Part shown: in pieces, positions 1 to 64,000 of the stretch
Numbering within the stretch: the first letter of the stretch is position 1
How the letters are laid out: each line of letters begins with the position of its first letter
Assembly: GCA_036702865.1 (NCBI GenBank)
Contig: DATNQD010000027.1
Span: 62,001 to 126,000 of the forward strand
Length of the DNA: 64,000 bases
Direction: 5' to 3'
Origin: Trichocoleus sp.
GTDB taxonomy: Bacteria; Cyanobacteriota; Cyanobacteriia; Elainellales; Elainellaceae
Position numbers and translations under genes: made by a program
Notes under the pieces: model-generated
Databases searched by the model: none
The model's input: the letters and a program-made list of their open reading frames with translations, nothing else
What the model was told of the DNA's origin: nothing

Positions 1-1276
1 GGGGTTCTCCGCTGTTGAGATTCCAGGTTCGAATTGTGTCATCCAAACTGCTGCTTGCCAAGGTTTGATTGATGGGGCTAATTGCGACACAAGTAACCCA
101 AGAAGAATGTCCAGTGAATGTATGCAAACAGCAGGACGATCGACCACGAGACTGGATTCCTCTGGAGTTTGGCAGCCCTGAAGTGGGAGCAGCACTATTT
201 CGAGCAGGGGTACCGGAGGTCGGCGGCTTTGATGAAGGCTGCGGAGCAGAAACAGCACGGGCAGAAGGTTGAGCCATTGGTGGACGAGAAGGCTGGGCTT
301 TTGCGGGAGGCATGGAAGGACGCATCGCCGGAGAGCCAACTGCTGGAGCAGAATGTGCCATTCGCGGAGTTGAAGGCAAGAAGGAGTCGGCATTGAGGTC
401 GCGCATCACCTCATCCGCAGACTGATAGCGTTCGTTCACTAGGTCTTTCAGCAAATTGTTCAAGATGTGAGCAATTTGATCGCTAACAAGCACGCCTTTC
501 TCATCGCGCAAATACTCTCGCCAGATCCAGCGACCATTCAGCGGATCGTAGAGATTATCGGGTCGGTTCTGAGTCAGCAGGTGCAAACAAGTTGCTCCCA
601 GGCTGTAAAGGTCGCTAGAAGGATATGCCTTGCCGCCTCGAAACTGCTCCATTGGTGCGTAGCCTTCTGTGCCGATCCGGGTTCCTGGCTCTCCAGCCGA
701 ATCTTCGTTAAGCTGCTTAGCAACCCCAAAATCGATCAAGACGAGGCGATCGTCTGACTGGCGGCGCAAAATATTGGCAGGCGTGATGTCACGGTGGATC
801 ACCTGATGCTTGTGCGTGAAGCGCAATACTGGCAAAACATCAGCCAACACATCTCGAATTTGCCGCTCCGTGAAAGCTCCGTTTTGCCGCATTTCTTGCA
901 GCAAGCTTTGTCCCTCAATAAATTGCTGCACCAGATAGAGATAGCCATCTTGCTCAAAGTAAGCCAGCAGCGTCGGAATTTGAGGATGCTCGCCCAACTC
1001 ATCCAATCGAACTGCTTCCTGATTAAAAAGCTGTACTGCTTTTTCTAGCGACTTCGTTCCCTGAACTTGTGGCGAGAATTGCTTGATAACACAGCGGCTA
1101 TTGAGGCGGTCTTCATCGACAGACAAATAAGTTTTGCCAAATCCGCCCTGCCCTAGCGGTTGCACTGCCCGATAACGCCCTCTCAGCAAAACCAAGGCAT
1201 TACCACAAGCCTGGCAGACCTTTGCGTCGTCCAAATTAATCGGTTTTCGGCATTGAGGATTGAGACAGCAAATCAT
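1..1276 (-). CDS. Ser/Thr protein kinase with WD40 repeats (C-terminus cut by window edge)
   Basis: The reverse strand is open from an ATG at 1276 to the left edge, giving 425 codons of a longer protein. Residues 3-24 hold four cysteines in a zinc-ribbon-like pattern (CxxxxxC and CxxC). A kinase domain follows at about 34-290: glycine loop GQGGFG at 42-47, ATP-binding Lys65, catalytic HRD at 161-163, DFG at 182-184 and an APME motif near 207. A Pro/Ala/Ser-rich linker leads to the first WD40 repeat (FTGHSSWVTCVA then TWNLNSG), so a beta-propeller probably continues outside the window. This architecture is typical of cyanobacterial Hanks-type signalling kinases. Residue 165 is Thr where Ser/Thr kinases normally have Lys (HRDITPAN). 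The substrate is unknown. Confidence 0.93.
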   Translation of the reverse strand, partial: MICCLNPQCRKPINLDDAKVCQACGNALVLLRGRYRAVQPLGQGGFGKTYLSVDEDRLNSRCVIKQFSPQVQGTKSLEKAVQLFNQEAVRLDELGEHPQIPTLLAYFEQDGYLYLVQQFIEGQSLLQEMRQNGAFTERQIRDVLADVLPVLRFTHKHQVIHRDITPANILRRQSDDRLVLIDFGVAKQLNEDSAGEPGTRIGTEGYAPMEQFRGGKAYPSSDLYSLGATCLHLLTQNRPDNLYDPLNGRWIWREYLRDEKGVLVSDQIAHILNNLLKDLVNERYQSADEVMRDLNADSFLPSTPRMAHSAPAVGSPAMRPSMPPAKAQPSRPPMAQPSARAVSAPQPSSKPPTSGTPARNSAAPTSGLPNSRGIQSRGRSSCCLHTFTGHSSWVTCVAISPINQTLASSSLDDTIRTWNLNSGEP

Positions 1277-1614
1277 GGCAGGTAGTGCACTCAGGCAGAT
1301 AGTGGTTCTACGATTCCCCTAAACTTAAAATGCCCAAATTGAGCAATTGCGTAATGCACTCAGGGAGACAGAGGACGAGAAAACAAACCTGAGAGATCAG
1401 CGACGAAACGAGTCAGCGATCGTTCAGCTTGTCAAACAGTTCCAAGGCAACGGCAACCAGATCGAATCTTATTCAAATCTTAAACGGGTTTTTTCAATAA
1501 TAGGTTGAATACGTGCTATGTCCGATCGCTCTGAAGAGATTCGTTGAAGTCCTGATGATGACTCCTTATTTTAAGCTGATTGCCCTGCTCAAACTCAGTC
1601 TTTTGACAAGCGAA
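1277..1614. other. Intergenic region upstream of the kinase
   Basis: No gene is seen. An 18-bp imperfect direct repeat lies at 1282-1299 and 1351-1368 (two mismatches, 69 bp apart, core TGCACTCAGG). Because the kinase starts at 1276 on the reverse strand, both copies lie in its leader or promoter region. No function can be assigned. Confidence 0.5.
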
Positions 1615-1917
1615 TTACGCTTTTTCTTTACCTGCTGCATCTTTCTGCCAGATTGCTTGCTGAAACCCTAATACAACCAGCACATTTGCCAGGGTCAAGA
1701 AAGACTCAGCCCCACCATGCAGCCAATCCACATTTGCTAAGGCTTCTCCATAAGCCACCTTTGCATAAATTCCTGCCGGGATTGTTACCCCCACAAACAC
1801 CAGAGTCATATAGAACCCAATGAGTGAGAGCCGGGGTGCTTGGCGCGATCGAGTCAGAAACCAGAGAAATCCAAGGTAAGGAAAGAGGGAAAGGGCAAAC
1901 AGAGCTTCTGGAGTCAT
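1615..1917 (-). CDS. DUF3593 family small membrane protein
   Basis: This 100-residue protein has about three hydrophobic segments (roughly 5-20, 32-52 and 72-90). It matches the DUF3593 family, which occurs in cyanobacteria and as chloroplast-targeted proteins in plants. The MTPEALFALSLFPYLGFLW start and the central GGAESFLTLANV stretch are characteristic. It lies 82 bp downstream of a DUF2499 gene on the same strand. The two families usually occur together, which suggests a joint thylakoid or plasma-membrane role, but no biochemical function is known. Confidence 0.85.
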   Translation of the reverse strand: MTPEALFALSLFPYLGFLWFLTRSRQAPRLSLIGFYMTLVFVGVTIPAGIYAKVAYGEALANVDWLHGGAESFLTLANVLVVLGFQQAIWQKDAAGKEKA

Positions 1918-1999
1918 AAAACTTAAAATAAAAGATAAAAACTTCGGTTTAACGAACCTGAACCGCTCTACACCCGCCTAACCCCTCATCTCTTGCTGC

Positions 2000-2302
2000 T
2001 TATCCCTGCCCCTGTGCCGATCGCCAGATCCACCAGCCTGCTGCACAAAGCGTGATGTTGCCAATCAGTGTTGTGGCAGCTTGAAGGGTAACGAGCCACT
2101 CTAAGCTCAAATCATTATCAAAAAAATGCCAGGTACAAGCGCACATCGCGCTAATCAATGCGGGAAGCATCCCAAACGACAAGGCACGCCAAGCTGGATT
2201 CTGGCTCACTTCGCTATATCTCCAGATCAGCCAAATGGCAGCGATCCACTCAATGACACTAGAAACGTGGATCATCCAGGTGGGAATGGAAAGGGCTTGC
2301 AT
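2000..2302 (-). CDS. DUF2499 / Ycf49-like membrane protein
   Basis: This roughly 100-residue hydrophobic protein has the DUF2499 (Ycf49-like) signature: IPTWMIHVSSVIEW at the N-terminus, then YSEVSQNPAWRALSFGMLPA and an ACTWHFF motif. Three or four membrane segments are predicted by eye. Members occur in cyanobacteria, red-algal plastid genomes (ycf49) and plant nuclear genomes, without a defined activity. The ATG at 2302 is chosen; an in-frame TTG at 2311 would add three residues. It is probably co-transcribed with the DUF3593 gene downstream. Confidence 0.85.
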   Translation of the reverse strand: MQALSIPTWMIHVSSVIEWIAAIWLIWRYSEVSQNPAWRALSFGMLPALISAMCACTWHFFDNDLSLEWLVTLQAATTLIGNITLCAAGWWIWRSAQGQG

Positions 2303-2623
2303 AAGCGGCAAAGGGGCAACAGGTTTGTATTGTAGCTTGATTGTCTACCTGGATTGACGCTGAGACAGCGGATCTCAGATGGGGTTGCAATCGGTCAGCA
2401 GAACCAGCAAGCGGCAGAAAACATTATAGAGACTTCATGATTGGGCAGGATTCGATGAAGCCCTGAATCCGGAGCGATCGGGGAAAGGCAGATTAAGTAA
2501 ATGTTGATGTAATCTAAATCACGGAACGACTCCGTAATGTTACGTGATCGAGAAGGGCATCGTGAAACGGCTGCTTATTCTCTTGATTCTTAGAAACCCT
2601 TAATTTAGCCCCTAAATCGACGC
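2303..2623. other. Divergent intergenic region with nested inverted repeats
   Basis: This region separates DUF2499 (reverse) from the HTH gene (forward). It contains nested inverted repeats. The outer arms ATCACG and CGTGAT are at 2518-2523 and 2543-2548. The inner arms ACGGA and TCCGT are at 2521-2525 and 2531-2535. This is about 75 bp before the HTH start, a plausible operator position. Nothing else is recognised. Confidence 0.4.
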
Positions 2624-3088
2624 ATGAGAGGTATGTCCCCTAAAGCCCGTCTAGAACCCTATCTAAGCCTCGAAGACCTGAAGAACCAATATAAGCAAGC
2701 GAAAGATCGAGTTGAAGCTCGTCGATGGCATTTGTTAATGCTGGTTGCTCAAAGTCGAACAATTAAGCAGGCAGCGGAATTGGTAGGCTTGAATTATGAC
2801 TATGCAAAGAGCATCATCCGCCGCTATAACCTTGAAGGTCCGGCTTCTGTTCGCAATCGGATGAAAGAAAGACAACCCCCCACGCCTCGATCGCTTCTCA
2901 CTCCTGAACAGCAGCAGGAACTCCAGCAAGCGCTCAAGGGTGCACCTCCAGAAGGTGGCAATTGGTCAGGTCCGAAGGTTGCCCGTTGGATTGCCAACAA
3001 AACAGGGCGCGATCGAGTGTGGGCACAGCGAGGCTGGGAATATATGCAGCGGTTTGGTGCAACTGCTCAAATAAAGCGGTCTTCGTAG
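2624..3088 (+). CDS. Orphan helix-turn-helix protein related to the IS630 transposase N-terminus
   Basis: This 154-residue protein has two DNA-binding segments. An HTH at about 35-70 includes KQAAELVGLNYDYAKSIIRRY. A winged-helix part at about 90-145 includes LTPEQQQELQQAL and GGNWSGPKVARWI. Both resemble the N-terminal half of IS630-family transposases. The DDE catalytic half is absent: the stop at 3088 is followed within 50 bp by csaB. No terminal inverted repeats or target duplication were seen, so it looks like a stand-alone or domesticated DNA-binding protein rather than a live element. A second in-frame ATG at 2633 is an alternative start. Confidence 0.75.
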   Translation: MRGMSPKARLEPYLSLEDLKNQYKQAKDRVEARRWHLLMLVAQSRTIKQAAELVGLNYDYAKSIIRRYNLEGPASVRNRMKERQPPTPRSLLTPEQQQELQQALKGAPPEGGNWSGPKVARWIANKTGRDRVWAQRGWEYMQRFGATAQIKRSS

Positions 3089-3138
3089 TTCATCCCCTCC
3101 GGTATTGTTAGGAGTGGGCGACTAATGAAGGAGCAGAC

Positions 3139-4176
3139 ATGCGAGCAGTTCTGTGTGGCTATTACGGCATGGGCAATGGCGGTGATGAAGCATTGCTGGC
3201 AACGTTGCTACAAATGATGCCTGCTCATGTACAGCCGATCGTCCTGTCAGGCAACCCCTCAGAAACCCGCAGCCGCTACAACGTCGAGACGTGTCATCGC
3301 AAATCAGCTTGGGCAGTGGTTCAGGCATTGAGGCGATCGGATGCGTTCATTTGGGGTGGTGGCAGTCTGATGCAAGACAGTACCAGTGTGCTAAATCCGA
3401 TTTATTACGGTGGATTGATGGCACTGGCGCAGCAAATGGGGTTGCGGACGATCGGCTGGGCACAGGGTGTTGGACCATTAAAGCGTCCTTTTAGCCAGTG
3501 GTTAGCCCACCACACCTTTGCAGGCTGCTCAGCAGTCAGTGTGCGCGATGCAAAGTCAGCCATGCTGCTGTCAAATTGGCAGATTCCCTTAATGATGGCT
3601 CCTGATCCTGTTTGGGCATTAGAAGCCTCTCCAGTGCCGGGACTGTGGGATCTGCCTGCCCCAAGAGTTGCAGTTGCCCTCCGCTCTCATCCTCACCTGA
3701 CATCTGAACGGCTCCAAACCCTAACTCAAGCCTTAATTGATTTTCAAAAAGCGACCCAAACTTGTATTCTGCTCATTCCCTTTCAACCTGTTCAAGATCT
3801 TGCCATTGCTGAAGCAATCCAGCCTCAATTACCTGGATTCAGCCGCATTCTCACCCTGACCGATCCCCAGCAGTTGAAAGGCTTGTTTCAAGGGGTTGAG
3901 ATGACGATCGCGATGCGCCTCCATGCATTGATTATGGCTGCAAGTGCTGAAAGCCGCTGTTATGCCATCAGCTACGACCCTAAAGTGAGCCAACTTATGT
4001 CTGAACTGGAAATGCCCGGTTGGACCTTAAACGAGATCCCTGCTGATGCTCACCGCATTACTCATGCATGGCTAGAACATTACGCCAATGGTGATGCGCT
4101 CTCGAAGACCCAAATTCAGGGGATCGTCGATCGTGCCTTGCTGCACCAAGAAGTTTTACAGACAGCTTTACACTAA
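3139..4176 (+). CDS. csaB: Polysaccharide pyruvyl transferase CsaB
   Basis: This 345-residue protein has the polysaccharide pyruvyl transferase fold. The N-terminus has the glycine-rich motif GYYGMGNGGDEALL, WGGGSLMQDSTS lies near residue 73, and GWAQGVGPL near 107. Family members transfer pyruvate from phosphoenolpyruvate to sugars of cell-wall or exopolysaccharides, in bacilli anchoring S-layer proteins with SLH domains. A role in outer-envelope polysaccharide is likely here. AGGAG at 3111-3115 is too distant to be a good ribosome binding site; GGAG at 3130-3133 fits the ATG at 3139 better. Confidence 0.92.
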   Translation: MRAVLCGYYGMGNGGDEALLATLLQMMPAHVQPIVLSGNPSETRSRYNVETCHRKSAWAVVQALRRSDAFIWGGGSLMQDSTSVLNPIYYGGLMALAQQMGLRTIGWAQGVGPLKRPFSQWLAHHTFAGCSAVSVRDAKSAMLLSNWQIPLMMAPDPVWALEASPVPGLWDLPAPRVAVALRSHPHLTSERLQTLTQALIDFQKATQTCILLIPFQPVQDLAIAEAIQPQLPGFSRILTLTDPQQLKGLFQGVEMTIAMRLHALIMAASAESRCYAISYDPKVSQLMSELEMPGWTLNEIPADAHRITHAWLEHYANGDALSKTQIQGIVDRALLHQEVLQTALH

Positions 4177-4513
4177 TATTTATGCAAATTCTGTCAAATG
4201 ATAATTAACTAACTTAAAAACTGTCCTTAAACGAGTTTTCTGTGTTACTAAGTTAAGTGGCTAAGTCGGGCGGCAAGTCAGATCAAATTGGGTGAATGCG
4301 AACCTTTGTTCTACTAATAGAGCAATTGTTCTAGTCAAAACCAAAGTCTAATTAAGCCAAATTAAGTTGTGTGTGCTTTCTCCCTTATCGACTGATTCAG
4401 GGCATCAAATGGTGTAATTTCCATTTACTTGAGTTGACTAAAGTTGTTTTTGAGCAGATTGGCAAAGGCGCTTCTGTCGGCGTCGGTTGTGATTGCCCTT
4501 GTGAGTGAGAGCT
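4177..4513. other. AT-rich intergenic region
   Basis: This region follows csaB and precedes the coiled-coil gene. No ORF of interest, stable terminator hairpin or repeat was recognised. It presumably contains the promoter of the downstream gene. Confidence 0.4.
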
Positions 4514-6499
4514 ATGAGTGAACCAAACTCCCCATTGAATTCCCAAGAACATTCATCGAATGAGTCTTCTCTAAATTGGTGGAATCCTTTTCCTGATCTA
4601 TCTGAAGAAACTGATCTGGTTGAACAAGACTCAACCTCTTTGCTTCATGCCGACAGTTCCCCTGCTTCCCATCAGACCAATGTTAAGAATGCTGATGCCA
4701 AGAATGCGAGTCTGGAGAATTTCCCCACGCCCGATCGCCCAACAGATCGCCCAACAACTGAAGCAGATGCACCTGCCAATGGTGCTCATGTTGCCGTGAT
4801 TGCTGCCTGGTCAGAAGGGATTGCGAATCAGACCGATCCTCCCAATCTGGCAGATTTAATTAGCTTGATTCAGGAATTGAACCAGTGCAATGGAGTTCTG
4901 CTCGATCGAGTATCGCAACTGGAAGAAGCTCTGGAACGGAGTCAACAAGCGCTGCAAGTTCAAGGGAAGCGATCGACTGAACCCCCCGTTGTGCCTCATC
5001 AAGCCGAAGATCTAACGACTGCCCAAGCACAAATTGCTAATTTATTTAGCCAGCTTGAATTTGCTCACCAAGCGAACCAGCGACAGCAAATTTTGACTGA
5101 AACCCTGACCGCAGGACTGGAAAGCAGCCAGGAACGAGTCGCCCAACTAGAACGAGAAGCTGCGCTGCTTCAGCAACGCTATAACGAACAGTCCCAGCGA
5201 TTGGTGCAATCAGAGGGTTCCTGCCGGGATCTTCAGGCAAGACTGCAACGCCAGCAGCGCTATACTCTACAGTTCAAAGCGGCTCTGGAGAAGTGTCTGG
5301 AAATGCCTGCACCTCAATACGAAGGGTCTGAAACAATCGCACCCCCCACAGACGTTCTTTCCCTGCCCAAAGCACAACAGATTCAACCCTGGTCAACGCC
5401 CGGTCAAACTGTTGATCCAACGCTGCCCTGGATGAAGCTTCATGCTGGATCAGAAACCTCAGAAGATGCAGAAGAAGCTTTAGATGTGGCTGATTTGTTT
5501 GCTGCATTAGAGATGACTGAGCAAGAGCTGATTGCGGCTGAGCCTGAACGAGCAGCAGATGAGCCTGTTCTGCCATCCCCATTAAAAATGGCCTCGCTCC
5601 ATTTGCCCACCTTTACTGAGACAACTGCTCAGACAACTGCTGAGCCAGTGAATTTGAGCCAAGACGCAGAATCGATCGAGCCTCAAACGATAGAAACAGG
5701 GTCAGAACAAGGAGTCAGGATCAATGAAGCAGCGCTGGATGAACCGTTGCCCTCACCAGATACTCTCCCTGCCCCAATTAGCTACAACCTGAAAGCTAAA
5801 GATGAATCTGTGATTGATCCAGCTTTAATTGAGCATCTCAGTACGACAGTGCAACCTCTGGCAGATATGCTGGCAGAAGCAATGTTAGCTGTGACTCAGC
5901 CTGCTCATCCTGATTCTGTTCATTCTGATCATCATCTTGCTGTTTCTTCACTCGATGCCCCTCAAGCGGCTGAACCTTCGATCGAAACAACAGAAGCTCT
6001 AGTCGATGAGGTGATGATTTGTGACCCTGATGCCCTCCTCGCTTCAGCGATGAATGAGGCGGAAGATGCGCTATGGCAAGATCTCGCCCGCTTGATTGAA
6101 GTATCGACTGAGGATGTGGTTAAAGCGAGCCTATCAGGGGATTTAGCTGCCTTCGAGTCAATCAACTTTGGGGCGATCGAAGCCAAACCTGATGTTCAGT
6201 CTCAGCCCGATCGCTCAACGCCAGCAGCAGATTCTGTCCCTCAGATGCCCGCGATGTCTGTGGCAAGTCAGCCAACCACGCAGCCAGTCGCTTTATCAAC
6301 AGGTGCACTGACAGATGATGCTGAGACAGAATCGAGTGATCCCAACTCTTCTGAGGATCTATCCCCGCTTTCAACCAGTCTAAGTTGGCCTTCGCCGCTT
6401 CTCAATCCACTCCGTCCACCCAAAGGAAAACGATCGCTCAGCCACGTAGAGCTGCCGTCTTTCGTCCGACAAGAACCTTCCAACCCGATCGTCACCTGA
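4514..6499 (+). CDS. Large coiled-coil protein of unknown function
   Basis: No enzymatic domain is recognised in this protein of about 660 residues. Residues 1-110 are polar and probably disordered. About 115-270 is a coiled coil rich in Glu, Gln and Leu, with heptad-like stretches such as LLDRVSQLEEALERSQQAL. The rest is acidic, rich in Ala, Glu, Pro and Ser. It ends in a basic tail, PPKGKRSLSHVELPSFVRQ. There is no signal peptide or membrane segment. A structural, scaffold or cell-division role is possible but unsupported. The ATG at 4514 is preferred over the in-frame GTG at 4505. Confidence 0.8.
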   Translation: MSEPNSPLNSQEHSSNESSLNWWNPFPDLSEETDLVEQDSTSLLHADSSPASHQTNVKNADAKNASLENFPTPDRPTDRPTTEADAPANGAHVAVIAAWSEGIANQTDPPNLADLISLIQELNQCNGVLLDRVSQLEEALERSQQALQVQGKRSTEPPVVPHQAEDLTTAQAQIANLFSQLEFAHQANQRQQILTETLTAGLESSQERVAQLEREAALLQQRYNEQSQRLVQSEGSCRDLQARLQRQQRYTLQFKAALEKCLEMPAPQYEGSETIAPPTDVLSLPKAQQIQPWSTPGQTVDPTLPWMKLHAGSETSEDAEEALDVADLFAALEMTEQELIAAEPERAADEPVLPSPLKMASLHLPTFTETTAQTTAEPVNLSQDAESIEPQTIETGSEQGVRINEAALDEPLPSPDTLPAPISYNLKAKDESVIDPALIEHLSTTVQPLADMLAEAMLAVTQPAHPDSVHSDHHLAVSSLDAPQAAEPSIETTEALVDEVMICDPDALLASAMNEAEDALWQDLARLIEVSTEDVVKASLSGDLAAFESINFGAIEAKPDVQSQPDRSTPAADSVPQMPAMSVASQPTTQPVALSTGALTDDAETESSDPNSSEDLSPLSTSLSWPSPLLNPLRPPKGKRSLSHVELPSFVRQEPSNPIVT

Positions 6500-6601
6500 T
6501 GCACCAATAACTGGTAAAGCTGCTTTGGTGAAGCAAGATGGCTCAACAAGCTATCACTGCTATCAATCTTGGCTGCTCTTTCAGATTGAACACCCACAGA
6601 A

Positions 6602-7384
6602 CTAAGCTGAAGGTGTGCCGAAATCTTGCGTCCAGTAATAGCGAAAGTTTGTTGTTCCAGTGTCGTTGTCGAGCAAGAAAAAGCCTAATCCCATTTCTTG
6701 AAGATCTGGGTCGAGCAAATTTGCGCGATGTTCTGGGCTTTTAATCCATGCTTGAACGGCAGTGGTGGGTGTTGCCAAGCCTGCGGCAATGTTTTCTCCG
6801 GCTGCATCATACAGATACCCAGTTGCATCCAACCGATTGCTCAGGGTTGAGCCATTTGAGCCAGCATGACCAAAAAAGTCGCCATATGCCATGTCTTGGC
6901 TATGAGCCGTCGCAGCAGCCGACAAAGCTGCGTTGAGTCGGAGTGGTGGTAGGTTGGATTGAGCGCGGTAGGCATTCGTCAAATCAAGGACTTGCTGGGC
7001 GATCGGGTCTGCTACAACGCTAGGAGTGGCTTGTCGTGTTCCCAAAAAGCTGTCTTGGGCAACATTGCTGGATAAGTTGAGTTGGTAGTGAGTCTTACCT
7101 TGACCTCGCGACACTCGAACAAAATAGATTCCTGGATCAACAGTTGTTGTAATTGACTCATTAGTCTGCCCTGGCTGCGCCGACTGGCTCAGGGTTTTGC
7201 CCCGTCGATTGAGGAGTGCAAGATTGGCATCTGCTTGTAAGCCAGACAGCGATACATTTAAGGAGCTTCGCTGATTCAAGCGAACCTGATAGAGGCGATC
7301 GTTTTTTTTCGTTCCTAGTTGCCCGTTATAGAGGTTGCCGGGATTAATAAGTTTGGCTGTTCTGGAATCGTTAGGTCGTATCAT
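6602..7384 (-). CDS. CAP (SCP/PR1) domain protein with N-terminal PPC-like domain
   Basis: This 260-residue protein has two parts. Residues 10-105 form a beta-rich domain like pre-peptidase C-terminal (PPC) domains, with the motif DPGIYFVRVSRGQGKTHYQL. Residues 128-258 are a CAP domain: LTNAYRAQSNLPPL, AAATAHSQDMA, FFGHAGSNG, GENIAAG, SPEHRANLLDP and YWTQDFG. CAP proteins are normally extracellular. No classical signal peptide is visible, so export by a type I system or after cleavage-independent routes is inferred. Its N-terminal domain resembles that of the next gene upstream on the same strand. Confidence 0.88.
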   Translation of the reverse strand: MIRPNDSRTAKLINPGNLYNGQLGTKKNDRLYQVRLNQRSSLNVSLSGLQADANLALLNRRGKTLSQSAQPGQTNESITTTVDPGIYFVRVSRGQGKTHYQLNLSSNVAQDSFLGTRQATPSVVADPIAQQVLDLTNAYRAQSNLPPLRLNAALSAAATAHSQDMAYGDFFGHAGSNGSTLSNRLDATGYLYDAAGENIAAGLATPTTAVQAWIKSPEHRANLLDPDLQEMGLGFFLLDNDTGTTNFRYYWTQDFGTPSA

Positions 7385-7524
7385 CCGTGCCTATGCTCCA
7401 TAGATGGGCATAGTTAGTGTTTGCCGCTCGACCTGCAAAACGTTCAGTAGTTTTGTCTAAAATCAGACAGGCTTTTTGTAGATCGCGTAATTTTGCGGTA
7501 ATTTCTCAGGGGAAAAAGCGCTAC

Positions 7525-7562
7525 AAAAAATTCCCCTCCTCCAGGCTGGCTAGAAAAGGGGA
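7525..7562 (-). terminator. Intrinsic terminator of the ELWxxDGT/PPC gene
   Basis: On the reverse strand a GC-rich hairpin (arms TCCCCT at 7562-7557 and AGGGGA at 7537-7532) is followed by AATTTTTTG. It lies 57 bp beyond the stop of the upstream 989-codon gene. The stem plus U-run fits Rho-independent termination. Confidence 0.75.
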
Positions 7563-7618
7563 TAGGTTAAAGTTTTTGCGAGAATGACAACAGTCGTGGT
7601 GACTCAGCTTAAGAGAGC

Positions 7619-10609
7619 TTAGTTGGCAGTAGGAATGCCTGTAAAGCTCCAAACCTCCTCATTGGTGGGGAAGCCTCCAACTGTCGTATCACCTGCGACA
7701 AAGAACAGTCGATCGGTGATGTTGGTCAAGTTTGATGGGTTGGAACTACCCGTAGCATTAACGTCAAAATGACCTGCCTGTGTGCCATTGGTGTACCACA
7801 CTTCCGTATCGCTATTCTTTGTCCCAACGAAATAGAGCCATGCACTTGCACCTTGCCCAACAACGGTCAGCTCTTTAATGTCTGTTACTCCAGAAAGTGC
7901 AGCAATCTTGCTTGTGACTTCCTCTGCTCCAGTCGGGGTTCCTGGAGTAGTTTGAGTCACGCGATAGAGGCTCTGCGTGCCGCTGTTTTCTGCCAGGAAA
8001 TAGAGCGTACCGTTCAAGTTCACCATATCCGTGGGGTTAGAGTCAGGATTGGTGAGGGTGGCGTTGTCGTAGGGGTTAATATCGGCAACTGCTTGCAGCG
8101 GTACTGTGGTAGTTGTGCTGGCATTTGGGACAGCCCAAAGTTCAGTGCCTTCGTTGTTTGCTGTGGCAGAGGCATAAAGTGTTGTGCCGATCGCGAAGAG
8201 ATTAGAAGGGTTAGAGTTTTCGGGATCTGCTGGTAATGCAAATTCAGTAATCGTATCGTCTGCATTGAGACGCAGTAATTGAGTTGTGGGGTCAGGGCTG
8301 CCACTGCCTTGAACCAGTCGAGTGCCGCTGAAGAAGAGCGTATCGCCTACTACCGTGAAGTTTGATGGCCTCGAGCCTCTTGAGTCCACTACCGTGGGAT
8401 TTTGGGGATCATAGGAAACATCGATCGGGGTAATGGTTGTTGATGTGTTAGCACCAGCAATCTTCATCACCTCTTGCCCATAGGCAATTGCGCCGGGTGA
8501 ACCACGATTGATTGCATAGTTTCCAGAGAAGTAGAGCGTGGTACCAACAGCCGTCAGATTGGTCACAGTTGTACTATCCAAATTCGGATCGCTAAGCTGC
8601 TGAATCGCGGCTCCTGCTGTGGCGGTGTCATAGTAAAACAGACCAAAATTTCCAATACTGGCAGAGGCTTTTCCTCTGAAATACAAGCGATTGCCGACAG
8701 CGGTTAAATTGCTTGGGCTGAAGTCGCCGATTCCCGCTATTTTATCTGCCACAATTTTTGTGTTTGCAGCGGTACCATCGCTCTGCCACAGTTCCTCTCC
8801 AGATGCCTGAGTTTTAGCGTTGAAGTAAAGGGTACTGCCGACTTTAACCAGTTCACCGACTGAAGAGAAGTTGCCGAGTTTCTGCGTGCCATCGAGTGTT
8901 CCGTCACTGACCCAAAGCGCAGTGCCGCTGCCGTCATCTGCTGTGAAGTAAGACCGTCCTCCTGCTGCGGTTAGCTTGTTTGCGTTGGAGCCACCAGAGC
9001 CAAAGTTAATGTCCCTTGTGATACTTGGCTTATCTTGGGTTGGGCTGAGTTTCAAGTTGAGACTATAAGTTGAACCTGCATTTGCATCGGCTCCGGGCAA
9101 CACTTTGAGAATGTAAGTTGTGTTTGCCTGTAGCGTTCCTCCAAAGCTTTCTGAAGTGATGCCAGTCTGCTTCGAGACCAACACTTTCGTTGGATCAGGA
9201 GCGCTGTTCCCAACGGGTTTTTGATAAAGCTCGACATCGAGATCCCCAAGAAGTGGTGTGAGCTGAGCTGTCAGGAACTGATTTCCTGCCCCTGTCGTGA
9301 ACTCGAGATAGTCTTCGGTAGATCCAAGTGCATTCTTTTTGGCATAGTTCGTGAAAGTTTTTCCAGCTGCATCTACTATGACCGGAGTCGAGTTTGCTTC
9401 GGTATTGCTGTATTTGTCAACTAAAGAGTTCACGCCCAGACTGTAGCTGGCAGTGCCGCCCGCATGAGGAGAAACCTTGATAAAGTATTTACCTGCTTGC
9501 AATGGCTGAATAAACCTTTCATTGCCAGCATTTGCAGAGGATTGCACAACAGTTTTTGCATCACTGCCCAGGATTTGCAGGTCGGCATCGCCTGCTGTGT
9601 TAGTAAGGTTGAACAGATAGTCTCCGCTTACACCACTGCTGGGGACAGTAATGCTGTAATAGCTTTGGGAAACAACGCTGTTGACTGTGCCAGGTACAGC
9701 GGGTGATGTTGGAGTTGCTGGCAACTTGGGAACCGCACCGATGCTTAATGCATAGCCCGCACTAACCCCAGCTGACTTTTGGTAAACCTTGGCATAGTAA
9801 CTGCCAGGCTGTAAGGCTTGAATAAACTGCTCAGCTGCCGTGCCTGGGTTGACCGATTGTTGCACAACCGTTGCTTGGTCACTGCCCAAAATCTGAATGT
9901 CAGCATCGCCTGTCAGTCCGGATAAGGTGAATAGATAATCATCTGCATTCGCAATGTTGAAGCTGTAAAGCGCTTGGCTATTAGCGTCATTCACCGCACC
10001 AGATGTACCTAAAATTGGCAGCGTAACAGGAATGGGAGTTGGTGTTCCAGGTGTTCCAGGTGTTCCAGGTGTTCCAGGTGTTCCAGGTGTTCCAGGTGTT
10101 CCGGGTGTTCCGGGTGTTCCGGGTGTGACTGGGTCAACGGGGGTATCAGGAGGAGTTACGAAGATGGGGCTGGTAGACAAACCAAGCTGATAGCGGCTGG
10201 TTCCTTTTCGTTGGATAACGCGAACGAAGTACTCACCAGCATCCAAATCAAGGTTGATTGCCTCACTCTGGTTGCCGCCCACCTTCGATGCACCGACCAA
10301 TTGGAAGTTGGCACGATCGCTGCCCTTCAGCTTCCGAAATGGAGTCTTACCGATTCTCTGAATGACATTCGCTGCGGGCTGAAGGAACTGATAGAGTTCA
10401 ACATCAGCATTTGTCTTTTTGGTAATGTTGGAAAGACTGAGATTAAAACTGCTGCGATCGGAAAGACTGAAACGATAAAGATCATCTAGATCTGACCCCT
10501 TCTTCAAATTTCCTGAAGTGATGCTAGATGAATTGATCAGTCTTGCTCCTTTAAGCTGGCCGTCTCGATCGATTCTCGCTCGCTGCATACTTCTCTTACC
10601 CCATGCCAT
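7619..10609 (-). CDS. Large surface/secreted protein with PPC domains and ELWxxDGT repeats
   Basis: This 996-residue protein opens with a PPC-like beta domain (about 20-150). A Gly-Thr-Pro repeat linker (about 157-190) follows, then three more PPC-type domains (about 195-290, 300-395 and 400-510). Each PPC domain carries a GSYYAKVYQ- or GKYFIKVSP-like strand. From about 530 the protein has ELWxxDGT-type repeats (ALWVSDGTLDGT, ELWQSDGTAANT, EVWYTNGTQAG), expected to form a beta-propeller-like array. No signal peptide or membrane anchor is seen. Such proteins are usually extracellular in cyanobacteria and their ligand is unknown. The N-terminal domain is similar to that of the neighbouring CAP protein. 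The ATG at 10609 gives MAWGKRSMQRARID. Confidence 0.88.
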   Translation of the reverse strand: MAWGKRSMQRARIDRDGQLKGARLINSSSITSGNLKKGSDLDDLYRFSLSDRSSFNLSLSNITKKTNADVELYQFLQPAANVIQRIGKTPFRKLKGSDRANFQLVGASKVGGNQSEAINLDLDAGEYFVRVIQRKGTSRYQLGLSTSPIFVTPPDTPVDPVTPGTPGTPGTPGTPGTPGTPGTPGTPGTPTPIPVTLPILGTSGAVNDANSQALYSFNIANADDYLFTLSGLTGDADIQILGSDQATVVQQSVNPGTAAEQFIQALQPGSYYAKVYQKSAGVSAGYALSIGAVPKLPATPTSPAVPGTVNSVVSQSYYSITVPSSGVSGDYLFNLTNTAGDADLQILGSDAKTVVQSSANAGNERFIQPLQAGKYFIKVSPHAGGTASYSLGVNSLVDKYSNTEANSTPVIVDAAGKTFTNYAKKNALGSTEDYLEFTTGAGNQFLTAQLTPLLGDLDVELYQKPVGNSAPDPTKVLVSKQTGITSESFGGTLQANTTYILKVLPGADANAGSTYSLNLKLSPTQDKPSITRDINFGSGGSNANKLTAAGGRSYFTADDGSGTALWVSDGTLDGTQKLGNFSSVGELVKVGSTLYFNAKTQASGEELWQSDGTAANTKIVADKIAGIGDFSPSNLTAVGNRLYFRGKASASIGNFGLFYYDTATAGAAIQQLSDPNLDSTTVTNLTAVGTTLYFSGNYAINRGSPGAIAYGQEVMKIAGANTSTTITPIDVSYDPQNPTVVDSRGSRPSNFTVVGDTLFFSGTRLVQGSGSPDPTTQLLRLNADDTITEFALPADPENSNPSNLFAIGTTLYASATANNEGTELWAVPNASTTTTVPLQAVADINPYDNATLTNPDSNPTDMVNLNGTLYFLAENSGTQSLYRVTQTTPGTPTGAEEVTSKIAALSGVTDIKELTVVGQGASAWLYFVGTKNSDTEVWYTNGTQAGHFDVNATGSSNPSNLTNITDRLFFVAGDTTVGGFPTNEEVWSFTGIPTAN
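10041..10121 (-). repeat. Nine tandem 9-bp repeats encoding (GTP)n
   Basis: Nine consecutive copies of GGTGTTCCA/G (forward strand) occupy 10041-10121. The first six are identical, and the last three carry the same A-to-G change. They encode a Gly-Thr-Pro linker between two PPC domains. Because the unit is a multiple of three, copy-number change would lengthen or shorten the linker without a frameshift. Confidence 0.95.
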
Positions 10610-10883
10610 CTAATTCATTGCTTAGTATTCCCTGTATGGCTTATAAAGTTGCCACCTCGCTATAAGTTCATCAAAAATTGTTACAGCGAACTGTCAACTG
10701 TGATTTTGCAGAAAGTTGCACAGAAGATACTGAATAAGTGAATTACGAGCAGCTATAAAAAGTATTTTTAATGGCAACCGATCGATGACTGATATCACAA
10801 TTAGAGAATTGATTGGGATACAACCGATCGAGTGAGATCTTGATCACAATTAGACTTTCTTTCTGTCTCCCATCCCCTGATTC

Positions 10884-11564
10884 CTACGAATGAGAAGACC
10901 AACCAGGCTGCGATGACTGCCGGACTGCTCGACGCTTTACCTTATAGATTGGATTGGTGACTCGCTCCAGCCAAAGCAGCAAACCATTCAGACCAAATGC
11001 TAAAAGCGAGACCATAATTGCGCCTGCCCAAATTTTGTCGTAGCGCCCTGCTTGAGCAATGCCATCAAAAAGCAGTGTCCCTAGACCGCCTGCCCCAAAC
11101 TTTGCGCCAATTGTGGCAATGGCGATCGTCACAATTGTGGCAATCCTTACCCCTCCTAGAAAAATAGGCAGTACCAGGGGTACTTGTACTTGCCACCACC
11201 GTTGCCAGAGGTTCATCCCCATGCCTCGTGCTGCTTCAGTGACTTCAAATGAAATGGCTTGCAGCCCAACTGAGAGACTCCGAACCAAAATCACCTGGCT
11301 GTAGATGACCATTGCTGCGATTACCGATCGCGCACTTAGCCCAAACACAGGCACCAGCAAGATAATGAGCGCCAGACTGGGCACTGTATAGAGAATGCCC
11401 AACCCCCCCAAGACAGGAACCGTTAGCCAACGAAAATAGCGGATCAGGAGGGCAAGGGGCAAGGCAATCAATATGGCGATGACAAGCGTCAGGCAAGTCA
11501 TGGAAAGATGTTCAAGCAGAAGGTTCCAGACGACAAACGGATTCTTGAAGATATAGCTCATCAT
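10884..11564 (-). CDS. ABC transporter permease, osmoprotectant (OpuCB/ProW) type
   Basis: This 226-residue protein has five or six membrane segments and the EAA-type loop EAARGMGMNLWQRWWQVQVPLVLP at about 110-133. The sequence is typical of permeases of glycine betaine/choline/carnitine importers: TVPSLALIILLVP near 60, and IGAKFGAGGLGTLLFDG near 152. No ATPase or substrate-binding gene is adjacent within the window. Its ATG directly abuts the TGA of the Nudix gene, so the two are translationally linked. The substrate is inferred only from family membership. Confidence 0.87.
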   Translation of the reverse strand: MMSYIFKNPFVVWNLLLEHLSMTCLTLVIAILIALPLALLIRYFRWLTVPVLGGLGILYTVPSLALIILLVPVFGLSARSVIAAMVIYSQVILVRSLSVGLQAISFEVTEAARGMGMNLWQRWWQVQVPLVLPIFLGGVRIATIVTIAIATIGAKFGAGGLGTLLFDGIAQAGRYDKIWAGAIMVSLLAFGLNGLLLWLERVTNPIYKVKRRAVRQSSQPGWSSHS

Positions 11565-12002
11565 TCAGCCTGTCACTAAATTTGCAGCTTGAAGCGCTTT
11601 CCAGGTACGAGTGGAGCACTGATCGGCTATTAGAGTGCCAATTGGCAGCCATTGAACTCCCTGCTCACCAACTTCTGGATCGAGACTGCTCAAGTGAATG
11701 GGTCGTTCGCTGATAGAACATTGATAGATCACGTTGAGCGTGTGCAGCATATCGTCTGGCGCAACCTGATAAAAGCCCTCACTGATTGTCAGCAGGCGAT
11801 CGACCTGAAACTCCTGCAACCCAGTTTCTTCAGCGACTTCTCGGCGTAATCCTTCAAGCAGCGTTTCCTGAGGTTCTAATCCTCCACCTGGTAAATCCCA
11901 ACAGTTGGGTTCGGGATGCGTGACCTGGTGAATGAGCAAAACATCCCCTGCATCTACAACGAGTGCAACAACGCTAACGCGCAATCTCACCGCAGACTTC
12001 AT
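11565..12002 (-). CDS. Nudix hydrolase
   Basis: This 145-residue protein has a complete Nudix box at residues 40-62: G40, then E46, then REVAEETGL, matching Gx5Ex7REUxEExGU. Nudix enzymes hydrolyse nucleoside diphosphates linked to another group, and the substrate cannot be told from the sequence. It lies 15 bp after cobO and directly before the osmoprotectant-type permease, suggesting one reverse-strand transcript. There is no obvious metabolic link among the three. Confidence 0.9.
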   Translation of the reverse strand: MKSAVRLRVSVVALVVDAGDVLLIHQVTHPEPNCWDLPGGGLEPQETLLEGLRREVAEETGLQEFQVDRLLTISEGFYQVAPDDMLHTLNVIYQCSISERPIHLSSLDPEVGEQGVQWLPIGTLIADQCSTRTWKALQAANLVTG

Positions 12003-12017
12003 GCTTGTTCCACGACC

Positions 12018-12692
12018 TTAATATTCAATTCCAGGCTGTGCTTTAACGCCCTGCTCCCGGAAGGGATGCTTGACTAGCGTCATTTCAGTGACCAGATCCG
12101 CCCGATCGATCAAGGCAGGTGGTGCTCCTCTCCCAGTTAAAATCACATGAGAAGCCTCAGGCTTTTCCGCTAAGCCAGCCAACACTTCCTCGACTGATAA
12201 AAATCCTAGCTTAAGCGCAACGTTGATTTCATCGAGCAACACCAGATGAAACTCTGGATTGCGGATCAGGGTAACTGCCTGATTCCAGGCTTCTTTTGCT
12301 TTCTGGATATCGCGCTCTCGGTCTTGCGTTTCCCAGGTAAAGCCTTCGCCCATGGCATAAAATTCAAGCTGATCTTCCCAAACGCTCAAAACTTTTTTTT
12401 CTGCGGGTTCCCAGGCTCCCTTAATGAACTGCACGATCGCTACTTTATAGCCATGACCAAGCGATCGAAGCACCATGCCGAGTGCAGCAGTCGTCTTGCC
12501 TTTGCCATTGCCTGTATTGACAATAATTAGCCCTTTTTCAAGGGTTCGTTCTGCCAATCGCTGCGCCTGGACTTCTTTTCGCCGCTGCATCTTTTGGCGA
12601 TATTGATCGTTGCTGAGCGTGGGAGATGCTGCTTCTTCATCAAGCCTTGTTGCTTCCTGGTCTGCTACAGCATCATTTTCATTAAGTTTCAT
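12018..12692 (-). CDS. cobO: Cob(I)yrinic acid a,c-diamide adenosyltransferase
   Basis: This 224-residue protein has the CobO/BtuR P-loop GNGKGKTT at 61-68 after a charged N-terminal extension of about 50 residues. VQFIKGAW near 90 and LDEINVAL near 153 are also typical. The enzyme transfers adenosyl from ATP to the corrinoid cobalt in cobalamin synthesis or salvage. No other cobalamin gene is adjacent. No convincing B12-riboswitch box was found in its leader. Confidence 0.93.
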   Translation of the reverse strand: MKLNENDAVADQEATRLDEEAASPTLSNDQYRQKMQRRKEVQAQRLAERTLEKGLIIVNTGNGKGKTTAALGMVLRSLGHGYKVAIVQFIKGAWEPAEKKVLSVWEDQLEFYAMGEGFTWETQDRERDIQKAKEAWNQAVTLIRNPEFHLVLLDEINVALKLGFLSVEEVLAGLAEKPEASHVILTGRGAPPALIDRADLVTEMTLVKHPFREQGVKAQPGIEY

Positions 12693-13049
12693 GAAGTAAA
12701 CCGTGAAATACAGATTAGCGTGATGAGGTCATCATGACAGATTTTTAGGAAGATTCACGGAGCATTGCAGGCTGCTAGGGCAGAGTAAGCGCCACAGCAA
12801 CAGGTGAAGGAATGACTTTGATTTAAGTATATTCTCAGTGTCAAACGGAAAGATGAAAGCGAAATTTTATGCATTACCACGGAAATTCTGTCCAGCGTGA
12901 CAGCAGTTTCTTTTAAAGAAGAATATATTTTTCCTTGCTTTTATCAAGATTCTTCAGAAATCTGTCGCGAGTTAAGTGAATGTACTGGATCTAACTCAAA
13001 GTGGGGACTATACTGGTCCTACGTGGGTGAATTTACTGGTGACCCAATT
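12693..13049. other. Divergent intergenic region between cobO and a small secreted-protein gene
   Basis: No coding region is supported. An in-frame upstream extension of the small secreted protein starting at 12897 is possible, but it lacks the hydrophobic signal near its start. No recognisable riboswitch, terminator or operator was seen. Confidence 0.4.
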
Positions 13050-13298
13050 ATGAACGTTTGTATAAAAGGTTTCAGAATTTCTGCCCTGATTTGCTTACTA
13101 AGTATTGTTGGCCAAGGCGCTGCGCTTGCTTCGACATCCTTAACTCACGCGTCTCTTTGGACAAGCCTTGCTGAGAACACGGTTGCTCAAGGAGAGCACA
13201 ACGCTTCAGTGCTAAAGCAGACTTACAACCAAAACCCAGATATGCCTGGTAAAGGCAGACCTCGCACAACAGACGCCACAGGTGGACGCGGCTACTAG
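13050..13298 (+). CDS. Small secreted protein with Pro-Gly-Lys-Gly-Arg tail
   Basis: From the ATG at 13050 this is an 82-residue protein. It starts with a signal peptide: a basic start MNVCIKGFR, a hydrophobic core SALICLLSIVGQGAALA and a likely cut after ALA. The mature peptide is short and ends in PGKGRPRTTDATGGRGY. Similar Gly/Arg-rich tails occur in many short exported cyanobacterial peptides of unknown role. GGTGA lies about 7 bases before the ATG. The reading frame is open further upstream (to 12897), but that start would bury the signal peptide. Confidence 0.65.
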   Translation: MNVCIKGFRISALICLLSIVGQGAALASTSLTHASLWTSLAENTVAQGEHNASVLKQTYNQNPDMPGKGRPRTTDATGGRGY

Positions 13299-13316
13299 CA
13301 GTTTCATCAACTTTTG

Positions 13317-14999
13317 CTAAAACGCGATCGGCTTTGACTGTCGCCACTGCTGACTTTCTACAAGCGTATGCACTTGCCATGACGGGTCAAGCTGAGAGAA
13401 GTCGGTGCGATAATGCCCACCTCGGCTTTCAGTACGAAAGGCAGCGCTTTTTAAGATGAGGTAGCCGACATCTAGCAGGTTGCGTACTTCTCCCCAAAGC
13501 CGAATTACTGACGTTGCCTCAACCGCAGATTCCCCTAAATGAAAGTCACCGTGGGATTCCAACAGGTGCATTAAGGTTTGACTCAGCGATAATTGCAGAA
13601 ATTCTTGCTGCCAGAGTGCAACTTGAGCCACTGCTTCAAGCAGCGATCGTTCATCTCGACAGATTCCGGCACATTGCCATATCAAGCGAGGCAACTCCCG
13701 CCGCCAACCCTCCAGAGCTACTCGATCTCCTTGCCAATGATTAGGGGTATCAGTCGTTGAGGCAGGCGTAGATGAGCCAGAGTCAGCAGTGTTAGGTAGC
13801 TCTATTTCGGGTAGCTCTAAATGAGCCAGTTGAGCACCGAAGACCAGACACTCCAAAAGGGAATTACTGGCAAGCCGATTGGCTCCATGGACACCTGTAC
13901 TGGCTGTTTCGCCAACGGCATAGAGTCCGGCGATCGTGGTGCGATTTTGTGTATCCGTTGTGATTCCACCCATCCAGTAGTGAGCCGCAGGTGCAACGGG
14001 AATTGGTTCATGAAACACATCAATTCCCCACTGCTGACAAACCTGGATGATATTGGGGAAGCGATGCTGAATCGTTGGGGCTGGAATGGGGCGCAAATCA
14101 AGCCAAACATGAGCAGTTGCTGGATCAGGTGCAGTCTTTTGAATATGGCTATAAATTGCCCGACTGACAATGTCTCTTGGCGCTAATTCGCCTGCTGGAT
14201 GATAGTCAAAAGCAAAGCGATATCCCGTAGCATCAACTAAATGTGCACCTTCCCCTCGAACTGCCTCACTAATTAAAAATCTTGGTGCGCCTGCCTTTGT
14301 GAGAGCCGTAGGATGAAACTGGACAAACTCCAGATCACGGAGCTGCGCGCCCTGCCGCCAAGCCATCGCGACTCCATCACCCGTGCTAACAGCAGGATTG
14401 GTTGTCTGAGCAAAGACCTGCCCTCCGCCTCCCGTTGCCAGCAAGACGGCTTTTGCCCGTAACCAACAGATGCCTGATTGATGAAGCAAGCTTACTCCCT
14501 GACAGCGCTGCTCTGCTATCCACAAATCCAACACAAATGCTTGTGAAATCACCTGGACATTGGGTCGCTGCAACACTTGCGCCACAAGCGTATTAATTAA
14601 GGCACGTCCGGTTGTGTCTGCTGCATGAAGCACTCGTCGATGGGAGTGAGCCGCTTCTAGTGTTAATGCCAACCGATCGCCACTTCGATCAAACGCAACG
14701 CCCATTTGAACGAGTGCCTGGATGCATTGGGGAGCTTGTTCAACTAACAGCTTGACGGCTTCTGGTTCACATAACCCTGCCCCTGCCCGCAGCGTATCTT
14801 CGATATGAAATTTGGGTGAGTCTTCAGGGTCGATCGCAGCGGCAATTCCTCCCTGCGCCCAATCACTGGCAGAAAGAGAAAGTGTTTCTTTCGTAATTAG
14901 CCCAACACGGTAATGCTGTGGTAAACACAGAGCGGCATAGAGTCCTGCTGCGCCGCCGCCAATGATCAAGACATCAAAACAATCTGCAAAATCAGGCAC
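13317..14999 (-). CDS. nadB: L-aspartate oxidase
   Basis: This 560-residue flavoprotein has the dinucleotide-binding motif GGGAAGL at 14-20. The ASDWAQGGIAAA stretch near 44 and HSHRRVLHAADTTGRAL near 120 are typical of NadB. EFVQFHPTAL, RGEGAHLVD and GLYAVGETASTGVHGANRLASN carry further flavin and substrate contacts. It oxidises L-aspartate to iminoaspartate, the first step of NAD synthesis, which NadA then uses. No nadA is in the window. The gene is convergent with the small secreted-protein gene, with stops 19 bp apart. Confidence 0.95.
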   Translation of the reverse strand: MPDFADCFDVLIIGGGAAGLYAALCLPQHYRVGLITKETLSLSASDWAQGGIAAAIDPEDSPKFHIEDTLRAGAGLCEPEAVKLLVEQAPQCIQALVQMGVAFDRSGDRLALTLEAAHSHRRVLHAADTTGRALINTLVAQVLQRPNVQVISQAFVLDLWIAEQRCQGVSLLHQSGICWLRAKAVLLATGGGGQVFAQTTNPAVSTGDGVAMAWRQGAQLRDLEFVQFHPTALTKAGAPRFLISEAVRGEGAHLVDATGYRFAFDYHPAGELAPRDIVSRAIYSHIQKTAPDPATAHVWLDLRPIPAPTIQHRFPNIIQVCQQWGIDVFHEPIPVAPAAHYWMGGITTDTQNRTTIAGLYAVGETASTGVHGANRLASNSLLECLVFGAQLAHLELPEIELPNTADSGSSTPASTTDTPNHWQGDRVALEGWRRELPRLIWQCAGICRDERSLLEAVAQVALWQQEFLQLSLSQTLMHLLESHGDFHLGESAVEATSVIRLWGEVRNLLDVGYLILKSAAFRTESRGGHYRTDFSQLDPSWQVHTLVESQQWRQSKPIAF

Positions 15000-15110
15000 T
15001 TGTGTAGCGATTGTGAGGAGTTCCTCAGTATTCGAGAGTCGATCCTTAGTGTAAGCGAAGAGTCACGCAATGAACAGAATCAAGATAGCGCTTTGCAAAT
15101 CTGCAATAAA

Positions 15111-15145
15111 CAGAAATCGCTCTCCGACCTGAGATCAGAAAGCGA
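15111..15145 (-). terminator. Intrinsic terminator of psbU
   Basis: Reading the reverse strand, TCGCTTTCTGA (15145-15135) pairs over 11 positions, with two G-U pairs, with TCGGAGAGCGA (15127-15117). The loop is seven bases and the stem is followed by TTTCTGTTTATT. It lies about 40 bp after the psbU stop. Confidence 0.75.
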
Positions 15146-15185
15146 CTTGTATTAGACCATTGGTTCAAACAAAAGCTCAAGCAGC

Positions 15186-15614
15186 TTAACGATAAATGCC
15201 GTTGTTATAGCGATCGCCGCCCTCAACGAAGGTATCTTCGGGTGGAGAAAGTGTGAATTTATCAAAGTTATTGCGGAGGGTGTCTTTCTGCCCCTCTGTC
15301 AAACCAGGCATATCCAGCACATCCTCGACCGTTTCAAAGGGTGCATACTTCACAATCAGTCGCGCCAATGTTGGGTACATGCCTGGATACTGCGTAAAGG
15401 CACGAACATTAGTATTGTTCAGGTCAATCTTTTTGCCGAATTCAGTAGCCAGCTTATCGTCGGCTCGGTTGCGATATTCTGCTGCCAGAACAGGAGATGC
15501 AGTTACGCTCCAGGTCAACCCGTTCCAATTCAGGGCAGCCGCTTCACGGGCAAACCCCATTACGCTACCAAACACCAGCCCTAATGCCAGGATTACACCA
15601 ACCAGTCGTTTCAT
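15186..15614 (-). CDS. psbU: Photosystem II 12 kDa extrinsic protein PsbU
   Basis: From the ATG at 15614 the precursor has 142 residues. It starts with a long bipartite-looking signal peptide, with [22 protein letters not shown] as its core, and a second hydrophobic/Ala stretch ending at VLAAE. The mature part carries the PsbU signature: [51 protein letters not shown] and an acidic tail. PsbU sits on the lumenal face of photosystem II and stabilises the Mn4CaO5 cluster and chloride requirement. An upstream in-frame start at 15653 would place 13 extra residues before the signal peptide and is rejected. Confidence 0.95.
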
Positions 15615-15774
15615 CAGTACGCTCCCTCCCAATCTCAACCAGTTAAAGATCATACAAAATACAAAGGTGAGTCTTCAGATACACAGCTTTTCTTAGAGCC
15701 TATCATTAATCAGATCACACTTTATACGGATGTAAGCTCAGCTGCATAGAACCAGGACGACAAGCGCATATCTC

Positions 15775-16005
15775 TTATTTTTCTGCCAGCTTGACTGCAA
15801 AGGTTCGTCCCATCAGTTGAACTCGATCGCCCAGGACAAGTTTGCGTCCTCGTCTTGTCTCAACTGCCCCATTCACCTGGACTTCTCCGTTTTGAATGAG
15901 CATTTTGGCTTCGCCGCCCGTTTCCACAACGTTAATTAACTTTAGAAACTGGTCAAGCTTGATCACCGGACTCATCGGTTCGTTTGAACTCATAACACTT
16001 CTCAT
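15775..16005 (-). CDS. Small S4-domain RNA-binding protein (YbcJ/YaaA-like)
   Basis: This 76-residue protein consists almost entirely of one S4 RNA-binding fold. Its signature is IKLDQFLKLINVVETGGEAKMLIQNGEVQVNG, followed by GRKLVLGDRVQL. Such stand-alone S4 proteins bind structured RNA, often ribosomal, but the target is not defined here. In-frame ATGs at 15993 and 15975 are alternative starts, and 15975 gives the family's usual length. Confidence 0.85.
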   Translation of the reverse strand: MRSVMSSNEPMSPVIKLDQFLKLINVVETGGEAKMLIQNGEVQVNGAVETRRGRKLVLGDRVQLMGRTFAVKLAEK

Positions 16006-16150
16006 CTGACAAATGGACTAAATACTAGGTGCCTCGTTTGCTTCAGCTAAGGCTCAGCCCCACTTTTTCATCCTAGCAATTCAGGCTATTGCACTGTGAG
16101 CAAAGCTTACCCTTAAGATTGGGAAGAACGAATCAGCGTCTTGGGGCTTC

Positions 16151-16918
16151 ATGACTTACTGCCTTGGCATTATTACTCGATCGGGTTTAGTCGTTGCTGC
16201 TGACTCTCGCACCAATGCAGGCGTAGACTATGTTTCGACTTACCAAAAGCTGTTTGATTTTTCTGATCCGGGGCAGCGGGTCATTATGCTTTGTAGCTCA
16301 GGAAATTTGTCAATTACGCAAGCTGTGGTTAATGCCCTGCAGCAGGATTTGCAGCTGAAAGAGAACGAGAACCTGCATACCCTACCCTCGCTGTATGACA
16401 TTGCTCGTTATATTGGCAGCAAAATTCGTCAGGTGCAGGAACGAGAACGCCCCTGGCTAGAGCGAGACGGTATTGATTTCAAATGTACGCTGCTGCTTGC
16501 CGGTCAAGTGCGTGGCGAAGCTCCTGGGCTTTATATGATTTATAGCCAGGGCAACTGTATTCAGGCGGCTCCTGAAACGCCATTTCTGCAAATCGGCGAA
16601 ACAAAGTATGGCAAACCAATTCTCGATCGCACGCTTACCTTTAATACCCCTCTGGAAGAAGCGGCGAAATGTGCGCTGCTATCGATCGACTCCACGATGA
16701 AGTCAAATATCTCAGTGGGTCCCCCCATCAACTTGATGATGTACGAAGCAAATAGCTTTTTGATCAGACATCACTTGAGTCTGCGATTGGGCGATCCTTA
16801 TCTCGCAAAAATGCGAAGGCTTTGGGAGAATTCCCTCCGCGAAGCATTTGAGCGAATGCCTAATATTGACTGGGAGCATTACACCGACAATTCTCAAGAA
16901 GAAGTATTCACGGATTGA
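16151..16918 (+). CDS. Anbu-type bacterial proteasome homologue
   Basis: This 255-residue protein begins MTYCLGI, so Met removal would expose the N-terminal Thr nucleophile of the proteasome/HslV fold. AADSRTNAGVDYVSTYQKLF at about 22-41 and the GN-containing strand CSSGNLSITQ at about 54 match the Anbu family (proteasome-type protease, ancestral beta subunit). Anbu subunits form ring- or helix-like assemblies, and their peptidase substrates are not known. It is convergent with an operon encoding a transglutaminase-like protein, an alpha-E protein and a permuted ATP-grasp, the classic Anbu partners. Confidence 0.9.
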   Translation: MTYCLGIITRSGLVVAADSRTNAGVDYVSTYQKLFDFSDPGQRVIMLCSSGNLSITQAVVNALQQDLQLKENENLHTLPSLYDIARYIGSKIRQVQERERPWLERDGIDFKCTLLLAGQVRGEAPGLYMIYSQGNCIQAAPETPFLQIGETKYGKPILDRTLTFNTPLEEAAKCALLSIDSTMKSNISVGPPINLMMYEANSFLIRHHLSLRLGDPYLAKMRRLWENSLREAFERMPNIDWEHYTDNSQEEVFTD

Positions 16919-17029
16919 AGCATCTTGAAGCATCGGGAATTTCTGGAAGAGAAGAACCCTGAATGTCGGGACAAGTTTAGCCACAATTGATGATTTGATT
17001 TGTCACTGCAACCCTTGCCTTAATTCATT

Positions 17030-17061
17030 GTTGTGAAAGAGCGAGGTTGTGAAAGAGCGAG
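17030..17061. repeat. 16-bp tandem duplication
   Basis: The 16-mer GTTGTGAAAGAGCGAG occurs twice back to back between the convergent Anbu and transglutaminase genes. It looks like a simple slippage duplication. No function is suggested. Confidence 0.9.
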
Positions 17062-17100
17062 TGGATTTGTTGCTAAAGCGTGCTGTTTGCTGCCCCAAAC

Positions 17101-17961
17101 CTAAGCTGCCTGAATGGTGAGATGATACTTCATCTGAGATTGGACATTGGCTTGTCGTAGACTACCGCTGACCGGAGCTGTGTTTCGGTGTGAGGGCATT
17201 GCAACCAGAGCGATGTGACGATCGGCAACTACTAATCCATGCGTCGGGTCATAGCCGCGCCAACCTGCTCCCGGTAGGTAGACTTCTGCCCAGGCATGAA
17301 GCTGGCGATCGGTGCTGTTGAGATCACCTTCCTGATAGCCGCTGACAAACCGAGCAGCAAGACCCATCGCACGGCATCCTTCCATCAACAGAACGGCGTA
17401 GTCTCGACAGGAGCCAGCCTTTTTTGCCCAAGTGAGTCCGGCAGGGAGGGCTGACCCAGTTTCGCGGATACTGTACTGGCAAGTCTCATAAATCCGCTGA
17501 TTCAACAGAGATAAAAAGCTCGTTGTGCTGCCCCCGGCTTCGTCCCAAATAGTTTGAGCGAGTTGTATGACTGCCGGATCAATGCCTGCTGCCCCAAAAT
17601 ACTGTCCGCCTAGATAGGGCTGAAGCTGCTGCAACAGGGAAGTGGGATAGTCGATCGGCAATTGGGTTGCCCAGGGTTCGAGCAAATAATCGAACGGGTT
17701 AGGGCGATGCGTTTCAACGACAGAGGTTGCTTTTATCTTGAGTTCGGTGACCTCTGCATCAGCAAACCAACTTTTCAAGACGGCATTTCCGTCCAGATCC
17801 AAATTTTCTGAAATTCTCCCTGGTTCGGGCGTAATTTCCAAGGAAAACTGCTGCAAGGTCTGAGTAACGTCACTTCGAGGACGCAAGCAAAAGGTATGAG
17901 GCGCAAGCAGCACCGGGCGATCGTAGCTGTAGGTGAGGCGATGAGTGATTTGGTAACGCAC
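17101..17961 (-). CDS. Transglutaminase-like protein (Anbu-associated)
   Basis: This 286-residue protein has an N-terminal bacterial transglutaminase-associated beta domain (MRYQITHRLTYSYDRPV, FCLRPRS). A transglutaminase-like domain follows, with Cys185 (GSCRDYA), His222 (LHAWAEVY) and Asp238 (YDPTHG) as the triad. Members act as peptidases or amide-bond-forming/-hydrolysing enzymes. It starts 26 bp after the alpha-E gene and is the last gene of the operon ATP-grasp, alpha-E, transglutaminase. The context suggests it makes or trims a peptide linked to the Anbu protease. Confidence 0.9.
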   Translation of the reverse strand: MRYQITHRLTYSYDRPVLLAPHTFCLRPRSDVTQTLQQFSLEITPEPGRISENLDLDGNAVLKSWFADAEVTELKIKATSVVETHRPNPFDYLLEPWATQLPIDYPTSLLQQLQPYLGGQYFGAAGIDPAVIQLAQTIWDEAGGSTTSFLSLLNQRIYETCQYSIRETGSALPAGLTWAKKAGSCRDYAVLLMEGCRAMGLAARFVSGYQEGDLNSTDRQLHAWAEVYLPGAGWRGYDPTHGLVVADRHIALVAMPSHRNTAPVSGSLRQANVQSQMKYHLTIQAA

Positions 17962-17987
17962 GGGGAAGAAGGGATAAAGAGGACAGG

Positions 17988-18938
17988 CTACCTGATGCCT
18001 TCCAGGGCAAAGAAAGTTTCATGCATCCGGATGCCGATTTCGTTGAGCTGGATCTGTACGTCGTCGAGGAATTCGTGTAAGCCGCGTTGGACAATTTCTT
18101 CGATCGTGATGTAGTCGAGTTCGGCGCGGAGTCTGCCTAATGTGCGTTCGACGGCGTTGCTCCAATTACCAGATTGGGTGCCGGTAATTTGGTGTAAGGA
18201 TTGTTCGGCTTGCAGGAGGCAGAACTGGATCGATCGCGGAAATTCTCGATCGAGGATGAGGAATTTGGCGATGCTGTTGGGGCTGATGCGGCGTTGACGT
18301 TTGCGATACATTTCGTAGCCGCTGGCAGATTTAAGCAGCGAAATCCATTGCAGTTCGTCCAGCGTTGTGCCGATATCTTTGACGGAAGGCAGCAGAATGA
18401 AATATTTGACGTCTAAAATGCGGGCGGTTTTGTCGGCTCGCTCAATCAATCTGCCAAAGCGACCAAAGTTCCAGCCTTCATTACGTGCCATGGTTGCATT
18501 CATCACGCCTGCAAACAAGTGACTTGCCAGCTTTACCTCGGCAAAAAAGCTAGAAAGTTGCGGCAGCGATGGAGATTCAGAGGCTTCTTTCACCATGAGA
18601 TAAAAGGCGTTGACCTGCTCCCACATTTCTGAGGAGATGATTTCTCGCACCGATCGCGCATTTTCTCTGGCTGCCTGTAAGCAGGACAGGATGGAGTTGG
18701 AATAGTCTCGATCGAAGGTCAAAAACTGGATGACGTTTTCTGCGGTTGCGGAGCCATATTGCTCTTTAAATAAAGGCAAATCACCTGTGGTCATCACTAG
18801 CGGCTCCCACTGTTGGGTAATGCCTGCGGGCGAATCGAGCAGCAGGTTCAGGTTGACATCAACGAACCGAGCGATGTTTTCGGCGCGTTCAACGTAGCGG
18901 TTGAGCCAGTAGATGGAATCTGCGACGCGGCTGAGCAT
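17988..18938 (-). CDS. Alpha-E (DUF403) domain protein
   Basis: This 316-residue, almost all-helical protein has the alpha-E signature MLSRVADSIYWLNRYVERAENIARF at the start. SCLQAARENARSVREIISSEMWEQVN, near 110, and GRLIERADKTARILDVKYF are also diagnostic. The conserved E, R and D residues on these helices are thought to form an active or binding surface, but the activity is unproven. It follows the ATP-grasp gene by 33 bp. Alpha-E and permuted ATP-grasp proteins nearly always occur as a pair. Confidence 0.92.
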   Translation of the reverse strand: MLSRVADSIYWLNRYVERAENIARFVDVNLNLLLDSPAGITQQWEPLVMTTGDLPLFKEQYGSATAENVIQFLTFDRDYSNSILSCLQAARENARSVREIISSEMWEQVNAFYLMVKEASESPSLPQLSSFFAEVKLASHLFAGVMNATMARNEGWNFGRFGRLIERADKTARILDVKYFILLPSVKDIGTTLDELQWISLLKSASGYEMYRKRQRRISPNSIAKFLILDREFPRSIQFCLLQAEQSLHQITGTQSGNWSNAVERTLGRLRAELDYITIEEIVQRGLHEFLDDVQIQLNEIGIRMHETFFALEGIR

Positions 18939-18971
18939 GGGGAGAAGAAGGATGAGGGATGAAGAAAAAAC

Positions 18972-20399
18972 TTATTGGACGACCCAGGTATCTTTGGTGC
19001 CGCCGCCCTGGGAAGAGTTGACGACGAGAGAGCCTCTACGGAGCGCGACGCGGGTGAGTCCACCGGGGTTTACGTACACTTCCTTGCCATAGAGGATGTA
19101 GGGGCGCAAATCGACATGGCAACCTTCAATTCGATCGCCCAAGAGTGTGGGAACTCTGGAGAGGCAGAGCGTGGGCTGGGCAATGTAGTTGCGGGGCTGT
19201 GTCTTAATGCGATCGGCAAAGTCTTCGCGTTGTTCGAGGGTGGCATGAGGTCCGACGAGCATCCCGTAGCCGCCAGATTCGCCTGCTGCTTTAACAACGA
19301 GGTTGTCTAAATTCGCTAAAACGTGGTTTTGCTGCTCAGGCTCCCAACAGAGATAAGTCGGGACGTTGTTGAGAATTGGATCTTCGCCCAGGTAATAGCG
19401 AATCATTTGCGGCACGTAGGCATAGATGACTTTATCATCAGCAACGCCTGTCCCCAAAGCATTGGCAATTGCGACTCGTCCAGCGCGATACACTTCCATC
19501 AGCCCAGGAACGCCAAGTAGCGAATCGGCTTGGAAGACGGTTGGATCAATGAAATTGTCATCAATGCGGCGGTAGACCACATCAACTCGCTTGAGTCCCT
19601 TGGTGGTTCGCATTTGCAGATAGCCATCTGATACCACCAGATCGCGTCCTTCTACCAGTTCCACGCCCATTTGCTGGGCTAGAAAGGAATGCTCGAAATA
19701 GGCAGAGTTGTAGATGCCCGGAGTCAGGACAACGACTGTGGGTTCGGGCAGTGCGGCAGGTGCGAGATTGAGCAAGGTTTCGAGCAGTTGGCTGGCATAG
19801 TCGTCAACGGGCATGATGTTCATGCGGTTGAACACCTGCGGGAAGGTGGTTTTCATCACACGCCGATTTTCCAGCACATAAGAAACCCCTGACGGGCAGC
19901 GCAGATTGTCTTCCAGCACATACCAATGCCCATCTCGATCGCGCACTAGATCAGTTCCGGTAATGTGACACCAGATGCCTTCAGGCGGCTTCAGCCCCAT
20001 ACAGGGTTTTTGAAAGCCACTGGCGGAGTAGATGAGTTCTGCCGGAATCACATTGTCTTTGAGGATCTTTTGGTCGCCGTAAATATCTGTGAGAAATAGA
20101 TTGAGCGTCTGGATTCGCTGTTTTAAGCCCTGCTCTAGCTTTGTCCATTCCTCAGCCGAAACAATGCGCGGAATGATATCAAACGGCAAAATTCGCTCTG
20201 TGCCCTGATTGTCGCTGTAGACGTTGAACGTCACGCCCAGCCGAAACAGCGCATTCTGAGCTGCAACCTGTCGTCGTCGCAGGTCTTCCAGCGACAGAGA
20301 ATTAATCCGCTCGACTAGAAGGCTGGCTGCCGATCGCGGCTCTCCCTTCTGGACAAACAACTCATCGTAAAAATCACCCGGATCGTATGCTTCAAACAC
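18972..20399 (-). CDS. Circularly permuted type 2 ATP-grasp protein
   Basis: This 475-residue protein matches the circularly permuted ATP-grasp family (DUF404/DUF407 type). Motifs include [12 protein letters not shown] at the start, [17 protein letters not shown] near 95, [22 protein letters not shown] near 155 and [14 protein letters not shown] near 380. ATP-grasp enzymes form amide bonds through acyl phosphates. Together with alpha-E and transglutaminase proteins, this family was proposed to synthesise a short peptide or peptide tag. It is the first gene of the reverse-strand operon and is divergent from the zinc-ribbon gene. Confidence 0.93.
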
Positions 20400-20584
20400 G
20401 GTTCATCGCACCTAAACGATCGTCGAGGAATTCAAACCCCGCTTTTCCCTCTAACCAATAGTCGTTCTCAGGTTTCTCTGACTGTAACTTAAGCTACGGA
20501 TTCTGCCCGCTCTCCCGCGTCTCCCTTTCCAGGTCAGCTACTAGAATGAGGAAACCACCCTCACAGCGATCGTAGATTTTCGTT

Positions 20585-21136
20585 ATGTCCCCCGCTTACC
20601 TCGGCAATTTGGGCAACGGACAACAGCTTTATCTAGAAAACCAGGCGGCAGAAACCCTGCTCACCCTAAGCAGCAACGCTCCCGGACAGCAACAGAGCCA
20701 GAGTACCCGCTTTCAAACTGGATCATGGCAGGCTCCACCGACGCTACAGGAAACAAGTCTTGGCTGGATTGTCCAAATTTTGACAGCACAGGGCGATCGA
20801 TACATCCAGGTGCAAAGCCAGGGAATGCAGCTTGTAACGCAACTCAATGCTGAGCCGATCGCCTCTCTCCCACTGCAACCGATCGCCAGCTCATCTGTTC
20901 CCTCCAGGATGCAGCCCATGCAACCGATGCAGCCTATGCAACCGATGCAACCAATGAAGATGGGCAATATGGAAATGTCGATCGAGCCGATGCAGATGCG
21001 GTTGGGCAACATGGAAATGTCGATCGGCAAGCCGGAATCTTCCGAACCGCAGTTTTGTTCGCAGTGTGGGAACTCATTGGGGAAGGGCGATCGGTTTTGT
21101 TCTCAGTGTGGACATCGGATAATGATTGATGGGTAA
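20585..21136 (+). CDS. Protein with Met/Gln/Pro repeat and C-terminal zinc ribbon
   Basis: In this 183-residue protein, residues 1-95 look like a compact domain without a recognised family. Residues 104-123 hold QPM repeats (DNA level: six-codon pairs around 20911-20955), followed by two copies of an MGNMEMSI motif. The C-terminus is a double zinc ribbon: FCSQCGNSLGKGDRFCSQCG, four cysteines in two CxxC pairs. No membrane segment is seen. It is divergent from the ATP-grasp gene with a 185-bp shared upstream region, so a functional tie to the Anbu-associated operon is possible but unproven. Confidence 0.72.
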   Translation: MSPAYLGNLGNGQQLYLENQAAETLLTLSSNAPGQQQSQSTRFQTGSWQAPPTLQETSLGWIVQILTAQGDRYIQVQSQGMQLVTQLNAEPIASLPLQPIASSSVPSRMQPMQPMQPMQPMQPMKMGNMEMSIEPMQMRLGNMEMSIGKPESSEPQFCSQCGNSLGKGDRFCSQCGHRIMIDG

Positions 21137-21252
21137 AGGTATAGCGCATTTGACTTTCTCCCAGCAGAACCCCTCGTAAAAATATTGCCCTTGTTGAAAC
21201 TTCCTTTAACCTGGGACAATCTCTGAACATAGGTGGCGTGAGGGTGTAAGGA

Positions 21253-22377
21253 ATGAAAGTTGCTGTCGTGCATGAGTGGCTAGTAACCCATGCCGGATCA
21301 GAGCGTGTGGTTGAGGAAATTCTGAATTTGCATCCAGAAGCAGACTTGTTTAGCCTGGTGGATTTTTTGCCAGAAGAGTTGCGCTATTTCATCCAACATA
21401 AATCTGTTACAACCTCCTTTTTGCAGCGGTTGCCTTTTGCCAATCCTCACTTCCGACAATATTTGCCGCTGATGCCGCTGGCGATCGAACAATTTGACCT
21501 CTCCCCTTACAACCTGATTCTCTCTAGCAATCATGCAGTGGCGAAGGGAGTGATGACTCATCCTGATCAGCTGCATATCTGCTATGTTCATACACCCGTT
21601 CGCTATGCCTGGGACTTGCAGCAGCAATATTTGCAGGGAGCCAATTTGCAGCGTGGCGTTAAAGCAGTTTTAGCGAATGCGATTTTGCATTATTTACGCT
21701 TGTGGGATGTCACTTCGGTCAACCGGGTCGATCATTTCATTGCCAACTCGCAATTTGTAGCGCGGCGCATCTGGAAAACCTATCGACGTCAAGCAACGGT
21801 GATTCATCCGCCTGTTGTGGTCGATCGCTTCCGTCCGCAACGACAGCGAGAGGAGTTTTATCTGACCCTTTCCCGATTTGTCCCCTATAAACGAGTTGAT
21901 TTAATTGTTGAAGCGTTTACTCGTCTGGGCTTGCCGCTTGTCGTAATTGGGTCGGGGGCAGGAGAAAAACAAATCCGGGCTCTGGCAGGCGCGAACGTGC
22001 AGGTTTTGGAACACCAACCTGAGTCTGTCGTCGTCGATTATATGCAGCGGTGCAAAGCCTTTGTTTATGCAGCGGCTGAAGATTTTGGCATTTCTCTGGT
22101 TGAGGCACAGGCAGCAGGTGCCCCTGTGATTACTTACGGCAAGGGAGGTGCGATCGAAACTGTGATTCCGGGTAAAACAGGCATCTTTTTCCCAGAACAA
22201 ACGGTCGAGAGTATTATGCAAGCCATTCAGCAATTTGAGTCGCGCAGGACGCAGTTTGACGTTGATGATTTGCGCCAGAATGCCGATCGCTTCTCGCCTG
22301 AGCGGTTCCACAGAGAGTTTTCTGGGTTTGTCAGTAAAAAATGGGCGAATTTTCAGCAAGGAGATGCCATAGAGTAG
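21253..22377 (+). CDS. GT4-family glycosyltransferase
   Basis: This 374-residue GT-B enzyme has the N-terminal motif VVHEWLVTHAGSERVVEEIL. Near 195 it has FYLTLSRFVPYKRVDLIVEAF. The family-4 EX7E motif is EDFGISLVE, near 276, followed by GAPVITYGKGGAIETV. It probably retains the anomeric configuration and adds a sugar to a lipid-linked intermediate. It lies directly upstream of a WbaP-like initiating transferase (24 bp) and an O-antigen ligase-like gene, forming an exopolysaccharide cluster. Confidence 0.92.
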   Translation: MKVAVVHEWLVTHAGSERVVEEILNLHPEADLFSLVDFLPEELRYFIQHKSVTTSFLQRLPFANPHFRQYLPLMPLAIEQFDLSPYNLILSSNHAVAKGVMTHPDQLHICYVHTPVRYAWDLQQQYLQGANLQRGVKAVLANAILHYLRLWDVTSVNRVDHFIANSQFVARRIWKTYRRQATVIHPPVVVDRFRPQRQREEFYLTLSRFVPYKRVDLIVEAFTRLGLPLVVIGSGAGEKQIRALAGANVQVLEHQPESVVVDYMQRCKAFVYAAAEDFGISLVEAQAAGAPVITYGKGGAIETVIPGKTGIFFPEQTVESIMQAIQQFESRRTQFDVDDLRQNADRFSPERFHREFSGFVSKKWANFQQGDAIE

Positions 22378-22401
22378 TAGCGTGAGGAGAAATAAATTGC
22401 A

Positions 22402-23844
22402 ATGCAGCTTAACCGCACGTTACAACCGGCAATTGCGAGTTTGTCGCTTTCGACCCGATCGCTGCCCATGTTTGCTTTAATGATTGCCGCCGATTTGCTG
22501 GCGCTCTGTCTTGCCGGAATTATCAGCGTCTACCTGCGCCTGTTCGTTGAACCCCAATTTCATCCGCTGCTCTACTGGCAGCTTTTTCCGTCATTGGGGC
22601 TATTTATCCTGGCATATACAACGATCGGGCTGTATCCAGGTGTGACGCTTAGTCCGGTGGATGAGCTGCGCTGGACAAGTCTTTCCACCACGCTGATGTA
22701 TCTGGCACTGGTGGCAACGCTGTTTATGCAGCGCGAAGGAGAAGTTTACGATCGACTGGTGTTTGTTGTTGCCTGGATTCTGTCGCTGATTCTGGTTCCC
22801 CTGAGTCGGGCATTGATGCGAGCGCTTTGTGCAGCGCAGCCCTGGTGGGGCTATCCCGTGATGGTGTTGGGGGCAGGCAAAACGGGCGAGATGGTGATCC
22901 GAACTTTGAAGCGTCGTCCTGGCATTGGGTTAAAGCCGGTGCTCGTGTTGGATGACGACCCCGAAAAGCATGGCTTTTTGCATGGAGTTCCGGTTGCAGG
23001 TGGAGTGGAACTGGCTCCTGCTCTGGCTCGAAGAAGGGGCATTCCTTATGCGATCGTTGCCATGCCCGGAGTACCGCGCGATCGGCTGCTCAGCCTACTA
23101 GAGCAATATGGCAGCAGCTTCGCTCACTTGCTAATCATCCCTGATTTATTTGAGTTTTCGAGTCTCTGGGTCGCTGCGAAGGATATGGGCGGCATTCTAG
23201 GCTTAGAAGTGCGACAAAGGCTTTTACTCCCAGGACCTCGTTTTGCCAAGTTTTTGATCGATTTGATTGCCACTTTGCTGGGCGGCTGCATCATTCTGCC
23301 GATGATTCTGATCATTTCAATTCTGATTAAGCTCAGCTCGCCTGGACCGATTTTCTATCGACAAACGCGGATCGGGCAGGGTGGACAGCGCTTTCGCGCT
23401 TGGAAGTTCCGGACGATGGTGCAAAATGCTGATCTTGTCTTGAAGGACTATCTGGAGAATCACCCTGAACTGAAAGAAGCCTGGGATAAGGATCACAAGC
23501 TCCGCTACGATCCGCGTGTCACCCGGATTGGGCGATTTTTGCGGCGCACCAGCCTGGATGAATTGCCTCAACTATGGAATATTTTGCGAGGAGAAATGAG
23601 TCTGGTGGGACCTCGACCGATCGTCGATGAAGAAATTGCTCGATACGGCGATAAGTTCCTGCTTTACACCAAAGTCGTGCCTGGGCTGACAGGGCTGTGG
23701 CAGGTATCAGGACGCAACAACATCACTTATCAGGAGCGCGTCAACTTAGATGCTTATTACGTGCGGAACTGGTCAGTCTGGCTGGATGTCTACATCCTGA
23801 TGCGAACGGTTTGGGTTGTGATTACGGGAGAAGGCGCATATTAG
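22402..23844 (+). CDS. WbaP-like undecaprenyl-phosphate sugar-1-phosphate transferase
   Basis: This 480-residue polyisoprenyl-phosphate hexose-1-phosphate transferase has four membrane helices in the first 140 residues. A nucleotide-binding-like domain follows at about 150-265 (VLGAGKTGEMVIRTLKR). The C-terminal catalytic domain is at about 285-480: KFRTMVQNAD, RRTSLDELPQLWNI, GEMSLVGPRP and PGLTGLWQVSGRN. These enzymes start polymer assembly by moving galactose-1-P or glucose-1-P onto undecaprenyl phosphate. The gene sits between a GT4 enzyme and a Wzy/WaaL-type protein. The sugar identity is not readable from the sequence. Confidence 0.92.
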   Translation: MQLNRTLQPAIASLSLSTRSLPMFALMIAADLLALCLAGIISVYLRLFVEPQFHPLLYWQLFPSLGLFILAYTTIGLYPGVTLSPVDELRWTSLSTTLMYLALVATLFMQREGEVYDRLVFVVAWILSLILVPLSRALMRALCAAQPWWGYPVMVLGAGKTGEMVIRTLKRRPGIGLKPVLVLDDDPEKHGFLHGVPVAGGVELAPALARRRGIPYAIVAMPGVPRDRLLSLLEQYGSSFAHLLIIPDLFEFSSLWVAAKDMGGILGLEVRQRLLLPGPRFAKFLIDLIATLLGGCIILPMILIISILIKLSSPGPIFYRQTRIGQGGQRFRAWKFRTMVQNADLVLKDYLENHPELKEAWDKDHKLRYDPRVTRIGRFLRRTSLDELPQLWNILRGEMSLVGPRPIVDEEIARYGDKFLLYTKVVPGLTGLWQVSGRNNITYQERVNLDAYYVRNWSVWLDVYILMRTVWVVITGEGAY

Positions 23845-23848
23845 GGAC

Positions 23849-25177
23849 ATGATCGATCGCCCGACTCCTCACGCCAAAGTAGCGTTATTTCAGCGCATTT
23901 TCCGGGTATCGTTTGCCAGCTTGTCTTATCTCTATGTCATCAGCATGGCAGGAATTGCTGCTGTCATGGTTTACCTGATGGTTCACTTCAAGCGATCGGC
24001 GCTTGATCCTTTGACTCGCAATGCGTTGCTATTTCTGAGTGGGGCACTGGTGCTAAGTTGCCTGTTTGCCTTCGATCGCGGCGAGGCTTTCTTGCAACTG
24101 GTGCATTTCCTGCCATTTTTTTTGCTGTTCTCGCTGTTGCCTTATCTCATGCAGGGAGCGGAGCGAATGGAGCGGCTGGCGATCGATTTAGTCATTGCCA
24201 CAATTCCGCTCAATTTCCTGGCTGCTATTGAGGCAATGCTGAAATCAAACCTGATTCCTCGTACTTTGCAACGAGTGCCGATCGTCCGTTGGGTGCGCTC
24301 AACGCCTCATGCTGGACGCGCCATGCTAATGTTCAACCATCCTAACTCTCTGTCAGTCTATTTGCTGATGGTGCTGGGGTTGGGGCTGGGCGTGCTGTTC
24401 TGCCAGACGATTCGCCATCCAGGGCAGCCAATGAGACGTCCCTCGCTGAGAACGGTTCTGCTGTATATCGGCACCTACCTGACGCTGCTGGGTATCTTTA
24501 GCACTGGATCGCGGAATGGCTTGCTGCTGGCGATCGTTTTGGTGCTGCTGTTTAGCTTGCTGAATCGATCCAATCGGATTGTGCTTGGGTCTGGGTTGGT
24601 TAGTTTAGCGGGGCTGGTATTTGGAGCAATTTGGCTGGGGGTGGGCGGACGATCGATTTCCCTTTCCTGGGTGAATGATGCCCGCTGGCGGGTTTGGCAA
24701 ATTGCCCTGGATTTGATACGAGAGCGTCCCTGGCTGGGGTGGGGGTTAGGAAACTACAAGTTCCTTTATGTCGATCGGTTGTTAGCCAGGTATCCCGAAT
24801 GTCAGGCGGAGCGGCTGGCAAAAGTCGTGCCTGTTGAATGTGCGAATGTCACTCATGCCCATAATTTTTGGCTGTTGTTAGGCGCAGAAACCGGAATCTT
24901 CATTGCGATCGGCTTCACGCTGTTCATCGGCTATCTTTGCTTTCGAGGCGTCAAAGCACTTTATGCCAACCAATTAAAACCGGGCGATCGGGCGATTTTA
25001 GTAGGATATCTCTTCGCCTTTGGCAGTTGTACCTTGTTTGCCCTGTTTGATGTCGCTTATTACGATGTCCGAGTTAATGTCATGACCTGGATTTTGCTCG
25101 GTGGCATCTACACCCTGTCTCAGTCGCCGATTTCAGGGGCAACTAGCGAGTCTCCTTCGCTGCCAAAATCGTTTTAA
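23849..25177 (+). CDS. O-antigen ligase/polymerase family membrane protein
   Basis: This 442-residue polytopic protein has about 11 membrane segments. The Wzy_C-type region is at about 205-350, with STGSRNGLLLAIVLVLLFSLL, the loop RPWLGWGLGNYKFLY and the conserved HAHNFWLLLGAETG near 335. Such proteins polymerise or ligate lipid-linked glycans in the periplasm. It begins four bases after the WbaP-like gene, so the three polysaccharide genes form one unit. Its 3' end overlaps the convergent reverse-strand gene by 35 bp. Confidence 0.9.
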   Translation: MIDRPTPHAKVALFQRIFRVSFASLSYLYVISMAGIAAVMVYLMVHFKRSALDPLTRNALLFLSGALVLSCLFAFDRGEAFLQLVHFLPFFLLFSLLPYLMQGAERMERLAIDLVIATIPLNFLAAIEAMLKSNLIPRTLQRVPIVRWVRSTPHAGRAMLMFNHPNSLSVYLLMVLGLGLGVLFCQTIRHPGQPMRRPSLRTVLLYIGTYLTLLGIFSTGSRNGLLLAIVLVLLFSLLNRSNRIVLGSGLVSLAGLVFGAIWLGVGGRSISLSWVNDARWRVWQIALDLIRERPWLGWGLGNYKFLYVDRLLARYPECQAERLAKVVPVECANVTHAHNFWLLLGAETGIFIAIGFTLFIGYLCFRGVKALYANQLKPGDRAILVGYLFAFGSCTLFALFDVAYYDVRVNVMTWILLGGIYTLSQSPISGATSESPSLPKSF

Positions 25178-25586
25178 CTTCCTGCAACAGTTCGTCCTGC
25201 TCCTGGCGCAGCGTATCGAGGCGATCGAGCAATTCTTGCAGCCGCGTTTTTGAATCATCGGCGGGTAACTTTGCGGGTTCTGTCTTCCAACCCAAGAGCA
25301 TCCGAGTCAGTCGAAAGATGCCCACAAACAGCCATTGCAGCAGGAGAAACGGCGATCGAAGCAGGGCAATCCAGATTTTTTGCGTCAGTTGACCGATCGC
25401 CCCAATCAGCCCCGAAAACATGAAGATGATGAGCAGGATTGTCCCTCCCAACCAGAGCGGATGCGTGACTAGCCATTGCAGCCAGGGATACTGACTCAGC
25501 CAATCTTGAATCGGGTTGAGAATACTTTGCCAAAACTGATCCAGTGGATTGAGGATAAACCGATCGAATGCCATTGCTTTCATCAC
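25143..25586 (-). CDS. Conserved membrane protein of unknown function
   Basis: This protein of about 147 residues has a hydrophobic segment at about 46-68 (PLWLGGTILLIIFMFSGLIGAIG) and a second at about 78-98. A C-terminal coiled-coil tail follows (KTRLQELLDRLDTLRQEQDELLQEVKTIL). No domain is recognised. Its start overlaps the stop of the upstream gene (GTGATGA), a sign of translational coupling. An ATG at 25574 is an alternative start. Confidence 0.75.
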   Translation of the reverse strand: MMKAMAFDRFILNPLDQFWQSILNPIQDWLSQYPWLQWLVTHPLWLGGTILLIIFMFSGLIGAIGQLTQKIWIALLRSPFLLLQWLFVGIFRLTRMLLGWKTEPAKLPADDSKTRLQELLDRLDTLRQEQDELLQEVKTILAAKETR

Positions 25587-26173
25587 CCTTCCAATGCCTG
25601 ATCGATCGCTCCCTGCATTGCCTGCCGCTGTTCTGCGTCATAGTTCCAGCGATCGAGAAACGTTTGATATGCTCCGCTTCCGGTCGCAGCGCTGTCTTGC
25701 ATTTGCTTTGCTTTTTCAACTAGCTCAGGAAGCTGGAGTTGCTGAATCAGGTGGATAGAACGCGATCGAACCCGATCAGACCCTTGTGCCATCGTTTCAT
25801 TCTGGTTCCGTCGATGCGTCATTGCCATCGCTGTAGACATGACCAGATTTTTGACCATCAACTCAGACACATTTTCAGGAGCCGTTTGCAATGCCCGGAC
25901 GACTGCCGCTGTAGGTTGGTCTGCGAGAGACCGATCGTCGCTGAGATAAGTCACAAAAAAACCCCTTGCCCCATTCATGCTCTGCACCAGAGCCGCGATC
26001 GTCTGCTCTAAATCTGTGTCAGAAATGGTTCCCTGTTCCATCTGAGACAGCAGGGATTGGGTCAGGACGATCGCCTGCTCAAAGGTAACATCGGCTGGAA
26101 CTTCCATCACTTCACTCATCGATCGACTCAGCTTCTTCATTCTCTCTCGATTTTTGGCTGTCAATTCAGTCAT
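25583..26173 (-). CDS. Conserved soluble protein of unknown function
   Basis: This 196-residue, mainly helical protein has no signal peptide or membrane segment. The first part is polar and basic (NRERMKKLSRSM), the middle has QAIVLTQSLLSQMEQG and NGARGFFVTYLSDDRSLADQ, and the C-terminus is helical (FLDRWNYDAEQRQAMQ). I do not recognise a family with certainty. It overlaps the downstream membrane-protein gene by four bases, so the two products probably work together. Confidence 0.72.
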   Translation of the reverse strand: MTELTAKNRERMKKLSRSMSEVMEVPADVTFEQAIVLTQSLLSQMEQGTISDTDLEQTIAALVQSMNGARGFFVTYLSDDRSLADQPTAAVVRALQTAPENVSELMVKNLVMSTAMAMTHRRNQNETMAQGSDRVRSRSIHLIQQLQLPELVEKAKQMQDSAATGSGAYQTFLDRWNYDAEQRQAMQGAIDQALEG

Positions 26174-26312
26174 CTGAAGAGGGAACTTTCAATAAAACAG
26201 CGCAAACCTGAAAAAGAAAAGTTCTGCCTTTTCCCAAAAGACTATAGAATTCAAACAAACCTGAGCTAGTCTAGGCGTACTAGTTCGGACGTGAGGAGTC
26301 CGTGTTTTTGAT

Positions 26313-27425
26313 ATGGCAATTATTTCCTCAAAACAACCTTCCCCCGAATCTGACCCCACACCCCTCAAGACAAGACGGGGTAAGTTTGCCACGGCGATCG
26401 ACGAAACTGGGCTACTAGAGCCAGATGCCGCACCTGAAGAACATGGTAAGCAAGAGGAAACGCTGCGTCCGCAACGCCTCGCAGACTATACCGGACAAAA
26501 GGCACTGAAAGAAGTGCTGGAAATTGCCATTCAAGCCGCGCAAGCTCGCCAGGAGTCACTGGATCACCTGCTGCTTTATGGTCCACCCGGATTGGGCAAA
26601 ACCACAATGTCGCTGATTCTCGCAGCCGAGATGAACGTGGAGTGCAAAATCACGACTGCCCCAGCCCTCGAACGCCCCAGAGATATTGCTGGGCTGCTTG
26701 TTACTCTCAAACCTGGCGATATTCTGTTCATTGACGAAATTCATCGTCTGCCTAGAGTCACCGAGGAAATTCTATATCCAGCCATGGAAGATTTCCGACT
26801 AGATGTGACCATCGGCAAAGGGCAGAGTGCCCGAATGAAAAGCATTCCCCTGCATCGGTTCACCCTGATTGGCGCAACCACCCGCGTCGGAGCCTTAAGT
26901 TCACCCTTGCGCGATCGATTTGGCATTATTCAGCGCCTGCAATTCTACGAACTCGACGAACTGGCTGCGATCGTCCTCCGCACCGCTCAAATTCTCAATT
27001 CTCCCATTCATGAATCAGGAGCCGTTGAAATTGCCCGTCGCGCCAGAGGCACACCCCGGATTGCAATTCGGCTGCTGCGCCGCGTCCGTGATTTTGTTGA
27101 AGTCAAAGCCAAAGGTTCCACGATTACCGAAACGATCGCTGCTGATGCGCTAGAACTCTTCAAGGTTGATCCTTGTGGGCTGGACTTAACCGATCGCCGC
27201 CTGCTCACTGTCATGATCGAAAACTTTGGCGGTCGTCCTGTCGGGCTGGATACGCTTGCGGCTGCTACCGGAGAAGATGCCCAGACGATCGAAGAAGTCT
27301 ACGAACCCTATCTCTTACAAATTGGCTACCTCCAGCGCACTTCTAGAGGACGAATCCCGACGATCGCTGCCTGGAAGCATATGGGCTATGAGCCGCCGAG
27401 TAATCAGTTAGCGCTGTTGCGATAA
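26313..27425 (+). CDS. ruvB: Holliday junction branch-migration ATPase RuvB
   Basis: This 370-residue AAA+ protein has Walker [10 protein letters not shown] at 90-98, Walker [10 protein letters not shown] near 136 and sensor region [20 protein letters not shown] near 184. A winged-helix C-terminus ([33 protein letters not shown]) ends the protein. RuvB drives branch migration with RuvA during recombinational repair. The roughly 45-residue N-terminal extension before [12 protein letters not shown] is longer than in E. coli and usual in cyanobacteria. No ruvA or ruvC is adjacent. Confidence 0.96.
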
Positions 27426-27507
27426 GGAGAGAACGCGGAAACGCGAGGAAGGCACAGGGGATTGTTACAAGTTGTCACAAATCCAGATTCCTGTCATGAT
27501 CAGCACT

Positions 27508-28317
27508 ATGCGAAACCTGATCCTGTCTCTCATCCTCACGATCGTCCTCTGGTTTGGTACCCTCTCTCCTGCCCAAGCCCGACCCCTGCCGATTCTTCTC
27601 ACCTCCCCTGATCCTCAAGCGCTCGCTGATCTTAAAAACAAAGCCTTCACTGCAACGAATGACGGTGACTTTGCTGCCGCAGAGCGTTTCTGGACAGACC
27701 TGCTGGAGCAGTTGCCCAATGAGCCTGCCGTTTGGAGCAATCGCGGTAATGCCAGAGTCAGCCAGAATAAGTTGGAAGCAGCGCTCGAGGATTATGACCG
27801 AGCGATCGAACTCGCTCCGGATGCGCCTGATCCTTATTTGAATCGAGGCACTGCACTGGAAGGATTGGCACGGTGGGACGAAGCCATTACTGATTACAAT
27901 CGAGTGTTGGAGCTTGACCCAAACGATCCGGCAGCTTATAACAATCGCGGCAATGCTGAAGCCGGACAGGGTCAGTGGGAGCAAGCGGTTACAGACTACA
28001 AAACGGCTGCTGATCTGGTTCCCGACTATGCCTTTGCCCGTGCCAACTATGCGATTGCCCTCTATCAGGTGGGACAAACGGATGAAGCAATTCGGACAAT
28101 GCGAAATCTGGTTCGGAAATATCCCCAGTTTGCAGATATGCGAGCCGCTTTAACTGCTGCGTTGTGGGTGGAAGGCAAGCGAGGAGAGGCAGAGAGCCAT
28201 TGGGTTGCTGCAATGGGGTTGGACAAACGCTACAAAGATCTGGAATGGGTCGCTCATACGCGCCGCTGGTCGCCTGCCATGGTGTCAGCCCTGGAGAAAT
28301 TCCTTAAGCTGCAATAG
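27508..28317 (+). CDS. Secreted or lumenal TPR-repeat protein
   Basis: From the ATG at 27508 this is a 269-residue protein with a signal peptide (MRNLILSLILTIVLWFG, cut near AQA). Four to five tetratricopeptide repeats cover the rest, e.g. AVWSNRGNARVSQNKLEAALEDY and AAYNNRGNAEAGQGQWEQAV. TPR arrays bind protein partners, so a role in assembly in the thylakoid lumen or periplasm is likely. In-frame alternatives are an ATG at 27496 and a TTG at 27472. The closest start gives the best signal-peptide geometry. Confidence 0.85.
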   Translation: MRNLILSLILTIVLWFGTLSPAQARPLPILLTSPDPQALADLKNKAFTATNDGDFAAAERFWTDLLEQLPNEPAVWSNRGNARVSQNKLEAALEDYDRAIELAPDAPDPYLNRGTALEGLARWDEAITDYNRVLELDPNDPAAYNNRGNAEAGQGQWEQAVTDYKTAADLVPDYAFARANYAIALYQVGQTDEAIRTMRNLVRKYPQFADMRAALTAALWVEGKRGEAESHWVAAMGLDKRYKDLEWVAHTRRWSPAMVSALEKFLKLQ

Positions 28318-28529
28318 ATTAATTGCTATTATCCCCGTAAACTAACGTATTCCCGTAATTTGAGCCAAAACAGCAAAAAATTCCTGACACCAAATTCCTG
28401 ACACTAATTAGTATCTGTGTAAGGATTAGATGAACCTCATGTAAAAAAAGAGTGTTGCAGATTGTTCAGCAAGACTCCCTAATTTTTTACAGGTTGGTAC
28501 GATCGAGACAGAACCTGAGTGGTACCGAG

Positions 28530-28772
28530 ATGCTAATTTGCCTATTATCGCTATACCTCACAGTTGCTTCCGTGGTTTTCCTGGTTCTGCTAGGAACATT
28601 CCTAACAGATCACACGACGCCCAAAACCGATTGTTTATCCTGGGCAGTTGTTTGTTTCGGTTCGCTGTTTTGGTGCTTCACTGTTCCACTATCGATGCTT
28701 GAAATCTCGCGTAGATTGCTAGGAAGACAACTGCTGCATCGGCAAGATATCCTGCGGGGAACTTGGAGCTAA
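28530..28772 (+). CDS. Small two-helix membrane protein, cyanobacterial type
   Basis: From the ATG at 28530 this is an 80-residue protein with two hydrophobic helices: ICLLSLYLTVASVVFLVLLG at about 3-22 and LSWAVVCFGSLFWCFTVPLS at about 35-54. A basic tail follows (RRLLGRQLLHRQ). The LSWAVV-FGSLFW-VPLS pattern recurs in short cyanobacterial membrane proteins of unknown function. The frame is open from 28452, but that extension is polar and would precede the first helix. Confidence 0.62.
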   Translation: MLICLLSLYLTVASVVFLVLLGTFLTDHTTPKTDCLSWAVVCFGSLFWCFTVPLSMLEISRRLLGRQLLHRQDILRGTWS

Positions 28773-28901
28773 TTCGCCCATTCGCTTTGGATTTACTGGA
28801 ATTACATCCTGCTTCATAATCGCTTTACATCTCTTCTATCGGTCACTCCCTAGAATGGTGGGGACAAGATTCCCTGTAGCACCAGCCATTTAACCGGAGC
28901 G

Positions 28902-29063
28902 ATGCATGAAGATTACGGCTTTTTCTCTCGTTTGAAGCTTCGAGATTCAGAATCGACTTCTATTCCGGTGTGGGTAAGTCGTATGGGTCTTACCTGGCTT
29001 TATACTCTGTTGAAGCAGCTTCTTTTAATATTGATGAAGTTCAAGCGAACGAAGGGTTCGTGA
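28902..29063 (+). CDS. Possible 53-residue ORF
   Basis: A short frame begins at the ATG at 28902 and ends at TGA 29061-29063. GGAG lies only two bases upstream. The product has a polar N-terminus, a hydrophobic run MGLTWLYTLLKQLLLILMKF and a basic end KRTKG, like a single-pass membrane peptide. It fills an otherwise empty 300-bp gap. Evidence is limited to frame, composition and a marginal ribosome binding site. Confidence 0.25.
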   Translation: MHEDYGFFSRLKLRDSESTSIPVWVSRMGLTWLYTLLKQLLLILMKFKRTKGS

Positions 29064-29073
29064 ATTCAGCGAA

Positions 29074-29895
29074 TTATTCAATCAATCCGTCGAGCAACTG
29101 CTGTATTTCTGCTGGTGTCAACTGCTCAACGTTTGCAATGACAATCGCGGCTCCTGCTTCCAGCAAAGTTTGGCTGTAGGAGGTGGCATAGTCGATCGAG
29201 TCTTGGGTATGAGGGGGTAACACGCCAACCCCAATCCAGGTGCGATCGGGTTGATGGGCTTGTGCTTGCTCGACAGTGTACATATCTGCAACGGTGTCCC
29301 CCACATAGAAAATGGGTAAGTTCGGCGGCAGTTGATCGCGGGTTTCCAGTTGTTGAACGACGGTCAGCAGCCCAGTTGGGTCTGGTTTTCCGGGGGCATC
29401 TTCCATTGCGATTAGGATTGGTGCATCCAGTCCCAGTCGTTTTTGCAGCACATAACTGGCTGAACCTCGCGTCGCTCCACTAAAAAATCCCCAGGAAATG
29501 TTAGCTTGCGTTAATCCTTCTAGATAGGCGGACTGGAGCAGAAGCGGCTCTCCGCAGATATAGCCATTCCAGTTGGTGGGGTCTGTGCCACGATAGCGGC
29601 TCTGGAAGAAAGCAACCAGCGTGTCGTAGTCAAGCGCAAGAGATAATCGATCGCTGCCCTGCGTTTCAAAATAGCGATAGACCAGTTCCTGTGAGGCTTC
29701 CCAGTCATTGTTCCAGGTGCCTTCTGACTTGAGGGCATCAATGTCTGCTTGCGTGGGACGATATGCGCCTTGCGTAAATTGCTCTACGGTATCTGCCAGC
29801 GCCCGCCGATAAGAGCCGCCTACATCTCGAATGACCCCATCAATATCAAACACGACAATCGCCAAAGGTGCGATCGGATTAATTTCTGCTGCCAA
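29074..29895 (-). CDS. HAD-superfamily hydrolase (TIGR01548 type)
   Basis: This 273-residue protein has HAD motif I FDIDGVIRD at 16-24 with the nucleophile and general acid Asp. The motif II-like segment FFSGATRGSASYVL lies near 137. Lys in EDAPGKPDP and acidic motif IV YVGDTVADMYT complete the active site. The length and sequence fit the TIGR01548 group of HAD phosphatases, whose substrate is unknown. GTWNNDWEAS is a conserved cap-domain stretch. Confidence 0.88.
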   Translation of the reverse strand: MAAEINPIAPLAIVVFDIDGVIRDVGGSYRRALADTVEQFTQGAYRPTQADIDALKSEGTWNNDWEASQELVYRYFETQGSDRLSLALDYDTLVAFFQSRYRGTDPTNWNGYICGEPLLLQSAYLEGLTQANISWGFFSGATRGSASYVLQKRLGLDAPILIAMEDAPGKPDPTGLLTVVQQLETRDQLPPNLPIFYVGDTVADMYTVEQAQAHQPDRTWIGVGVLPPHTQDSIDYATSYSQTLLEAGAAIVIANVEQLTPAEIQQLLDGLIE

Positions 29896-30028
29896 GGGTG
29901 TTCCTACCTCCGCTAAACTATCCTGCTACTCCCTTTTGCCGCTCAGCTTGAATTGAGATTGGCAATCCTGGGAACTCGTAGATTAACATAGAGGATTGTA
30001 GAAGTTATGGGAACAGCCAAATTGTTCT

Positions 30029-30338
30029 GGAGGTGTTTTTGTCCAAGTTTATTCTTAAGGTTCTTTGGTTAGACCAAAACGTTGCCCTTGCAGTTGATCA
30101 AGTGGTCGGTAAGGGAACAAGCCCTCTGACGTCTTACTTTTTCTGGCCCCGGAATGATGCCTGGGAACAGTTAAAAGGCGAGCTAGAGTCGAAGCATTGG
30201 ATTTCTGAACCTGACCGAATTGAGTTGCTCAACAAGGCAACCGAAGTGATTAACTACTGGCAAGAGGAAGGTAAGCGTTTACCTCTAGCCGAGGCTCAGG
30301 GGAAATTTCCTGATGTTGTATTCACGGGTAGTACCTGA
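30029..30338 (+). CDS. Plastid-specific ribosomal protein 3 homologue (PSRP-3/Ycf65)
   Basis: This protein of about 99 residues is typical of PSRP-3/Ycf65: [41 protein letters not shown] and EATEVINYW-like segments. It is a small-subunit ribosomal protein shared by cyanobacteria and plastids. The coding start is probably the TTG at 30039, because GGAGG at 30029-30033 lies five bases before it and it gives the family N-terminus (M)SKFILKV. A GTG at 30033 overlaps that GGAGG and is less likely. The feature range includes the ribosome binding site. Confidence 0.93.
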
Positions 30339-30537
30339 TCTGTCAGAATCTTTTGATTCACGATTCTTGCAAATGGGTTATTGGGGGCGATCGACTGCCC
30401 CTAATTTCTTGGCAATTTGGCAAGCCCAAGCAAGTCAGGATGACTTCAAGCAACTGCTGTCTATCGTCAACCCCCTGCTACCTGCTATAAAAAAAAGTGG
30501 GTTAAGCTAGGCTGACCAAGCCAATTTTACAAAGTCG

Positions 30538-31179
30538 ATGAGCGACAAGTTTTTTGAGCTACTTTCTGCTTTCTCCAACATCTACAGCGGTTGGATTCTC
30601 TGGAATCTGTTTCTGGCTTTCATTCCGCTTGGGTTGAGCTTTGTCCTGTTTCGCCGTAAAACTGCGGTTCGCCCGATCTGGTGGTGGGTCTTGCTGGTGG
30701 TGTTTATTGCCTTCCTGCCCAACGCCCCTTACATGTTGACGGATGTGATTCATCTCATTCGTGGAATTCGGGCAGGCTATTCTGGGTGGGTAATTGCCTT
30801 AATCTTTATTCCGCTGCACGTCACCGCAATTTTGGCTGGCTTTGAAGCCTATGTCATTTCCTTGATTAACCAGGGAAGCTATTTGAAACGGCATGGCGCA
30901 GAAAAGTGGGTTTTGAAAGCCGAACTGCTGGTTCATGCGCTTTGTGCAGTAGGCATTTACATCGGCAGATTTCGCCGCTTCAACAGTTGGGATCTGGTGT
31001 CCTCACCGACTGATGTCGTGTTGACCACGATGGACGACCTCACTAGCAAACGTCCGATCGCCGTGATAGTTCTTACTTTCATTGTCCTGACGGTTACCTA
31101 CTGGATTCTGAAGCAGATTACGCTTGGTATTTATCTACGGATTCGCTATGCCAAGCAAGGAAAAGATGTGATGGAATAG
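30538..31179 (+). CDS. DUF1361 membrane protein
   Basis: This 213-residue protein has about six membrane segments. It matches DUF1361: IYSGWILWNLFLAFIPLGLS near the start and FLPNAPYMLTDVIHL at about 58-72, the conserved Pro-Asn-Ala-Pro-Tyr motif. GIYIGRFRRFNSWD near 138 is also conserved. The function is unknown. It stands alone between the PSRP-3 gene and the convergent dus gene, whose 3' end is 11 bp away. Confidence 0.88.
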   Translation: MSDKFFELLSAFSNIYSGWILWNLFLAFIPLGLSFVLFRRKTAVRPIWWWVLLVVFIAFLPNAPYMLTDVIHLIRGIRAGYSGWVIALIFIPLHVTAILAGFEAYVISLINQGSYLKRHGAEKWVLKAELLVHALCAVGIYIGRFRRFNSWDLVSSPTDVVLTTMDDLTSKRPIAVIVLTFIVLTVTYWILKQITLGIYLRIRYAKQGKDVME

Positions 31180-31190
31180 CTGGGAACGCT

Positions 31191-32261
31191 CTATCCCTGA
31201 CCGACTTGTACCAGTTCTAGTTCTTCTGTGTCTGCTGTTTCCCAGACTGGCAGACTCGCGAGTTGTTCGATCGCCCGATCAATCAGCGCAAATCCCTGTT
31301 CTGCGGTTTCAATTACTGCCAGCTTGCCGCGCAGATCGGCTGCATTCAAGAAGCCTTTGGCATACCAGGTCATGTGTTTCCGCGCCTGCCGGATACCGCG
31401 ATCGCCTTTGTATTCCCACAGCATTTGCAGATGATCTCTGGCACATTGTAGTCGTTCGATCGGCGTAGGCGGAGTGCGGAGTTCCCCCGTTTTCAAGAAA
31501 TAATCGACTTCACCCACCAAGAAGGGATAGCCCAACGTGCCGCGCGAGCACATCACCCCATCAGCTCCCGTCATTTCCAGGCAGCGCACCGCCGCATCGA
31601 CAGAGAAAATATCGCCATTGGCAATCAGCGGAATGGACAAAACTTCTTTGACTTTAGCAATCCATTCCCACCGCGCTGAGCCATTGTAGCCCTGGGCGCG
31701 AGTCCGACCGTGCAGTGTGAGCATTTGTGCCCCGGCATCTTGCATCCGTTGAGCAAATTCGATCGCATTGATTTCGCTTTCATTCCAGCCAATTCGCGTT
31801 TTGACCGTGACGGGAACCTTGACGGCTTGTACCACCGATCGGACAATTTGTTCTGCGAGTTCAGGCTGACGTAACAGCGAGGAGCCGCCACCGTTTTTGG
31901 TGATCTTGTTCACCGGGCAGCCCATGTTGATGTCGATCGTATCTGCACCTTCATCAACGGCTTTCTGAGCAGCTTCTGCCAAAAAATCTGGACGACAATC
32001 AAATAGCTGAATGCTGATTGGTCGCTCATTTGGGTCAATTTCCATGATCTTGGGCAGTTGCTTCACATAGTGCAAGCCCGTCGCGTTGACCATTTCGGTA
32101 TACATCATGGAATCCGGCGCATAGCGGCGCACCAGCCGCCGAAATACCAGATCTGTCACGCCAGATAGCGGCGATTGCAACACGCGACTATTGACTTCAA
32201 AGTGACCAATTTTGAGCGGTGTAGAGAGCTTTGCCTTCAGGCTGGGAGACAGCGTAACCAT
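31191..32261 (-). CDS. tRNA-dihydrouridine synthase (Dus family)
   Basis: This 356-residue FMN-dependent TIM barrel has LQSPLSGVTDLVFRRLVRRY near 28 and DINMGCPVNKITKNGGGSSLL near 110 with the catalytic Cys. VKTRIGWNE near 153, HGRTRAQGYNGSARWEWI near 184 and a C-terminal helical domain complete it. It reduces uridines in the tRNA D-loop. Family assignment between DusA, DusB and DusC is not made, although the sequence is DusB-like. Confidence 0.92.
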   Translation of the reverse strand: MVTLSPSLKAKLSTPLKIGHFEVNSRVLQSPLSGVTDLVFRRLVRRYAPDSMMYTEMVNATGLHYVKQLPKIMEIDPNERPISIQLFDCRPDFLAEAAQKAVDEGADTIDINMGCPVNKITKNGGGSSLLRQPELAEQIVRSVVQAVKVPVTVKTRIGWNESEINAIEFAQRMQDAGAQMLTLHGRTRAQGYNGSARWEWIAKVKEVLSIPLIANGDIFSVDAAVRCLEMTGADGVMCSRGTLGYPFLVGEVDYFLKTGELRTPPTPIERLQCARDHLQMLWEYKGDRGIRQARKHMTWYAKGFLNAADLRGKLAVIETAEQGFALIDRAIEQLASLPVWETADTEELELVQVGQG

Positions 32262-32404
32262 GAGGAGTGAACCGGAAACGATCGCTTTCCCATTCTATAG
32301 CAGGTGGTAAGGGGTAAGGGGCAGAAGGGTAAACGGTAAGTTGAGTTCTGTGGTTGATCAGGAGCAGCTTTGAGCCATTCAGTTTTGCTGAACCAGTCGA
32401 TCTT

Positions 32405-33070
32405 CTACATGCGATCGAGCTTGACCCCGTTGATTGTATTGCCAATATCACTGATTGTTTCCTGAATGCCTCTTTCCTTGCGTTCGCTGTAGCGATCGGT
32501 TAAGTAATCAACTTTGTGGCGCAGCAGTAGCGTGAATTTGTAGAGTTCTTCCATTACATCAACGACTCGATCGCGGTAAGACGATTCTTTCATCGTGCCG
32601 TCTTCGTTAAATTCTTGATAGGCTTTTGCGACCGAAGACTGATTGGGGATTGTAAACATTCGCATCCAGCGCCCGAGTAGCCGCATTGTATTAACCGCAT
32701 TAAAAGACTGTGAGCCACCACTCACCTGCATTACGGCTAAGGTTCTACCTTGCGTTGGTCTGACTGCGCCGATACTCAAAGGAATCCAGTCCAATTGATT
32801 TTTCAAAATGCCTGTAATTTGACCGTGCATCTCTGGACTCGACCACACCTGACCTTCCGACCATTCGCTTAAGGTACGGAGTTCCTGCACCTTTGGATGA
32901 GTATCAGGAACGCTGCCATAGAGCGGTAGCTCTCGCGGATCAAAAAACTTCACTTCTGCACCAAAAGTTTGCATAATCCGAGCTGCTTCTTCTGCCAACA
33001 ATCGGCTGTAGGAGCGATCGCGTAAGGAACCGTACAGAAATAAAATTCGAGGCGGATGATTAAACGTCAT
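32405..33070 (-). CDS. arsH: ArsH, NADPH-dependent FMN reductase of arsenic resistance
   Basis: This 221-residue flavodoxin-like protein has [22 protein letters not shown] near 10 (FMN phosphate loop) and ELPLYG near 47. [26 protein letters not shown] near 68, [17 protein letters not shown] and [21 protein letters not shown] follow, all typical of ArsH. ArsH oxidises trivalent organoarsenicals and in cyanobacteria also reduces quinones or metals. It is the third gene of the acr3-arsC-arsH unit, 56 bp after arsC. Confidence 0.93.
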
Positions 33071-33126
33071 GAGCCAGGATTGAGCCGTTTTCGGTTGGAT
33101 ATGAATTGTTCTATGAAGCGATAGTT

Positions 33127-33546
33127 TTATTGAATTTGGGCAGATTCGAGAGATGCAATTAAGCGCGCTACCCGTTCTTTGATTTCATCTCGCACTCTAG
33201 GAAAGATTTCGGGTTGCTCTGCCGGATCATCCAACTGCCAGTCTTCAAAGACTTCTCGCGTCACCCATGCTGGCGGTAAATTGACACCGCAGCCACAGAG
33301 CGAAATAACTATATCAAAATCTTCAGGATTAAAGTCACTCAGGGCTTTTGAGGTTTGGCTGCTGATATCAATGCCGATCGCTTTCATCGTGTCGATTGCT
33401 TCTGGTCTAACTTGGCTGGCTTCAAGCCCGGAACTTGTGACCGTAATTTTGTCTGCACCGAGGTTTTTAGCAAACCCTTCTGCCATTTGCGATCGAGCCG
33501 AGTTTTTCTTACAAACATGACACGCTTCATTTTTTCTCACTCCCAT
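33127..33546 (-). CDS. arsC: Arsenate reductase ArsC (cyanobacterial LMW-PTPase-like type), N-terminus apparently frameshifted
   Basis: The body is a normal ArsC: P-loop CKKNSAR, then [26 protein letters not shown] with the resolving-cysteine pair, and [13 protein letters not shown]. The family N-terminus MKRVMFV is present in the DNA, but in another frame: ATG at 33530 has GGGAG nine bases upstream, yet that frame loses the active-site sequence after Val7. A four-base loss near 33509-33513 would explain this. The open frame instead starts at ATG 33546, overlapping the acr3 TAA (TAATG). It keeps Cys12 and the P-loop but replaces beta strand 1 with [10 protein letters not shown]. It may be functional, impaired or an assembly error. 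Confidence 0.85.
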
Positions 33547-34697
33547 TAAGGACGGTAGTTCACCGAAATACAGCGAGGATCAGGCAGACTGGCTTTCTCT
33601 GGTTCGCGCGGAAACCAAAAGGCAGTCCGTTTGCAAACTTCCACCAGCAGCAGCATCGTTGGAACTTCAATCAGCACACCCACAACCGTTGCTAGAGCCG
33701 CACCAGAATTTAAGCCAAACAGAGTGACAGCTGTGGCAATTGCGACTTCAAAATGATTGCTGGCTCCAATTAAAGCGGCAGGTGCAGCATCTTCGTAGAC
33801 AAACTTCATTTTGAGAGCAGCAACATAGCCAATCAGAAAAATGAAATTTGTTTGAATGAACAGAGGAACGGCAATGAGCAAAATGTGAAATGGATTGTTA
33901 ACGATTAGTTCACCCTTAAAGGCAAACAGCAGAATCAAGGTAATGAGCATTGCAGTGATGGCAATCGGAGATAAATAGTTTAAGAATCGCCGCTCAAACC
34001 AGTCCTGTCCTTTGTGCTTCAAAATCCAATACCGAGAATAGATGCCTGCAATTAAGGGTAACCCAACGTAAATGAGAACCGAAAGAACGATCGTTTGCCA
34101 GGGTACAACCAGATCATTGGCTGCAAGTAACCACCGTCCCAGAGGTGCATAAAGAAACAGCATCGTTAGCGAGTTCACTGCAACCATCACAAGCGTATGC
34201 CCTTGATTGCTGTAAGACAGGTAGCCCCACATCAGCACCATTGCCGTACAGGGTGCAATGCCAAGCAGGATTGTCCCTGCAATATAAGAATTTGCGAGCG
34301 AGACTTCTGTACCACGAATGATCTCTGTGCCTGTTATGAAGGAACGAAACAGCCAACCTAAAAAGAACTGAGCGAAGATCACCATTGTGAACGGCTTGAT
34401 TAACCAATTTACAACAAGCGTCAAAATGACAGGTTTAGGAGTACGAACTATCTGAACTGCCTGTGTGAAATCAATTTTCACCATGATTGGATACATCATG
34501 AAGAACAGGCAAATGGCGATCGGAATCGACACCTGATGAACGCTCATTGCATCCAGCACCACCGCAACACCGGGAAACGATCGTCCTAATAGAATGCCAA
34601 TGCCAATACAGAGAAACACCCAAAGGGTCAGATATTGCTCAAAAAAGCTCAGCTTTCCTCCGGCTTGCACTGCCTGAGAAGGGGTGGGATGGCTCAT
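33546..34697 (-). CDS. acr3: ACR3 family arsenite efflux permease
   Basis: This 383-residue protein has about ten membrane segments. ACR3 features include [21 protein letters not shown] near the start and [27 protein letters not shown] with the conserved Cys near 160. [39 protein letters not shown] lies near 315. It exports As(III) produced by ArsC, which follows with a one-base overlap. Two palindromes upstream look like an ArsR operator, but no arsR is present. Confidence 0.94.
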
Positions 34698-34730
34698 CGT
34701 CGTTCCTTGCTCTTGTTATATCTAAAAATA

Positions 34731-34763
34731 TTGATACATCAAAAAAACTTGTTACGTCAAGTT
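34731..34763. promoter_or_regulatory. Candidate ArsR-type operator upstream of acr3
   Basis: Two inverted repeats lie 34-66 bp before the acr3 ATG: TTGAT-AC-ATCAA at 34731-34742 and AACTTG-TTACGT-CAAGTT at 34746-34763. ArsR/SmtB repressors bind imperfect inverted repeats with ATCAA- or TTGA-like arms, so this is a plausible arsenite-responsive operator. The assignment is inferential. Confidence 0.45.
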
Positions 34764-35132
34764 AATTGATCTTTTAATCAGTTCAGAATCCTGCCCGCTT
34801 GGCGCAGCTACTCCTGAAAAGAACGAACAGACGTGATCAAACTAAGTCAACGGTATTTGCTGTTAGTAGGTGCTTTCTGCATTAACTTAAGTTAGACCAA
34901 CTTTTTTTGAAATCGCTTCTTTCAATATGAATTTAATCGCTCTCCTCTCCTCAATAGAACTTTCATAAAAATCTCAAGCTGCCGGATCTGTTCATTTGTG
35001 ACCCCAGGCAGTACAGAACAAGGCATTAATGCCTGAAAGCCTCCTCAATTCCCCAGACTTGGAGACTTTGAAGAGGCAATTTATCCCTGAGTTCAGCAGT
35101 TCTGCAATACCAGATTTTTTATCCAGAGTGCT
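34764..35132. other. Intergenic region with speA-side hairpins
   Basis: No ORF is supported here. On the reverse strand, downstream of speA, a ten-pair imperfect stem lies at 35077-35068 with 35048-35039 (GCCTCTTCAA with TTGAGGAGGC). A 14-bp perfect palindrome AGGCATTAATGCCT follows at 35034-35021. Without a clear U-run this is only a weak terminator or RNA-processing candidate for speA. Confidence 0.4.
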
Positions 35133-37214
35133 TTATAGCGTCAGGTAGGTGTAGCCGCTCAAGCTGCGCTCATAGTTTTGCAAGAGTAACTGGGCTTCCT
35201 GTAAGGTGATCCGGCTTTCCTGCAAGGCTTGCTCCGATCGCATCCGAATTTTCTCAACCAGATCTTCGGAGTCATATTGCACATAGCTCAACACCTCCGT
35301 CATGGTGTCGCCTTTCACCACATGAACAATCTGGTATCCCTTGGGTGTGAGTTTGATGTGAACTGCGTTTGTGTCACCAAATAGATTGTGCAGGTTGCCC
35401 ATAATTTCCTGATAAGCACCGCCCAAAAACATCCCTAAATAATAAGGCTGATAGCGAGATGTGGGTTTTGTGCCGTCTGGATTGTCGGGTTGCTCGATCG
35501 GCTTCAGGTCGTGCAATTCCAGTACATATTTCACATCGCGTAAGTCGATAAACTGATCAATTTTGCCGTCACTGTCGCAGGTCAAATCAGCTAAAGTGCC
35601 ACGTCGAGTTGGTTCTTCATCCAGTCGATGAATTGGCATGATTGGGAAGAGTTGATCGATCGCCCAACTATCCGGTGCGGACTGAAACACCGATAAATTG
35701 ACGTAATAAAGCGATGCCATGATCTTTTCCAGATCTTCGAGATCATCAGGCACATATTCCTGCTGCCGCGCAATGTCTAGAATTTTGCCGCAACAAGACC
35801 AGTAAAGCCTTTCGGCACGGGCGCGATCAGTCAAGCTGAGGTAGCCAAAGCCAAACAAACTGATTGCCTCTTCTTTGAACTGCGTCGCGTCGTGATACAT
35901 CTCCTGATAATTGTCTGCGCTGATCGACTGGAATGTTTCGTACAAATTCCGAATCACCAAATGATCTTTCTCTTGCGGCGGTTCAGGCAGCTCAATTTTG
36001 ACATCGCTGGTACTCAACACATCAAACACCAGCACCGATTGATGAGACGCAATAGCACGTCCACTTTCACTAATCAGCGTTGGAACGGGTAAGCCTTGTT
36101 CTTCACAGGTTTCTTTCACCGCCGCCACTACATCATTCGCGTAGTTTTGCATGTTGTAGTTTTTGGAGGCATAGAAGTTGGTTTTGGAGCCGTCATAGTC
36201 CACACCCAAGCCACCGCCCACGTCCAGGTACTTCATATCTGCGCCCAGTTTTGCCAGTTCCACGTAAATGTGACTGGCTTCCCGGAGGGCATCCTTAACG
36301 ACGCTAATGGCAGAGATTTGAGAGCCGATGTGGAAGTGCAATAACTGCAAAGAACCGAGCATATCCGCTTCGCGCAGCCGTTCCACCACATAAATAATTT
36401 CTGGAACCGTCAGCCCAAACTTGGCTCGATCGCCCGCCGAAATGCCCCATCGTCCGATTCCCTTAGCGCTGAGTTTTGCCCGCACCCCCAAAATTGGCTG
36501 AATGTTGAGCTTACGTCCAGCTTCGATCGCCAGTTCGACTTCTTCGAGTTGTTCCAGAACGACGATCGGCGTATGTCCGAGTCGCTGCGCCAAAATCGCG
36601 GTTTCAATGTACTCCCGATCTTTATAGCCATTGCAGATCAGCATTGATCCGGGTGTATCTAGCGTCGCCAGCGCAATCAGTAATTCCGGTTTTGATCCGG
36701 CTTCCAGCCCAAACTGATGCGGTTTACCAAAGCGCACCAAATCCTCAATCAAATGGCGCTGCTGGTTGCACTTCACCGGAAACACGCCGCGATAAACTCC
36801 AGGGTAGCTATATCGAGCTATCGCTTTGGCAAAACAGGCATTCAAGCGTTCAATCCGGTCTTGCAGGATGTCAGAGAAGCGAATCAGCAAGGGTAGCCCC
36901 AAGTTGCGCTGTTTTAGGGCATTGACGAGTTCGTATAAATCTAATGAGCCACCCCGATCCCCTTTGGGAGAAACGGTGATATGTCCGGCAGCATTGATGG
37001 AAAAGTAAGGCTCGCCCCAGCCATTGATCCGATAGAGTTCTTCGCTCTCCTCGATCGTCCATTTCTTGGCTGCTTTGACTGGAACCAGTGCCGTTGTTTC
37101 TGCTGTTTCTAGTAACTGACTCTGTTCTGCTTCAGCGGATTTATTGCGCTTTTCAGCTTTCTTACCACCCGATTTCTCGACTCCAACCCCAGAAACCGTC
37201 GGCTGTTTTGCCAT
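35133..37214 (-). CDS. speA: Biosynthetic arginine decarboxylase
   Basis: From the ATG at 37214 this is a 693-residue PLP enzyme of the ADC type. Motifs include WGEPYFSINAAGHI, YRGVFPVKCNQQRHLIEDLV with the PLP lysine near 150, HFHIGSQISAI near 300 and LDVGGGLGVDYDGS near 340. SWAIDQLFPIMPIHRLDEEPTRRGTLADLTCDSDGKID near 530 carries the substrate-side Cys-Asp. It converts arginine to agmatine for polyamine or agmatine-based arginine catabolism. A TTG at 37223 would add MRR. No other polyamine gene is adjacent. Confidence 0.95.
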   Translation of the reverse strand: MAKQPTVSGVGVEKSGGKKAEKRNKSAEAEQSQLLETAETTALVPVKAAKKWTIEESEELYRINGWGEPYFSINAAGHITVSPKGDRGGSLDLYELVNALKQRNLGLPLLIRFSDILQDRIERLNACFAKAIARYSYPGVYRGVFPVKCNQQRHLIEDLVRFGKPHQFGLEAGSKPELLIALATLDTPGSMLICNGYKDREYIETAILAQRLGHTPIVVLEQLEEVELAIEAGRKLNIQPILGVRAKLSAKGIGRWGISAGDRAKFGLTVPEIIYVVERLREADMLGSLQLLHFHIGSQISAISVVKDALREASHIYVELAKLGADMKYLDVGGGLGVDYDGSKTNFYASKNYNMQNYANDVVAAVKETCEEQGLPVPTLISESGRAIASHQSVLVFDVLSTSDVKIELPEPPQEKDHLVIRNLYETFQSISADNYQEMYHDATQFKEEAISLFGFGYLSLTDRARAERLYWSCCGKILDIARQQEYVPDDLEDLEKIMASLYYVNLSVFQSAPDSWAIDQLFPIMPIHRLDEEPTRRGTLADLTCDSDGKIDQFIDLRDVKYVLELHDLKPIEQPDNPDGTKPTSRYQPYYLGMFLGGAYQEIMGNLHNLFGDTNAVHIKLTPKGYQIVHVVKGDTMTEVLSYVQYDSEDLVEKIRMRSEQALQESRITLQEAQLLLQNYERSLSGYTYLTL

Positions 37215-37319
37215 TCTTCTCAATCTCCCACGTATTTCAAACTGTCAGTCTATCGCATCCGCTTTTAGAATGCGGGAGAGTTAGCCGATCGTCAAGGGTT
37301 CGTTATCTGGAATACAAGA

Positions 37320-37796
37320 TTAATGTTTGGTTGCAGTTCGTTTCACAATCCAAAAGCTAATTGAGAGAGCAAAAATTGCTGCTGCCAGAGCAATTAATTC
37401 AACACCAGTTGATTTTGAGAAGTCAAAGATAATAATTTTTCGAGCAACGGCAATGAGGGAAGTAACAATCACCAACTCCACTTGAATGACGTGCTTTTTC
37501 AAATATGCAGTAATATTTTCGAGAACTTCTAACGCAATTAAAACGTTTAGAAATAAGCCGAAGATACGGATCAAAGTAGAGCTCGAAAACTGCTCTGGAT
37601 CAGCAAGTTTATTGTTAAATAAAATTTCTTGACCAATAAAAAGACAAAGCTCCACGGTCGCAATCAAAATGACACAGATCATGGCGATCGAAAGAACTTT
37701 TGATACGAGTGTTTCAACTCCTTCTAGGAAATGAAGAAACCCCTCATCATTCTCATTACTGGTAAAAGATTTGGCAAGTTGACGCAGAAACTTCAT
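37320..37796 (-). CDS. PsiE-like membrane protein
   Basis: This 158-residue protein has four hydrophobic helices at about 35-55, 72-95, 103-123 and 130-152. The pattern EGVETLVSKVLSIAMICVILIATVEL, followed by LFLNVLIALEVLENITAYLKKHVIQVELVIVTSLIAVARKIIIFD, matches the PsiE (phosphate-starvation-inducible) family. The physiological role of the family is unknown. No Pho-box was identified upstream by eye. Confidence 0.85.
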   Translation of the reverse strand: MKFLRQLAKSFTSNENDEGFLHFLEGVETLVSKVLSIAMICVILIATVELCLFIGQEILFNNKLADPEQFSSSTLIRIFGLFLNVLIALEVLENITAYLKKHVIQVELVIVTSLIAVARKIIIFDFSKSTGVELIALAAAIFALSISFWIVKRTATKH

Positions 37797-37982
37797 GAGG
37801 AGATTGTCTATGAATAGAGCAAATCAGAGTCAGCCAATGGGGATCGGTTCAGGGTTGGGTAGAAGTTAGCGCAGTTATCGCAATTGAATTTCATCAACTT
37901 ATAATCGATTGCTTCTTCCCAGCATCTAGGATGAAGTTAAAGCTTCGGTTAAAAGCCACAAGACTACACCCACTCTAGAACA

Positions 37983-38990
37983 ATGGCGATCTCAGCACAA
38001 TTCAAAGATCCAATTGATTCAATTGATAGCCAGCAAATCAAAGAAAAAGCTCTGGCGATCGGCTTTCACAAAGTTGGGATTGCCACGGTTGAAGCAGATG
38101 TGGAAAAAGAGGGACAGGAAGAAGCGGAAAAATTGCAGGTGGAGCGGCTGCAAAATTGGCTGGATCACGGATATCACGCGGATATGGAATGGATGAAGAA
38201 TCCGAGGCGGCAGGATATTCGATCGATCATGCCCACGGTGCGATCGGTGATCTGTGTGGCGCTTAACTATTACACGCCCGTTCAGCGTCCGGCGGGAGAA
38301 GCGTATGCCAAAATTTCTCGCTATGGCTGGGGGCGAGATTATCATCGGATTTTGCACAAAAAGCTGAAAGCATTCGCGACCTGGCTAGAAGCGCAAGGGG
38401 AAGGGATTGAGGCACGATATTATGCTGATACGGGCCCAGTGCAGGATAAAGTCTGGGCAGAAAAAGCGGGAATTGGCTGGATTGCTAAAAATAGTAATGT
38501 GATTACGCGAGAATATGGCTCCTGGGTATTTTTAGGTGAAGTGCTGACAAACTTGCCGCTCCCGCCCGATCGCCCACATACAAATCATTGTGGAACCTGT
38601 ACGCGCTGTCTGGAAGCCTGCCCCACCGGAGCAATTACTCAGCCCTTTGTGGTGGATGCGAATCGCTGTATTGCCTATCACACGATCGAAAATCGTTCTG
38701 AAACAATACCAGAGCCGATCGCCCAACAAATGCAGGGCTGGGTCGCAGGCTGCGATATTTGTCAGGATGTTTGCCCCTGGAATCAGCGGTTTGCTCAGGA
38801 AACAGATGCATCTGAGTTTCAGCCTTATTCCTGGAATATTGATCCAACGCTGGAGACGATCGCGCAGTTGTCTGATCAAGAATGGGATCAGCGGTTCCCG
38901 GCTTCTGCTCTGCGTCGAATTAAACCTGAAATGCTGCGGCGAAATGCGCGAGCGACTTTGCAACACCAATCAACGCCTGATGAGCCATAG
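37983..38990 (+). CDS. queG: Epoxyqueuosine reductase
   Basis: This 335-residue protein has two [4Fe-4S] motifs. Cys203, 206, 209 and 213 lie in CGTCTRCLEACP; Cys257, 260 and 264, with Cys229, lie in CDICQDVCPWNQRF. The N-terminal cobalamin-binding region has YGWGRDYHRILHKKL and RYYADTGPVQDKVWAEKAGIGWIAKN. QueG reduces epoxyqueuosine to queuosine at tRNA position 34 using cobalamin, so it depends on cobalamin supply (cobO lies elsewhere in the window). Confidence 0.95.
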   Translation: MAISAQFKDPIDSIDSQQIKEKALAIGFHKVGIATVEADVEKEGQEEAEKLQVERLQNWLDHGYHADMEWMKNPRRQDIRSIMPTVRSVICVALNYYTPVQRPAGEAYAKISRYGWGRDYHRILHKKLKAFATWLEAQGEGIEARYYADTGPVQDKVWAEKAGIGWIAKNSNVITREYGSWVFLGEVLTNLPLPPDRPHTNHCGTCTRCLEACPTGAITQPFVVDANRCIAYHTIENRSETIPEPIAQQMQGWVAGCDICQDVCPWNQRFAQETDASEFQPYSWNIDPTLETIAQLSDQEWDQRFPASALRRIKPEMLRRNARATLQHQSTPDEP

Positions 38991-39036
38991 ATGAGCCACA
39001 ATTCCATTGGCTTTGATCGGGCGAATTGGAAATGAC

Positions 39037-39333
39037 CTAACGTTCTTGAGCCAGGAGGCTAACGACTTTGTAAGTCGCGACATATTGAGCAAGAAGCTTT
39101 TTGGCGTCTGCTTCGGAAGATAAACGATATCGCACCATGTAGAGAAATGGCTTGACGCGAGTTTCATTTTTAGGGGCAGGTTCCCAAATACTTAAGAGAA
39201 CGCCGCTCTCGAGGGCTGTAATGTTGTATTTCAAGACAGAGGGAAGGTCAGAAGCCATATCTAGCGGAGGTGGGGAAGAGAGGCGATCGCCTGGCAGTTC
39301 CCCTTGAAGGAAGTCACTTACCTGACTGAGCAT
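39037..39333 (-). CDS. Small conserved protein of unknown function
   Basis: This 98-residue soluble protein starts MLSQVSDFLQGELPGDRLSSPPPLDMASDLPSVLKY. The middle has TALESGVLLSIWEP, then FLYMVRYRLSSEADAKKLLAQYVATYKVVSLLAQER with a helical end. No family is recognised. It lies 61 bp after the 31-residue membrane peptide gene on the same strand and could share its transcript. Confidence 0.6.
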   Translation of the reverse strand: MLSQVSDFLQGELPGDRLSSPPPLDMASDLPSVLKYNITALESGVLLSIWEPAPKNETRVKPFLYMVRYRLSSEADAKKLLAQYVATYKVVSLLAQER

Positions 39334-39394
39334 GAAACCAGACAGCCGAATTGAGCAACAGGGACTTTGAGGTTAGTCTGATTCAGGACAGAAA

Positions 39395-39490
39395 TCAACC
39401 CCCAGCAGCAAACATTGCCATCACCAGGACAGACAACAGCAGCCCCGGACTTAGCATTAAAACCAGTGTTACTAGCTCGTTGAATTCCAT
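39395..39490 (-). CDS. 31-residue single-pass membrane peptide
   Basis: On the reverse strand, AAGGAG six bases before the ATG at 39490 is an excellent ribosome binding site. The product begins MEFNELVTLVLMLSPGLLLS and continues VLVMAMFAAGG. It is one membrane helix of about 22 residues with an acidic N-terminus. The size and layout are like the small subunits of cyanobacterial photosynthetic complexes (PetG, PetN, PsbT, NdhP and others), but the sequence matches none I can name. An unknown complex subunit is the best guess. Confidence 0.6.
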   Translation of the reverse strand: MEFNELVTLVLMLSPGLLLSVLVMAMFAAGG

Positions 39491-39652
39491 GTTTAACTCC
39501 TTCACAGTTTGCACTTTGGCACGTTATCCATATTGTGACTTAATTAAGCAAATGGGAACCATCTGACCGGAAGTGTAAAGCCCTTATGCCAATTAAATAA
39601 CCAGCCACAAGCTAAACTACTCTACTAACCCGATTCCTCATTCTCCTGTTTG

Positions 39653-40570
39653 ATGCTGAACCCCTCAACTCGCCATCGACAACCGTCAACAAAATGGCTG
39701 CACCAGGCAACACCTTACCTCTTCTTGCTGCCAGCGCTGCTGATGCTGGGGCTAACCGTGTTCTATCCTGCCCTGCAAGCCTTTTTTCTCAGCTTTACCC
39801 GCTATGAGTACGACATTACCCAACCTCCAGTCTGGATTGGGCTCAAGAACTTTCAGCGGCTCCTGGGTGATCCCACTTTTTGGCGAACGCTGCGAAATAC
39901 GATCGTTTATTTGATTGGGGTCGTGCCGATTCTGGTAATTCTGCCGCTCGGTTTGGCAATTCTGGTGAATCGGAAGCTCAAAGGAATTCGCTGGTTTCGG
40001 GCTGCTTTCTATACGCCTGTTGTGATCTCGATGGTCGTTGCGGGGATTGCCTGGCGATGGCTCTATGCCGAAAACGGCTTACTCAATCAACTGCTGCGCT
40101 GGCTGCACCTTTCCACTGAAGGAATTCCCTGGCTCACCAGCCCCCAATTTGCCTTATTTAGCGTCATGGCAGTCACGATCTGGAAAGGGTTGGGCTACTA
40201 CATGGTGATTTATCTGGCGGGGCTTCAGGGCATTCCCGCTGACCTTTATGAAGCTGCCGCGATCGACGGTTCAGACGGCTGGCGCAAACATTTCGATATC
40301 ACCATTCCCCTCATGCGCCCCTATCTTTTCCTGGTTGCAGTCATTTCCGCGATTTCTGCCACCAAGATCTTTGAGGAAGTTTATATCATGACGCAGGGTG
40401 GACCGCGCAGCAGCTCCAAAACCCTGGTTTATTACGTCTACGAAAAAGCCTTTCAAGACCTGGAAATTAGCTATGCCTGTACGATCGGGTTAGCCATGTT
40501 TCTGATCATTCTGGCGCTTTCAATTGTGCGGCTGACGCTCGATCGACAAGCTCCATCCGACCTACCATAA
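39653..40570 (+). CDS. ABC sugar transporter permease (MalF/UgpA type)
   Basis: This protein of about 305 residues has six membrane helices. The EAA loop is DLYEAAAIDGSDGWRKHFDITIPLMRP, near 200. The N-terminus has TPYLFLLPALLMLGLTVFYPALQAFFLSFTRYE, and FEEVYIMTQGGPRSSSKTLVYYVYEKAF lies near 245, as in carbohydrate importer permeases. The partner MalG-type permease, binding protein and ATPase genes are not adjacent within the window. An in-frame TTG at 39650 precedes the ATG by one codon. The next gene, tlyA, starts 26 bp downstream. Confidence 0.9.
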   Translation: MLNPSTRHRQPSTKWLHQATPYLFLLPALLMLGLTVFYPALQAFFLSFTRYEYDITQPPVWIGLKNFQRLLGDPTFWRTLRNTIVYLIGVVPILVILPLGLAILVNRKLKGIRWFRAAFYTPVVISMVVAGIAWRWLYAENGLLNQLLRWLHLSTEGIPWLTSPQFALFSVMAVTIWKGLGYYMVIYLAGLQGIPADLYEAAAIDGSDGWRKHFDITIPLMRPYLFLVAVISAISATKIFEEVYIMTQGGPRSSSKTLVYYVYEKAFQDLEISYACTIGLAMFLIILALSIVRLTLDRQAPSDLP

Positions 40571-40596
40571 AATCAAGATTAGGAATTTATTGGATT

Positions 40597-41418
40597 TTGC
40601 CGAAACAACGCCTCGACGCTCTCCTCGTAGACCTTGACCTTTGTCCCTCTCGCCAGCAGGCACAACGGTTAATTCGGGCTGGCGAAGTTATGGTCAATCA
40701 GCAAGTTATTGACAAACCAGGGATGGAGGTCGATACTGCCGCAGCCATTCAGGTCAAAGAACGATCGCCCTATGTTTCCAGAGGCGGCGAGAAGTTAGCC
40801 AAAGCGTTAGCCGAATTTGGGGTAGCCGTTGCAGGACGAATTTGTTTAGATGGCGGCATTTCAACCGGTGGCTTTACTGATTGTTTGCTGCAAGCCGGAG
40901 CCAAGCAAGTCTATGGCATTGATGTGGGCTATGGGCAGGTTGCCTGGACGCTGAGACAAGACGATCGAGTCATTCTGCGCGAACGTACCAATATTCGCCA
41001 CCTCAAGCCTGAAGATCTCTACGAACCAGGGCAGATTTATCCTGATTTGGGCGTTGTCGATGTCTCGTTTATCTCGCTGACCAAAGTGCTGCCTGCGCTC
41101 TGGAACTTGCTTCAGTCGCCGCGTGAGGTTGTTCTTTTAGTGAAGCCACAATTTGAAGTCGGGAAAGAAAAAGTGGGGAAGAAGGGGGTTGTCCGAGACT
41201 TCAAGGATCAGGCAGGCGCGATCGAACAAGTCTGGCGATCGGCTCAAGAAATGGGTTGGCACTATCGAGGCTTGACCTGGTCGCCCTTAGTTGGACCAGC
41301 AGGCAATATTGAGTATCTCCTCTGGCTCAGTCAGGAAAGCTCAATTCCTTCACCGGATCTACCCATGCTCCAGCACCTCACCCAATCTGCTCACCAAGCT
41401 CTCAAACCAGGAGAATAG
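40597..41418 (+). CDS. tlyA: TlyA-family rRNA 2'-O-methyltransferase
   Basis: This 273-residue protein has an N-terminal S4 domain (QRLDALLVDLDLCPSRQQAQRLIRAGEVMVN) and a FtsJ-like methyltransferase domain. The latter has YVSRGGEKLAKAL, LDGGISTGGFTDCLLQAGAKQVYGIDVGYGQ (the S-adenosylmethionine site) and VVDVSFISL. TlyA methylates 16S and 23S rRNA cytidines; the gene is sometimes mis-named hemolysin. The start is a TTG at 40597 with only a weak AGGA at 40581. The usual SxxxG motif at the SAM site is intact. Confidence 0.93.
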   Translation: MPKQRLDALLVDLDLCPSRQQAQRLIRAGEVMVNQQVIDKPGMEVDTAAAIQVKERSPYVSRGGEKLAKALAEFGVAVAGRICLDGGISTGGFTDCLLQAGAKQVYGIDVGYGQVAWTLRQDDRVILRERTNIRHLKPEDLYEPGQIYPDLGVVDVSFISLTKVLPALWNLLQSPREVVLLVKPQFEVGKEKVGKKGVVRDFKDQAGAIEQVWRSAQEMGWHYRGLTWSPLVGPAGNIEYLLWLSQESSIPSPDLPMLQHLTQSAHQALKPGE

Positions 41419-41476
41419 GGGTGTAGGGGGTAGGAGATCAACCGTTGCAAATCCTTTCCCCCTCCTTACAAATAAG

Positions 41477-42403
41477 CTACTGCTCCAGATCTACCCGGGC
41501 ATCCATGCCAAAATCGCGCAGATAACGGCTCCAACGATTTGCGGCTCCGCGATCGGCAAATGGACCAACCCTGACATGCGGACCTCTAGGGGCAGTACTG
41601 GATTGCACGAGCTGCGCGATGCCTAACCCATCTCCCAGGCGAACAATCTGGTTGCTGATTCCCTGTAAGTCTTTGGGGCTGCCCGGAACCACGACATAGA
41701 AAGCACGACTGCCAGGAGTCGGAGAAAAGTTTGCTGGAGCAGACTGACTTGACGGGTTTATCGATCCGGGCGTTGCTGGTGCGGGTTGTCCAAACTCGAC
41801 CTCACGCGGGACAGGGGCAACCGGAAGCAGATCAGGGGGTGGCAATGCAGCCGAGGTCTGCTGAATGGCAGTTGGATTGGGCACAGAGGAAACGCGCTGA
41901 GCTGAACTAACCGAGCTGCCAATTGAACTTGCGGCAACACCGCCCGGTAGGGTGACAACTTGTGCGCCAATTCCTCTAGATGACAGTGCCAAAGTCCGTT
42001 GCTGCGCCTGTGTTGAGTCATCAAACAGACCTGCTTGAATCATCCGCTGTCCTTGATAGTCCTGCACAAAGGCACCCGGTTCGATCGCCTGTATCTGACT
42101 CAGCAACATTGGGCTATCGCCATTCACCAAAACGAGATAACGCTGTGCGGCGCTTGGTGCTGTTGTGGGCATTGCCGGAACGGTTACTGAGGCAGGTGGC
42201 ATGACCGCTGGAGCCGCACTAGATGGCAAAGGTGCTTGTCCTGTAACGGGCGGTGGCGGTGGCAGCCCATCTACAACCTGTTGTGCCAGCAATAATCGAT
42301 CGCCTGGATCACGCATCGGTTCTGCCCAGGCAACCGCACTTGAAAGAATCAAACTACTCCCCACGAATCCTGCTAACCAGGGGATTGAAGCTGCAATATT
42401 CAT
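41477..42403 (-). CDS. Secreted SPOR-like domain protein
   Basis: From the ATG at 42403 this is a 308-residue protein with a signal peptide (MNIAASIPWLAGFVGSSLILSSAVAWA). A Pro-rich region with PPPPP follows. A first repeat-like domain (about 88-150, RYLVLVNGDSPMLLSQIQAI) and a C-terminal one (about 232-308, AFYVVVPGSPKDLQGISNQIV and HVRVGPFADRGAANRWSRYLRDFG) resemble SPOR folds. SPOR domains bind denuded peptidoglycan glycans at septa, so a cell-wall role is inferred. A GTG at 42424 is a longer alternative start. Confidence 0.8.
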   Translation of the reverse strand: MNIAASIPWLAGFVGSSLILSSAVAWAEPMRDPGDRLLLAQQVVDGLPPPPPVTGQAPLPSSAAPAVMPPASVTVPAMPTTAPSAAQRYLVLVNGDSPMLLSQIQAIEPGAFVQDYQGQRMIQAGLFDDSTQAQQRTLALSSRGIGAQVVTLPGGVAASSIGSSVSSAQRVSSVPNPTAIQQTSAALPPPDLLPVAPVPREVEFGQPAPATPGSINPSSQSAPANFSPTPGSRAFYVVVPGSPKDLQGISNQIVRLGDGLGIAQLVQSSTAPRGPHVRVGPFADRGAANRWSRYLRDFGMDARVDLEQ

Positions 42404-42686
42404 AATCTCGATCGGCTCAATCACCAGAAATTGGCTGCAAGTCTAACACAGGAATTCATTTGTGGATAAGTTTTCTGAGATTGTGTCAATTGCTTAAAAA
42501 ATGGCTCTTTAGCAAAAGAGAGTAGGTACGATCGATCGCTGCCATAGCACGACCCAACAACATGAACCAGAGTCCGAATGCTAGTCTAGAGGTTGAAATA
42601 TTCCGTTAGGATTTATCATTTTTGTTTTGGGTTTATTGCCAAATCCATCACGGTTGACCTCGTTTTATTTCCAGGCATCGAGATCC

Positions 42687-43748
42687 ATGAGTAAAGTTGT
42701 TGTCGGTCTCTCCGGCGGAGTCGATAGTTCAGTTGCAGCGGCAGCCCTCCACCGTCAGGGCTATGAAGTAGTTGGTTTAACCCTTTGGTTGATGAAGGGA
42801 AAGGGTCAGTGCTGCTCTGAAGGCATGGTCGATGCGGCGCAACTTTGCGAGGAATTAGGCATTCCGCATCATATTGTGGACAGCCGAGAAGTTTTTGAGA
42901 AATACATTATTGATTACCTGGTCAGCGGATATGGGGCAGGCATTACGCCCCTGCCTTGCTCTCAGTGCAACAAAGCGGTGAAGTTTGGTCCGATGCTGCA
43001 ATATGCCCGCGAGGAGTTGGGCATCGATCGCATTGCCACCGGACACTATGCCCGCATCACGCCAGATCCACAAACCGATCGATATCAGCTACGACGGGCG
43101 ATCGATTCTACAAAAGACCAGTCGTACTTTTTGTATGATCTGAGCCAAGAGATTTTGGCGCATGTGGTCTTTCCTTTAGGCGAGCAGACGAAAACAGAAA
43201 CGCGCCGCATGGCAGCAGAATTTAATCTGCACACTGCCGAAAAGCCAGAAAGCCAGGATCTTTGTCTGATTGAAGCTCATGGCTCAATGAAGACCTTCCT
43301 CGATAAGTTTCTGCCGCCTCAAAAGGGCGAAATTGTTGATCCGTCTGGCAAAGTGCTGGGTCAGCATGAAGGCATCCATCACTACACGATCGGGCAACGG
43401 CGAGGCATTGGCATTGCTCACTCAGAGCCTTTGTATGTCATTGGCATTGATGCCGGAAAAAATCGTGTGATTGTGGGCGATCGAACCCAGGCACAAAACA
43501 CTGAATGTACTGTGCAGCAAGTCAATTGGGTTTCCATTGCCGAACCCACTGCTCCCATCCGGGCAGAAGTCCAAATTCGCTATCGATCGGTGGCAGTTCC
43601 CTGTACGGTGATGCCCTTAGCAGATGCGCGAGTCAAGATCATCTTTGATGACCCACAGTTCAGCATCACTCCTGGTCAGGCAGCCGTCTGGTATCACGGA
43701 GATGTGCTATTGGGTGGGGGAATTATTGAGCGAGAGGGGAATGGGTAA
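42687..43748 (+). CDS. mnmA: tRNA-specific 2-thiouridylase MnmA
   Basis: From the ATG at 42687 this is a 353-residue protein with the PP-loop GLSGGVDSS at 7-15. [12 protein letters not shown] with the first active-site Cys lies near 91. [20 protein letters not shown] and SQDLCLI with the second catalytic Cys follow near 200. It makes 2-thiouridine at position 34 of Glu, Gln and Lys tRNAs with sulfur from IscS. An extended frame from 42627 adds 20 residues without family similarity. The CC at 42-43 is a usual feature of the group. Confidence 0.95.
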
Positions 43749-44092
43749 TGCGGTGATTGGGTTGGATTTCTGGCATCGCTAGATTCAAAGATAATTTGCC
43801 TCTCTCGCCCCTCAACTTATCCTGACTGAGGAAACAAGGCTGCAAAATCTCCCAAAATTGGGAAAGTTAGGGGGCAATGCAGGAATTCAGTTCGCAGCCT
43901 CATCCTTCTACTCAGCAACGCCAGATTTTCTAGCCCCCTACATTTTCAAGATGGGGAAGTTGCCGATCGCGTGGCAGGCTGGAGCAGTCGCGTGATGGAT
44001 ATGCTGCATTCTCTAATAGAGAAGAAATGCCAGTTTCCAATGACTCATTGCCCCCAAAGCGGATTGCTCCGCTCTAATTTTGCCAACCCAAA
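43749..44092. other. Convergent intergenic region with hairpin arms
   Basis: No gene is supported. TCCCAA-AA-TTGGGA at 43850-43863 is a short palindrome. TAGGGGGC (43868-43875) is complementary to GCCCCCTA (43933-43940), a long-range stem. They lie between the 3' ends of mnmA and the DUF2996 gene, so a two-way termination role is possible, but no T-run was seen. Confidence 0.35.
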
Positions 44093-44554
44093 TTAATTTC
44101 TAACCAGCCATTTTTGACCATTCAATCGCTGAACTGCATAGAACAGTAGCAAATCGAGCGTGACTTTCCGTTCGTCAATCATGAAAGATTCAAGGGTGCT
44201 GGGAGGAGCGCTGGTATCGGAGTAGCAGAAGAACTTGGGAGCCTGGATGTCTTCTTTGGAGAAGATGATAAAGAACTGTCGTCGATCGCCCGATCGCCAT
44301 TTTCCAATCACCTGCCACAGTTTGGAGCTATCCATGCCTCGAATTGGGAGTTCGCGTTGCTCGAGGGTGAGGTCAACATCCTGAATGCCCATTTTGCCGA
44401 GCATTTGCTGCAATCCGGGTAAAAAATGCTGGTTCATTAACTCTAAAAAAGGCTTATCTTCCAGAGCTGGTGGTTTTTCCTTTTTTGGAGCTTTGGGCTT
44501 TGCTTCCGCCGCAGGAGCAGTTTCAGCAGGCTTGGGGGTTGTTTCGTCTGACAT
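44093..44554 (-). CDS. DUF2996 family protein
   Basis: This protein of about 153 residues has an Ala/Lys/Pro-rich N-terminal tail (ETAPAAEAKPKAPKKEKPPA). A compact domain follows: FLELMNQHFLPGLQQMLGKMGI, DLTLEQRELPIRG, WQVIGKWRSGDRRQFFIIFSKEDIQAPKFFCYSD and KVTLDLLLFYAVQRLNGQKWLVRN. This is the cyanobacterial/plastid DUF2996 family, of unknown activity. The ATG at 44554 is chosen; a GTG at 44566 is in frame four codons upstream. Confidence 0.85.
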   Translation of the reverse strand: MSDETTPKPAETAPAAEAKPKAPKKEKPPALEDKPFLELMNQHFLPGLQQMLGKMGIQDVDLTLEQRELPIRGMDSSKLWQVIGKWRSGDRRQFFIIFSKEDIQAPKFFCYSDTSAPPSTLESFMIDERKVTLDLLLFYAVQRLNGQKWLVRN

Positions 44555-44897
44555 GGCTTGACTCACTCATAATTTGGATTGAGGTTTGCTGGATTTCCCC
44601 AGTGGGAACAGCATATGCCGCGAGGATTCCTCTATGTTTTTATAGTAAACGGTCACTTCAGCCCACAATGCACTAAGAACAGAAACTTGGCTTCAAGAAT
44701 CTCAATCATTGGTATAAGGGTGCCGCTAAGAGTGTTGCTGGATTCTTGAGTGAGCAGGGAATACTGGGAGAGTCGGAAACCCGAATTCAGGCTAGACAGC
44801 AGGACATTTTGTGCACTAGGGGCTAGGCTGTTGTGATACGTTATAGTGCTGTTTTCGATCGCTCCTCAACGGTATTCACAGAACACCATCACATCCT
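44555..44897. other. Divergent intergenic region before pheA
   Basis: This region separates the DUF2996 gene (reverse) and pheA (forward). No ORF, attenuator-like Phe-rich leader or strong hairpin was recognised. It presumably carries both promoters. Confidence 0.35.
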
Positions 44898-45761
44898 ATG
44901 CCAGCTTCGATCGCTTACCTTGGACCCTCCGGAACTAATGCTGAAACGGCGGCAATTGCTTGTGCAGAATGGATGAAGCAAACCACCGGGGAGACAATGG
45001 AACTCTGCCCCTATCCCAGCATTCCCAAGGCGATTCAGGCAGTCGCGCAGCAGCAAGCACAAATGGTCGTTGCACCCGTTGAAAACTCCACTGAAGGAAC
45101 TGTGCGAACAACGCTCGATACAGTCTGGCAGTTAGGAACGTTACAAATCCAGCAAGCCCTGGTGCTGCCAATTCCCCATGCGCTCATTTCCTATGCGCCC
45201 GATTGCGAATCGATCGAAACGGTCTATTCTCATCCTCAAGCCATTGCTCAATGTCAGGGTTGGCTAGAGCGCTACTTGCCCCAGGCTCAACTTATTCCCA
45301 TCAACTCAACCACTGAAGCACTCCAGTATTTGCCAGGTAATCCCCAAATTGGCGCAATCTCTGCACCGCGAGCTGCCCAAATCTATAACCTGCCTATCCT
45401 TGCCCAACCGATCAACGATCTGCCTGATAATTGCACGCGTTTTTGGGTGATGAGCCTTGAACCTTCTTTCATCGGACAACATAGCTCACTCGCGTTTAGC
45501 TTACCTGCAAATACACCGGGGGCACTCGTTAAAGCGCTTCAAATTTTTGCCGATCGCAATCTCAACATGAGCCGCATCGAGTCTCGCCCCACTAAACGAT
45601 CGCTGGGTGACTATTTGTTTTTTGTTGATTTAGAAGCAAATTTGCAAACTGAATCGGTGCGATCGGCACTGGCAGAACTGGAAAACTGTACTGAAACTTT
45701 GAAAATCTTTGGCAGCTACGATATTCAGATTGTGCAAGAGGGTAAGCTGCTCCCCGGCTAG
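44898..45761 (+). CDS. pheA: Prephenate dehydratase
   Basis: This 287-residue protein has the dehydratase domain at 1-190 (IAYLGPSGTNAETAA, VAPVENSTEGTVRTTLD and the catalytic TRF in DNCTRFWVMS). An ACT regulatory domain follows at about 205-280 (GALVKALQIFADRNLNMSRIESRPTKRSLGDYLFFVDLE). The ESRP stretch is the phenylalanine feedback site. It converts prephenate to phenylpyruvate. No chorismate mutase domain is fused. RBS evidence is weak. Confidence 0.95.
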   Translation: MPASIAYLGPSGTNAETAAIACAEWMKQTTGETMELCPYPSIPKAIQAVAQQQAQMVVAPVENSTEGTVRTTLDTVWQLGTLQIQQALVLPIPHALISYAPDCESIETVYSHPQAIAQCQGWLERYLPQAQLIPINSTTEALQYLPGNPQIGAISAPRAAQIYNLPILAQPINDLPDNCTRFWVMSLEPSFIGQHSSLAFSLPANTPGALVKALQIFADRNLNMSRIESRPTKRSLGDYLFFVDLEANLQTESVRSALAELENCTETLKIFGSYDIQIVQEGKLLPG

Positions 45762-45848
45762 AGAAAGTATATGTGTCGATCGCGTTGTCTTAACTTTTGT
45801 AGCGGTTGCTATCTACCTGCTATCCGGCTGTTATTTAACAGGCACAGC

Positions 45849-45882
45849 AAAAATCAGCAGGACAATGGTTTAATCCTGCTGA
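45849..45882 (-). terminator. Intrinsic terminator of the RTX gene
   Basis: On the reverse strand, TCAGCAGGA (45882-45874) and TCCTGCTGA (45862-45854) form a nine-base-pair perfect stem with an 11-base loop. TTTTTG follows. It lies about 85 bp after the RTX gene stop and is a classic Rho-independent terminator. It may also block read-through from pheA's side. Confidence 0.85.
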
Positions 45883-45966
45883 CTTCTGAACTGGAAAAAT
45901 AGTAATGATTCATGGAAATGGTAGAGCTTAACCCTGAGCGATAATCAGGTAACGGAACTCCAGCGG

Positions 45967-46746
45967 CTAAACAAAGACAAAGTTTTGGGACGTGAGGCTC
46001 ATCTTGGTCGGATCGGCACCCTGAAGTACGGCAATTAGTTCATTGGTTGGTAGCCCGGTGGCATCTGTTTTGCTGAGATAAATGCCTGCACCCCCCATTG
46101 GGGCCGCGCCGATCGTGTAGCTGGTCGCTGCACCTGCAAGCTGAATGCGATCGGGTTGTTTGAAGTCTGTGATCAGAGCATAGTCGCTGTCGCCTGCTGC
46201 GGTATAGAGCGGTGTCCCTGCCACGCCGAGCACAAAGGTATCCTTGCCGTTGCCCCCTGTGAGCGTATCAATTTCACCTACGAGCGGTGCAGCTGGGGTA
46301 GTTGGGTCAGGAGTCAGGGCTGTTGCAGGTTGAACGGCTGCCATTGCATCTGCACCCATCAGCACGTCATTACCATTGCCGCCCAGTAGAGTATCGTTCC
46401 CGGCATTGCCGTAGAGCATATCCTTACCGTTGCCCCCATCGAGGCGATCATTGCCAAGCCCACCTTTCAGCGTATCGTTGCCGTTACCACCAACAACCTG
46501 GTCATCCCCTTCCAGTGCATCAACTAAATCACTGCGTGAACTGCCTCGCAGCACATCATTTCCAACTGTAGCGACGAGTTGCACTTTGCCATGTTCTCCC
46601 TTTTTGCCGCCGACCAGCCCCAACTTATCACTGTCATCCAGGAGATCGTTGCCATCAGTAACGGTAAGAGAATCAGAGGGTTTGTGTTTCTTTTTGGGTT
46701 TCTGATGACCAGAACCTTTCCGCTCAAGTTTATGATCCATTGTCAT
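45967..46746 (-). CDS. RTX-type calcium-binding repeat protein
   Basis: This 259-residue protein has a basic N-terminal tail ([22 protein letters not shown]) without a signal peptide. Nonapeptide RTX repeats follow at about 60-130: [34 protein letters not shown] and [10 protein letters not shown]. The C-terminal region from 155 ([32 protein letters not shown]) is the RTX-associated beta domain often seen in type I secretion substrates. Calcium binding and type I export are inferred from the family. No secretion genes are near. Confidence 0.88.
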
Positions 46747-47243
46747 TGTCTTCGGCTCCTCTTATTCAAATAAGCTGCTGTTGAGATATCAATGAATGTA
46801 GCCAAAGCAACGGGTGAATTGGTTCGAGGAAGACACAGAGATTTGCGTTTAAAGTTCAATCGAAAGTGTTGATTATTTGAGTAAAACTTACAGCAATAAA
46901 TTGAAAAAATTAACTAGATATTTGGAACTTTTTTAACTAGGGAATGAATACGGATTGCATTCATATTGCTTTGATGAGGCGATCGAAAATATATCGAACA
47001 GAAGCAGCAGGCTTTTTCCGTATTAGCACCCAGGGCACTTGAGTTTAGCTAGAATTTAAACTCACGTCCGCCACCGTGAAAGTTTCAAGATGTAATCGCG
47101 ATCGGTTGCCATGCCAGAACTCGCGATCCTACAACCAGTTATCCCAAAATCGAACATGCTTTCTAAAAGGCGGCTATAAGAAAAATGGCTGCAAGACAGC
47201 CAGACTAAACCAGGCAGAGACGACAAAGAGGGCAACAACCGAA
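46747..47243. other. Divergent intergenic region between RTX gene and tldD
   Basis: About 500 bp with no supported gene. The tldD frame is open upstream to 47076, but the extension is Arg/Asn/Cys-rich, unlike TldD. The region is AT-rich near 46860-46950. No operator or terminator was recognised. Confidence 0.4.
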
Positions 47244-48683
47244 ATGATTTCAGAACTTCAGCAGGCGTTGAACAGGCTGGATATTCCCGCCGACTGGATC
47301 GGAGTACGACTGGTCAAAGAAACGAGTGGCTATCGATCGATGCGGGATGCAACGCCACAAAGCAATGGTAAGTTCCTCAGCCAAGGTGTGATGGTTGAAG
47401 TGTTGGTCAATGGGCAAATTGGCTATAGTGCCACAAATTCGCTTCAGCCAGAGAGCTTACAGGCGGCGGCGAAGGCAGCTTATCACCAGGCAACTGCTGC
47501 AAGTCGATGGGCAGTTTATCCGATGACAACAGCGGTTCGTCCGAAGGTTGTTGGACAATATGTTTCACCTTACCTGAAATCGTTGGATGCTCTGACTCCG
47601 GGCGAGATCAATAATGTGTTGGCGCGATTATGCCACCAGCTGAAAGTTTCTGATCAGATCGTACAAACCTCTGCCACTGCAATCACCAATGAGACAGAAT
47701 CCTGGTTTGTCAGCAGCAATGGCTCAGAAGTTTATCAGCAATTTTTGATGCTGGAAACCCATTATGGTGTGACGGCTCAAGAGGGTAACGTTGTCCAGCA
47801 GCGCAGCAACAATGGCTATCTGGCACATTGCTATCAAGGCGGATGGGAACTATTCCCGCCACCAGACTTATGGGATCGGGCACAGCAGATTGGCGAACAG
47901 GCGATCGAACTGCTGACAGCAGAAGAATGTCCCACGATCGCAACAACGCTGGTTCTGGCTCCAGATCAAATGATGCTGCAAATTCATGAGAGCGTTGGTC
48001 ATCCGCTCGAACTCGATCGCATCTTGGGTGATGAGCGCAACTATGCTGGCGGCAGCTTTGTCAAACTGTCAGATTTTGGGCAGCTTTCCTATGGATCAAA
48101 GCAGATGAACATTACCTTTGATCCAACTGTTTCGGGAGAGTTTGCCAGCTACAGCTTCGACGACACCGGCGCACCTGCCGCGAAGGAATATCTGATTCAA
48201 GATGGTATTTTGCTGCGTGGTTTGGGCAGTCTGGAAAGCCAAGCTCGAACCGGGGTGGCAGGCGTTGCTTGTGCTCGCGCTTCCTCCTGGAACCGTCCAC
48301 CGATCGATCGGATGGCAAACATCAATTTAGAACCTGGAACGGACTCGTTTGCCGATATCATCCGTGATATTGAACATGGGGTCTACATGGAGTCAAACCG
48401 CTCCTGGTCGATCGATGATCAGCGCTACAAGTTTCAGTTTGGCTGTGAGTATGCCAGGTTGATCGAAAATGGACAGATCACGAAGACGCTACGCAATCCA
48501 AACTACCGTGCCACCACTCCAGAATTTTGGCATCGCCTGACTCGTGTAGGGGACGAATCAACCTGGCAAATTTATGGCACGCCTCACTGCGGCAAAGGTG
48601 AACCCAATCAAGCGATCCGAGTCGGTCATGGTTCCCCAATCTGTACTTTTGAGCAGGTGGAAGTTTTTGGAGGAGGAGCTTAG
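47244..48683 (+). CDS. tldD: TldD-like metalloprotease
   Basis: From the ATG at 47244 this is a 479-residue protein. The HExxxH zinc motif HESVGH is at 248-253, preceded by LAPDQMMLQI, and followed by ELDRILGDERNYAGGSFVKL and SYSFDDTGAPAAKEYLIQDGILLRG. TldD and TldE form a heterodimeric protease that degrades unfolded peptides and, in E. coli, matures microcin B17 and CcdA. The partner gene follows 45 bp downstream. Confidence 0.92.
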   Translation: MISELQQALNRLDIPADWIGVRLVKETSGYRSMRDATPQSNGKFLSQGVMVEVLVNGQIGYSATNSLQPESLQAAAKAAYHQATAASRWAVYPMTTAVRPKVVGQYVSPYLKSLDALTPGEINNVLARLCHQLKVSDQIVQTSATAITNETESWFVSSNGSEVYQQFLMLETHYGVTAQEGNVVQQRSNNGYLAHCYQGGWELFPPPDLWDRAQQIGEQAIELLTAEECPTIATTLVLAPDQMMLQIHESVGHPLELDRILGDERNYAGGSFVKLSDFGQLSYGSKQMNITFDPTVSGEFASYSFDDTGAPAAKEYLIQDGILLRGLGSLESQARTGVAGVACARASSWNRPPIDRMANINLEPGTDSFADIIRDIEHGVYMESNRSWSIDDQRYKFQFGCEYARLIENGQITKTLRNPNYRATTPEFWHRLTRVGDESTWQIYGTPHCGKGEPNQAIRVGHGSPICTFEQVEVFGGGA

Positions 48684-48728
48684 GCCCGATCGCGTTGCTG
48701 TTCCGCTTCCCTGCTCATAATTGCTTTG

Positions 48729-50069
48729 ATGACAAAAATGAACGATTCAACTCAAACTTTCGATCGCCTCGTCGATGCTGTTCTATCTCAGTTGCAGCCG
48801 CAGGAATCCCTGAAACTCAGTCTTGTTGGGGAGCAGAGCCAGTTTGTTCGCTTCAATGGGGCAAAAATTCGGCAGATCGGCAGCGTGATTGATGGAGAAA
48901 TTTCGCTCACTCTAATGAACAGTCAGCGCAGCAGTTCTCGCGGCATCCCCTTTACTGGAAATGAAGAGACTGACCTGCCCCAGATCAACGCTGCACTCGA
49001 AGATTTACGGCAGGAAATTATTCAGCTTCCTGAAGATCCTTATATGGTTTTGCCTACTGGTAATGCGACCAGTCGGGAAGTTCATCAGGGACATCTACTT
49101 GAACCAGATGCAATTGCTGCGGCAATTCTCCCTACCGTAGAAGGGCTGGACTTTACAGGTATCTACGCTGGCGGCACAATGATTCGAGCCTACGCTGATT
49201 CTGCTGGACAAAAGCACTGGTTCTTAACTGATTCTTTTGCCCTAGACTACTCGCTGTTTACCGCTGATGGGCAAGCAGTGAAAGGAACCTTTGCCGGAAA
49301 CCAGTGGGATCAGAATGCCTATGCTCAAAAGCTAATTGACTCTAGGCAGCAACTCGATCGCCTGGCTCAATCTCCTAAGCCGATCGCAAGAGGACAATAT
49401 CGCACCTATCTAGCTCCGGCGGCAATGGCAGATTTGATTGGCATTCTTTCCTGGGGGGGTGTGAGTGAAGCTTCACTTCAGCAAGGTGGTAGTGCCCTGG
49501 GTCTATTGCAGCAAGGAGAGAAGCAGCTTTCTCCAATTTTTAGCCTGTTTGAGGATTTTAGTCAGGGTCTAGTCCCCCGCTTTAATGAATGGGGCGAAAT
49601 TGCACCTGTGACGCTGCCCATTATTCAGTCGGGTCAACTGGTGAATACGCTGATTAATTCCCGTACTGCCAAAGAATATGGCAAAACTGCAAACGGAGCC
49701 AACAGTGCAGAAGGGCTTCGATCGCCGGTTGTGGCAAAGGGCAATCTCCCGATCGCTGAAGTTCTCAAGGCACTGGATACAGGCTTATATGTATCGAATC
49801 TGCACTATCTAAACTGGAGCGATCGACCCAGTGGACGGGTAACGGGCATGACTCGCTATGCTTGTTTTTGGGTAGAAAAAGGCGAAATTGTTGCCCCGAT
49901 CGAAAATCTCCGCTTCGATGAAAGCCTCTATCGTTTTTGGGGCGAAAACTTGATTGCATTAACAGACACCCTAGAATTTATCCCCGAAGTTGGAACTTAT
50001 AACAATCGGGATATTGGTGGAATCTGGGTTGCTGGCGCGCTGGTCGAAGACTTCACCTACACCCTTTAA
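48729..50069 (+). CDS. pmbA: TldE/PmbA-like protein
   Basis: This 446-residue protein is the TldD/PmbA-fold partner without an HExxxH motif. Features include the N-terminal SLVGEQSQFVRFNGAKIRQIGSV and FTGIYAGGTMIRAYADSAG. GGVSEASLQQGGSALG lies near 255, with FNEWGEIAPVTLPIIQSGQLVNTLINSRTAKEYGKTANGAN and a C-terminal RVTGMTRYACFWVEKGEIVAPIENLRFDESLYRFWG. The lack of zinc ligands fits the scaffold half of the TldD/TldE pair. A TTG at 48726 is one codon upstream of the ATG. Confidence 0.9.
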   Translation: MTKMNDSTQTFDRLVDAVLSQLQPQESLKLSLVGEQSQFVRFNGAKIRQIGSVIDGEISLTLMNSQRSSSRGIPFTGNEETDLPQINAALEDLRQEIIQLPEDPYMVLPTGNATSREVHQGHLLEPDAIAAAILPTVEGLDFTGIYAGGTMIRAYADSAGQKHWFLTDSFALDYSLFTADGQAVKGTFAGNQWDQNAYAQKLIDSRQQLDRLAQSPKPIARGQYRTYLAPAAMADLIGILSWGGVSEASLQQGGSALGLLQQGEKQLSPIFSLFEDFSQGLVPRFNEWGEIAPVTLPIIQSGQLVNTLINSRTAKEYGKTANGANSAEGLRSPVVAKGNLPIAEVLKALDTGLYVSNLHYLNWSDRPSGRVTGMTRYACFWVEKGEIVAPIENLRFDESLYRFWGENLIALTDTLEFIPEVGTYNNRDIGGIWVAGALVEDFTYTL

Positions 50070-50120
50070 AGGACTCGCAAGATTTGTTCAATCTCTGAAT
50101 CCCTTACCCCTGTTCCGCTC

Positions 50121-50996
50121 ATGCCTCACCTAAACCAACGTCGAACCGAAAACGTAGATGGCAATTTCTACGTCGATCACACTTGCATCGATTGTGATAC
50201 CTGCCGCTGGATGGCTCCAGAGGTATTTTTTGAGGTTGGTGAACAGTCTGCTGTTCTGCATCAGCCAACGACAGAAACAGAATATCTTCAGGCAATGCAG
50301 GCGCTTTTGTCCTGCCCCACTGCTTCGATCGGTACTGTCGAGAAACCAACGGATATTAAACAAATCCAAACCAGTTTTCCGATTCCGATCGCGCAGAACG
50401 TCTTTCACTGCGGCTATCACGCTGAGAGTTCTTATGGTGCAGCGAGTTATCTAATTCAACGTCCAGAGGGCAATGTCTTAGTAGATTCGCCTCGCTTTGC
50501 CCCACCACTCGTCAAACAGTTGGAAGCGATGGGAGGAATTCGCTATCTCTATCTCACCCACCGAGATGATGTGGCGGATCACCAGAAGTTTCGGCAGCAT
50601 TTTGGCTGCGATCGGATTCTCCATCAGGCTGAGATCAACCACAATACTCAGGATGTTGAAATTCAGCTTTCTGGTTTAGAGCCAGTGACGATTGAACCGG
50701 ATCTCCTCATCATTCCTGTGCCAGGTCACACAAAAGGGCATACAGTCCTTCTTTATGCCAATACGTTTCTATTCACGGGCGATCACCTTGCCTGGTCAGA
50801 CCAACTCCATCACCTCTACGCCTTTCGGAATGCTTGCTGGTATTCCTGGACAGAATTAACGCGATCGATGCAAAAACTGACAAACTACTCGTTTGAATGG
50901 GTACTCCCCGGTCACGGTCGCCGCTATCATGCCGATCGCGCTACGATGCAACAACAGATGAAACAATGTCTTGCCTGGATGGAAGGCACGATCTAA
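50121..50996 (+). CDS. Ferredoxin-domain MBL-fold hydrolase
   Basis: In this 291-residue protein, residues 15-70 are a ferredoxin-like domain with Cys22, 25, 28 and 65 (CIDCDTC then SCPTASI). This is a single-cluster pattern with the fourth ligand remote. Residues 90-290 are a metallo-beta-lactamase fold with LVDSPRF, YLTHRDDVADH at 144-154, PVPGHTKGH near 206, GDHLAWS and LPGHGRRY. The usual HxHxDH signature reads HxDxxxDH, so the first metal site is altered. A thiolesterase or redox-linked hydrolase is possible; the substrate is unknown. It follows the TldE gene by 51 bp. Confidence 0.9.
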   Translation: MPHLNQRRTENVDGNFYVDHTCIDCDTCRWMAPEVFFEVGEQSAVLHQPTTETEYLQAMQALLSCPTASIGTVEKPTDIKQIQTSFPIPIAQNVFHCGYHAESSYGAASYLIQRPEGNVLVDSPRFAPPLVKQLEAMGGIRYLYLTHRDDVADHQKFRQHFGCDRILHQAEINHNTQDVEIQLSGLEPVTIEPDLLIIPVPGHTKGHTVLLYANTFLFTGDHLAWSDQLHHLYAFRNACWYSWTELTRSMQKLTNYSFEWVLPGHGRRYHADRATMQQQMKQCLAWMEGTI

Positions 50997-51043
50997 TCTT
51001 CCTGCTTTTTCTCAAATCGTTGATCTCCTACCAGAGGATGCCT

Positions 51044-51421
51044 ATGAACGATATCACTGGAACCTGGCTTGGAACCTACTGGCAGCAGGGTACACCGACT
51101 CGATTTGAGGTGACTTTTGTTCAGGGAGGTAACTGTCTCAGTGGACAAGTTCTAGACGATGGCGATTTAGGCGAAGCCCAGGTGAATGGAGAAATCATTG
51201 GGCGCAGCATTCAATTTACAAAACAATATCTAACGGGCAACAATCCGCCGATCAACTATACGGGAACGCTCTCTGAGGATGGAAATCTGATGCAGGGGAA
51301 ATGGGCGATCGGCAAACGACATTCAGGTTCCTGGGAAGCGCATCGCAGCAATAATGATTTGATGGCATCGTTAAACAATCGGCTCGCGCAGCAAGTGCCT
51401 GTAGGTATCGGTAAACTTTAG
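51044..51421 (+). CDS. Small beta-rich protein of unknown function
   Basis: From the ATG at 51044 (GAGG six bases upstream) this is a 125-residue protein starting MNDITGTWLGTYWQQGTPTRFEV. Alternating strands follow: NYTGTLSEDGNLMQGKWAIGK and SGSWEAHRS resemble the GxW-GxY-GxWxG pattern of small beta-barrel (avidin- or lipocalin-like) proteins. No signal peptide is seen. It may be translated after the MBL gene, as the gap is 47 bp. The frame is open further upstream, but overlaps the MBL gene. Confidence 0.7.
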   Translation: MNDITGTWLGTYWQQGTPTRFEVTFVQGGNCLSGQVLDDGDLGEAQVNGEIIGRSIQFTKQYLTGNNPPINYTGTLSEDGNLMQGKWAIGKRHSGSWEAHRSNNDLMASLNNRLAQQVPVGIGKL

Positions 51422-51850
51422 ACATTGTAAGCAACAAAATAACGAACTCGATCGCAGTGGTGTTAAATTGCTGCGATTCGTTGTAATTGAATCAGATGTA
51501 AAGCTCCACGTTCTTAATCAAGCGATCGGCTGAACCAAATATGCGTATTCTGTTCAAAAAAGCATAAAAAAAGCTACATTAAGCCTAATTTTTTGTAAAA
51601 AGTAACATTTTTAATCCTTAACCTTGGGTGGACTTCAAGATAGGTAATCTACACCCATTGATAAGTTAGATTCTCCTGAGCAACTGTTAGATTGATCGGT
51701 AAATAAAGCTGCATTTTGGATAGGTTAGATTAGTTTCTCAAAACGAAAAAGCAAAAGCAAAGAAGCAAAAGTTTGAGAACATTTTTTATCCCATTATCCA
51801 GATAGGCTGTACAAATTTACCCATAGTCATTCAATAGGGAGATAAAGAAT
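51422..51850. other. AT-rich upstream region of the three-gene block
   Basis: No ORF is supported. The octamer GTTAGATT occurs three times: 51665-51672, 51686-51693 and 51724-51731, all upstream of the gene at 51851. They might be regulator sites, but the spacing (21 and 38 bp) is irregular. Low GC near 51540-51610 sets this stretch apart from its neighbours. Confidence 0.4.
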
Positions 51851-52603
51851 ATGATGGGCAATCAACAGTCTGAAATTCAGGGTGAGAAAAATTTCCAATC
51901 TACCAGCGCAACTCCGGTCAATGCACCTGTAGAAAGAGAACCGAAGGTTGATGAAATTAGAACTGAATATGTAACCGACACTCAGGCAAAATCAACGAAT
52001 CAATCAATGAACCCGTCTCTAACAAGAGCATTAGTGGGAGGGTTGATTGGTGCAACAGTGGGTAGTCTTGCAGGTGCTTTGGCAAGCCGCAAAACCTCGG
52101 AAGGTTTCAACCATGCCTTCAAAGGAGTTGGTAATGCGTTCAAAACGATCGGCGGTGGTTTAAACCAAGCTGCGAAGGGCGTGGGTGATGCAGCAAAAAG
52201 CGTAGGCGAGGGCGTCAGCTATGCGGTTGTAGGAACGGCTCAAGATACGGCAAAGAGCATTACAGAAGGTGCACAGCAGGTGGGTGTTGCCACCGCAGAA
52301 GCAGTACAGACAACCGCTCAAAATATTAATCAGGTTGTCCATCAAGTATCAAACGCCATAGAAACATCGAGTGATTCTGCTCAGCAATCGATCGATCAGG
52401 CTGCAGACACTGGCAAGCAAATGGCAACCGATACTGAGAGCCTCAGCACTGATCTGATAGAGGCATTGAAAGAGGAATATGCCACTACTGAGGAAGAATA
52501 TTATTCACCAATGGAAGGTGGATTCGTCTATGAAGAAAATCCTGAAATTCGCCTTCAAGAAAACCCTTTTTCAGATGTTGAGATTACCCGTTCGGTTGAA
52601 TAA
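51851..52603 (+). CDS. Glycine-zipper/amphipathic repeat protein, unrecognised
   Basis: In this 250-residue protein, residues 1-55 are polar and disordered. Residues 60-79 are a glycine-zipper-like hydrophobic helix (LVGGLIGATVGSLAGALASR). Residues 85-180 are amphipathic repeats built from GxGDAxKxVGxG-like units, resembling LEA or YtxH-type helices. The C-terminus is acidic (EALKEEYATTEEEYYSPMEGG). GGGAG stands nine bases upstream of the ATG. The next gene starts 12 bp later and encodes a related protein. Membrane association or a structural, stress-linked role is inferred only from composition. Confidence 0.72.
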   Translation: MMGNQQSEIQGEKNFQSTSATPVNAPVEREPKVDEIRTEYVTDTQAKSTNQSMNPSLTRALVGGLIGATVGSLAGALASRKTSEGFNHAFKGVGNAFKTIGGGLNQAAKGVGDAAKSVGEGVSYAVVGTAQDTAKSITEGAQQVGVATAEAVQTTAQNINQVVHQVSNAIETSSDSAQQSIDQAADTGKQMATDTESLSTDLIEALKEEYATTEEEYYSPMEGGFVYEENPEIRLQENPFSDVEITRSVE

Positions 52604-52615
52604 CAGGAGAAACTC

Positions 52616-53161
52616 ATGGTAATGACCGACACAGAGTTGACCGAAGCTGAAAGCAACATTGATGTATCTCCAAACAACACAAGTTCAGATGAAAACATCT
52701 CCGATAACGGATTCAATAAAGTTGCGATCGGTGTCCTGATTGGGGCTACTCTCGGTGGTATTGCTGGGGCTTTGTCTACAAGAGGCGTCGTCGATCGAGT
52801 AAATCGCACAGTTAGAGATGTTGGCAACTCTGTTAAAAAGGCAGCTAGCAGTGTCGATGACACGATAAGACAGGTTGGAGATGCAGTCCATAGCGTTACA
52901 ACCGAAGTCAATAGCACAGTTAAAGACGTTGGAGATGCAGTCAAGGATGCAACTGAAGGTGTCAGCAGTACGGTGCAAAGTACGGTGAATTCTGTGAAGA
53001 GTACAGCTGCAGATGTAAACAGCACTGTGCAGAATACGGTGAATGCGGTTAAAGATACAACTGGAGAGATGATTCCATCTAATGAAAAAGAGCGTAATGT
53101 TACAGAACAAAATACGCTCTACAAGTTAGTTCCTGTCAATTCAAACGAAGCAGGCTCTTAA
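52616..53161 (+). CDS. Paralogous glycine-zipper/LEA-like repeat protein, unrecognised
   Basis: This 181-residue protein is a shorter relative of the preceding product. The zipper helix at 36-53 shares the LIGATxGxxAGALxxR pattern. Residues 65-155 are Val/Ser/Thr/Asp/Lys amphipathic repeats (VKDVGDAVKDATEGVSSTVQ, then STAADVNSTVQNTVNAVKDT). AGGAGA five bases before the ATG is a strong ribosome binding site. The pair is probably a tandem duplication followed by divergence. A second in-frame ATG at 52622 is possible. Confidence 0.72.
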   Translation: MVMTDTELTEAESNIDVSPNNTSSDENISDNGFNKVAIGVLIGATLGGIAGALSTRGVVDRVNRTVRDVGNSVKKAASSVDDTIRQVGDAVHSVTTEVNSTVKDVGDAVKDATEGVSSTVQSTVNSVKSTAADVNSTVQNTVNAVKDTTGEMIPSNEKERNVTEQNTLYKLVPVNSNEAGS

Positions 53162-53194
53162 CTCTTTTTAACAGCACACTTGAATTAAGTAGGG

Positions 53195-53255
53195 GCATTT
53201 GCATCTAAAACTTTAGCCTCAAACGGGCTAGGTGATGCAAATGCTTTGCTTTTCT
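53195..53255 (+). terminator. Intrinsic terminator after the repeat-protein pair
   Basis: GCATTTGCATC (53195-53205) and GATGCAAATGC (53234-53244) form an 11-bp perfect stem. The loop carries a minor AGCC/GGCT stem. A T-rich tail (TTTGCTTTTCTTGT) follows. It lies about 35 bp after the stop at 53161 and separates this pair from the coiled-coil gene. Confidence 0.75.
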
Positions 53256-53405
53256 TGTCTACCTGATTAATCGTTACAACTCATCATTACAAAATTACAT
53301 GACTGCTCTAACATAGCCCCGAATATAAGATATTCAACCTTCAGGTTGATGTAATGATTCTGTTTCCAAATGATAGTGAAAGAGTTAGCGTTGTAAGAAG
53401 TAATT

Positions 53406-54251
53406 ATGGGTTGGCTACCAGGATTCTTTGACAAGAAAAAAACTCAAAATTATCAGCAGCCACCAAATAATTCAACGGCTCAAAATTCGGCTAGTCAGAA
53501 TTCCACCACGATGTTGGAACTTGTGGTAGAAGAAACAATTATGACAGCGGCAAAATGGCTAGTTACTTTTGTAAATCGCAGTTTAGAAACCAAAGCGACT
53601 GCGCCGATCGCTGAGCCAAAACCTGCTGCTGATCATGCAAAGTCTGGTCATGCGGAAACTCAGCACTCAGATACGATCGAAACGCTGTTGTCAAAGTTTG
53701 GTTCTTTAATTGAGCAATCTCACGATCGAACTCAATTAACAATTGCTTTAGAAGATCGCTTAAGTAAGGTCGAAGCATCCTTGAAACAGAGCAATCACCT
53801 GGAGCAGCAGATCCAAGAATTGAACCGATCGTTCGCCCGCCTAGAGAGCCGTCTTACAAACGTTGAAGAGTTAATTCAACCTAACACTAATATCAATCAA
53901 GCACTAACCCAAGTGGGTCAGAATTTAGATCAGTATATTCAAATTTCTAGCCAGTCCATTAATATTTTAGAGAATCGCTTAACGACAGTCGAAGATCTAG
54001 TCGAGCAAGGAGATTCTTCTCTAACAAAGATTACTGAAATAGGTCAAAACTTAGCTATCTTGAAAAATCGCATTGTTCATCTAGAGCAATTACTGGCTCG
54101 ATTTAGTCTCATTCCCAAAATTGTAGAGAGCAACTATCAGGCGATCGCCTCATTACAGCATCATTTGAAAAGCCTCAATGGTTTATCTGACGCTTATGAA
54201 AAGCCCTCGAATGGAAAGCATGCTCATACTGCCATAACTAAAATTGGCTGA
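53406..54251 (+). CDS. Coiled-coil protein of unknown function
   Basis: In this 281-residue protein, an amphipathic N-terminus (MGWLPGFFDKKK) is followed by a Gln/Asn/Ser-rich linker. A helix follows at about 35-62 (TMLELVVEETIMTAAKWLVTFVNRSLE). A long coiled coil (about 90-260) has recurring xxxLExRLxxVExL units, roughly every 30 residues, at about 115, 140, 185 and 220. No family is recognised. It lies in the same orientation as the two zipper proteins but has its own promoter space after a terminator. A link among the three is only contextual. Confidence 0.68.
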   Translation: MGWLPGFFDKKKTQNYQQPPNNSTAQNSASQNSTTMLELVVEETIMTAAKWLVTFVNRSLETKATAPIAEPKPAADHAKSGHAETQHSDTIETLLSKFGSLIEQSHDRTQLTIALEDRLSKVEASLKQSNHLEQQIQELNRSFARLESRLTNVEELIQPNTNINQALTQVGQNLDQYIQISSQSINILENRLTTVEDLVEQGDSSLTKITEIGQNLAILKNRIVHLEQLLARFSLIPKIVESNYQAIASLQHHLKSLNGLSDAYEKPSNGKHAHTAITKIG

Positions 54252-54345
54252 AGTGTTCCTGCTTTTAGCGATAGCCGCTTTTAGGGTAAAGTGACGGAAG
54301 CACAGGAGTTCATCCTAACTCTATCCTTGAAATCCCTAAAGCAAC

Positions 54346-55023
54346 GTGTACTTACTCATTCCAGCAGCAGGCTCTGGTCGACGGATGGGCAGCGACCGTA
54401 ATAAGCTACTGCTTCCTTTACTGGGAAAACCTCTACTCACCTGGACGCTTCTCGCTGCCAAAAAATCTCACTCAATTCAATGGATTGGTATTATCAGCCA
54501 ACCTAGCGACTGGCAGGATTTCAAAGCGATCGTGTCAGACTTAGGCTTATCAGAAATGGTGCACTTTATTCAGGGAGGCTTGACCCGCCAAGAGTCTGTT
54601 TATCAAGGACTAAAAGGCTTACCTAGCAGCGCCGATCGCGTTCTAATCCATGATGGGGCACGCTGTTTAGCAACACCAGAATTGTTCGATCGTTGTACAG
54701 AGGCACTCCAAAGCTGCTCTGGTTTAATTGCTGCAATTCCCGTGAAAGACACGATTAAAGTCGTGAATTCAGACTCGGTTGTTGAAAGCACACCCGATCG
54801 CGCTAACCTTTGGGCAGCTCAAACGCCCCAGGGTTTTGTTGTTAAAGATTTAATTCACTGCCATCAAGAAGGCATCCGCCAAGGCTGGGAAGTCACAGAT
54901 GATGCTGCTCTATTCGAGCAATGCGGCTTACCTGTCAAAATTGTGGCAGGTGAGGAAACAAACCTGAAGGTGACAACTCCAGTTGATTTAACTATTGCAG
55001 AGTTTATCCTGCGTCAACGCTAA
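54346..55023 (+). CDS. ispD: 2-C-methyl-D-erythritol 4-phosphate cytidylyltransferase
   Basis: This 225-residue protein has the CTP-binding motif LLIPAAGSGRRMGSDRNKLLLPLLGKPLL near the start and VLIHDGARCLATPELFDRC near 100. PVKDTIKVV, ANLWAAQTPQGF, VTDDAALFEQCGLPVKIVAGEETNLKVTTPVDL complete the family core. It makes CDP-ME in the MEP isoprenoid pathway. The start is GTG at 54346 with poor RBS evidence. No ispF is adjacent. Confidence 0.94.
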   Translation: MYLLIPAAGSGRRMGSDRNKLLLPLLGKPLLTWTLLAAKKSHSIQWIGIISQPSDWQDFKAIVSDLGLSEMVHFIQGGLTRQESVYQGLKGLPSSADRVLIHDGARCLATPELFDRCTEALQSCSGLIAAIPVKDTIKVVNSDSVVESTPDRANLWAAQTPQGFVVKDLIHCHQEGIRQGWEVTDDAALFEQCGLPVKIVAGEETNLKVTTPVDLTIAEFILRQR

Positions 55024-55086
55024 CGCTCAAAGAAACCCCGCGTTGACACGTAACCATTGCAGGTGTTACAACCTGCTCTTTGCTTG

Positions 55087-55728
55087 CTATTGAAAAACGT
55101 CTTTTAAAGCAGTCCGAGCCGCTAAATGATTACGAGTCGAGGTCAAAATTTCAGACTCTCGCTCTAAACGCGTTGCTGTATCCTGCATTTCTAGTAAAGC
55201 TTGCTGCTCTTGAGGTACACCCTGGAGATTAGCGGCAACCCAGTAAGAGAGCTCGATTGGAGAGTCGGGGATATCATCAGGCAGCTCAATATCCTGTCCA
55301 GTTAGCTTTGTGGAGAGCCGAACCACATCTCTCAGCAGTTGATCGACTTCATATGCCAATGTTGGAATATCTTGATCAGTTGGCTGATCTTCAATCCACT
55401 CGACTAGACCGACATAATAGGGCTTCTCACGCACATAGTCTAAGACGCGAAACCGCTGTTGCCCAATTGTCTCAACATACATTCGATCGTCAGGCGTCCG
55501 CTTATGATGAATCACCTGAGCGCAAGAACCTACACTTGTGACTTTACCTTCTACCGGATCAACCATCAGCACTCCAAAGCACCGATCGCCTTGAAGAATA
55601 GTGTTCATCAAAATCCGATAGCGGAATTCAAAAATGTGGAGTGGCAGCCTTCTACCCGGAAACAAAACGACTTCGGGCAGTGGAAAGAGTGGCAGTTCAC
55701 GAACAGCAACCGATGAAGAAAATGTCAT
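55087..55728 (-). CDS. LON substrate-binding domain protein
   Basis: This 213-residue protein consists of the N-terminal LON substrate-binding domain (ELPLFPLPEVVLFPGRRLPLHIFEFRYR near 12, then GVLMVDP and GSCAQVIH). A helical tail follows. The ATPase and protease domains of Lon are absent. Stand-alone LON-domain proteins occur widely in cyanobacteria and plants, without a settled role. It follows the str operon on the same strand, 180 bp after rpsJ, a conserved neighbourhood in cyanobacteria. Confidence 0.9.
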   Translation of the reverse strand: MTFSSSVAVRELPLFPLPEVVLFPGRRLPLHIFEFRYRILMNTILQGDRCFGVLMVDPVEGKVTSVGSCAQVIHHKRTPDDRMYVETIGQQRFRVLDYVREKPYYVGLVEWIEDQPTDQDIPTLAYEVDQLLRDVVRLSTKLTGQDIELPDDIPDSPIELSYWVAANLQGVPQEQQALLEMQDTATRLERESEILTSTRNHLAARTALKDVFQ

Positions 55729-55909
55729 TGCAATTTCAATCCCTGTCGGGAACTCAATACATTGAACGATCGAACCTTTAGAAGCTGACCGCTTACTTTA
55801 GCTGATATAGATCTTAACCAATATAAACAAGAGCAGCCTATCACAAGGACAAGCTACTCCTCCAGTCTATCGCATTGAATGAACCAGACAAAGACTCATA
55901 TCGAAGCCA

Positions 55910-56227
55910 TTACAGCTTCACTTCAATATCTACACCCGCTGGCAAATCAAGCTTCATTAAGGCATCGATCGTTTTAGATGAAGGCTGATAGATGTCAATA
56001 ATGCGGCGGTGTGTCCGAGTTTCAAAGTGCTCCCGCGAGTCTTTATCTACGTGAGGAGAGCGCAGTACGCAGTAGATCCGTCGCTTTGTAGGGAGAGGAA
56101 TTGGACCAATTGCTGTAGCGTTCGTGCGGTTTGCAGTATCTACAATTTTTTCACAAGAAGTATCTAGAAGACGGCGATCGAACGCTTTGAGCCGAATTCG
56201 AATTTTTTGCTGTTGAATCGTTGCCAT
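55910..56227 (-). CDS. rpsJ: 30S ribosomal protein S10
   Basis: This 105-residue protein has the S10 signature [66 protein letters not shown] and [12 protein letters not shown] complete it. S10 is in the 30S head and, in enteric bacteria, acts in NusB-dependent antitermination. It is the last gene of the reverse-strand str cluster, as usual in cyanobacteria and plastids. Confidence 0.97.
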
Positions 56228-56423
56228 TTGTTTTTACTTAGTTTTCTAGGTTCAGTTAAAAAAGGGACACTGTGCAGCGAACTAATACCTGCTCCAGTCT
56301 ACTGCTTAATTCAGTCCAGAGAGACGAACTGTTAATTTGAGCCTGGGAGAGTAAATTGTCCGCCATAGAAAGCAGCAGCCAGCCAAAGACTAACTGCTGC
56401 CCATAGACTACATCAAGTCAGCA

Positions 56424-57653
56424 CTACTTGAGAATCTTAGAAACCACGCCTGCACCAATTGTGCGACCACCTTCACGGATTGCAAAGCGCATTCCCTGCT
56501 CAATTGCGATCGCGTTGATCAACTTCACGTTCATCTTAATCCGGTCGCCTGGCATCACCATCTCAGCATTGGTGCCGTCATCTGCGGTGAAGGATTCGAT
56601 CGAACCCGTTACGTCGGTTGTCCGAACGTAGAACTGAGGCTTATAACCAGCAAAGAACGGAGTCTTACGACCACCTTCTTTCTCAGTCAGAACATACACT
56701 TCACCTTCAAAATCGGTGTGAGGTGTAATGGAACCAGGCTTTGCCAGCACCATGCCCCGCTCGATGTCTTCCTTCTTCAGACCCCGCAGAAGCAGACCTG
56801 CGTTGTCCCCTGCCATTCCTTCATCAAGGCTCTTCTTGAACATCTCGATTCCGGTGACAGTTGTGGTGCGGGTATCACGGATCCCAACGAGTTCCACTGT
56901 GTCGTTGATCTTGACTTTGCCACGCTCAATCCGACCGGTTGCAACTGTACCCCGACCTGTAATGGTGAAGACGTCCTCAACTGCCATCAGGAAGGGCTTA
57001 TCTACATCGCGCTCTGGCGTAGGAATGAAGGAGTCAACGGCATCCATCAAATCATAGATTTTGTCAACCCACTCATTTTCCCCACGTGCAGTCTTGGGGT
57101 TTTTGATCATGGCTTCCAGAGCCATTAGACCAGAACCACGAGTGATAGGAGTGTCGTCGCCTGGGAACTCGTAGCTGTCAAGCAGTTCACGCAGCTCCAG
57201 CTCAACCAACTCCAGCAGTTCCTCGTCATCAACCTGATCAATTTTGTTCAGGAAAACAACAATACTAGGAACGCCAACTTGCTTCGCCAGCAGAATGTGC
57301 TCCTTGGTTTGAGGCATCGCACCATCAGTTGCTGCTACCACCAAGATTGCACCGTCCATCTGAGCTGCTCCGGTGATCATGTTTTTCACATAGTCAGCAT
57401 GTCCGGGACAGTCCACATGGGCGTAGTGACGATTCTCAGTTTCGTACTCCACGTGAGCCGTATTGATCGTAATACCCCGTGCTTTTTCTTCAGGAGCTGC
57501 GTCAATCTCGTCATATTTGCGGGCTTGAGCCTGCCCTAGAGCAGCCAGGGTCATTGTGATTGCAGCCGTCAACGTCGTCTTGCCGTGGTCAACGTGACCG
57601 ATAGTACCAATGTTGACGTGGGGTTTAGTCCGTTCAAACTTTGCGCGTGCCAT
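56424..57653 (-). CDS. tuf: Elongation factor Tu
   Basis: This 409-residue GTPase has G1 [11 protein letters not shown] near 19, switch [16 protein letters not shown]3 DCPGHADY near 81 and G4 NKID near 136. Domains 2 and 3 end in [22 protein letters not shown]. It delivers aminoacyl-tRNA to the ribosome. It follows fusA by 25 bp. The length and the insert near 180-200 ([12 protein letters not shown]) match the cyanobacterial EF-Tu form. Confidence 0.98.
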
Positions 57654-57678
57654 GTATCTATCCGTTCCTCTTTACTGA

Positions 57679-59799
57679 CTATGCGTTCCCTTTACTCTTA
57701 GCAATGATGGTTTCAGCCACGTTACGAGGCACCTCGTCGTAGTTGCTGAACTCCATTGTAAATATGCCACGACCCTGCGTCTTTGACCGAATATCAGTAG
57801 CATATCCAAACATCTCTGCCAGAGGGACTCTTGATGTTACCTTTGCAATCCCTTGCTCAGTATCCTGTCCCTCAATTTGACCTCTGCGCGAGTTGAGATC
57901 ACCGATCACGTTACCAATAAAGTCTTCGGGAACTTCGACCTCAACCTTCATCATTGGCTCTAACAGGACGGGTGAAGCTTTCATCACCGCATCCTTAATT
58001 GCCATTGATCCAGCAATCTTGAAAGCCATTTCAGAAGAGTCAACCTCATGGTAAGACCCATCCACCATTGTTACCTTCAAGTCGATCACAGGATAACCCG
58101 CGATAATACCAGATTCACAAGCTTCCTTCATTCCCTGTTCAGCAGGTGCAATGTACTCCTTCGGTACAGTACCACCAACAATTTTGGAAACGAACTCAAA
58201 GCCAGTTCCAGGTTCACCAGGAGCAACCTCAATCACAACGTGACCATATTGTCCTTTACCACCACTCTGACGAACAAACTTGCCTTCAGTGCGGATCGGC
58301 TTTCGGATTGTCTCACGGTATGCCACTTGAGGAGCACCTACGTTTGCCTCAACCTTATACTCTCGCTTCATTCGATCGACGAGAATATCGAGGTGAAGCT
58401 CACCCATGCCTGCAATTACCGTTTGGTTCGTCTCTTGATCGACACTAACGCGGAATGTTGGGTCTTCTTCAGAGAGTGCTTGCAGTGCCTTGGAAAGCTT
58501 GTCCATATCCTGCTTTGTCTTCGGCTCAACTGCAACCGAAATCACAGGCTCAGGAATGAACAGGGATTCTAGAATGATTGGCGAAGCTTCTTCGCAGATG
58601 GTATCACCTGTAAAGGTATCCTTTAGACCCAGAGCAGCGCCTAAATCACCTGCACGCAGCTCATCCACCTCTTGCCGATCGTCTGCTTTTAAGACAATCA
58701 AACGAGAAATCCGCTCTTTCTTTCCTTTTGTTGCGTTGTAAACGTAGCTGCCTTTCGTCAAGACGCCTGAATACACTCGCACAAAGGTTAAACGACCATA
58801 GGGGTCAGCCATGATCTTGAACGCCAAGGCAGACAAAGGCTCTGAATCATTTGCATGACGAACAGCAGTGCTGCCATCTGCCAGAGTACCTTGAATAGGA
58901 GGAACTTCTGACGGAGAGGGCAGGTAGTCAATCACTGCGTCAAGCATGAGTTGAACACCTTTGTTCTTGAAAGCAGAACCACAAAGCATTGGAACGATTG
59001 TTCCGGCAACGGTTCCCTTTCTTAAGCCAGTCCGAATTTCCGCTTCGGTTAGCTCTTCGCCACCTAGGTACTTCTCAATCAGCTTGTCATCTGTTTCAGC
59101 AACGGCTTCAACCAGTTTGACCCGATATTCTTCTGCCAACTCCTGCATATCTTCAGGAATTTCAGTTTCCTGAACATCAGTTCCCAGGTCGTTTGCGTAG
59201 ATGTATGCCCGCATTCTTACGAGGTCAACAATGCCTTTGAGCTGATCTTCAGCCCCAATTGGCAGCTGAACCGGCACTGCATTTGCCCGAAGACGATCGC
59301 AAACTTGGCTGTAAACCTTGAAGAAGTTTGCTCCAGTTCGATCCATCTTATTAACAAAGATGAAACGAGGAACTTTATAGCGATCGGCTTGTCGCCAAAC
59401 TGTCTCGGTTTGAGGTTGCACACCACCAACAGAGCACAGAACAGTAATTACACCGTCTAGAACCCGCATGGAGCGCTCGACCTCAATCGTGAAGTCTACG
59501 TGACCTGGAGTATCAATGATGTTGATCTTGTACTCAGGCTCGCCTGGCATTGGCTGAGTCGGATTCTTGGGATCGCGTCGAGTCCACTGCGTACTGATTG
59601 CGGCAGCCGTGATAGTAATGCCACGTTCCCGCTCTTGTTCCATCCAGTCGGTCACAGCGGTTCCTTCATGAACCTCACCCATCTTGTGAACCACACCGGA
59701 ATAAAACAGAATCCGCTCTGTTGTTGTTGTCTTGCCTGCGTCAATATGCGCAGCAATTCCAATATTTCTTACCCGTTCTAGCGGGACAGTACGTGCCAC
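57679..59799 (-). CDS. fusA: Elongation factor G
   Basis: This 706-residue translocase has G1 [15 protein letters not shown] near 17, G3 DTPGHVDF near 99 and G4 [10 protein letters not shown] near 150. Domain IV carries [15 protein letters not shown] and the domain V/IV boundary ends [16 protein letters not shown]. Relative to short cyanobacterial EF-Gs it has a Pro-rich insert of about 12-15 residues ([17 protein letters not shown]) before the G3 motif. It drives ribosomal translocation and recycling. Confidence 0.97.
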
Positions 59800-59897
59800 A
59801 GCTACCTCCTTAATGTCGGCTGCAGATCTTGACTAGACAACTGCATCTGTTAAGATTCTATACTTTTAATCTCTTATCAGGTGTAGTTTTCGCAAAC

Positions 59898-60368
59898 TTA
59901 GTAGCGGTAGTGAGCAAACGCTTTGTTTGCTTCTGCCATGCGGTGAGTCTCTTCACGCTTCTTGATCGAGCTACCCGTTTCATTAGCAGCATCCATCAAT
60001 TCATTTGCCAACCGTCCTGACATTGTCTTGCCAGGGCGTTGACGCGAATACTGGGTTAACCAGCGAAGCGCCAAAGCAGTACCGCGATCAGAGCGAACTT
60101 CCATTGGGACTTGGTAGGTTGCACCACCAACTCGACGAGCTTTGACCTCAACCAATGGCGTTGCGTTCTTAACAGCCCGTTCAAACACTTCGATCGGATC
60201 AGTTCCCGTCCGATCTTGAATAATTTTGAATGAATCGTAAATGATGCGATATGCAAGAGACTTCTTGCCGCTTTCCATTAAGCGGACAACAATCATACTA
60301 ACTAGACGGCTGTTGTAGACCGGATCAGTTTGAACAGGGCGCTTTTGAGCAGTAGTACGGCGAGACAT
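59898..60368 (-). CDS. rpsG: 30S ribosomal protein S7
   Basis: This 156-residue protein has [20 protein letters not shown], then [11 protein letters not shown] and [69 protein letters not shown] ends it. S7 nucleates assembly of the 30S head. It lies 98 bp before fusA and after rpsL in the str operon. Confidence 0.97.
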
Positions 60369-60641
60369 AAGACTAAGCCTTCAATCAAAGAAGTAATCGA
60401 GAGTGATTTTTAGGAATTCAAATCCGTTTATTTCAGACAATGTTCAAGCCCAACCAGTCAAGCTTGAAGCTCAGTTAGTTGACACAACCCAAGAAGATTG
60501 CGCCACATCAATCGAAAAAGCAGTTCTCTAAAGCTACCTGAGGCATTTCTGTAAAACAGTACAGCCCAAGAGACGCTCCGGAGACACTGCACTCATAAAG
60601 ATGAGTTAAGTTAACTGAATGACAAAATAGATGGAATGCTC

Positions 60642-61022
60642 TTAGGCCTTCTTCTTCGGACGCTTCGCACCGTACTTTGATCGTCCCTGCTTGCGATCCT
60701 TCACTCCAGCAGTATCCAGCGTTCCACGAATGATGTGATAACGAACACCAGGCAGGTCTTTAACCCGACCGCCACGAATCATAACGACTGAGTGTTCTTG
60801 GAGGTTATGCCCAATACCAGGAATGTAAGCTGTGACCTCAAAACCTGATGTGAGGCGAACCCTGGCTACTTTGCGAAGGGCTGAATTCGGCTTCTTCGGA
60901 GTTGTAGTATAGACTCTGGTGCAAACGCCACGACGCTGAGGGCAGCTCTTGAGAGCCGGGGACTTGGTCTTTTTCTCGATTTTCTGGCGTTCGTTGTGGA
61001 TAAGCTGCTGAATCGTTGGCAT
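60642..61022 (-). CDS. rpsL: 30S ribosomal protein S12
   Basis: This 126-residue protein has [21 protein letters not shown], then [30 protein letters not shown]. The decoding loops [33 protein letters not shown] end it. The lysines in KKPNSALRK and PGVR are at the known streptomycin-linked sites, with the usual sensitive-type sequence. It is the first gene of the str operon. A 273-bp gap separates it from rpsG. Confidence 0.97.
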
Positions 61023-61189
61023 GAGTTAGAGCAAGTTTGCCTCTGAATTAATGACCTAAAGTTTTCACAGTCTCTTAATATACTGATTTTAATCAAGATC
61101 TGTCAATCCGTGTCGTTATTGTATCAAAACGACTGACAGCGCTGTGATAGATCAGCTTCTCAAGCGTGAGACCGTCTACCTGATCAATT

Positions 61190-62347
61190 CTACCGAATTG
61201 GCATCGTAATTCCCTCAAATGTTCTCAATAAGCTTTCTGGAGAGAGCAACAGAATCGCATTATTGTCGATCGGGTAGAACTGTCCTTGAGCATCGATCGC
61301 CCCAAACTTGGCAAAATGTTGGTTGAGTTCAGGCGAAAATTCAGGGAAGTGAAAGGTGGCGTCGCCATGAGCGATATCTGCCCAGAAATGGCGGAGCGTT
61401 GGGGCAAGAGTTTCAGCTTCTTCTAGGGGAATGTTTAATGGAGGTTGAGTTAAAAGCTTGAGCATGAAAGGAAAGGATCGATCGCTCATCCACTGTCGCG
61501 AAGTTTGCAGTAAATCGGGGTAGTCAGCAACAGATGTGATTCGATGAGAGTTAATCTGCAACTGCTGCTGCCCCTCATTGTCTTGGTGAAACTCTAATAC
61601 TCGATAAGGATGGGGATAGCTGACGAGCGATCCCGTTGTAATTTCGTAAATTCCTTGATGTTCTGCAATGTCTTGGATGTGCAAATGCCCTGTAAAAATC
61701 AGGCGAACATTTGCTTGATGCAGGAGGTCGAGTAACGCAGCAGCGTTCTCCAGCATATAGCGACGACCCATTGAGCTTTTCGCCTGTCCAGGTAGGTGCT
61801 CAATGACGTTATGGTGCACCATCACCAGTACGACTTCGTCTTGCGTTTCACTTAAAACCTGTTGGAGCCAGTCTAGCTGAGCCGCATCTAACCATCCCAT
61901 GCCAATCTGCTGACCTGACGCATCAAAAGCGTTGGAGTTTAGACCAATCAACCGCACGCCTGGTAAAACGTGGCAGGTGTAATAGGGCTGTTCTGGATTT
62001 CTGTAGCCGAATTTTTGGTAGTAGGTGGGAAATTCAGCAATTCCAGTTGACTGAGCATTTGAGGCTGCTTGAGGCACATCGTGGTTGCCAGGAACAACAT
62101 AAACCGGGTAAGGCAGACGCGAGAGGCGATCGGACAGCCAAGCATGGTTTTCGGCTTCTCCATGCTGCGTTAAATCGCCGGGGATTAACAAGAAGTCCAG
62201 GTTTAGCTGTGCCAGATGCTCAAATACGCTCTCCAAAGCAGGAATACTAACCTCGACTAAGTGAAAGCGGTTAGGGGTATTCCAGACGGTCTGCGGCAGC
62301 GCTATGTGCGGGTCGCTGAGAATAGCAAAGCGAAAGTGAAGAGTCAT
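61190..62347 (-). CDS. Calcineurin-like metallophosphoesterase
   Basis: This 385-residue protein has the five metal-binding motifs: LSDPHIA near 10, IPGDLTQHGEAENH near 55, VPGNHDVP near 85, MVHHNVIEHL near 178 and FTGHLHIQD near 217. The set resembles the class III cyclic-nucleotide phosphodiesterase (CpdA-like) group. The C-terminal 130 residues are not recognised. Whether cAMP, another cyclic nucleotide or a phospho-substrate is used is open. It is the reverse neighbour of trmB. Confidence 0.85.
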   Translation of the reverse strand: MTLHFRFAILSDPHIALPQTVWNTPNRFHLVEVSIPALESVFEHLAQLNLDFLLIPGDLTQHGEAENHAWLSDRLSRLPYPVYVVPGNHDVPQAASNAQSTGIAEFPTYYQKFGYRNPEQPYYTCHVLPGVRLIGLNSNAFDASGQQIGMGWLDAAQLDWLQQVLSETQDEVVLVMVHHNVIEHLPGQAKSSMGRRYMLENAAALLDLLHQANVRLIFTGHLHIQDIAEHQGIYEITTGSLVSYPHPYRVLEFHQDNEGQQQLQINSHRITSVADYPDLLQTSRQWMSDRSFPFMLKLLTQPPLNIPLEEAETLAPTLRHFWADIAHGDATFHFPEFSPELNQHFAKFGAIDAQGQFYPIDNNAILLLSPESLLRTFEGITMPIR

Positions 62348-62488
62348 GGTGTTGGAAACGAGTCATCATGTGGGAGAGTATAGCTTCGGAGGCTTGGGAA
62401 CGGGCAACAGGGGACTGATTGAGAGGTGATAGCAGGCGACGTATCGTTTAGGCTGGAAAGAGTCAAATTTTTGGGAGGCTTAGTTTCC

Positions 62489-63130
62489 TTGGCAGTTGTT
62501 CGAGTTCGTCAACACGTTAATCCTCTAAGTCAGCGATATCAGCAGCCTACGCCTGCGCCGATATGGAAGAAGATTTATGCCGATCCCACCAAGCCGCTTC
62601 ACTTAGATATTGGCTGTGGTCGAGGGCATTTCTTGCTGGCAATGGCACAAGCAGAACCAGAGCGGAATTTCTTGGGGTTGGAGATTCGGGAACCTCTGGT
62701 TGAGCAAGCGAACCTTGGGCGGGATGAGTTGGGATTGACGAATTTGCACTATATCTTTTGCAATGCAAACAACTCCGTACGATCGTTTCTACAATCCCTT
62801 CCCAGTGGAGCTTTGCAGCGGGTTAGCATTCAGTTTCCTGATCCCTGGTTTAAGAAGCGGCATCAAAAGCGGCGAGTGGTGCAGCCAGAACTGGTTGCGG
62901 AAATTGCAGCATATTTGTCTCCCGGCGGCATTGTGTTTCTTCAATCTGACGTTGAAGCGGTAGAGCGGGAAATGTGCGATCGATTTGCAGAGCATCCAGC
63001 ATTTCTACGGCAGGGAGGAGAAGCCTGGCTGGAGCAAAACCCCTTGCCTATACCGACAGAGCGAGAGCGATCGACCTTGAGTAGAGGGGAAGCAGTGTAT
63101 CGGGCGATTTTTGTGCGACAGGAAGGATGA
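62489..63130 (+). CDS. trmB: tRNA (guanine-N7)-methyltransferase
   Basis: From the TTG at 62489 this is a 213-residue TrmB. The SAM site [18 protein letters not shown] lies near 34, followed by [15 protein letters not shown] and [24 protein letters not shown]. The TERE-like C-terminus ends it. It makes m7G46 in tRNA. GGGAGG at 62473-62478 lies 10 bases before the TTG and the resulting start (M)[12 protein letters not shown] matches the family, so the longer GTG start at 62426 is not favoured. Confidence 0.94.
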
Positions 63131-63148
63131 GGAATCAGGGTTTGATTC

Positions 63149-64000
63149 TTAGATCCAGGAAGGGAGCCAGCGGCGGAGTTGAATGGTTTCTGGGGTAAGC
63201 GGGAGTCCGAGGTACAGGGGGAGCCAGAACCAGAAGGAAAGAAAGATGAGGAGGAGAACAGAGATGCCAGTAATCTTGCGCCAGTGCAGCGTACTTTGAA
63301 GCCAGCGATCGATGATTAGAGCGAGTGCCAGGATCGCAAAAACAAGAGAAGGCATGTAGTGATAAAGAAAGATACAACGTTTGACACTGAGCCAAGGGAG
63401 CAGGTTTGCAGCCCAATTCATCAGAATGTAGAGGACAATCCAGTGGGTTGGAGTGGGCTGTAGTGAGCGGGATTCTGAAGACTTGTGGGACAGAGCTTCC
63501 CAGAGCTGATGAATGAGGATACCAGCAAAGAGCAGAATGGCAATTGTAGAGAACCACCACAAGAATGGATTGCCCATTGCATGAACATCGTAGATAACCC
63601 GACCACCTGGAATAGAAGGTGAGTCAACGGGGATGGGATCGTTGACACTTTGGGTAACTTTGTAGAAATAGGCGACTGGACGGAACATGAACAGCCAGCT
63701 AAACCAGAGCGAGCAGTAAGGATGTGCCTCTAAGCCGCCAACTCGCTGATGATAATCGTAAGTTTTGGCTTGAAGCTCCCAGAAGTTGAGGCTGGGATCA
63801 ACTTGCATATAGGGAATCCAACTGGCGTAGTAGGTGAATGCTGGAACGAGAACAAGTCCGACCAGCATGTGACCGAGGTGGATTTGGGTTAGGTTTTGCA
63901 GGGGCGATCGATTCTGTACTGGAATTGAATTCGCAGGCTGCCGCCAATGCCAGAGCCAACCAGCAATCCAAATAAGATAAATACCGAGCAGAAACCCCAG
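63149..64000 (-). CDS. Protein O-mannosyltransferase-like membrane protein (N-terminus cut by window edge)
   Basis: The reverse strand is open from the stop at 63149 to the right edge, giving 283 codons of the C-terminal part. Several membrane helices frame a periplasmic loop. The region HAMGNPFLWWFSTIAILLFAG and CIFLYHYMPSLVFAILALALIIDRWL matches the C-terminal four-TM domain of dolichyl-phosphate-mannose protein mannosyltransferases. Such enzymes transfer a sugar from a polyprenyl-phosphate carrier to exported proteins. The catalytic N-terminal domain is outside the window. Confidence 0.88.
   Translation of the reverse strand: MGFLLGIYLIWIAGWLWHWRQPANSIPVQNRSPLQNLTQIHLGHMLVGLVLVPAFTYYASWIPYMQVDPSLNFWELQAKTYDYHQRVGGLEAHPYCSLWFSWLFMFRPVAYFYKVTQSVNDPIPVDSPSIPGGRVIYDVHAMGNPFLWWFSTIAILLFAGILIHQLWEALSHKSSESRSLQPTPTHWIVLYILMNWAANLLPWLSVKRCIFLYHYMPSLVFAILALALIIDRWLQSTLHWRKITGISVLLLIFLSFWFWLPLYLGLPLTPETIQLRRWLPSWI

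What the first reader, a model, noticed from the sequence alone, without database searches (positions are those of the whole stretch)
51422..54251. Three-gene block of unrecognised zipper-repeat and coiled-coil proteins
Two tandem related genes (51851 and 52616) encode a glycine-zipper helix plus long amphipathic repeats. The third (53406) encodes a periodic coiled-coil protein with an amphipathic N-terminus. The first pair is bounded by an AT-rich upstream region with three GTTAGATT repeats and a strong terminator. Nothing in the block matches a family I can name with confidence. It could be an envelope, compartment or stress-protection system, but that is inference.
Basis: partly seen in the sequence, partly recalled or inferred. 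Interest (0 to 1): 0.55.

Follow-up and report, generated by a model that had tools for sequence, protein, structure and literature searches.

The report
Co-regulated cyanobacterial membrane-anchored amphipathic-helix proteins
A small, unstudied pair of cyanobacterial genes, kept together across distant species behind their own shared control sequence, appears to make two proteins that plug into a membrane and lay long greasy-sided helices along it, often with a third coiled-coil protein as partner.

Summary
Genes A (51851-52603) and B (52616-53161) are related tandem genes: one glycine-zipper membrane helix each, then a long amphipathic region. C (53406-54251) is a heptad coiled coil. No Pfam or NCBIfam match reaches a curated cut-off.

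The block is a real, patchily distributed genetic unit. In 388 cyanobacterial genomes, strong B hits occur in 23, all 23 with A just upstream; strong C hits occur in 13, all 13 just downstream of B. Flanking genes differ between clades; the ispD neighbour is not conserved. A-B is the core; C is an accessory of a subset.

Each protein has its own helical period: A 3.67 residues/turn (11-residue type), B 3.60 (18-residue repeat, 5 turns), C about 3.5. B ends in a conserved YxL[V/I]P motif (21 of 24).

Two of the three GTTAGATT repeats belong to a ~55-nt upstream element shared with relatives down to Nostocales; it is the best genome-wide match, upstream of A, in four diverged held-out genomes, and also precedes a divergent third glycine-zipper gene.

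Best reading: a conditionally expressed membrane coat or scaffold, in which zippered anchors hold amphipathic helices on the membrane and C bridges. Function is inferred, not shown.

The parts
51645..51699 (+). conserved upstream cis-element (box1 ATCTACACCCATTGATAAGTTAGA, then GTTAGATT 21 nt after the first one)
   Evidence: Gibbs motif score 350 vs 226-233 in shuffles; deduplicated 234.7 vs shuffles 165-177 and downstream control 170-202; R1 hit here 25.9 bits
51665..51672 (+). GTTAGATT copy 1, inside the conserved element
51686..51693 (+). GTTAGATT copy 2, second box of the conserved element; possible -10 region (inference)
51724..51731 (+). GTTAGATT copy 3, outside the conserved element
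51851..52603 (+). gene A, 250 aa: glycine-zipper membrane helix plus amphipathic region with 11-residue-type periodicity
52028..52084 (+). predicted membrane helix of A (residues 60-78; G63xxxG67xxxG71xxxG75)
   Evidence: hydropathy peak 1.77; zipper in 23 of 23
52616..53161 (+). gene B, 181 aa: glycine-zipper membrane helix, five 18-residue repeats, C-terminal motif
52721..52777 (+). predicted membrane helix of B (residues 36-54; G39xxxG43xxxG47xxxG51)
   Evidence: hydropathy peak 1.95, flank charge -3 before and +3 after; zipper in 24 of 24
52790..53059 (+). five 18-residue amphipathic repeats of B (residues 59-148)
   Evidence: autocorrelation 0.40 at lag 18 and 0.41 at lag 36, shuffle maximum about 0.29; single helix 59-150 in a low-confidence model
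53114..53137 (+). C-terminal motif TLYKLVPV of B
   Evidence: YxL[VI]P[VLI] in 21 of 24 homologues, none in shuffled tails
53195..53258 (+). intrinsic terminator between B and C (11-bp outer stem, inner hairpin, T-rich tail)
   Evidence: RNA fold -29.7 kcal/mol, z -4.4
53406..54251 (+). gene C, 281 aa: amphipathic N-terminus MGWLPGFF, second amphipathic helix, heptad coiled coil

Best explanation
A and B are a co-transcribed paralogous pair of single-span membrane proteins. A four-step glycine zipper in the membrane helix packs copies side by side. The rest of each protein faces the cytoplasm and forms a long amphipathic helix that lies along the membrane surface: A with 11-residue-type periodicity (3.67 residues per turn), B with 18-residue repeats (3.60, the unstrained alpha-helix). 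Together they form a coat or scaffold that stabilises, organises or curves a membrane patch. The conserved C-terminal motif of B is a docking site. C, where present, sits on the same membrane through its amphipathic N-terminus and bridges units as a coiled coil. A dedicated promoter element shared with further glycine-zipper paralogues switches the set on together. Shown by sequence: anatomy, periodicities, motif, co-inheritance, shared element. Inferred: topology, oligomerisation, membrane coating, the docking and bridging roles, and any stress condition.
For: Adjacency: 23 of 23 genomes with strong B (E<=1e-30) have A upstream on the same strand, 13 of 13 strong C lie just after B (388 genomes); among 36 named loci B follows A in 35, the 36th (L038) ending 299 nt after A (B of L026 found by reading frames). 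Zipper 23/23 and 24/24. Hydropathy peaks 1.7-2.1 and, for B, net negative or neutral charge before and positive after the helix in all 12 homologues listed. Periodicities: A 3.65-3.75, B 3.60-3.62 and C 3.43-3.53 in the homologues listed (12, 12 and 11); best lag 18 in 21 of 24 B. Near-threshold B hit to the lipid-surface protein apolipophorin-III (34.6 vs 36.3 bits). Shared element. C N-terminus MxW[LI]xx[FL][FL] in 11 of 11.
Against: No experiment, localisation or expression data. The AlphaFold model of B is poor (mean pLDDT 47.7), that of C moderate (66.1). Weak hits to helical families may be compositional. Charge bias of A is weak (+1 before, +3 after). Amphipathic repeats fit bundles or coiled coils as well as membrane surfaces. 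A-B without C is common (10 of 23 genomes), so C is not required.
Confidence: 0.45

Rival explanations
1. LEA-like or hydrophilin-type protectants: disordered in water, helical on drying, protecting membranes in desiccation. The membrane helix merely tethers them.
For: Several named carriers are terrestrial or desert genera by recalled knowledge (Nostoc flagelliforme with two copies, Dulcicalothrix desertica, Symplocastrum; names). Low-confidence fold of B fits conditional disorder. 11-residue periodicity of A is LEA-like (recalled).
Against: No LEA family among the Pfam or NCBIfam hits listed. B has an 18-residue, not 11-residue, repeat. A conserved glycine zipper and C-terminal motif are not expected of a generic protectant.
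Confidence: 0.2
2. Cytoskeletal or septal scaffold: coiled-coil-rich proteins forming filaments at the membrane, with A-B as anchors.
For: C has heptad periodicity and long predicted helices; known cyanobacterial coiled-coil-rich proteins lie at the cell periphery (PMC7002697, PMC10653889, passages).
Against: C is missing from 10 of the 23 strong A-B genomes. A and B periods are not 3.5. No match to a named coiled-coil-rich protein above a cut-off.
Confidence: 0.15
3. Coat of an intracellular lipid or polymer body (phasin- or perilipin-like).
For: Sub-threshold hits of B to ApoLp-III, Perilipin, phasin and PhaP families.
Against: A full-length glycine-zipper helix with charge bias suits a bilayer better than a droplet monolayer. 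All such hits are below cut-offs.
Confidence: 0.1
4. Gas-vesicle accessory proteins (GvpT/GvpP-like).
For: A hits NF041669 at E=0.0052. GvpA-family genes are in 18 of 23 A-B genomes and 12 of 13 with C, against 171 of 388 overall (Fisher p 8e-4 and 3e-4).
Against: 17.3 bits against an 80-bit cut-off. Within the window's own family the association vanishes: 5 of 6 A-B genomes against 18 of 21 others, p=1. G015 carries A-B-C without any GvpA-family match. In G000 the GvpA-family genes lie on other contigs.
Confidence: 0.04

Closest known systems
YtxH-like proteins (PF12732)
   Same: single glycine-rich N-terminal membrane helix followed by an amphipathic helix; B aligns to the whole model
   Different: 21.4 bits against 37.5 for B; longer repeat region, C-terminal motif, paired operon; the genome has a separate true YtxH gene (60 bits)
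Apolipophorin-III / apolipoprotein / perilipin type lipid-surface helices
   Same: long amphipathic helix built from short repeats (B 34.6 bits vs 36.3 for ApoLp-III)
   Different: those lack a membrane-spanning anchor (recalled); 18-residue period in B
CURT1/CurT thylakoid-curvature proteins
   Same: membrane anchor plus amphipathic helix in cyanobacteria, proposed curvature role (PMC9950537, passages)
   Different: CURT1 has two membrane helices and two cytoplasmic helices; A and B have one anchor and a repeat region about 90 residues long
SepT (All2460) and other cyanobacterial coiled-coil-rich proteins
   Same: coiled coil at a membrane, three-gene synteny block (PMC10653889, passages)
   Different: SepT has two N-terminal membrane spans, SMC and TerB-C domain predictions and P-loop NTPase neighbours; C shows none of these or its sequence

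Membership tests
YtxH (PF12732) | score above the curated cut-off 37.5 bits | tested here: not met
   B 21.4 bits; A not among the listed families
YtxH (PF12732) | N-terminal glycine-rich membrane helix then amphipathic helix | tested here: met
Apolipophorin-III (PF07464) | score above the curated cut-off 36.3 bits | tested here: not met
   B 34.6 bits; likely driven by repeat composition
LEA proteins | match to a LEA family | tested here: inconclusive
   none among hits listed; only the best 25 of 37 (B) and 25 of 43 (C) Pfam hits were shown
GvpT/GvpP (NF041669) | score above 80 bits | tested here: not met
   A 17.3 bits
GvpT/GvpP (NF041669) | occurs with gas-vesicle genes | tested here: not met
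   no association within the family (5/6 vs 18/21); G015 lacks a GvpA-family match. Across the class an association exists (18/23 vs 153/365)
CURT1/CurT | two membrane helices | tested here: not met
   one glycine-zipper segment per protein, followed by an amphipathic repeat region
Coiled-coil-rich filament proteins (C only) | long heptad coiled coil | tested here: met
   period 3.43-3.53 in 11 of 11, z 1.7-12.9; helices 86-157, 161-233
Coiled-coil-rich filament proteins (C only) | filament formation | not testable with these tools
   needs expression and microscopy
SigJ regulon (J-Box) | GGGaAtacT upstream | tested here: not met
   no such sequence in 51645-51699 or in the element consensus, by reading (J-Box from PMC6495340, passages)

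The most novel reading that the evidence does not exclude
A previously undescribed bacterial membrane-coat system: a regulon of glycine-zipper-anchored amphipathic-repeat proteins, including a new class with exact 18-residue, five-turn repeats, driven by its own conserved promoter element and bridged in some lineages by a membrane-attached coiled coil. It would be an anchored bacterial counterpart of synuclein- or perilipin-like membrane surface proteins.
Probability: 0.3. Interest if true: 0.65.

Novelty: new variant of a known kind. Interest (0 to 1): 0.48.

Why it matters
Cyanobacteria run two membrane systems and many survive drying, but few proteins that stabilise or shape those membranes are known. 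A paired, co-regulated set of anchored amphipathic-helix proteins with a clear switch element gives a compact target: two genes, one promoter, clear predictions. The exact 18-residue period also offers a natural test of how repeat length tunes a helix for lying flat on a membrane.

Tried and rejected
Phage origin: PHROG hits are to tail tape-measure and other long helical proteins and look compositional; a scan of viral contigs with the B alignment found no relative. Gas vesicles: see rival. Regulon by strict pattern: GTTARN{15,17}GTTARATT gives no excess over the reversed-pattern control in 13 genomes, so the strict pattern is useless; the profile R1 works better but found no convincing other regulon members beyond the divergent glycine-zipper genes. 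C-terminal motif of B elsewhere in five genomes: counts at control level, so it marks no wider protein set. A C-terminal motif for A: ENPF-like in only 4 of 23 by regular expression, so not claimed. Known response-regulator or sigma sites: J-Box does not match; Rre1 papers were seen only as a search listing. Single-protein scan of genome contigs with A found none; the alignment scan found 36. Fold searches were not run because the B model is too poor and the C model is a generic coiled coil.

Rows dropped: the element alignment A9 used 22 of the 26 regions given to the motif finder; L029, L044, L057 and L058 were left out because their matches looked poor, which favours the model. In one search the element was found upstream of A in 32 of 37 sources (22 of them training rows); it was missed in L029, L044, L057, L058 and L059. 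In one search, G026, G028 and G134 gave no element upstream of A. Only 150 candidates per genome were scored there. The alignments A4, A5 and A6 hold 24, 11 and 23 chosen sequences, not all available ones.

Full report
What is there. The window is G000:C27:62001-126000, a 5.9-Mb genome, cyanobacterial by its named relatives. Gene A (51851-52603, 250 aa) and gene B (52616-53161, 181 aa) are 12 nt apart on the plus strand; gene C (53406-54251, 281 aa) follows after a strong terminator. A second hairpin (51450-51478) closes the gene upstream of A. The next gene downstream, an ORF at 54346 that reads like ispD (recalled resemblance), is not part of the unit: in the five relatives with fetched A-B flanks no window protein other than A, B and C recurs beside the block, apart from one weak 34% partial match.

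Family searches. No protein reaches a curated cut-off in Pfam or NCBIfam. The best are B to apolipophorin-III (34.6 bits, cut-off 36.3), B to YtxH (21.4, cut-off 37.5) and A to GvpT (17.3, cut-off 80). PHROG hits are to long helical tail proteins. The closest solved chains to A are designed helical repeats at E=0.02; B and C were not compared with the PDB. The genome's one YtxH match over the cut-off lies elsewhere.

Distribution. In 36 genomes of the order, A occurs in 6, each with B behind it; C in 6, of which 5 directly after B and one weak stand-alone relative (G027). In 388 genomes of the class at E<=1e-30: A in 24, B in 23, C in 13. All 23 B genes have A next to them upstream; the 24th A (G144) ends 984 nt from a contig end and no strong B was found. 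All 13 C genes directly follow B. Weaker hits raise the totals to 29 (A), 34 (B) and 15 (C) at E<=1e-6 and include glycine-zipper paralogues or other helical proteins. C within A-B genomes has Fisher p=2e-18, which ignores shared ancestry. Among 36 named loci B follows A in 35 (34 by automatic ORF calling, L026 by reading its frames; L038 ends too early), and C follows in 10. Carriers include Leptolyngbya, Nodosilinea, Nostoc, Calothrix, Scytonema, Microseira and others; the Nostoc and Calothrix loci listed have no C. Flanks differ between clades.

Protein anatomy. Every A (23 of 23) and B (24 of 24) aligned has GxxxGxxxG in the protein, in the hydrophobic segment in those printed; hydropathy peaks are 1.7-2.1. 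In B the net charge changes from negative or neutral before to positive after the segment in the 12 rows listed, which by the positive-inside rule puts the long C-terminal part in the cytoplasm; A is less clear. After the segment, hydrophobicity is periodic: A 3.65-3.75 residues per turn, mostly 3.67 (the 11-residue class), B 3.60-3.62, C 3.43-3.53 (12, 12 and 11 rows listed). B is built of 18-residue repeats (lag 18 is best in 21 of 24; L043, L044 and L055 differ). B ends in YxL[VI]P[VLI] in 21 of 24; the three exceptions (L050, L051, L055) are Calothrix or Dulcicalothrix. C starts MxW[LI]xx[FL][FL] in 11 of 11 and has a second amphipathic helix (residues 35-64) before the coiled coil. The AlphaFold models give one helix 59-150 for B (pLDDT 47.7, not reliable) and long helices for C (66.1).

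The upstream element. A motif search over 26 A-upstream regions (up to 320 nt) gave one 24-nt motif at 350 against 226-233 in four shuffled sets. With 17 lineages only, it scored 234.7 against 165-177 in ten shuffled sets and 170-202 in eight runs downstream of B. A second box, GTTARATT-like, follows at 20-22 nt in most of them. In the window these are copies 1 and 2; copy 3 is outside. A sequence-only profile (R1, 22 rows) was searched in 15 genomes: in 12 the best genome-wide match is upstream of A. Five of these 12 are training loci and three are close to training loci; four (G357, G379, G084, G139) are diverged (mostly 64-75% DNA identity in alignable coding parts, up to 86% in a flank of G139 and 80% in an 82-nt piece of G379), at E=5e-6 to 6e-4. 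Three genomes (G026, G028, G134) gave none at A. Over the window and 36 named loci, 32 of 37 have the element upstream of A, ten of them not in training though several are close relatives of training rows. Unexpectedly, L041, L047 and L049 carry a second copy on the other strand (E=4e-4 to 5e-3), upstream of a divergent gene with its own glycine zipper that weakly matches the B profile. These three loci are close relatives, so this counts as one or two observations. The element is not the SigJ J-Box (PMC6495340, passages). The spacing of about 17 nt between the TTAAG part and TARATT suggests a promoter core with unusual -35 and -10 boxes; that is inference.

Interpretation. The established part is a conserved pair of paralogous, zipper-bearing, amphipathic-repeat proteins with a dedicated shared control element, plus a linked coiled-coil gene in a subset. 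That A and B form one operon is inferred from the 12-nt gap, the shared upstream element and the terminator after B; in some relatives the gap is several hundred nt (up to 730), so co-transcription may not hold everywhere. The most likely mechanism is a membrane coat or scaffold. Rivals are LEA-like protection, a coiled-coil scaffold, a droplet coat and gas-vesicle help. The last was tested: an overall association with GvpA-family genes (18 of 23 against 171 of 388) disappears within the window's own family, and one full A-B-C genome has no such match.

Literature. Full-text searches for YtxH with cyanobacteria, glycine zipper with cyanobacteria and thylakoid, YtxH domain-containing protein, coiled-coil-rich proteins, apolipoprotein A1 with cyanobacteria, hypothetical protein and desiccation, CURT1 and lipid droplets with Nostoc listed no paper that, from its title or abstract start, describes these genes; only passages of four papers were read. 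Most subscription papers are outside that library, so this is not proof of absence.

Noticed in passing
L041:3773-4519, L047:3525-4355, L049:3540-4253 (minus strand): A third, divergently transcribed glycine-zipper gene sits beside A and carries its own copy of the upstream element, suggesting a small regulon. L042 and L046 have similar neighbours; L046 with only a weak element (E=0.066).
   Followed up: partly
L167 (G026:C5, element at locus 1501-1553): A weak element match (E=0.017) lies upstream of a gene that reads like a manganese catalase (recalled resemblance, not searched). If real, it would tie the element to oxidative or drying stress.
   Followed up: no
L024:9048-9581: A stand-alone relative of the C-terminal half of C, without A or B and without the amphipathic N-terminus.
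   Followed up: no
L038 and L039: Nostoc flagelliforme FACHB-838 carries two A loci on separate contigs.
   Followed up: no
window 51050-51421: The small gene just upstream of the block has no Pfam hit above a cut-off and no NCBIfam hit.
   Followed up: no
L169 (G304:C1, near 2604594): A good element match (E=0.0015) with no ORF of 80 aa or more on its strand within the 1.5 kb held downstream; perhaps a relic of a lost copy.
   Followed up: no
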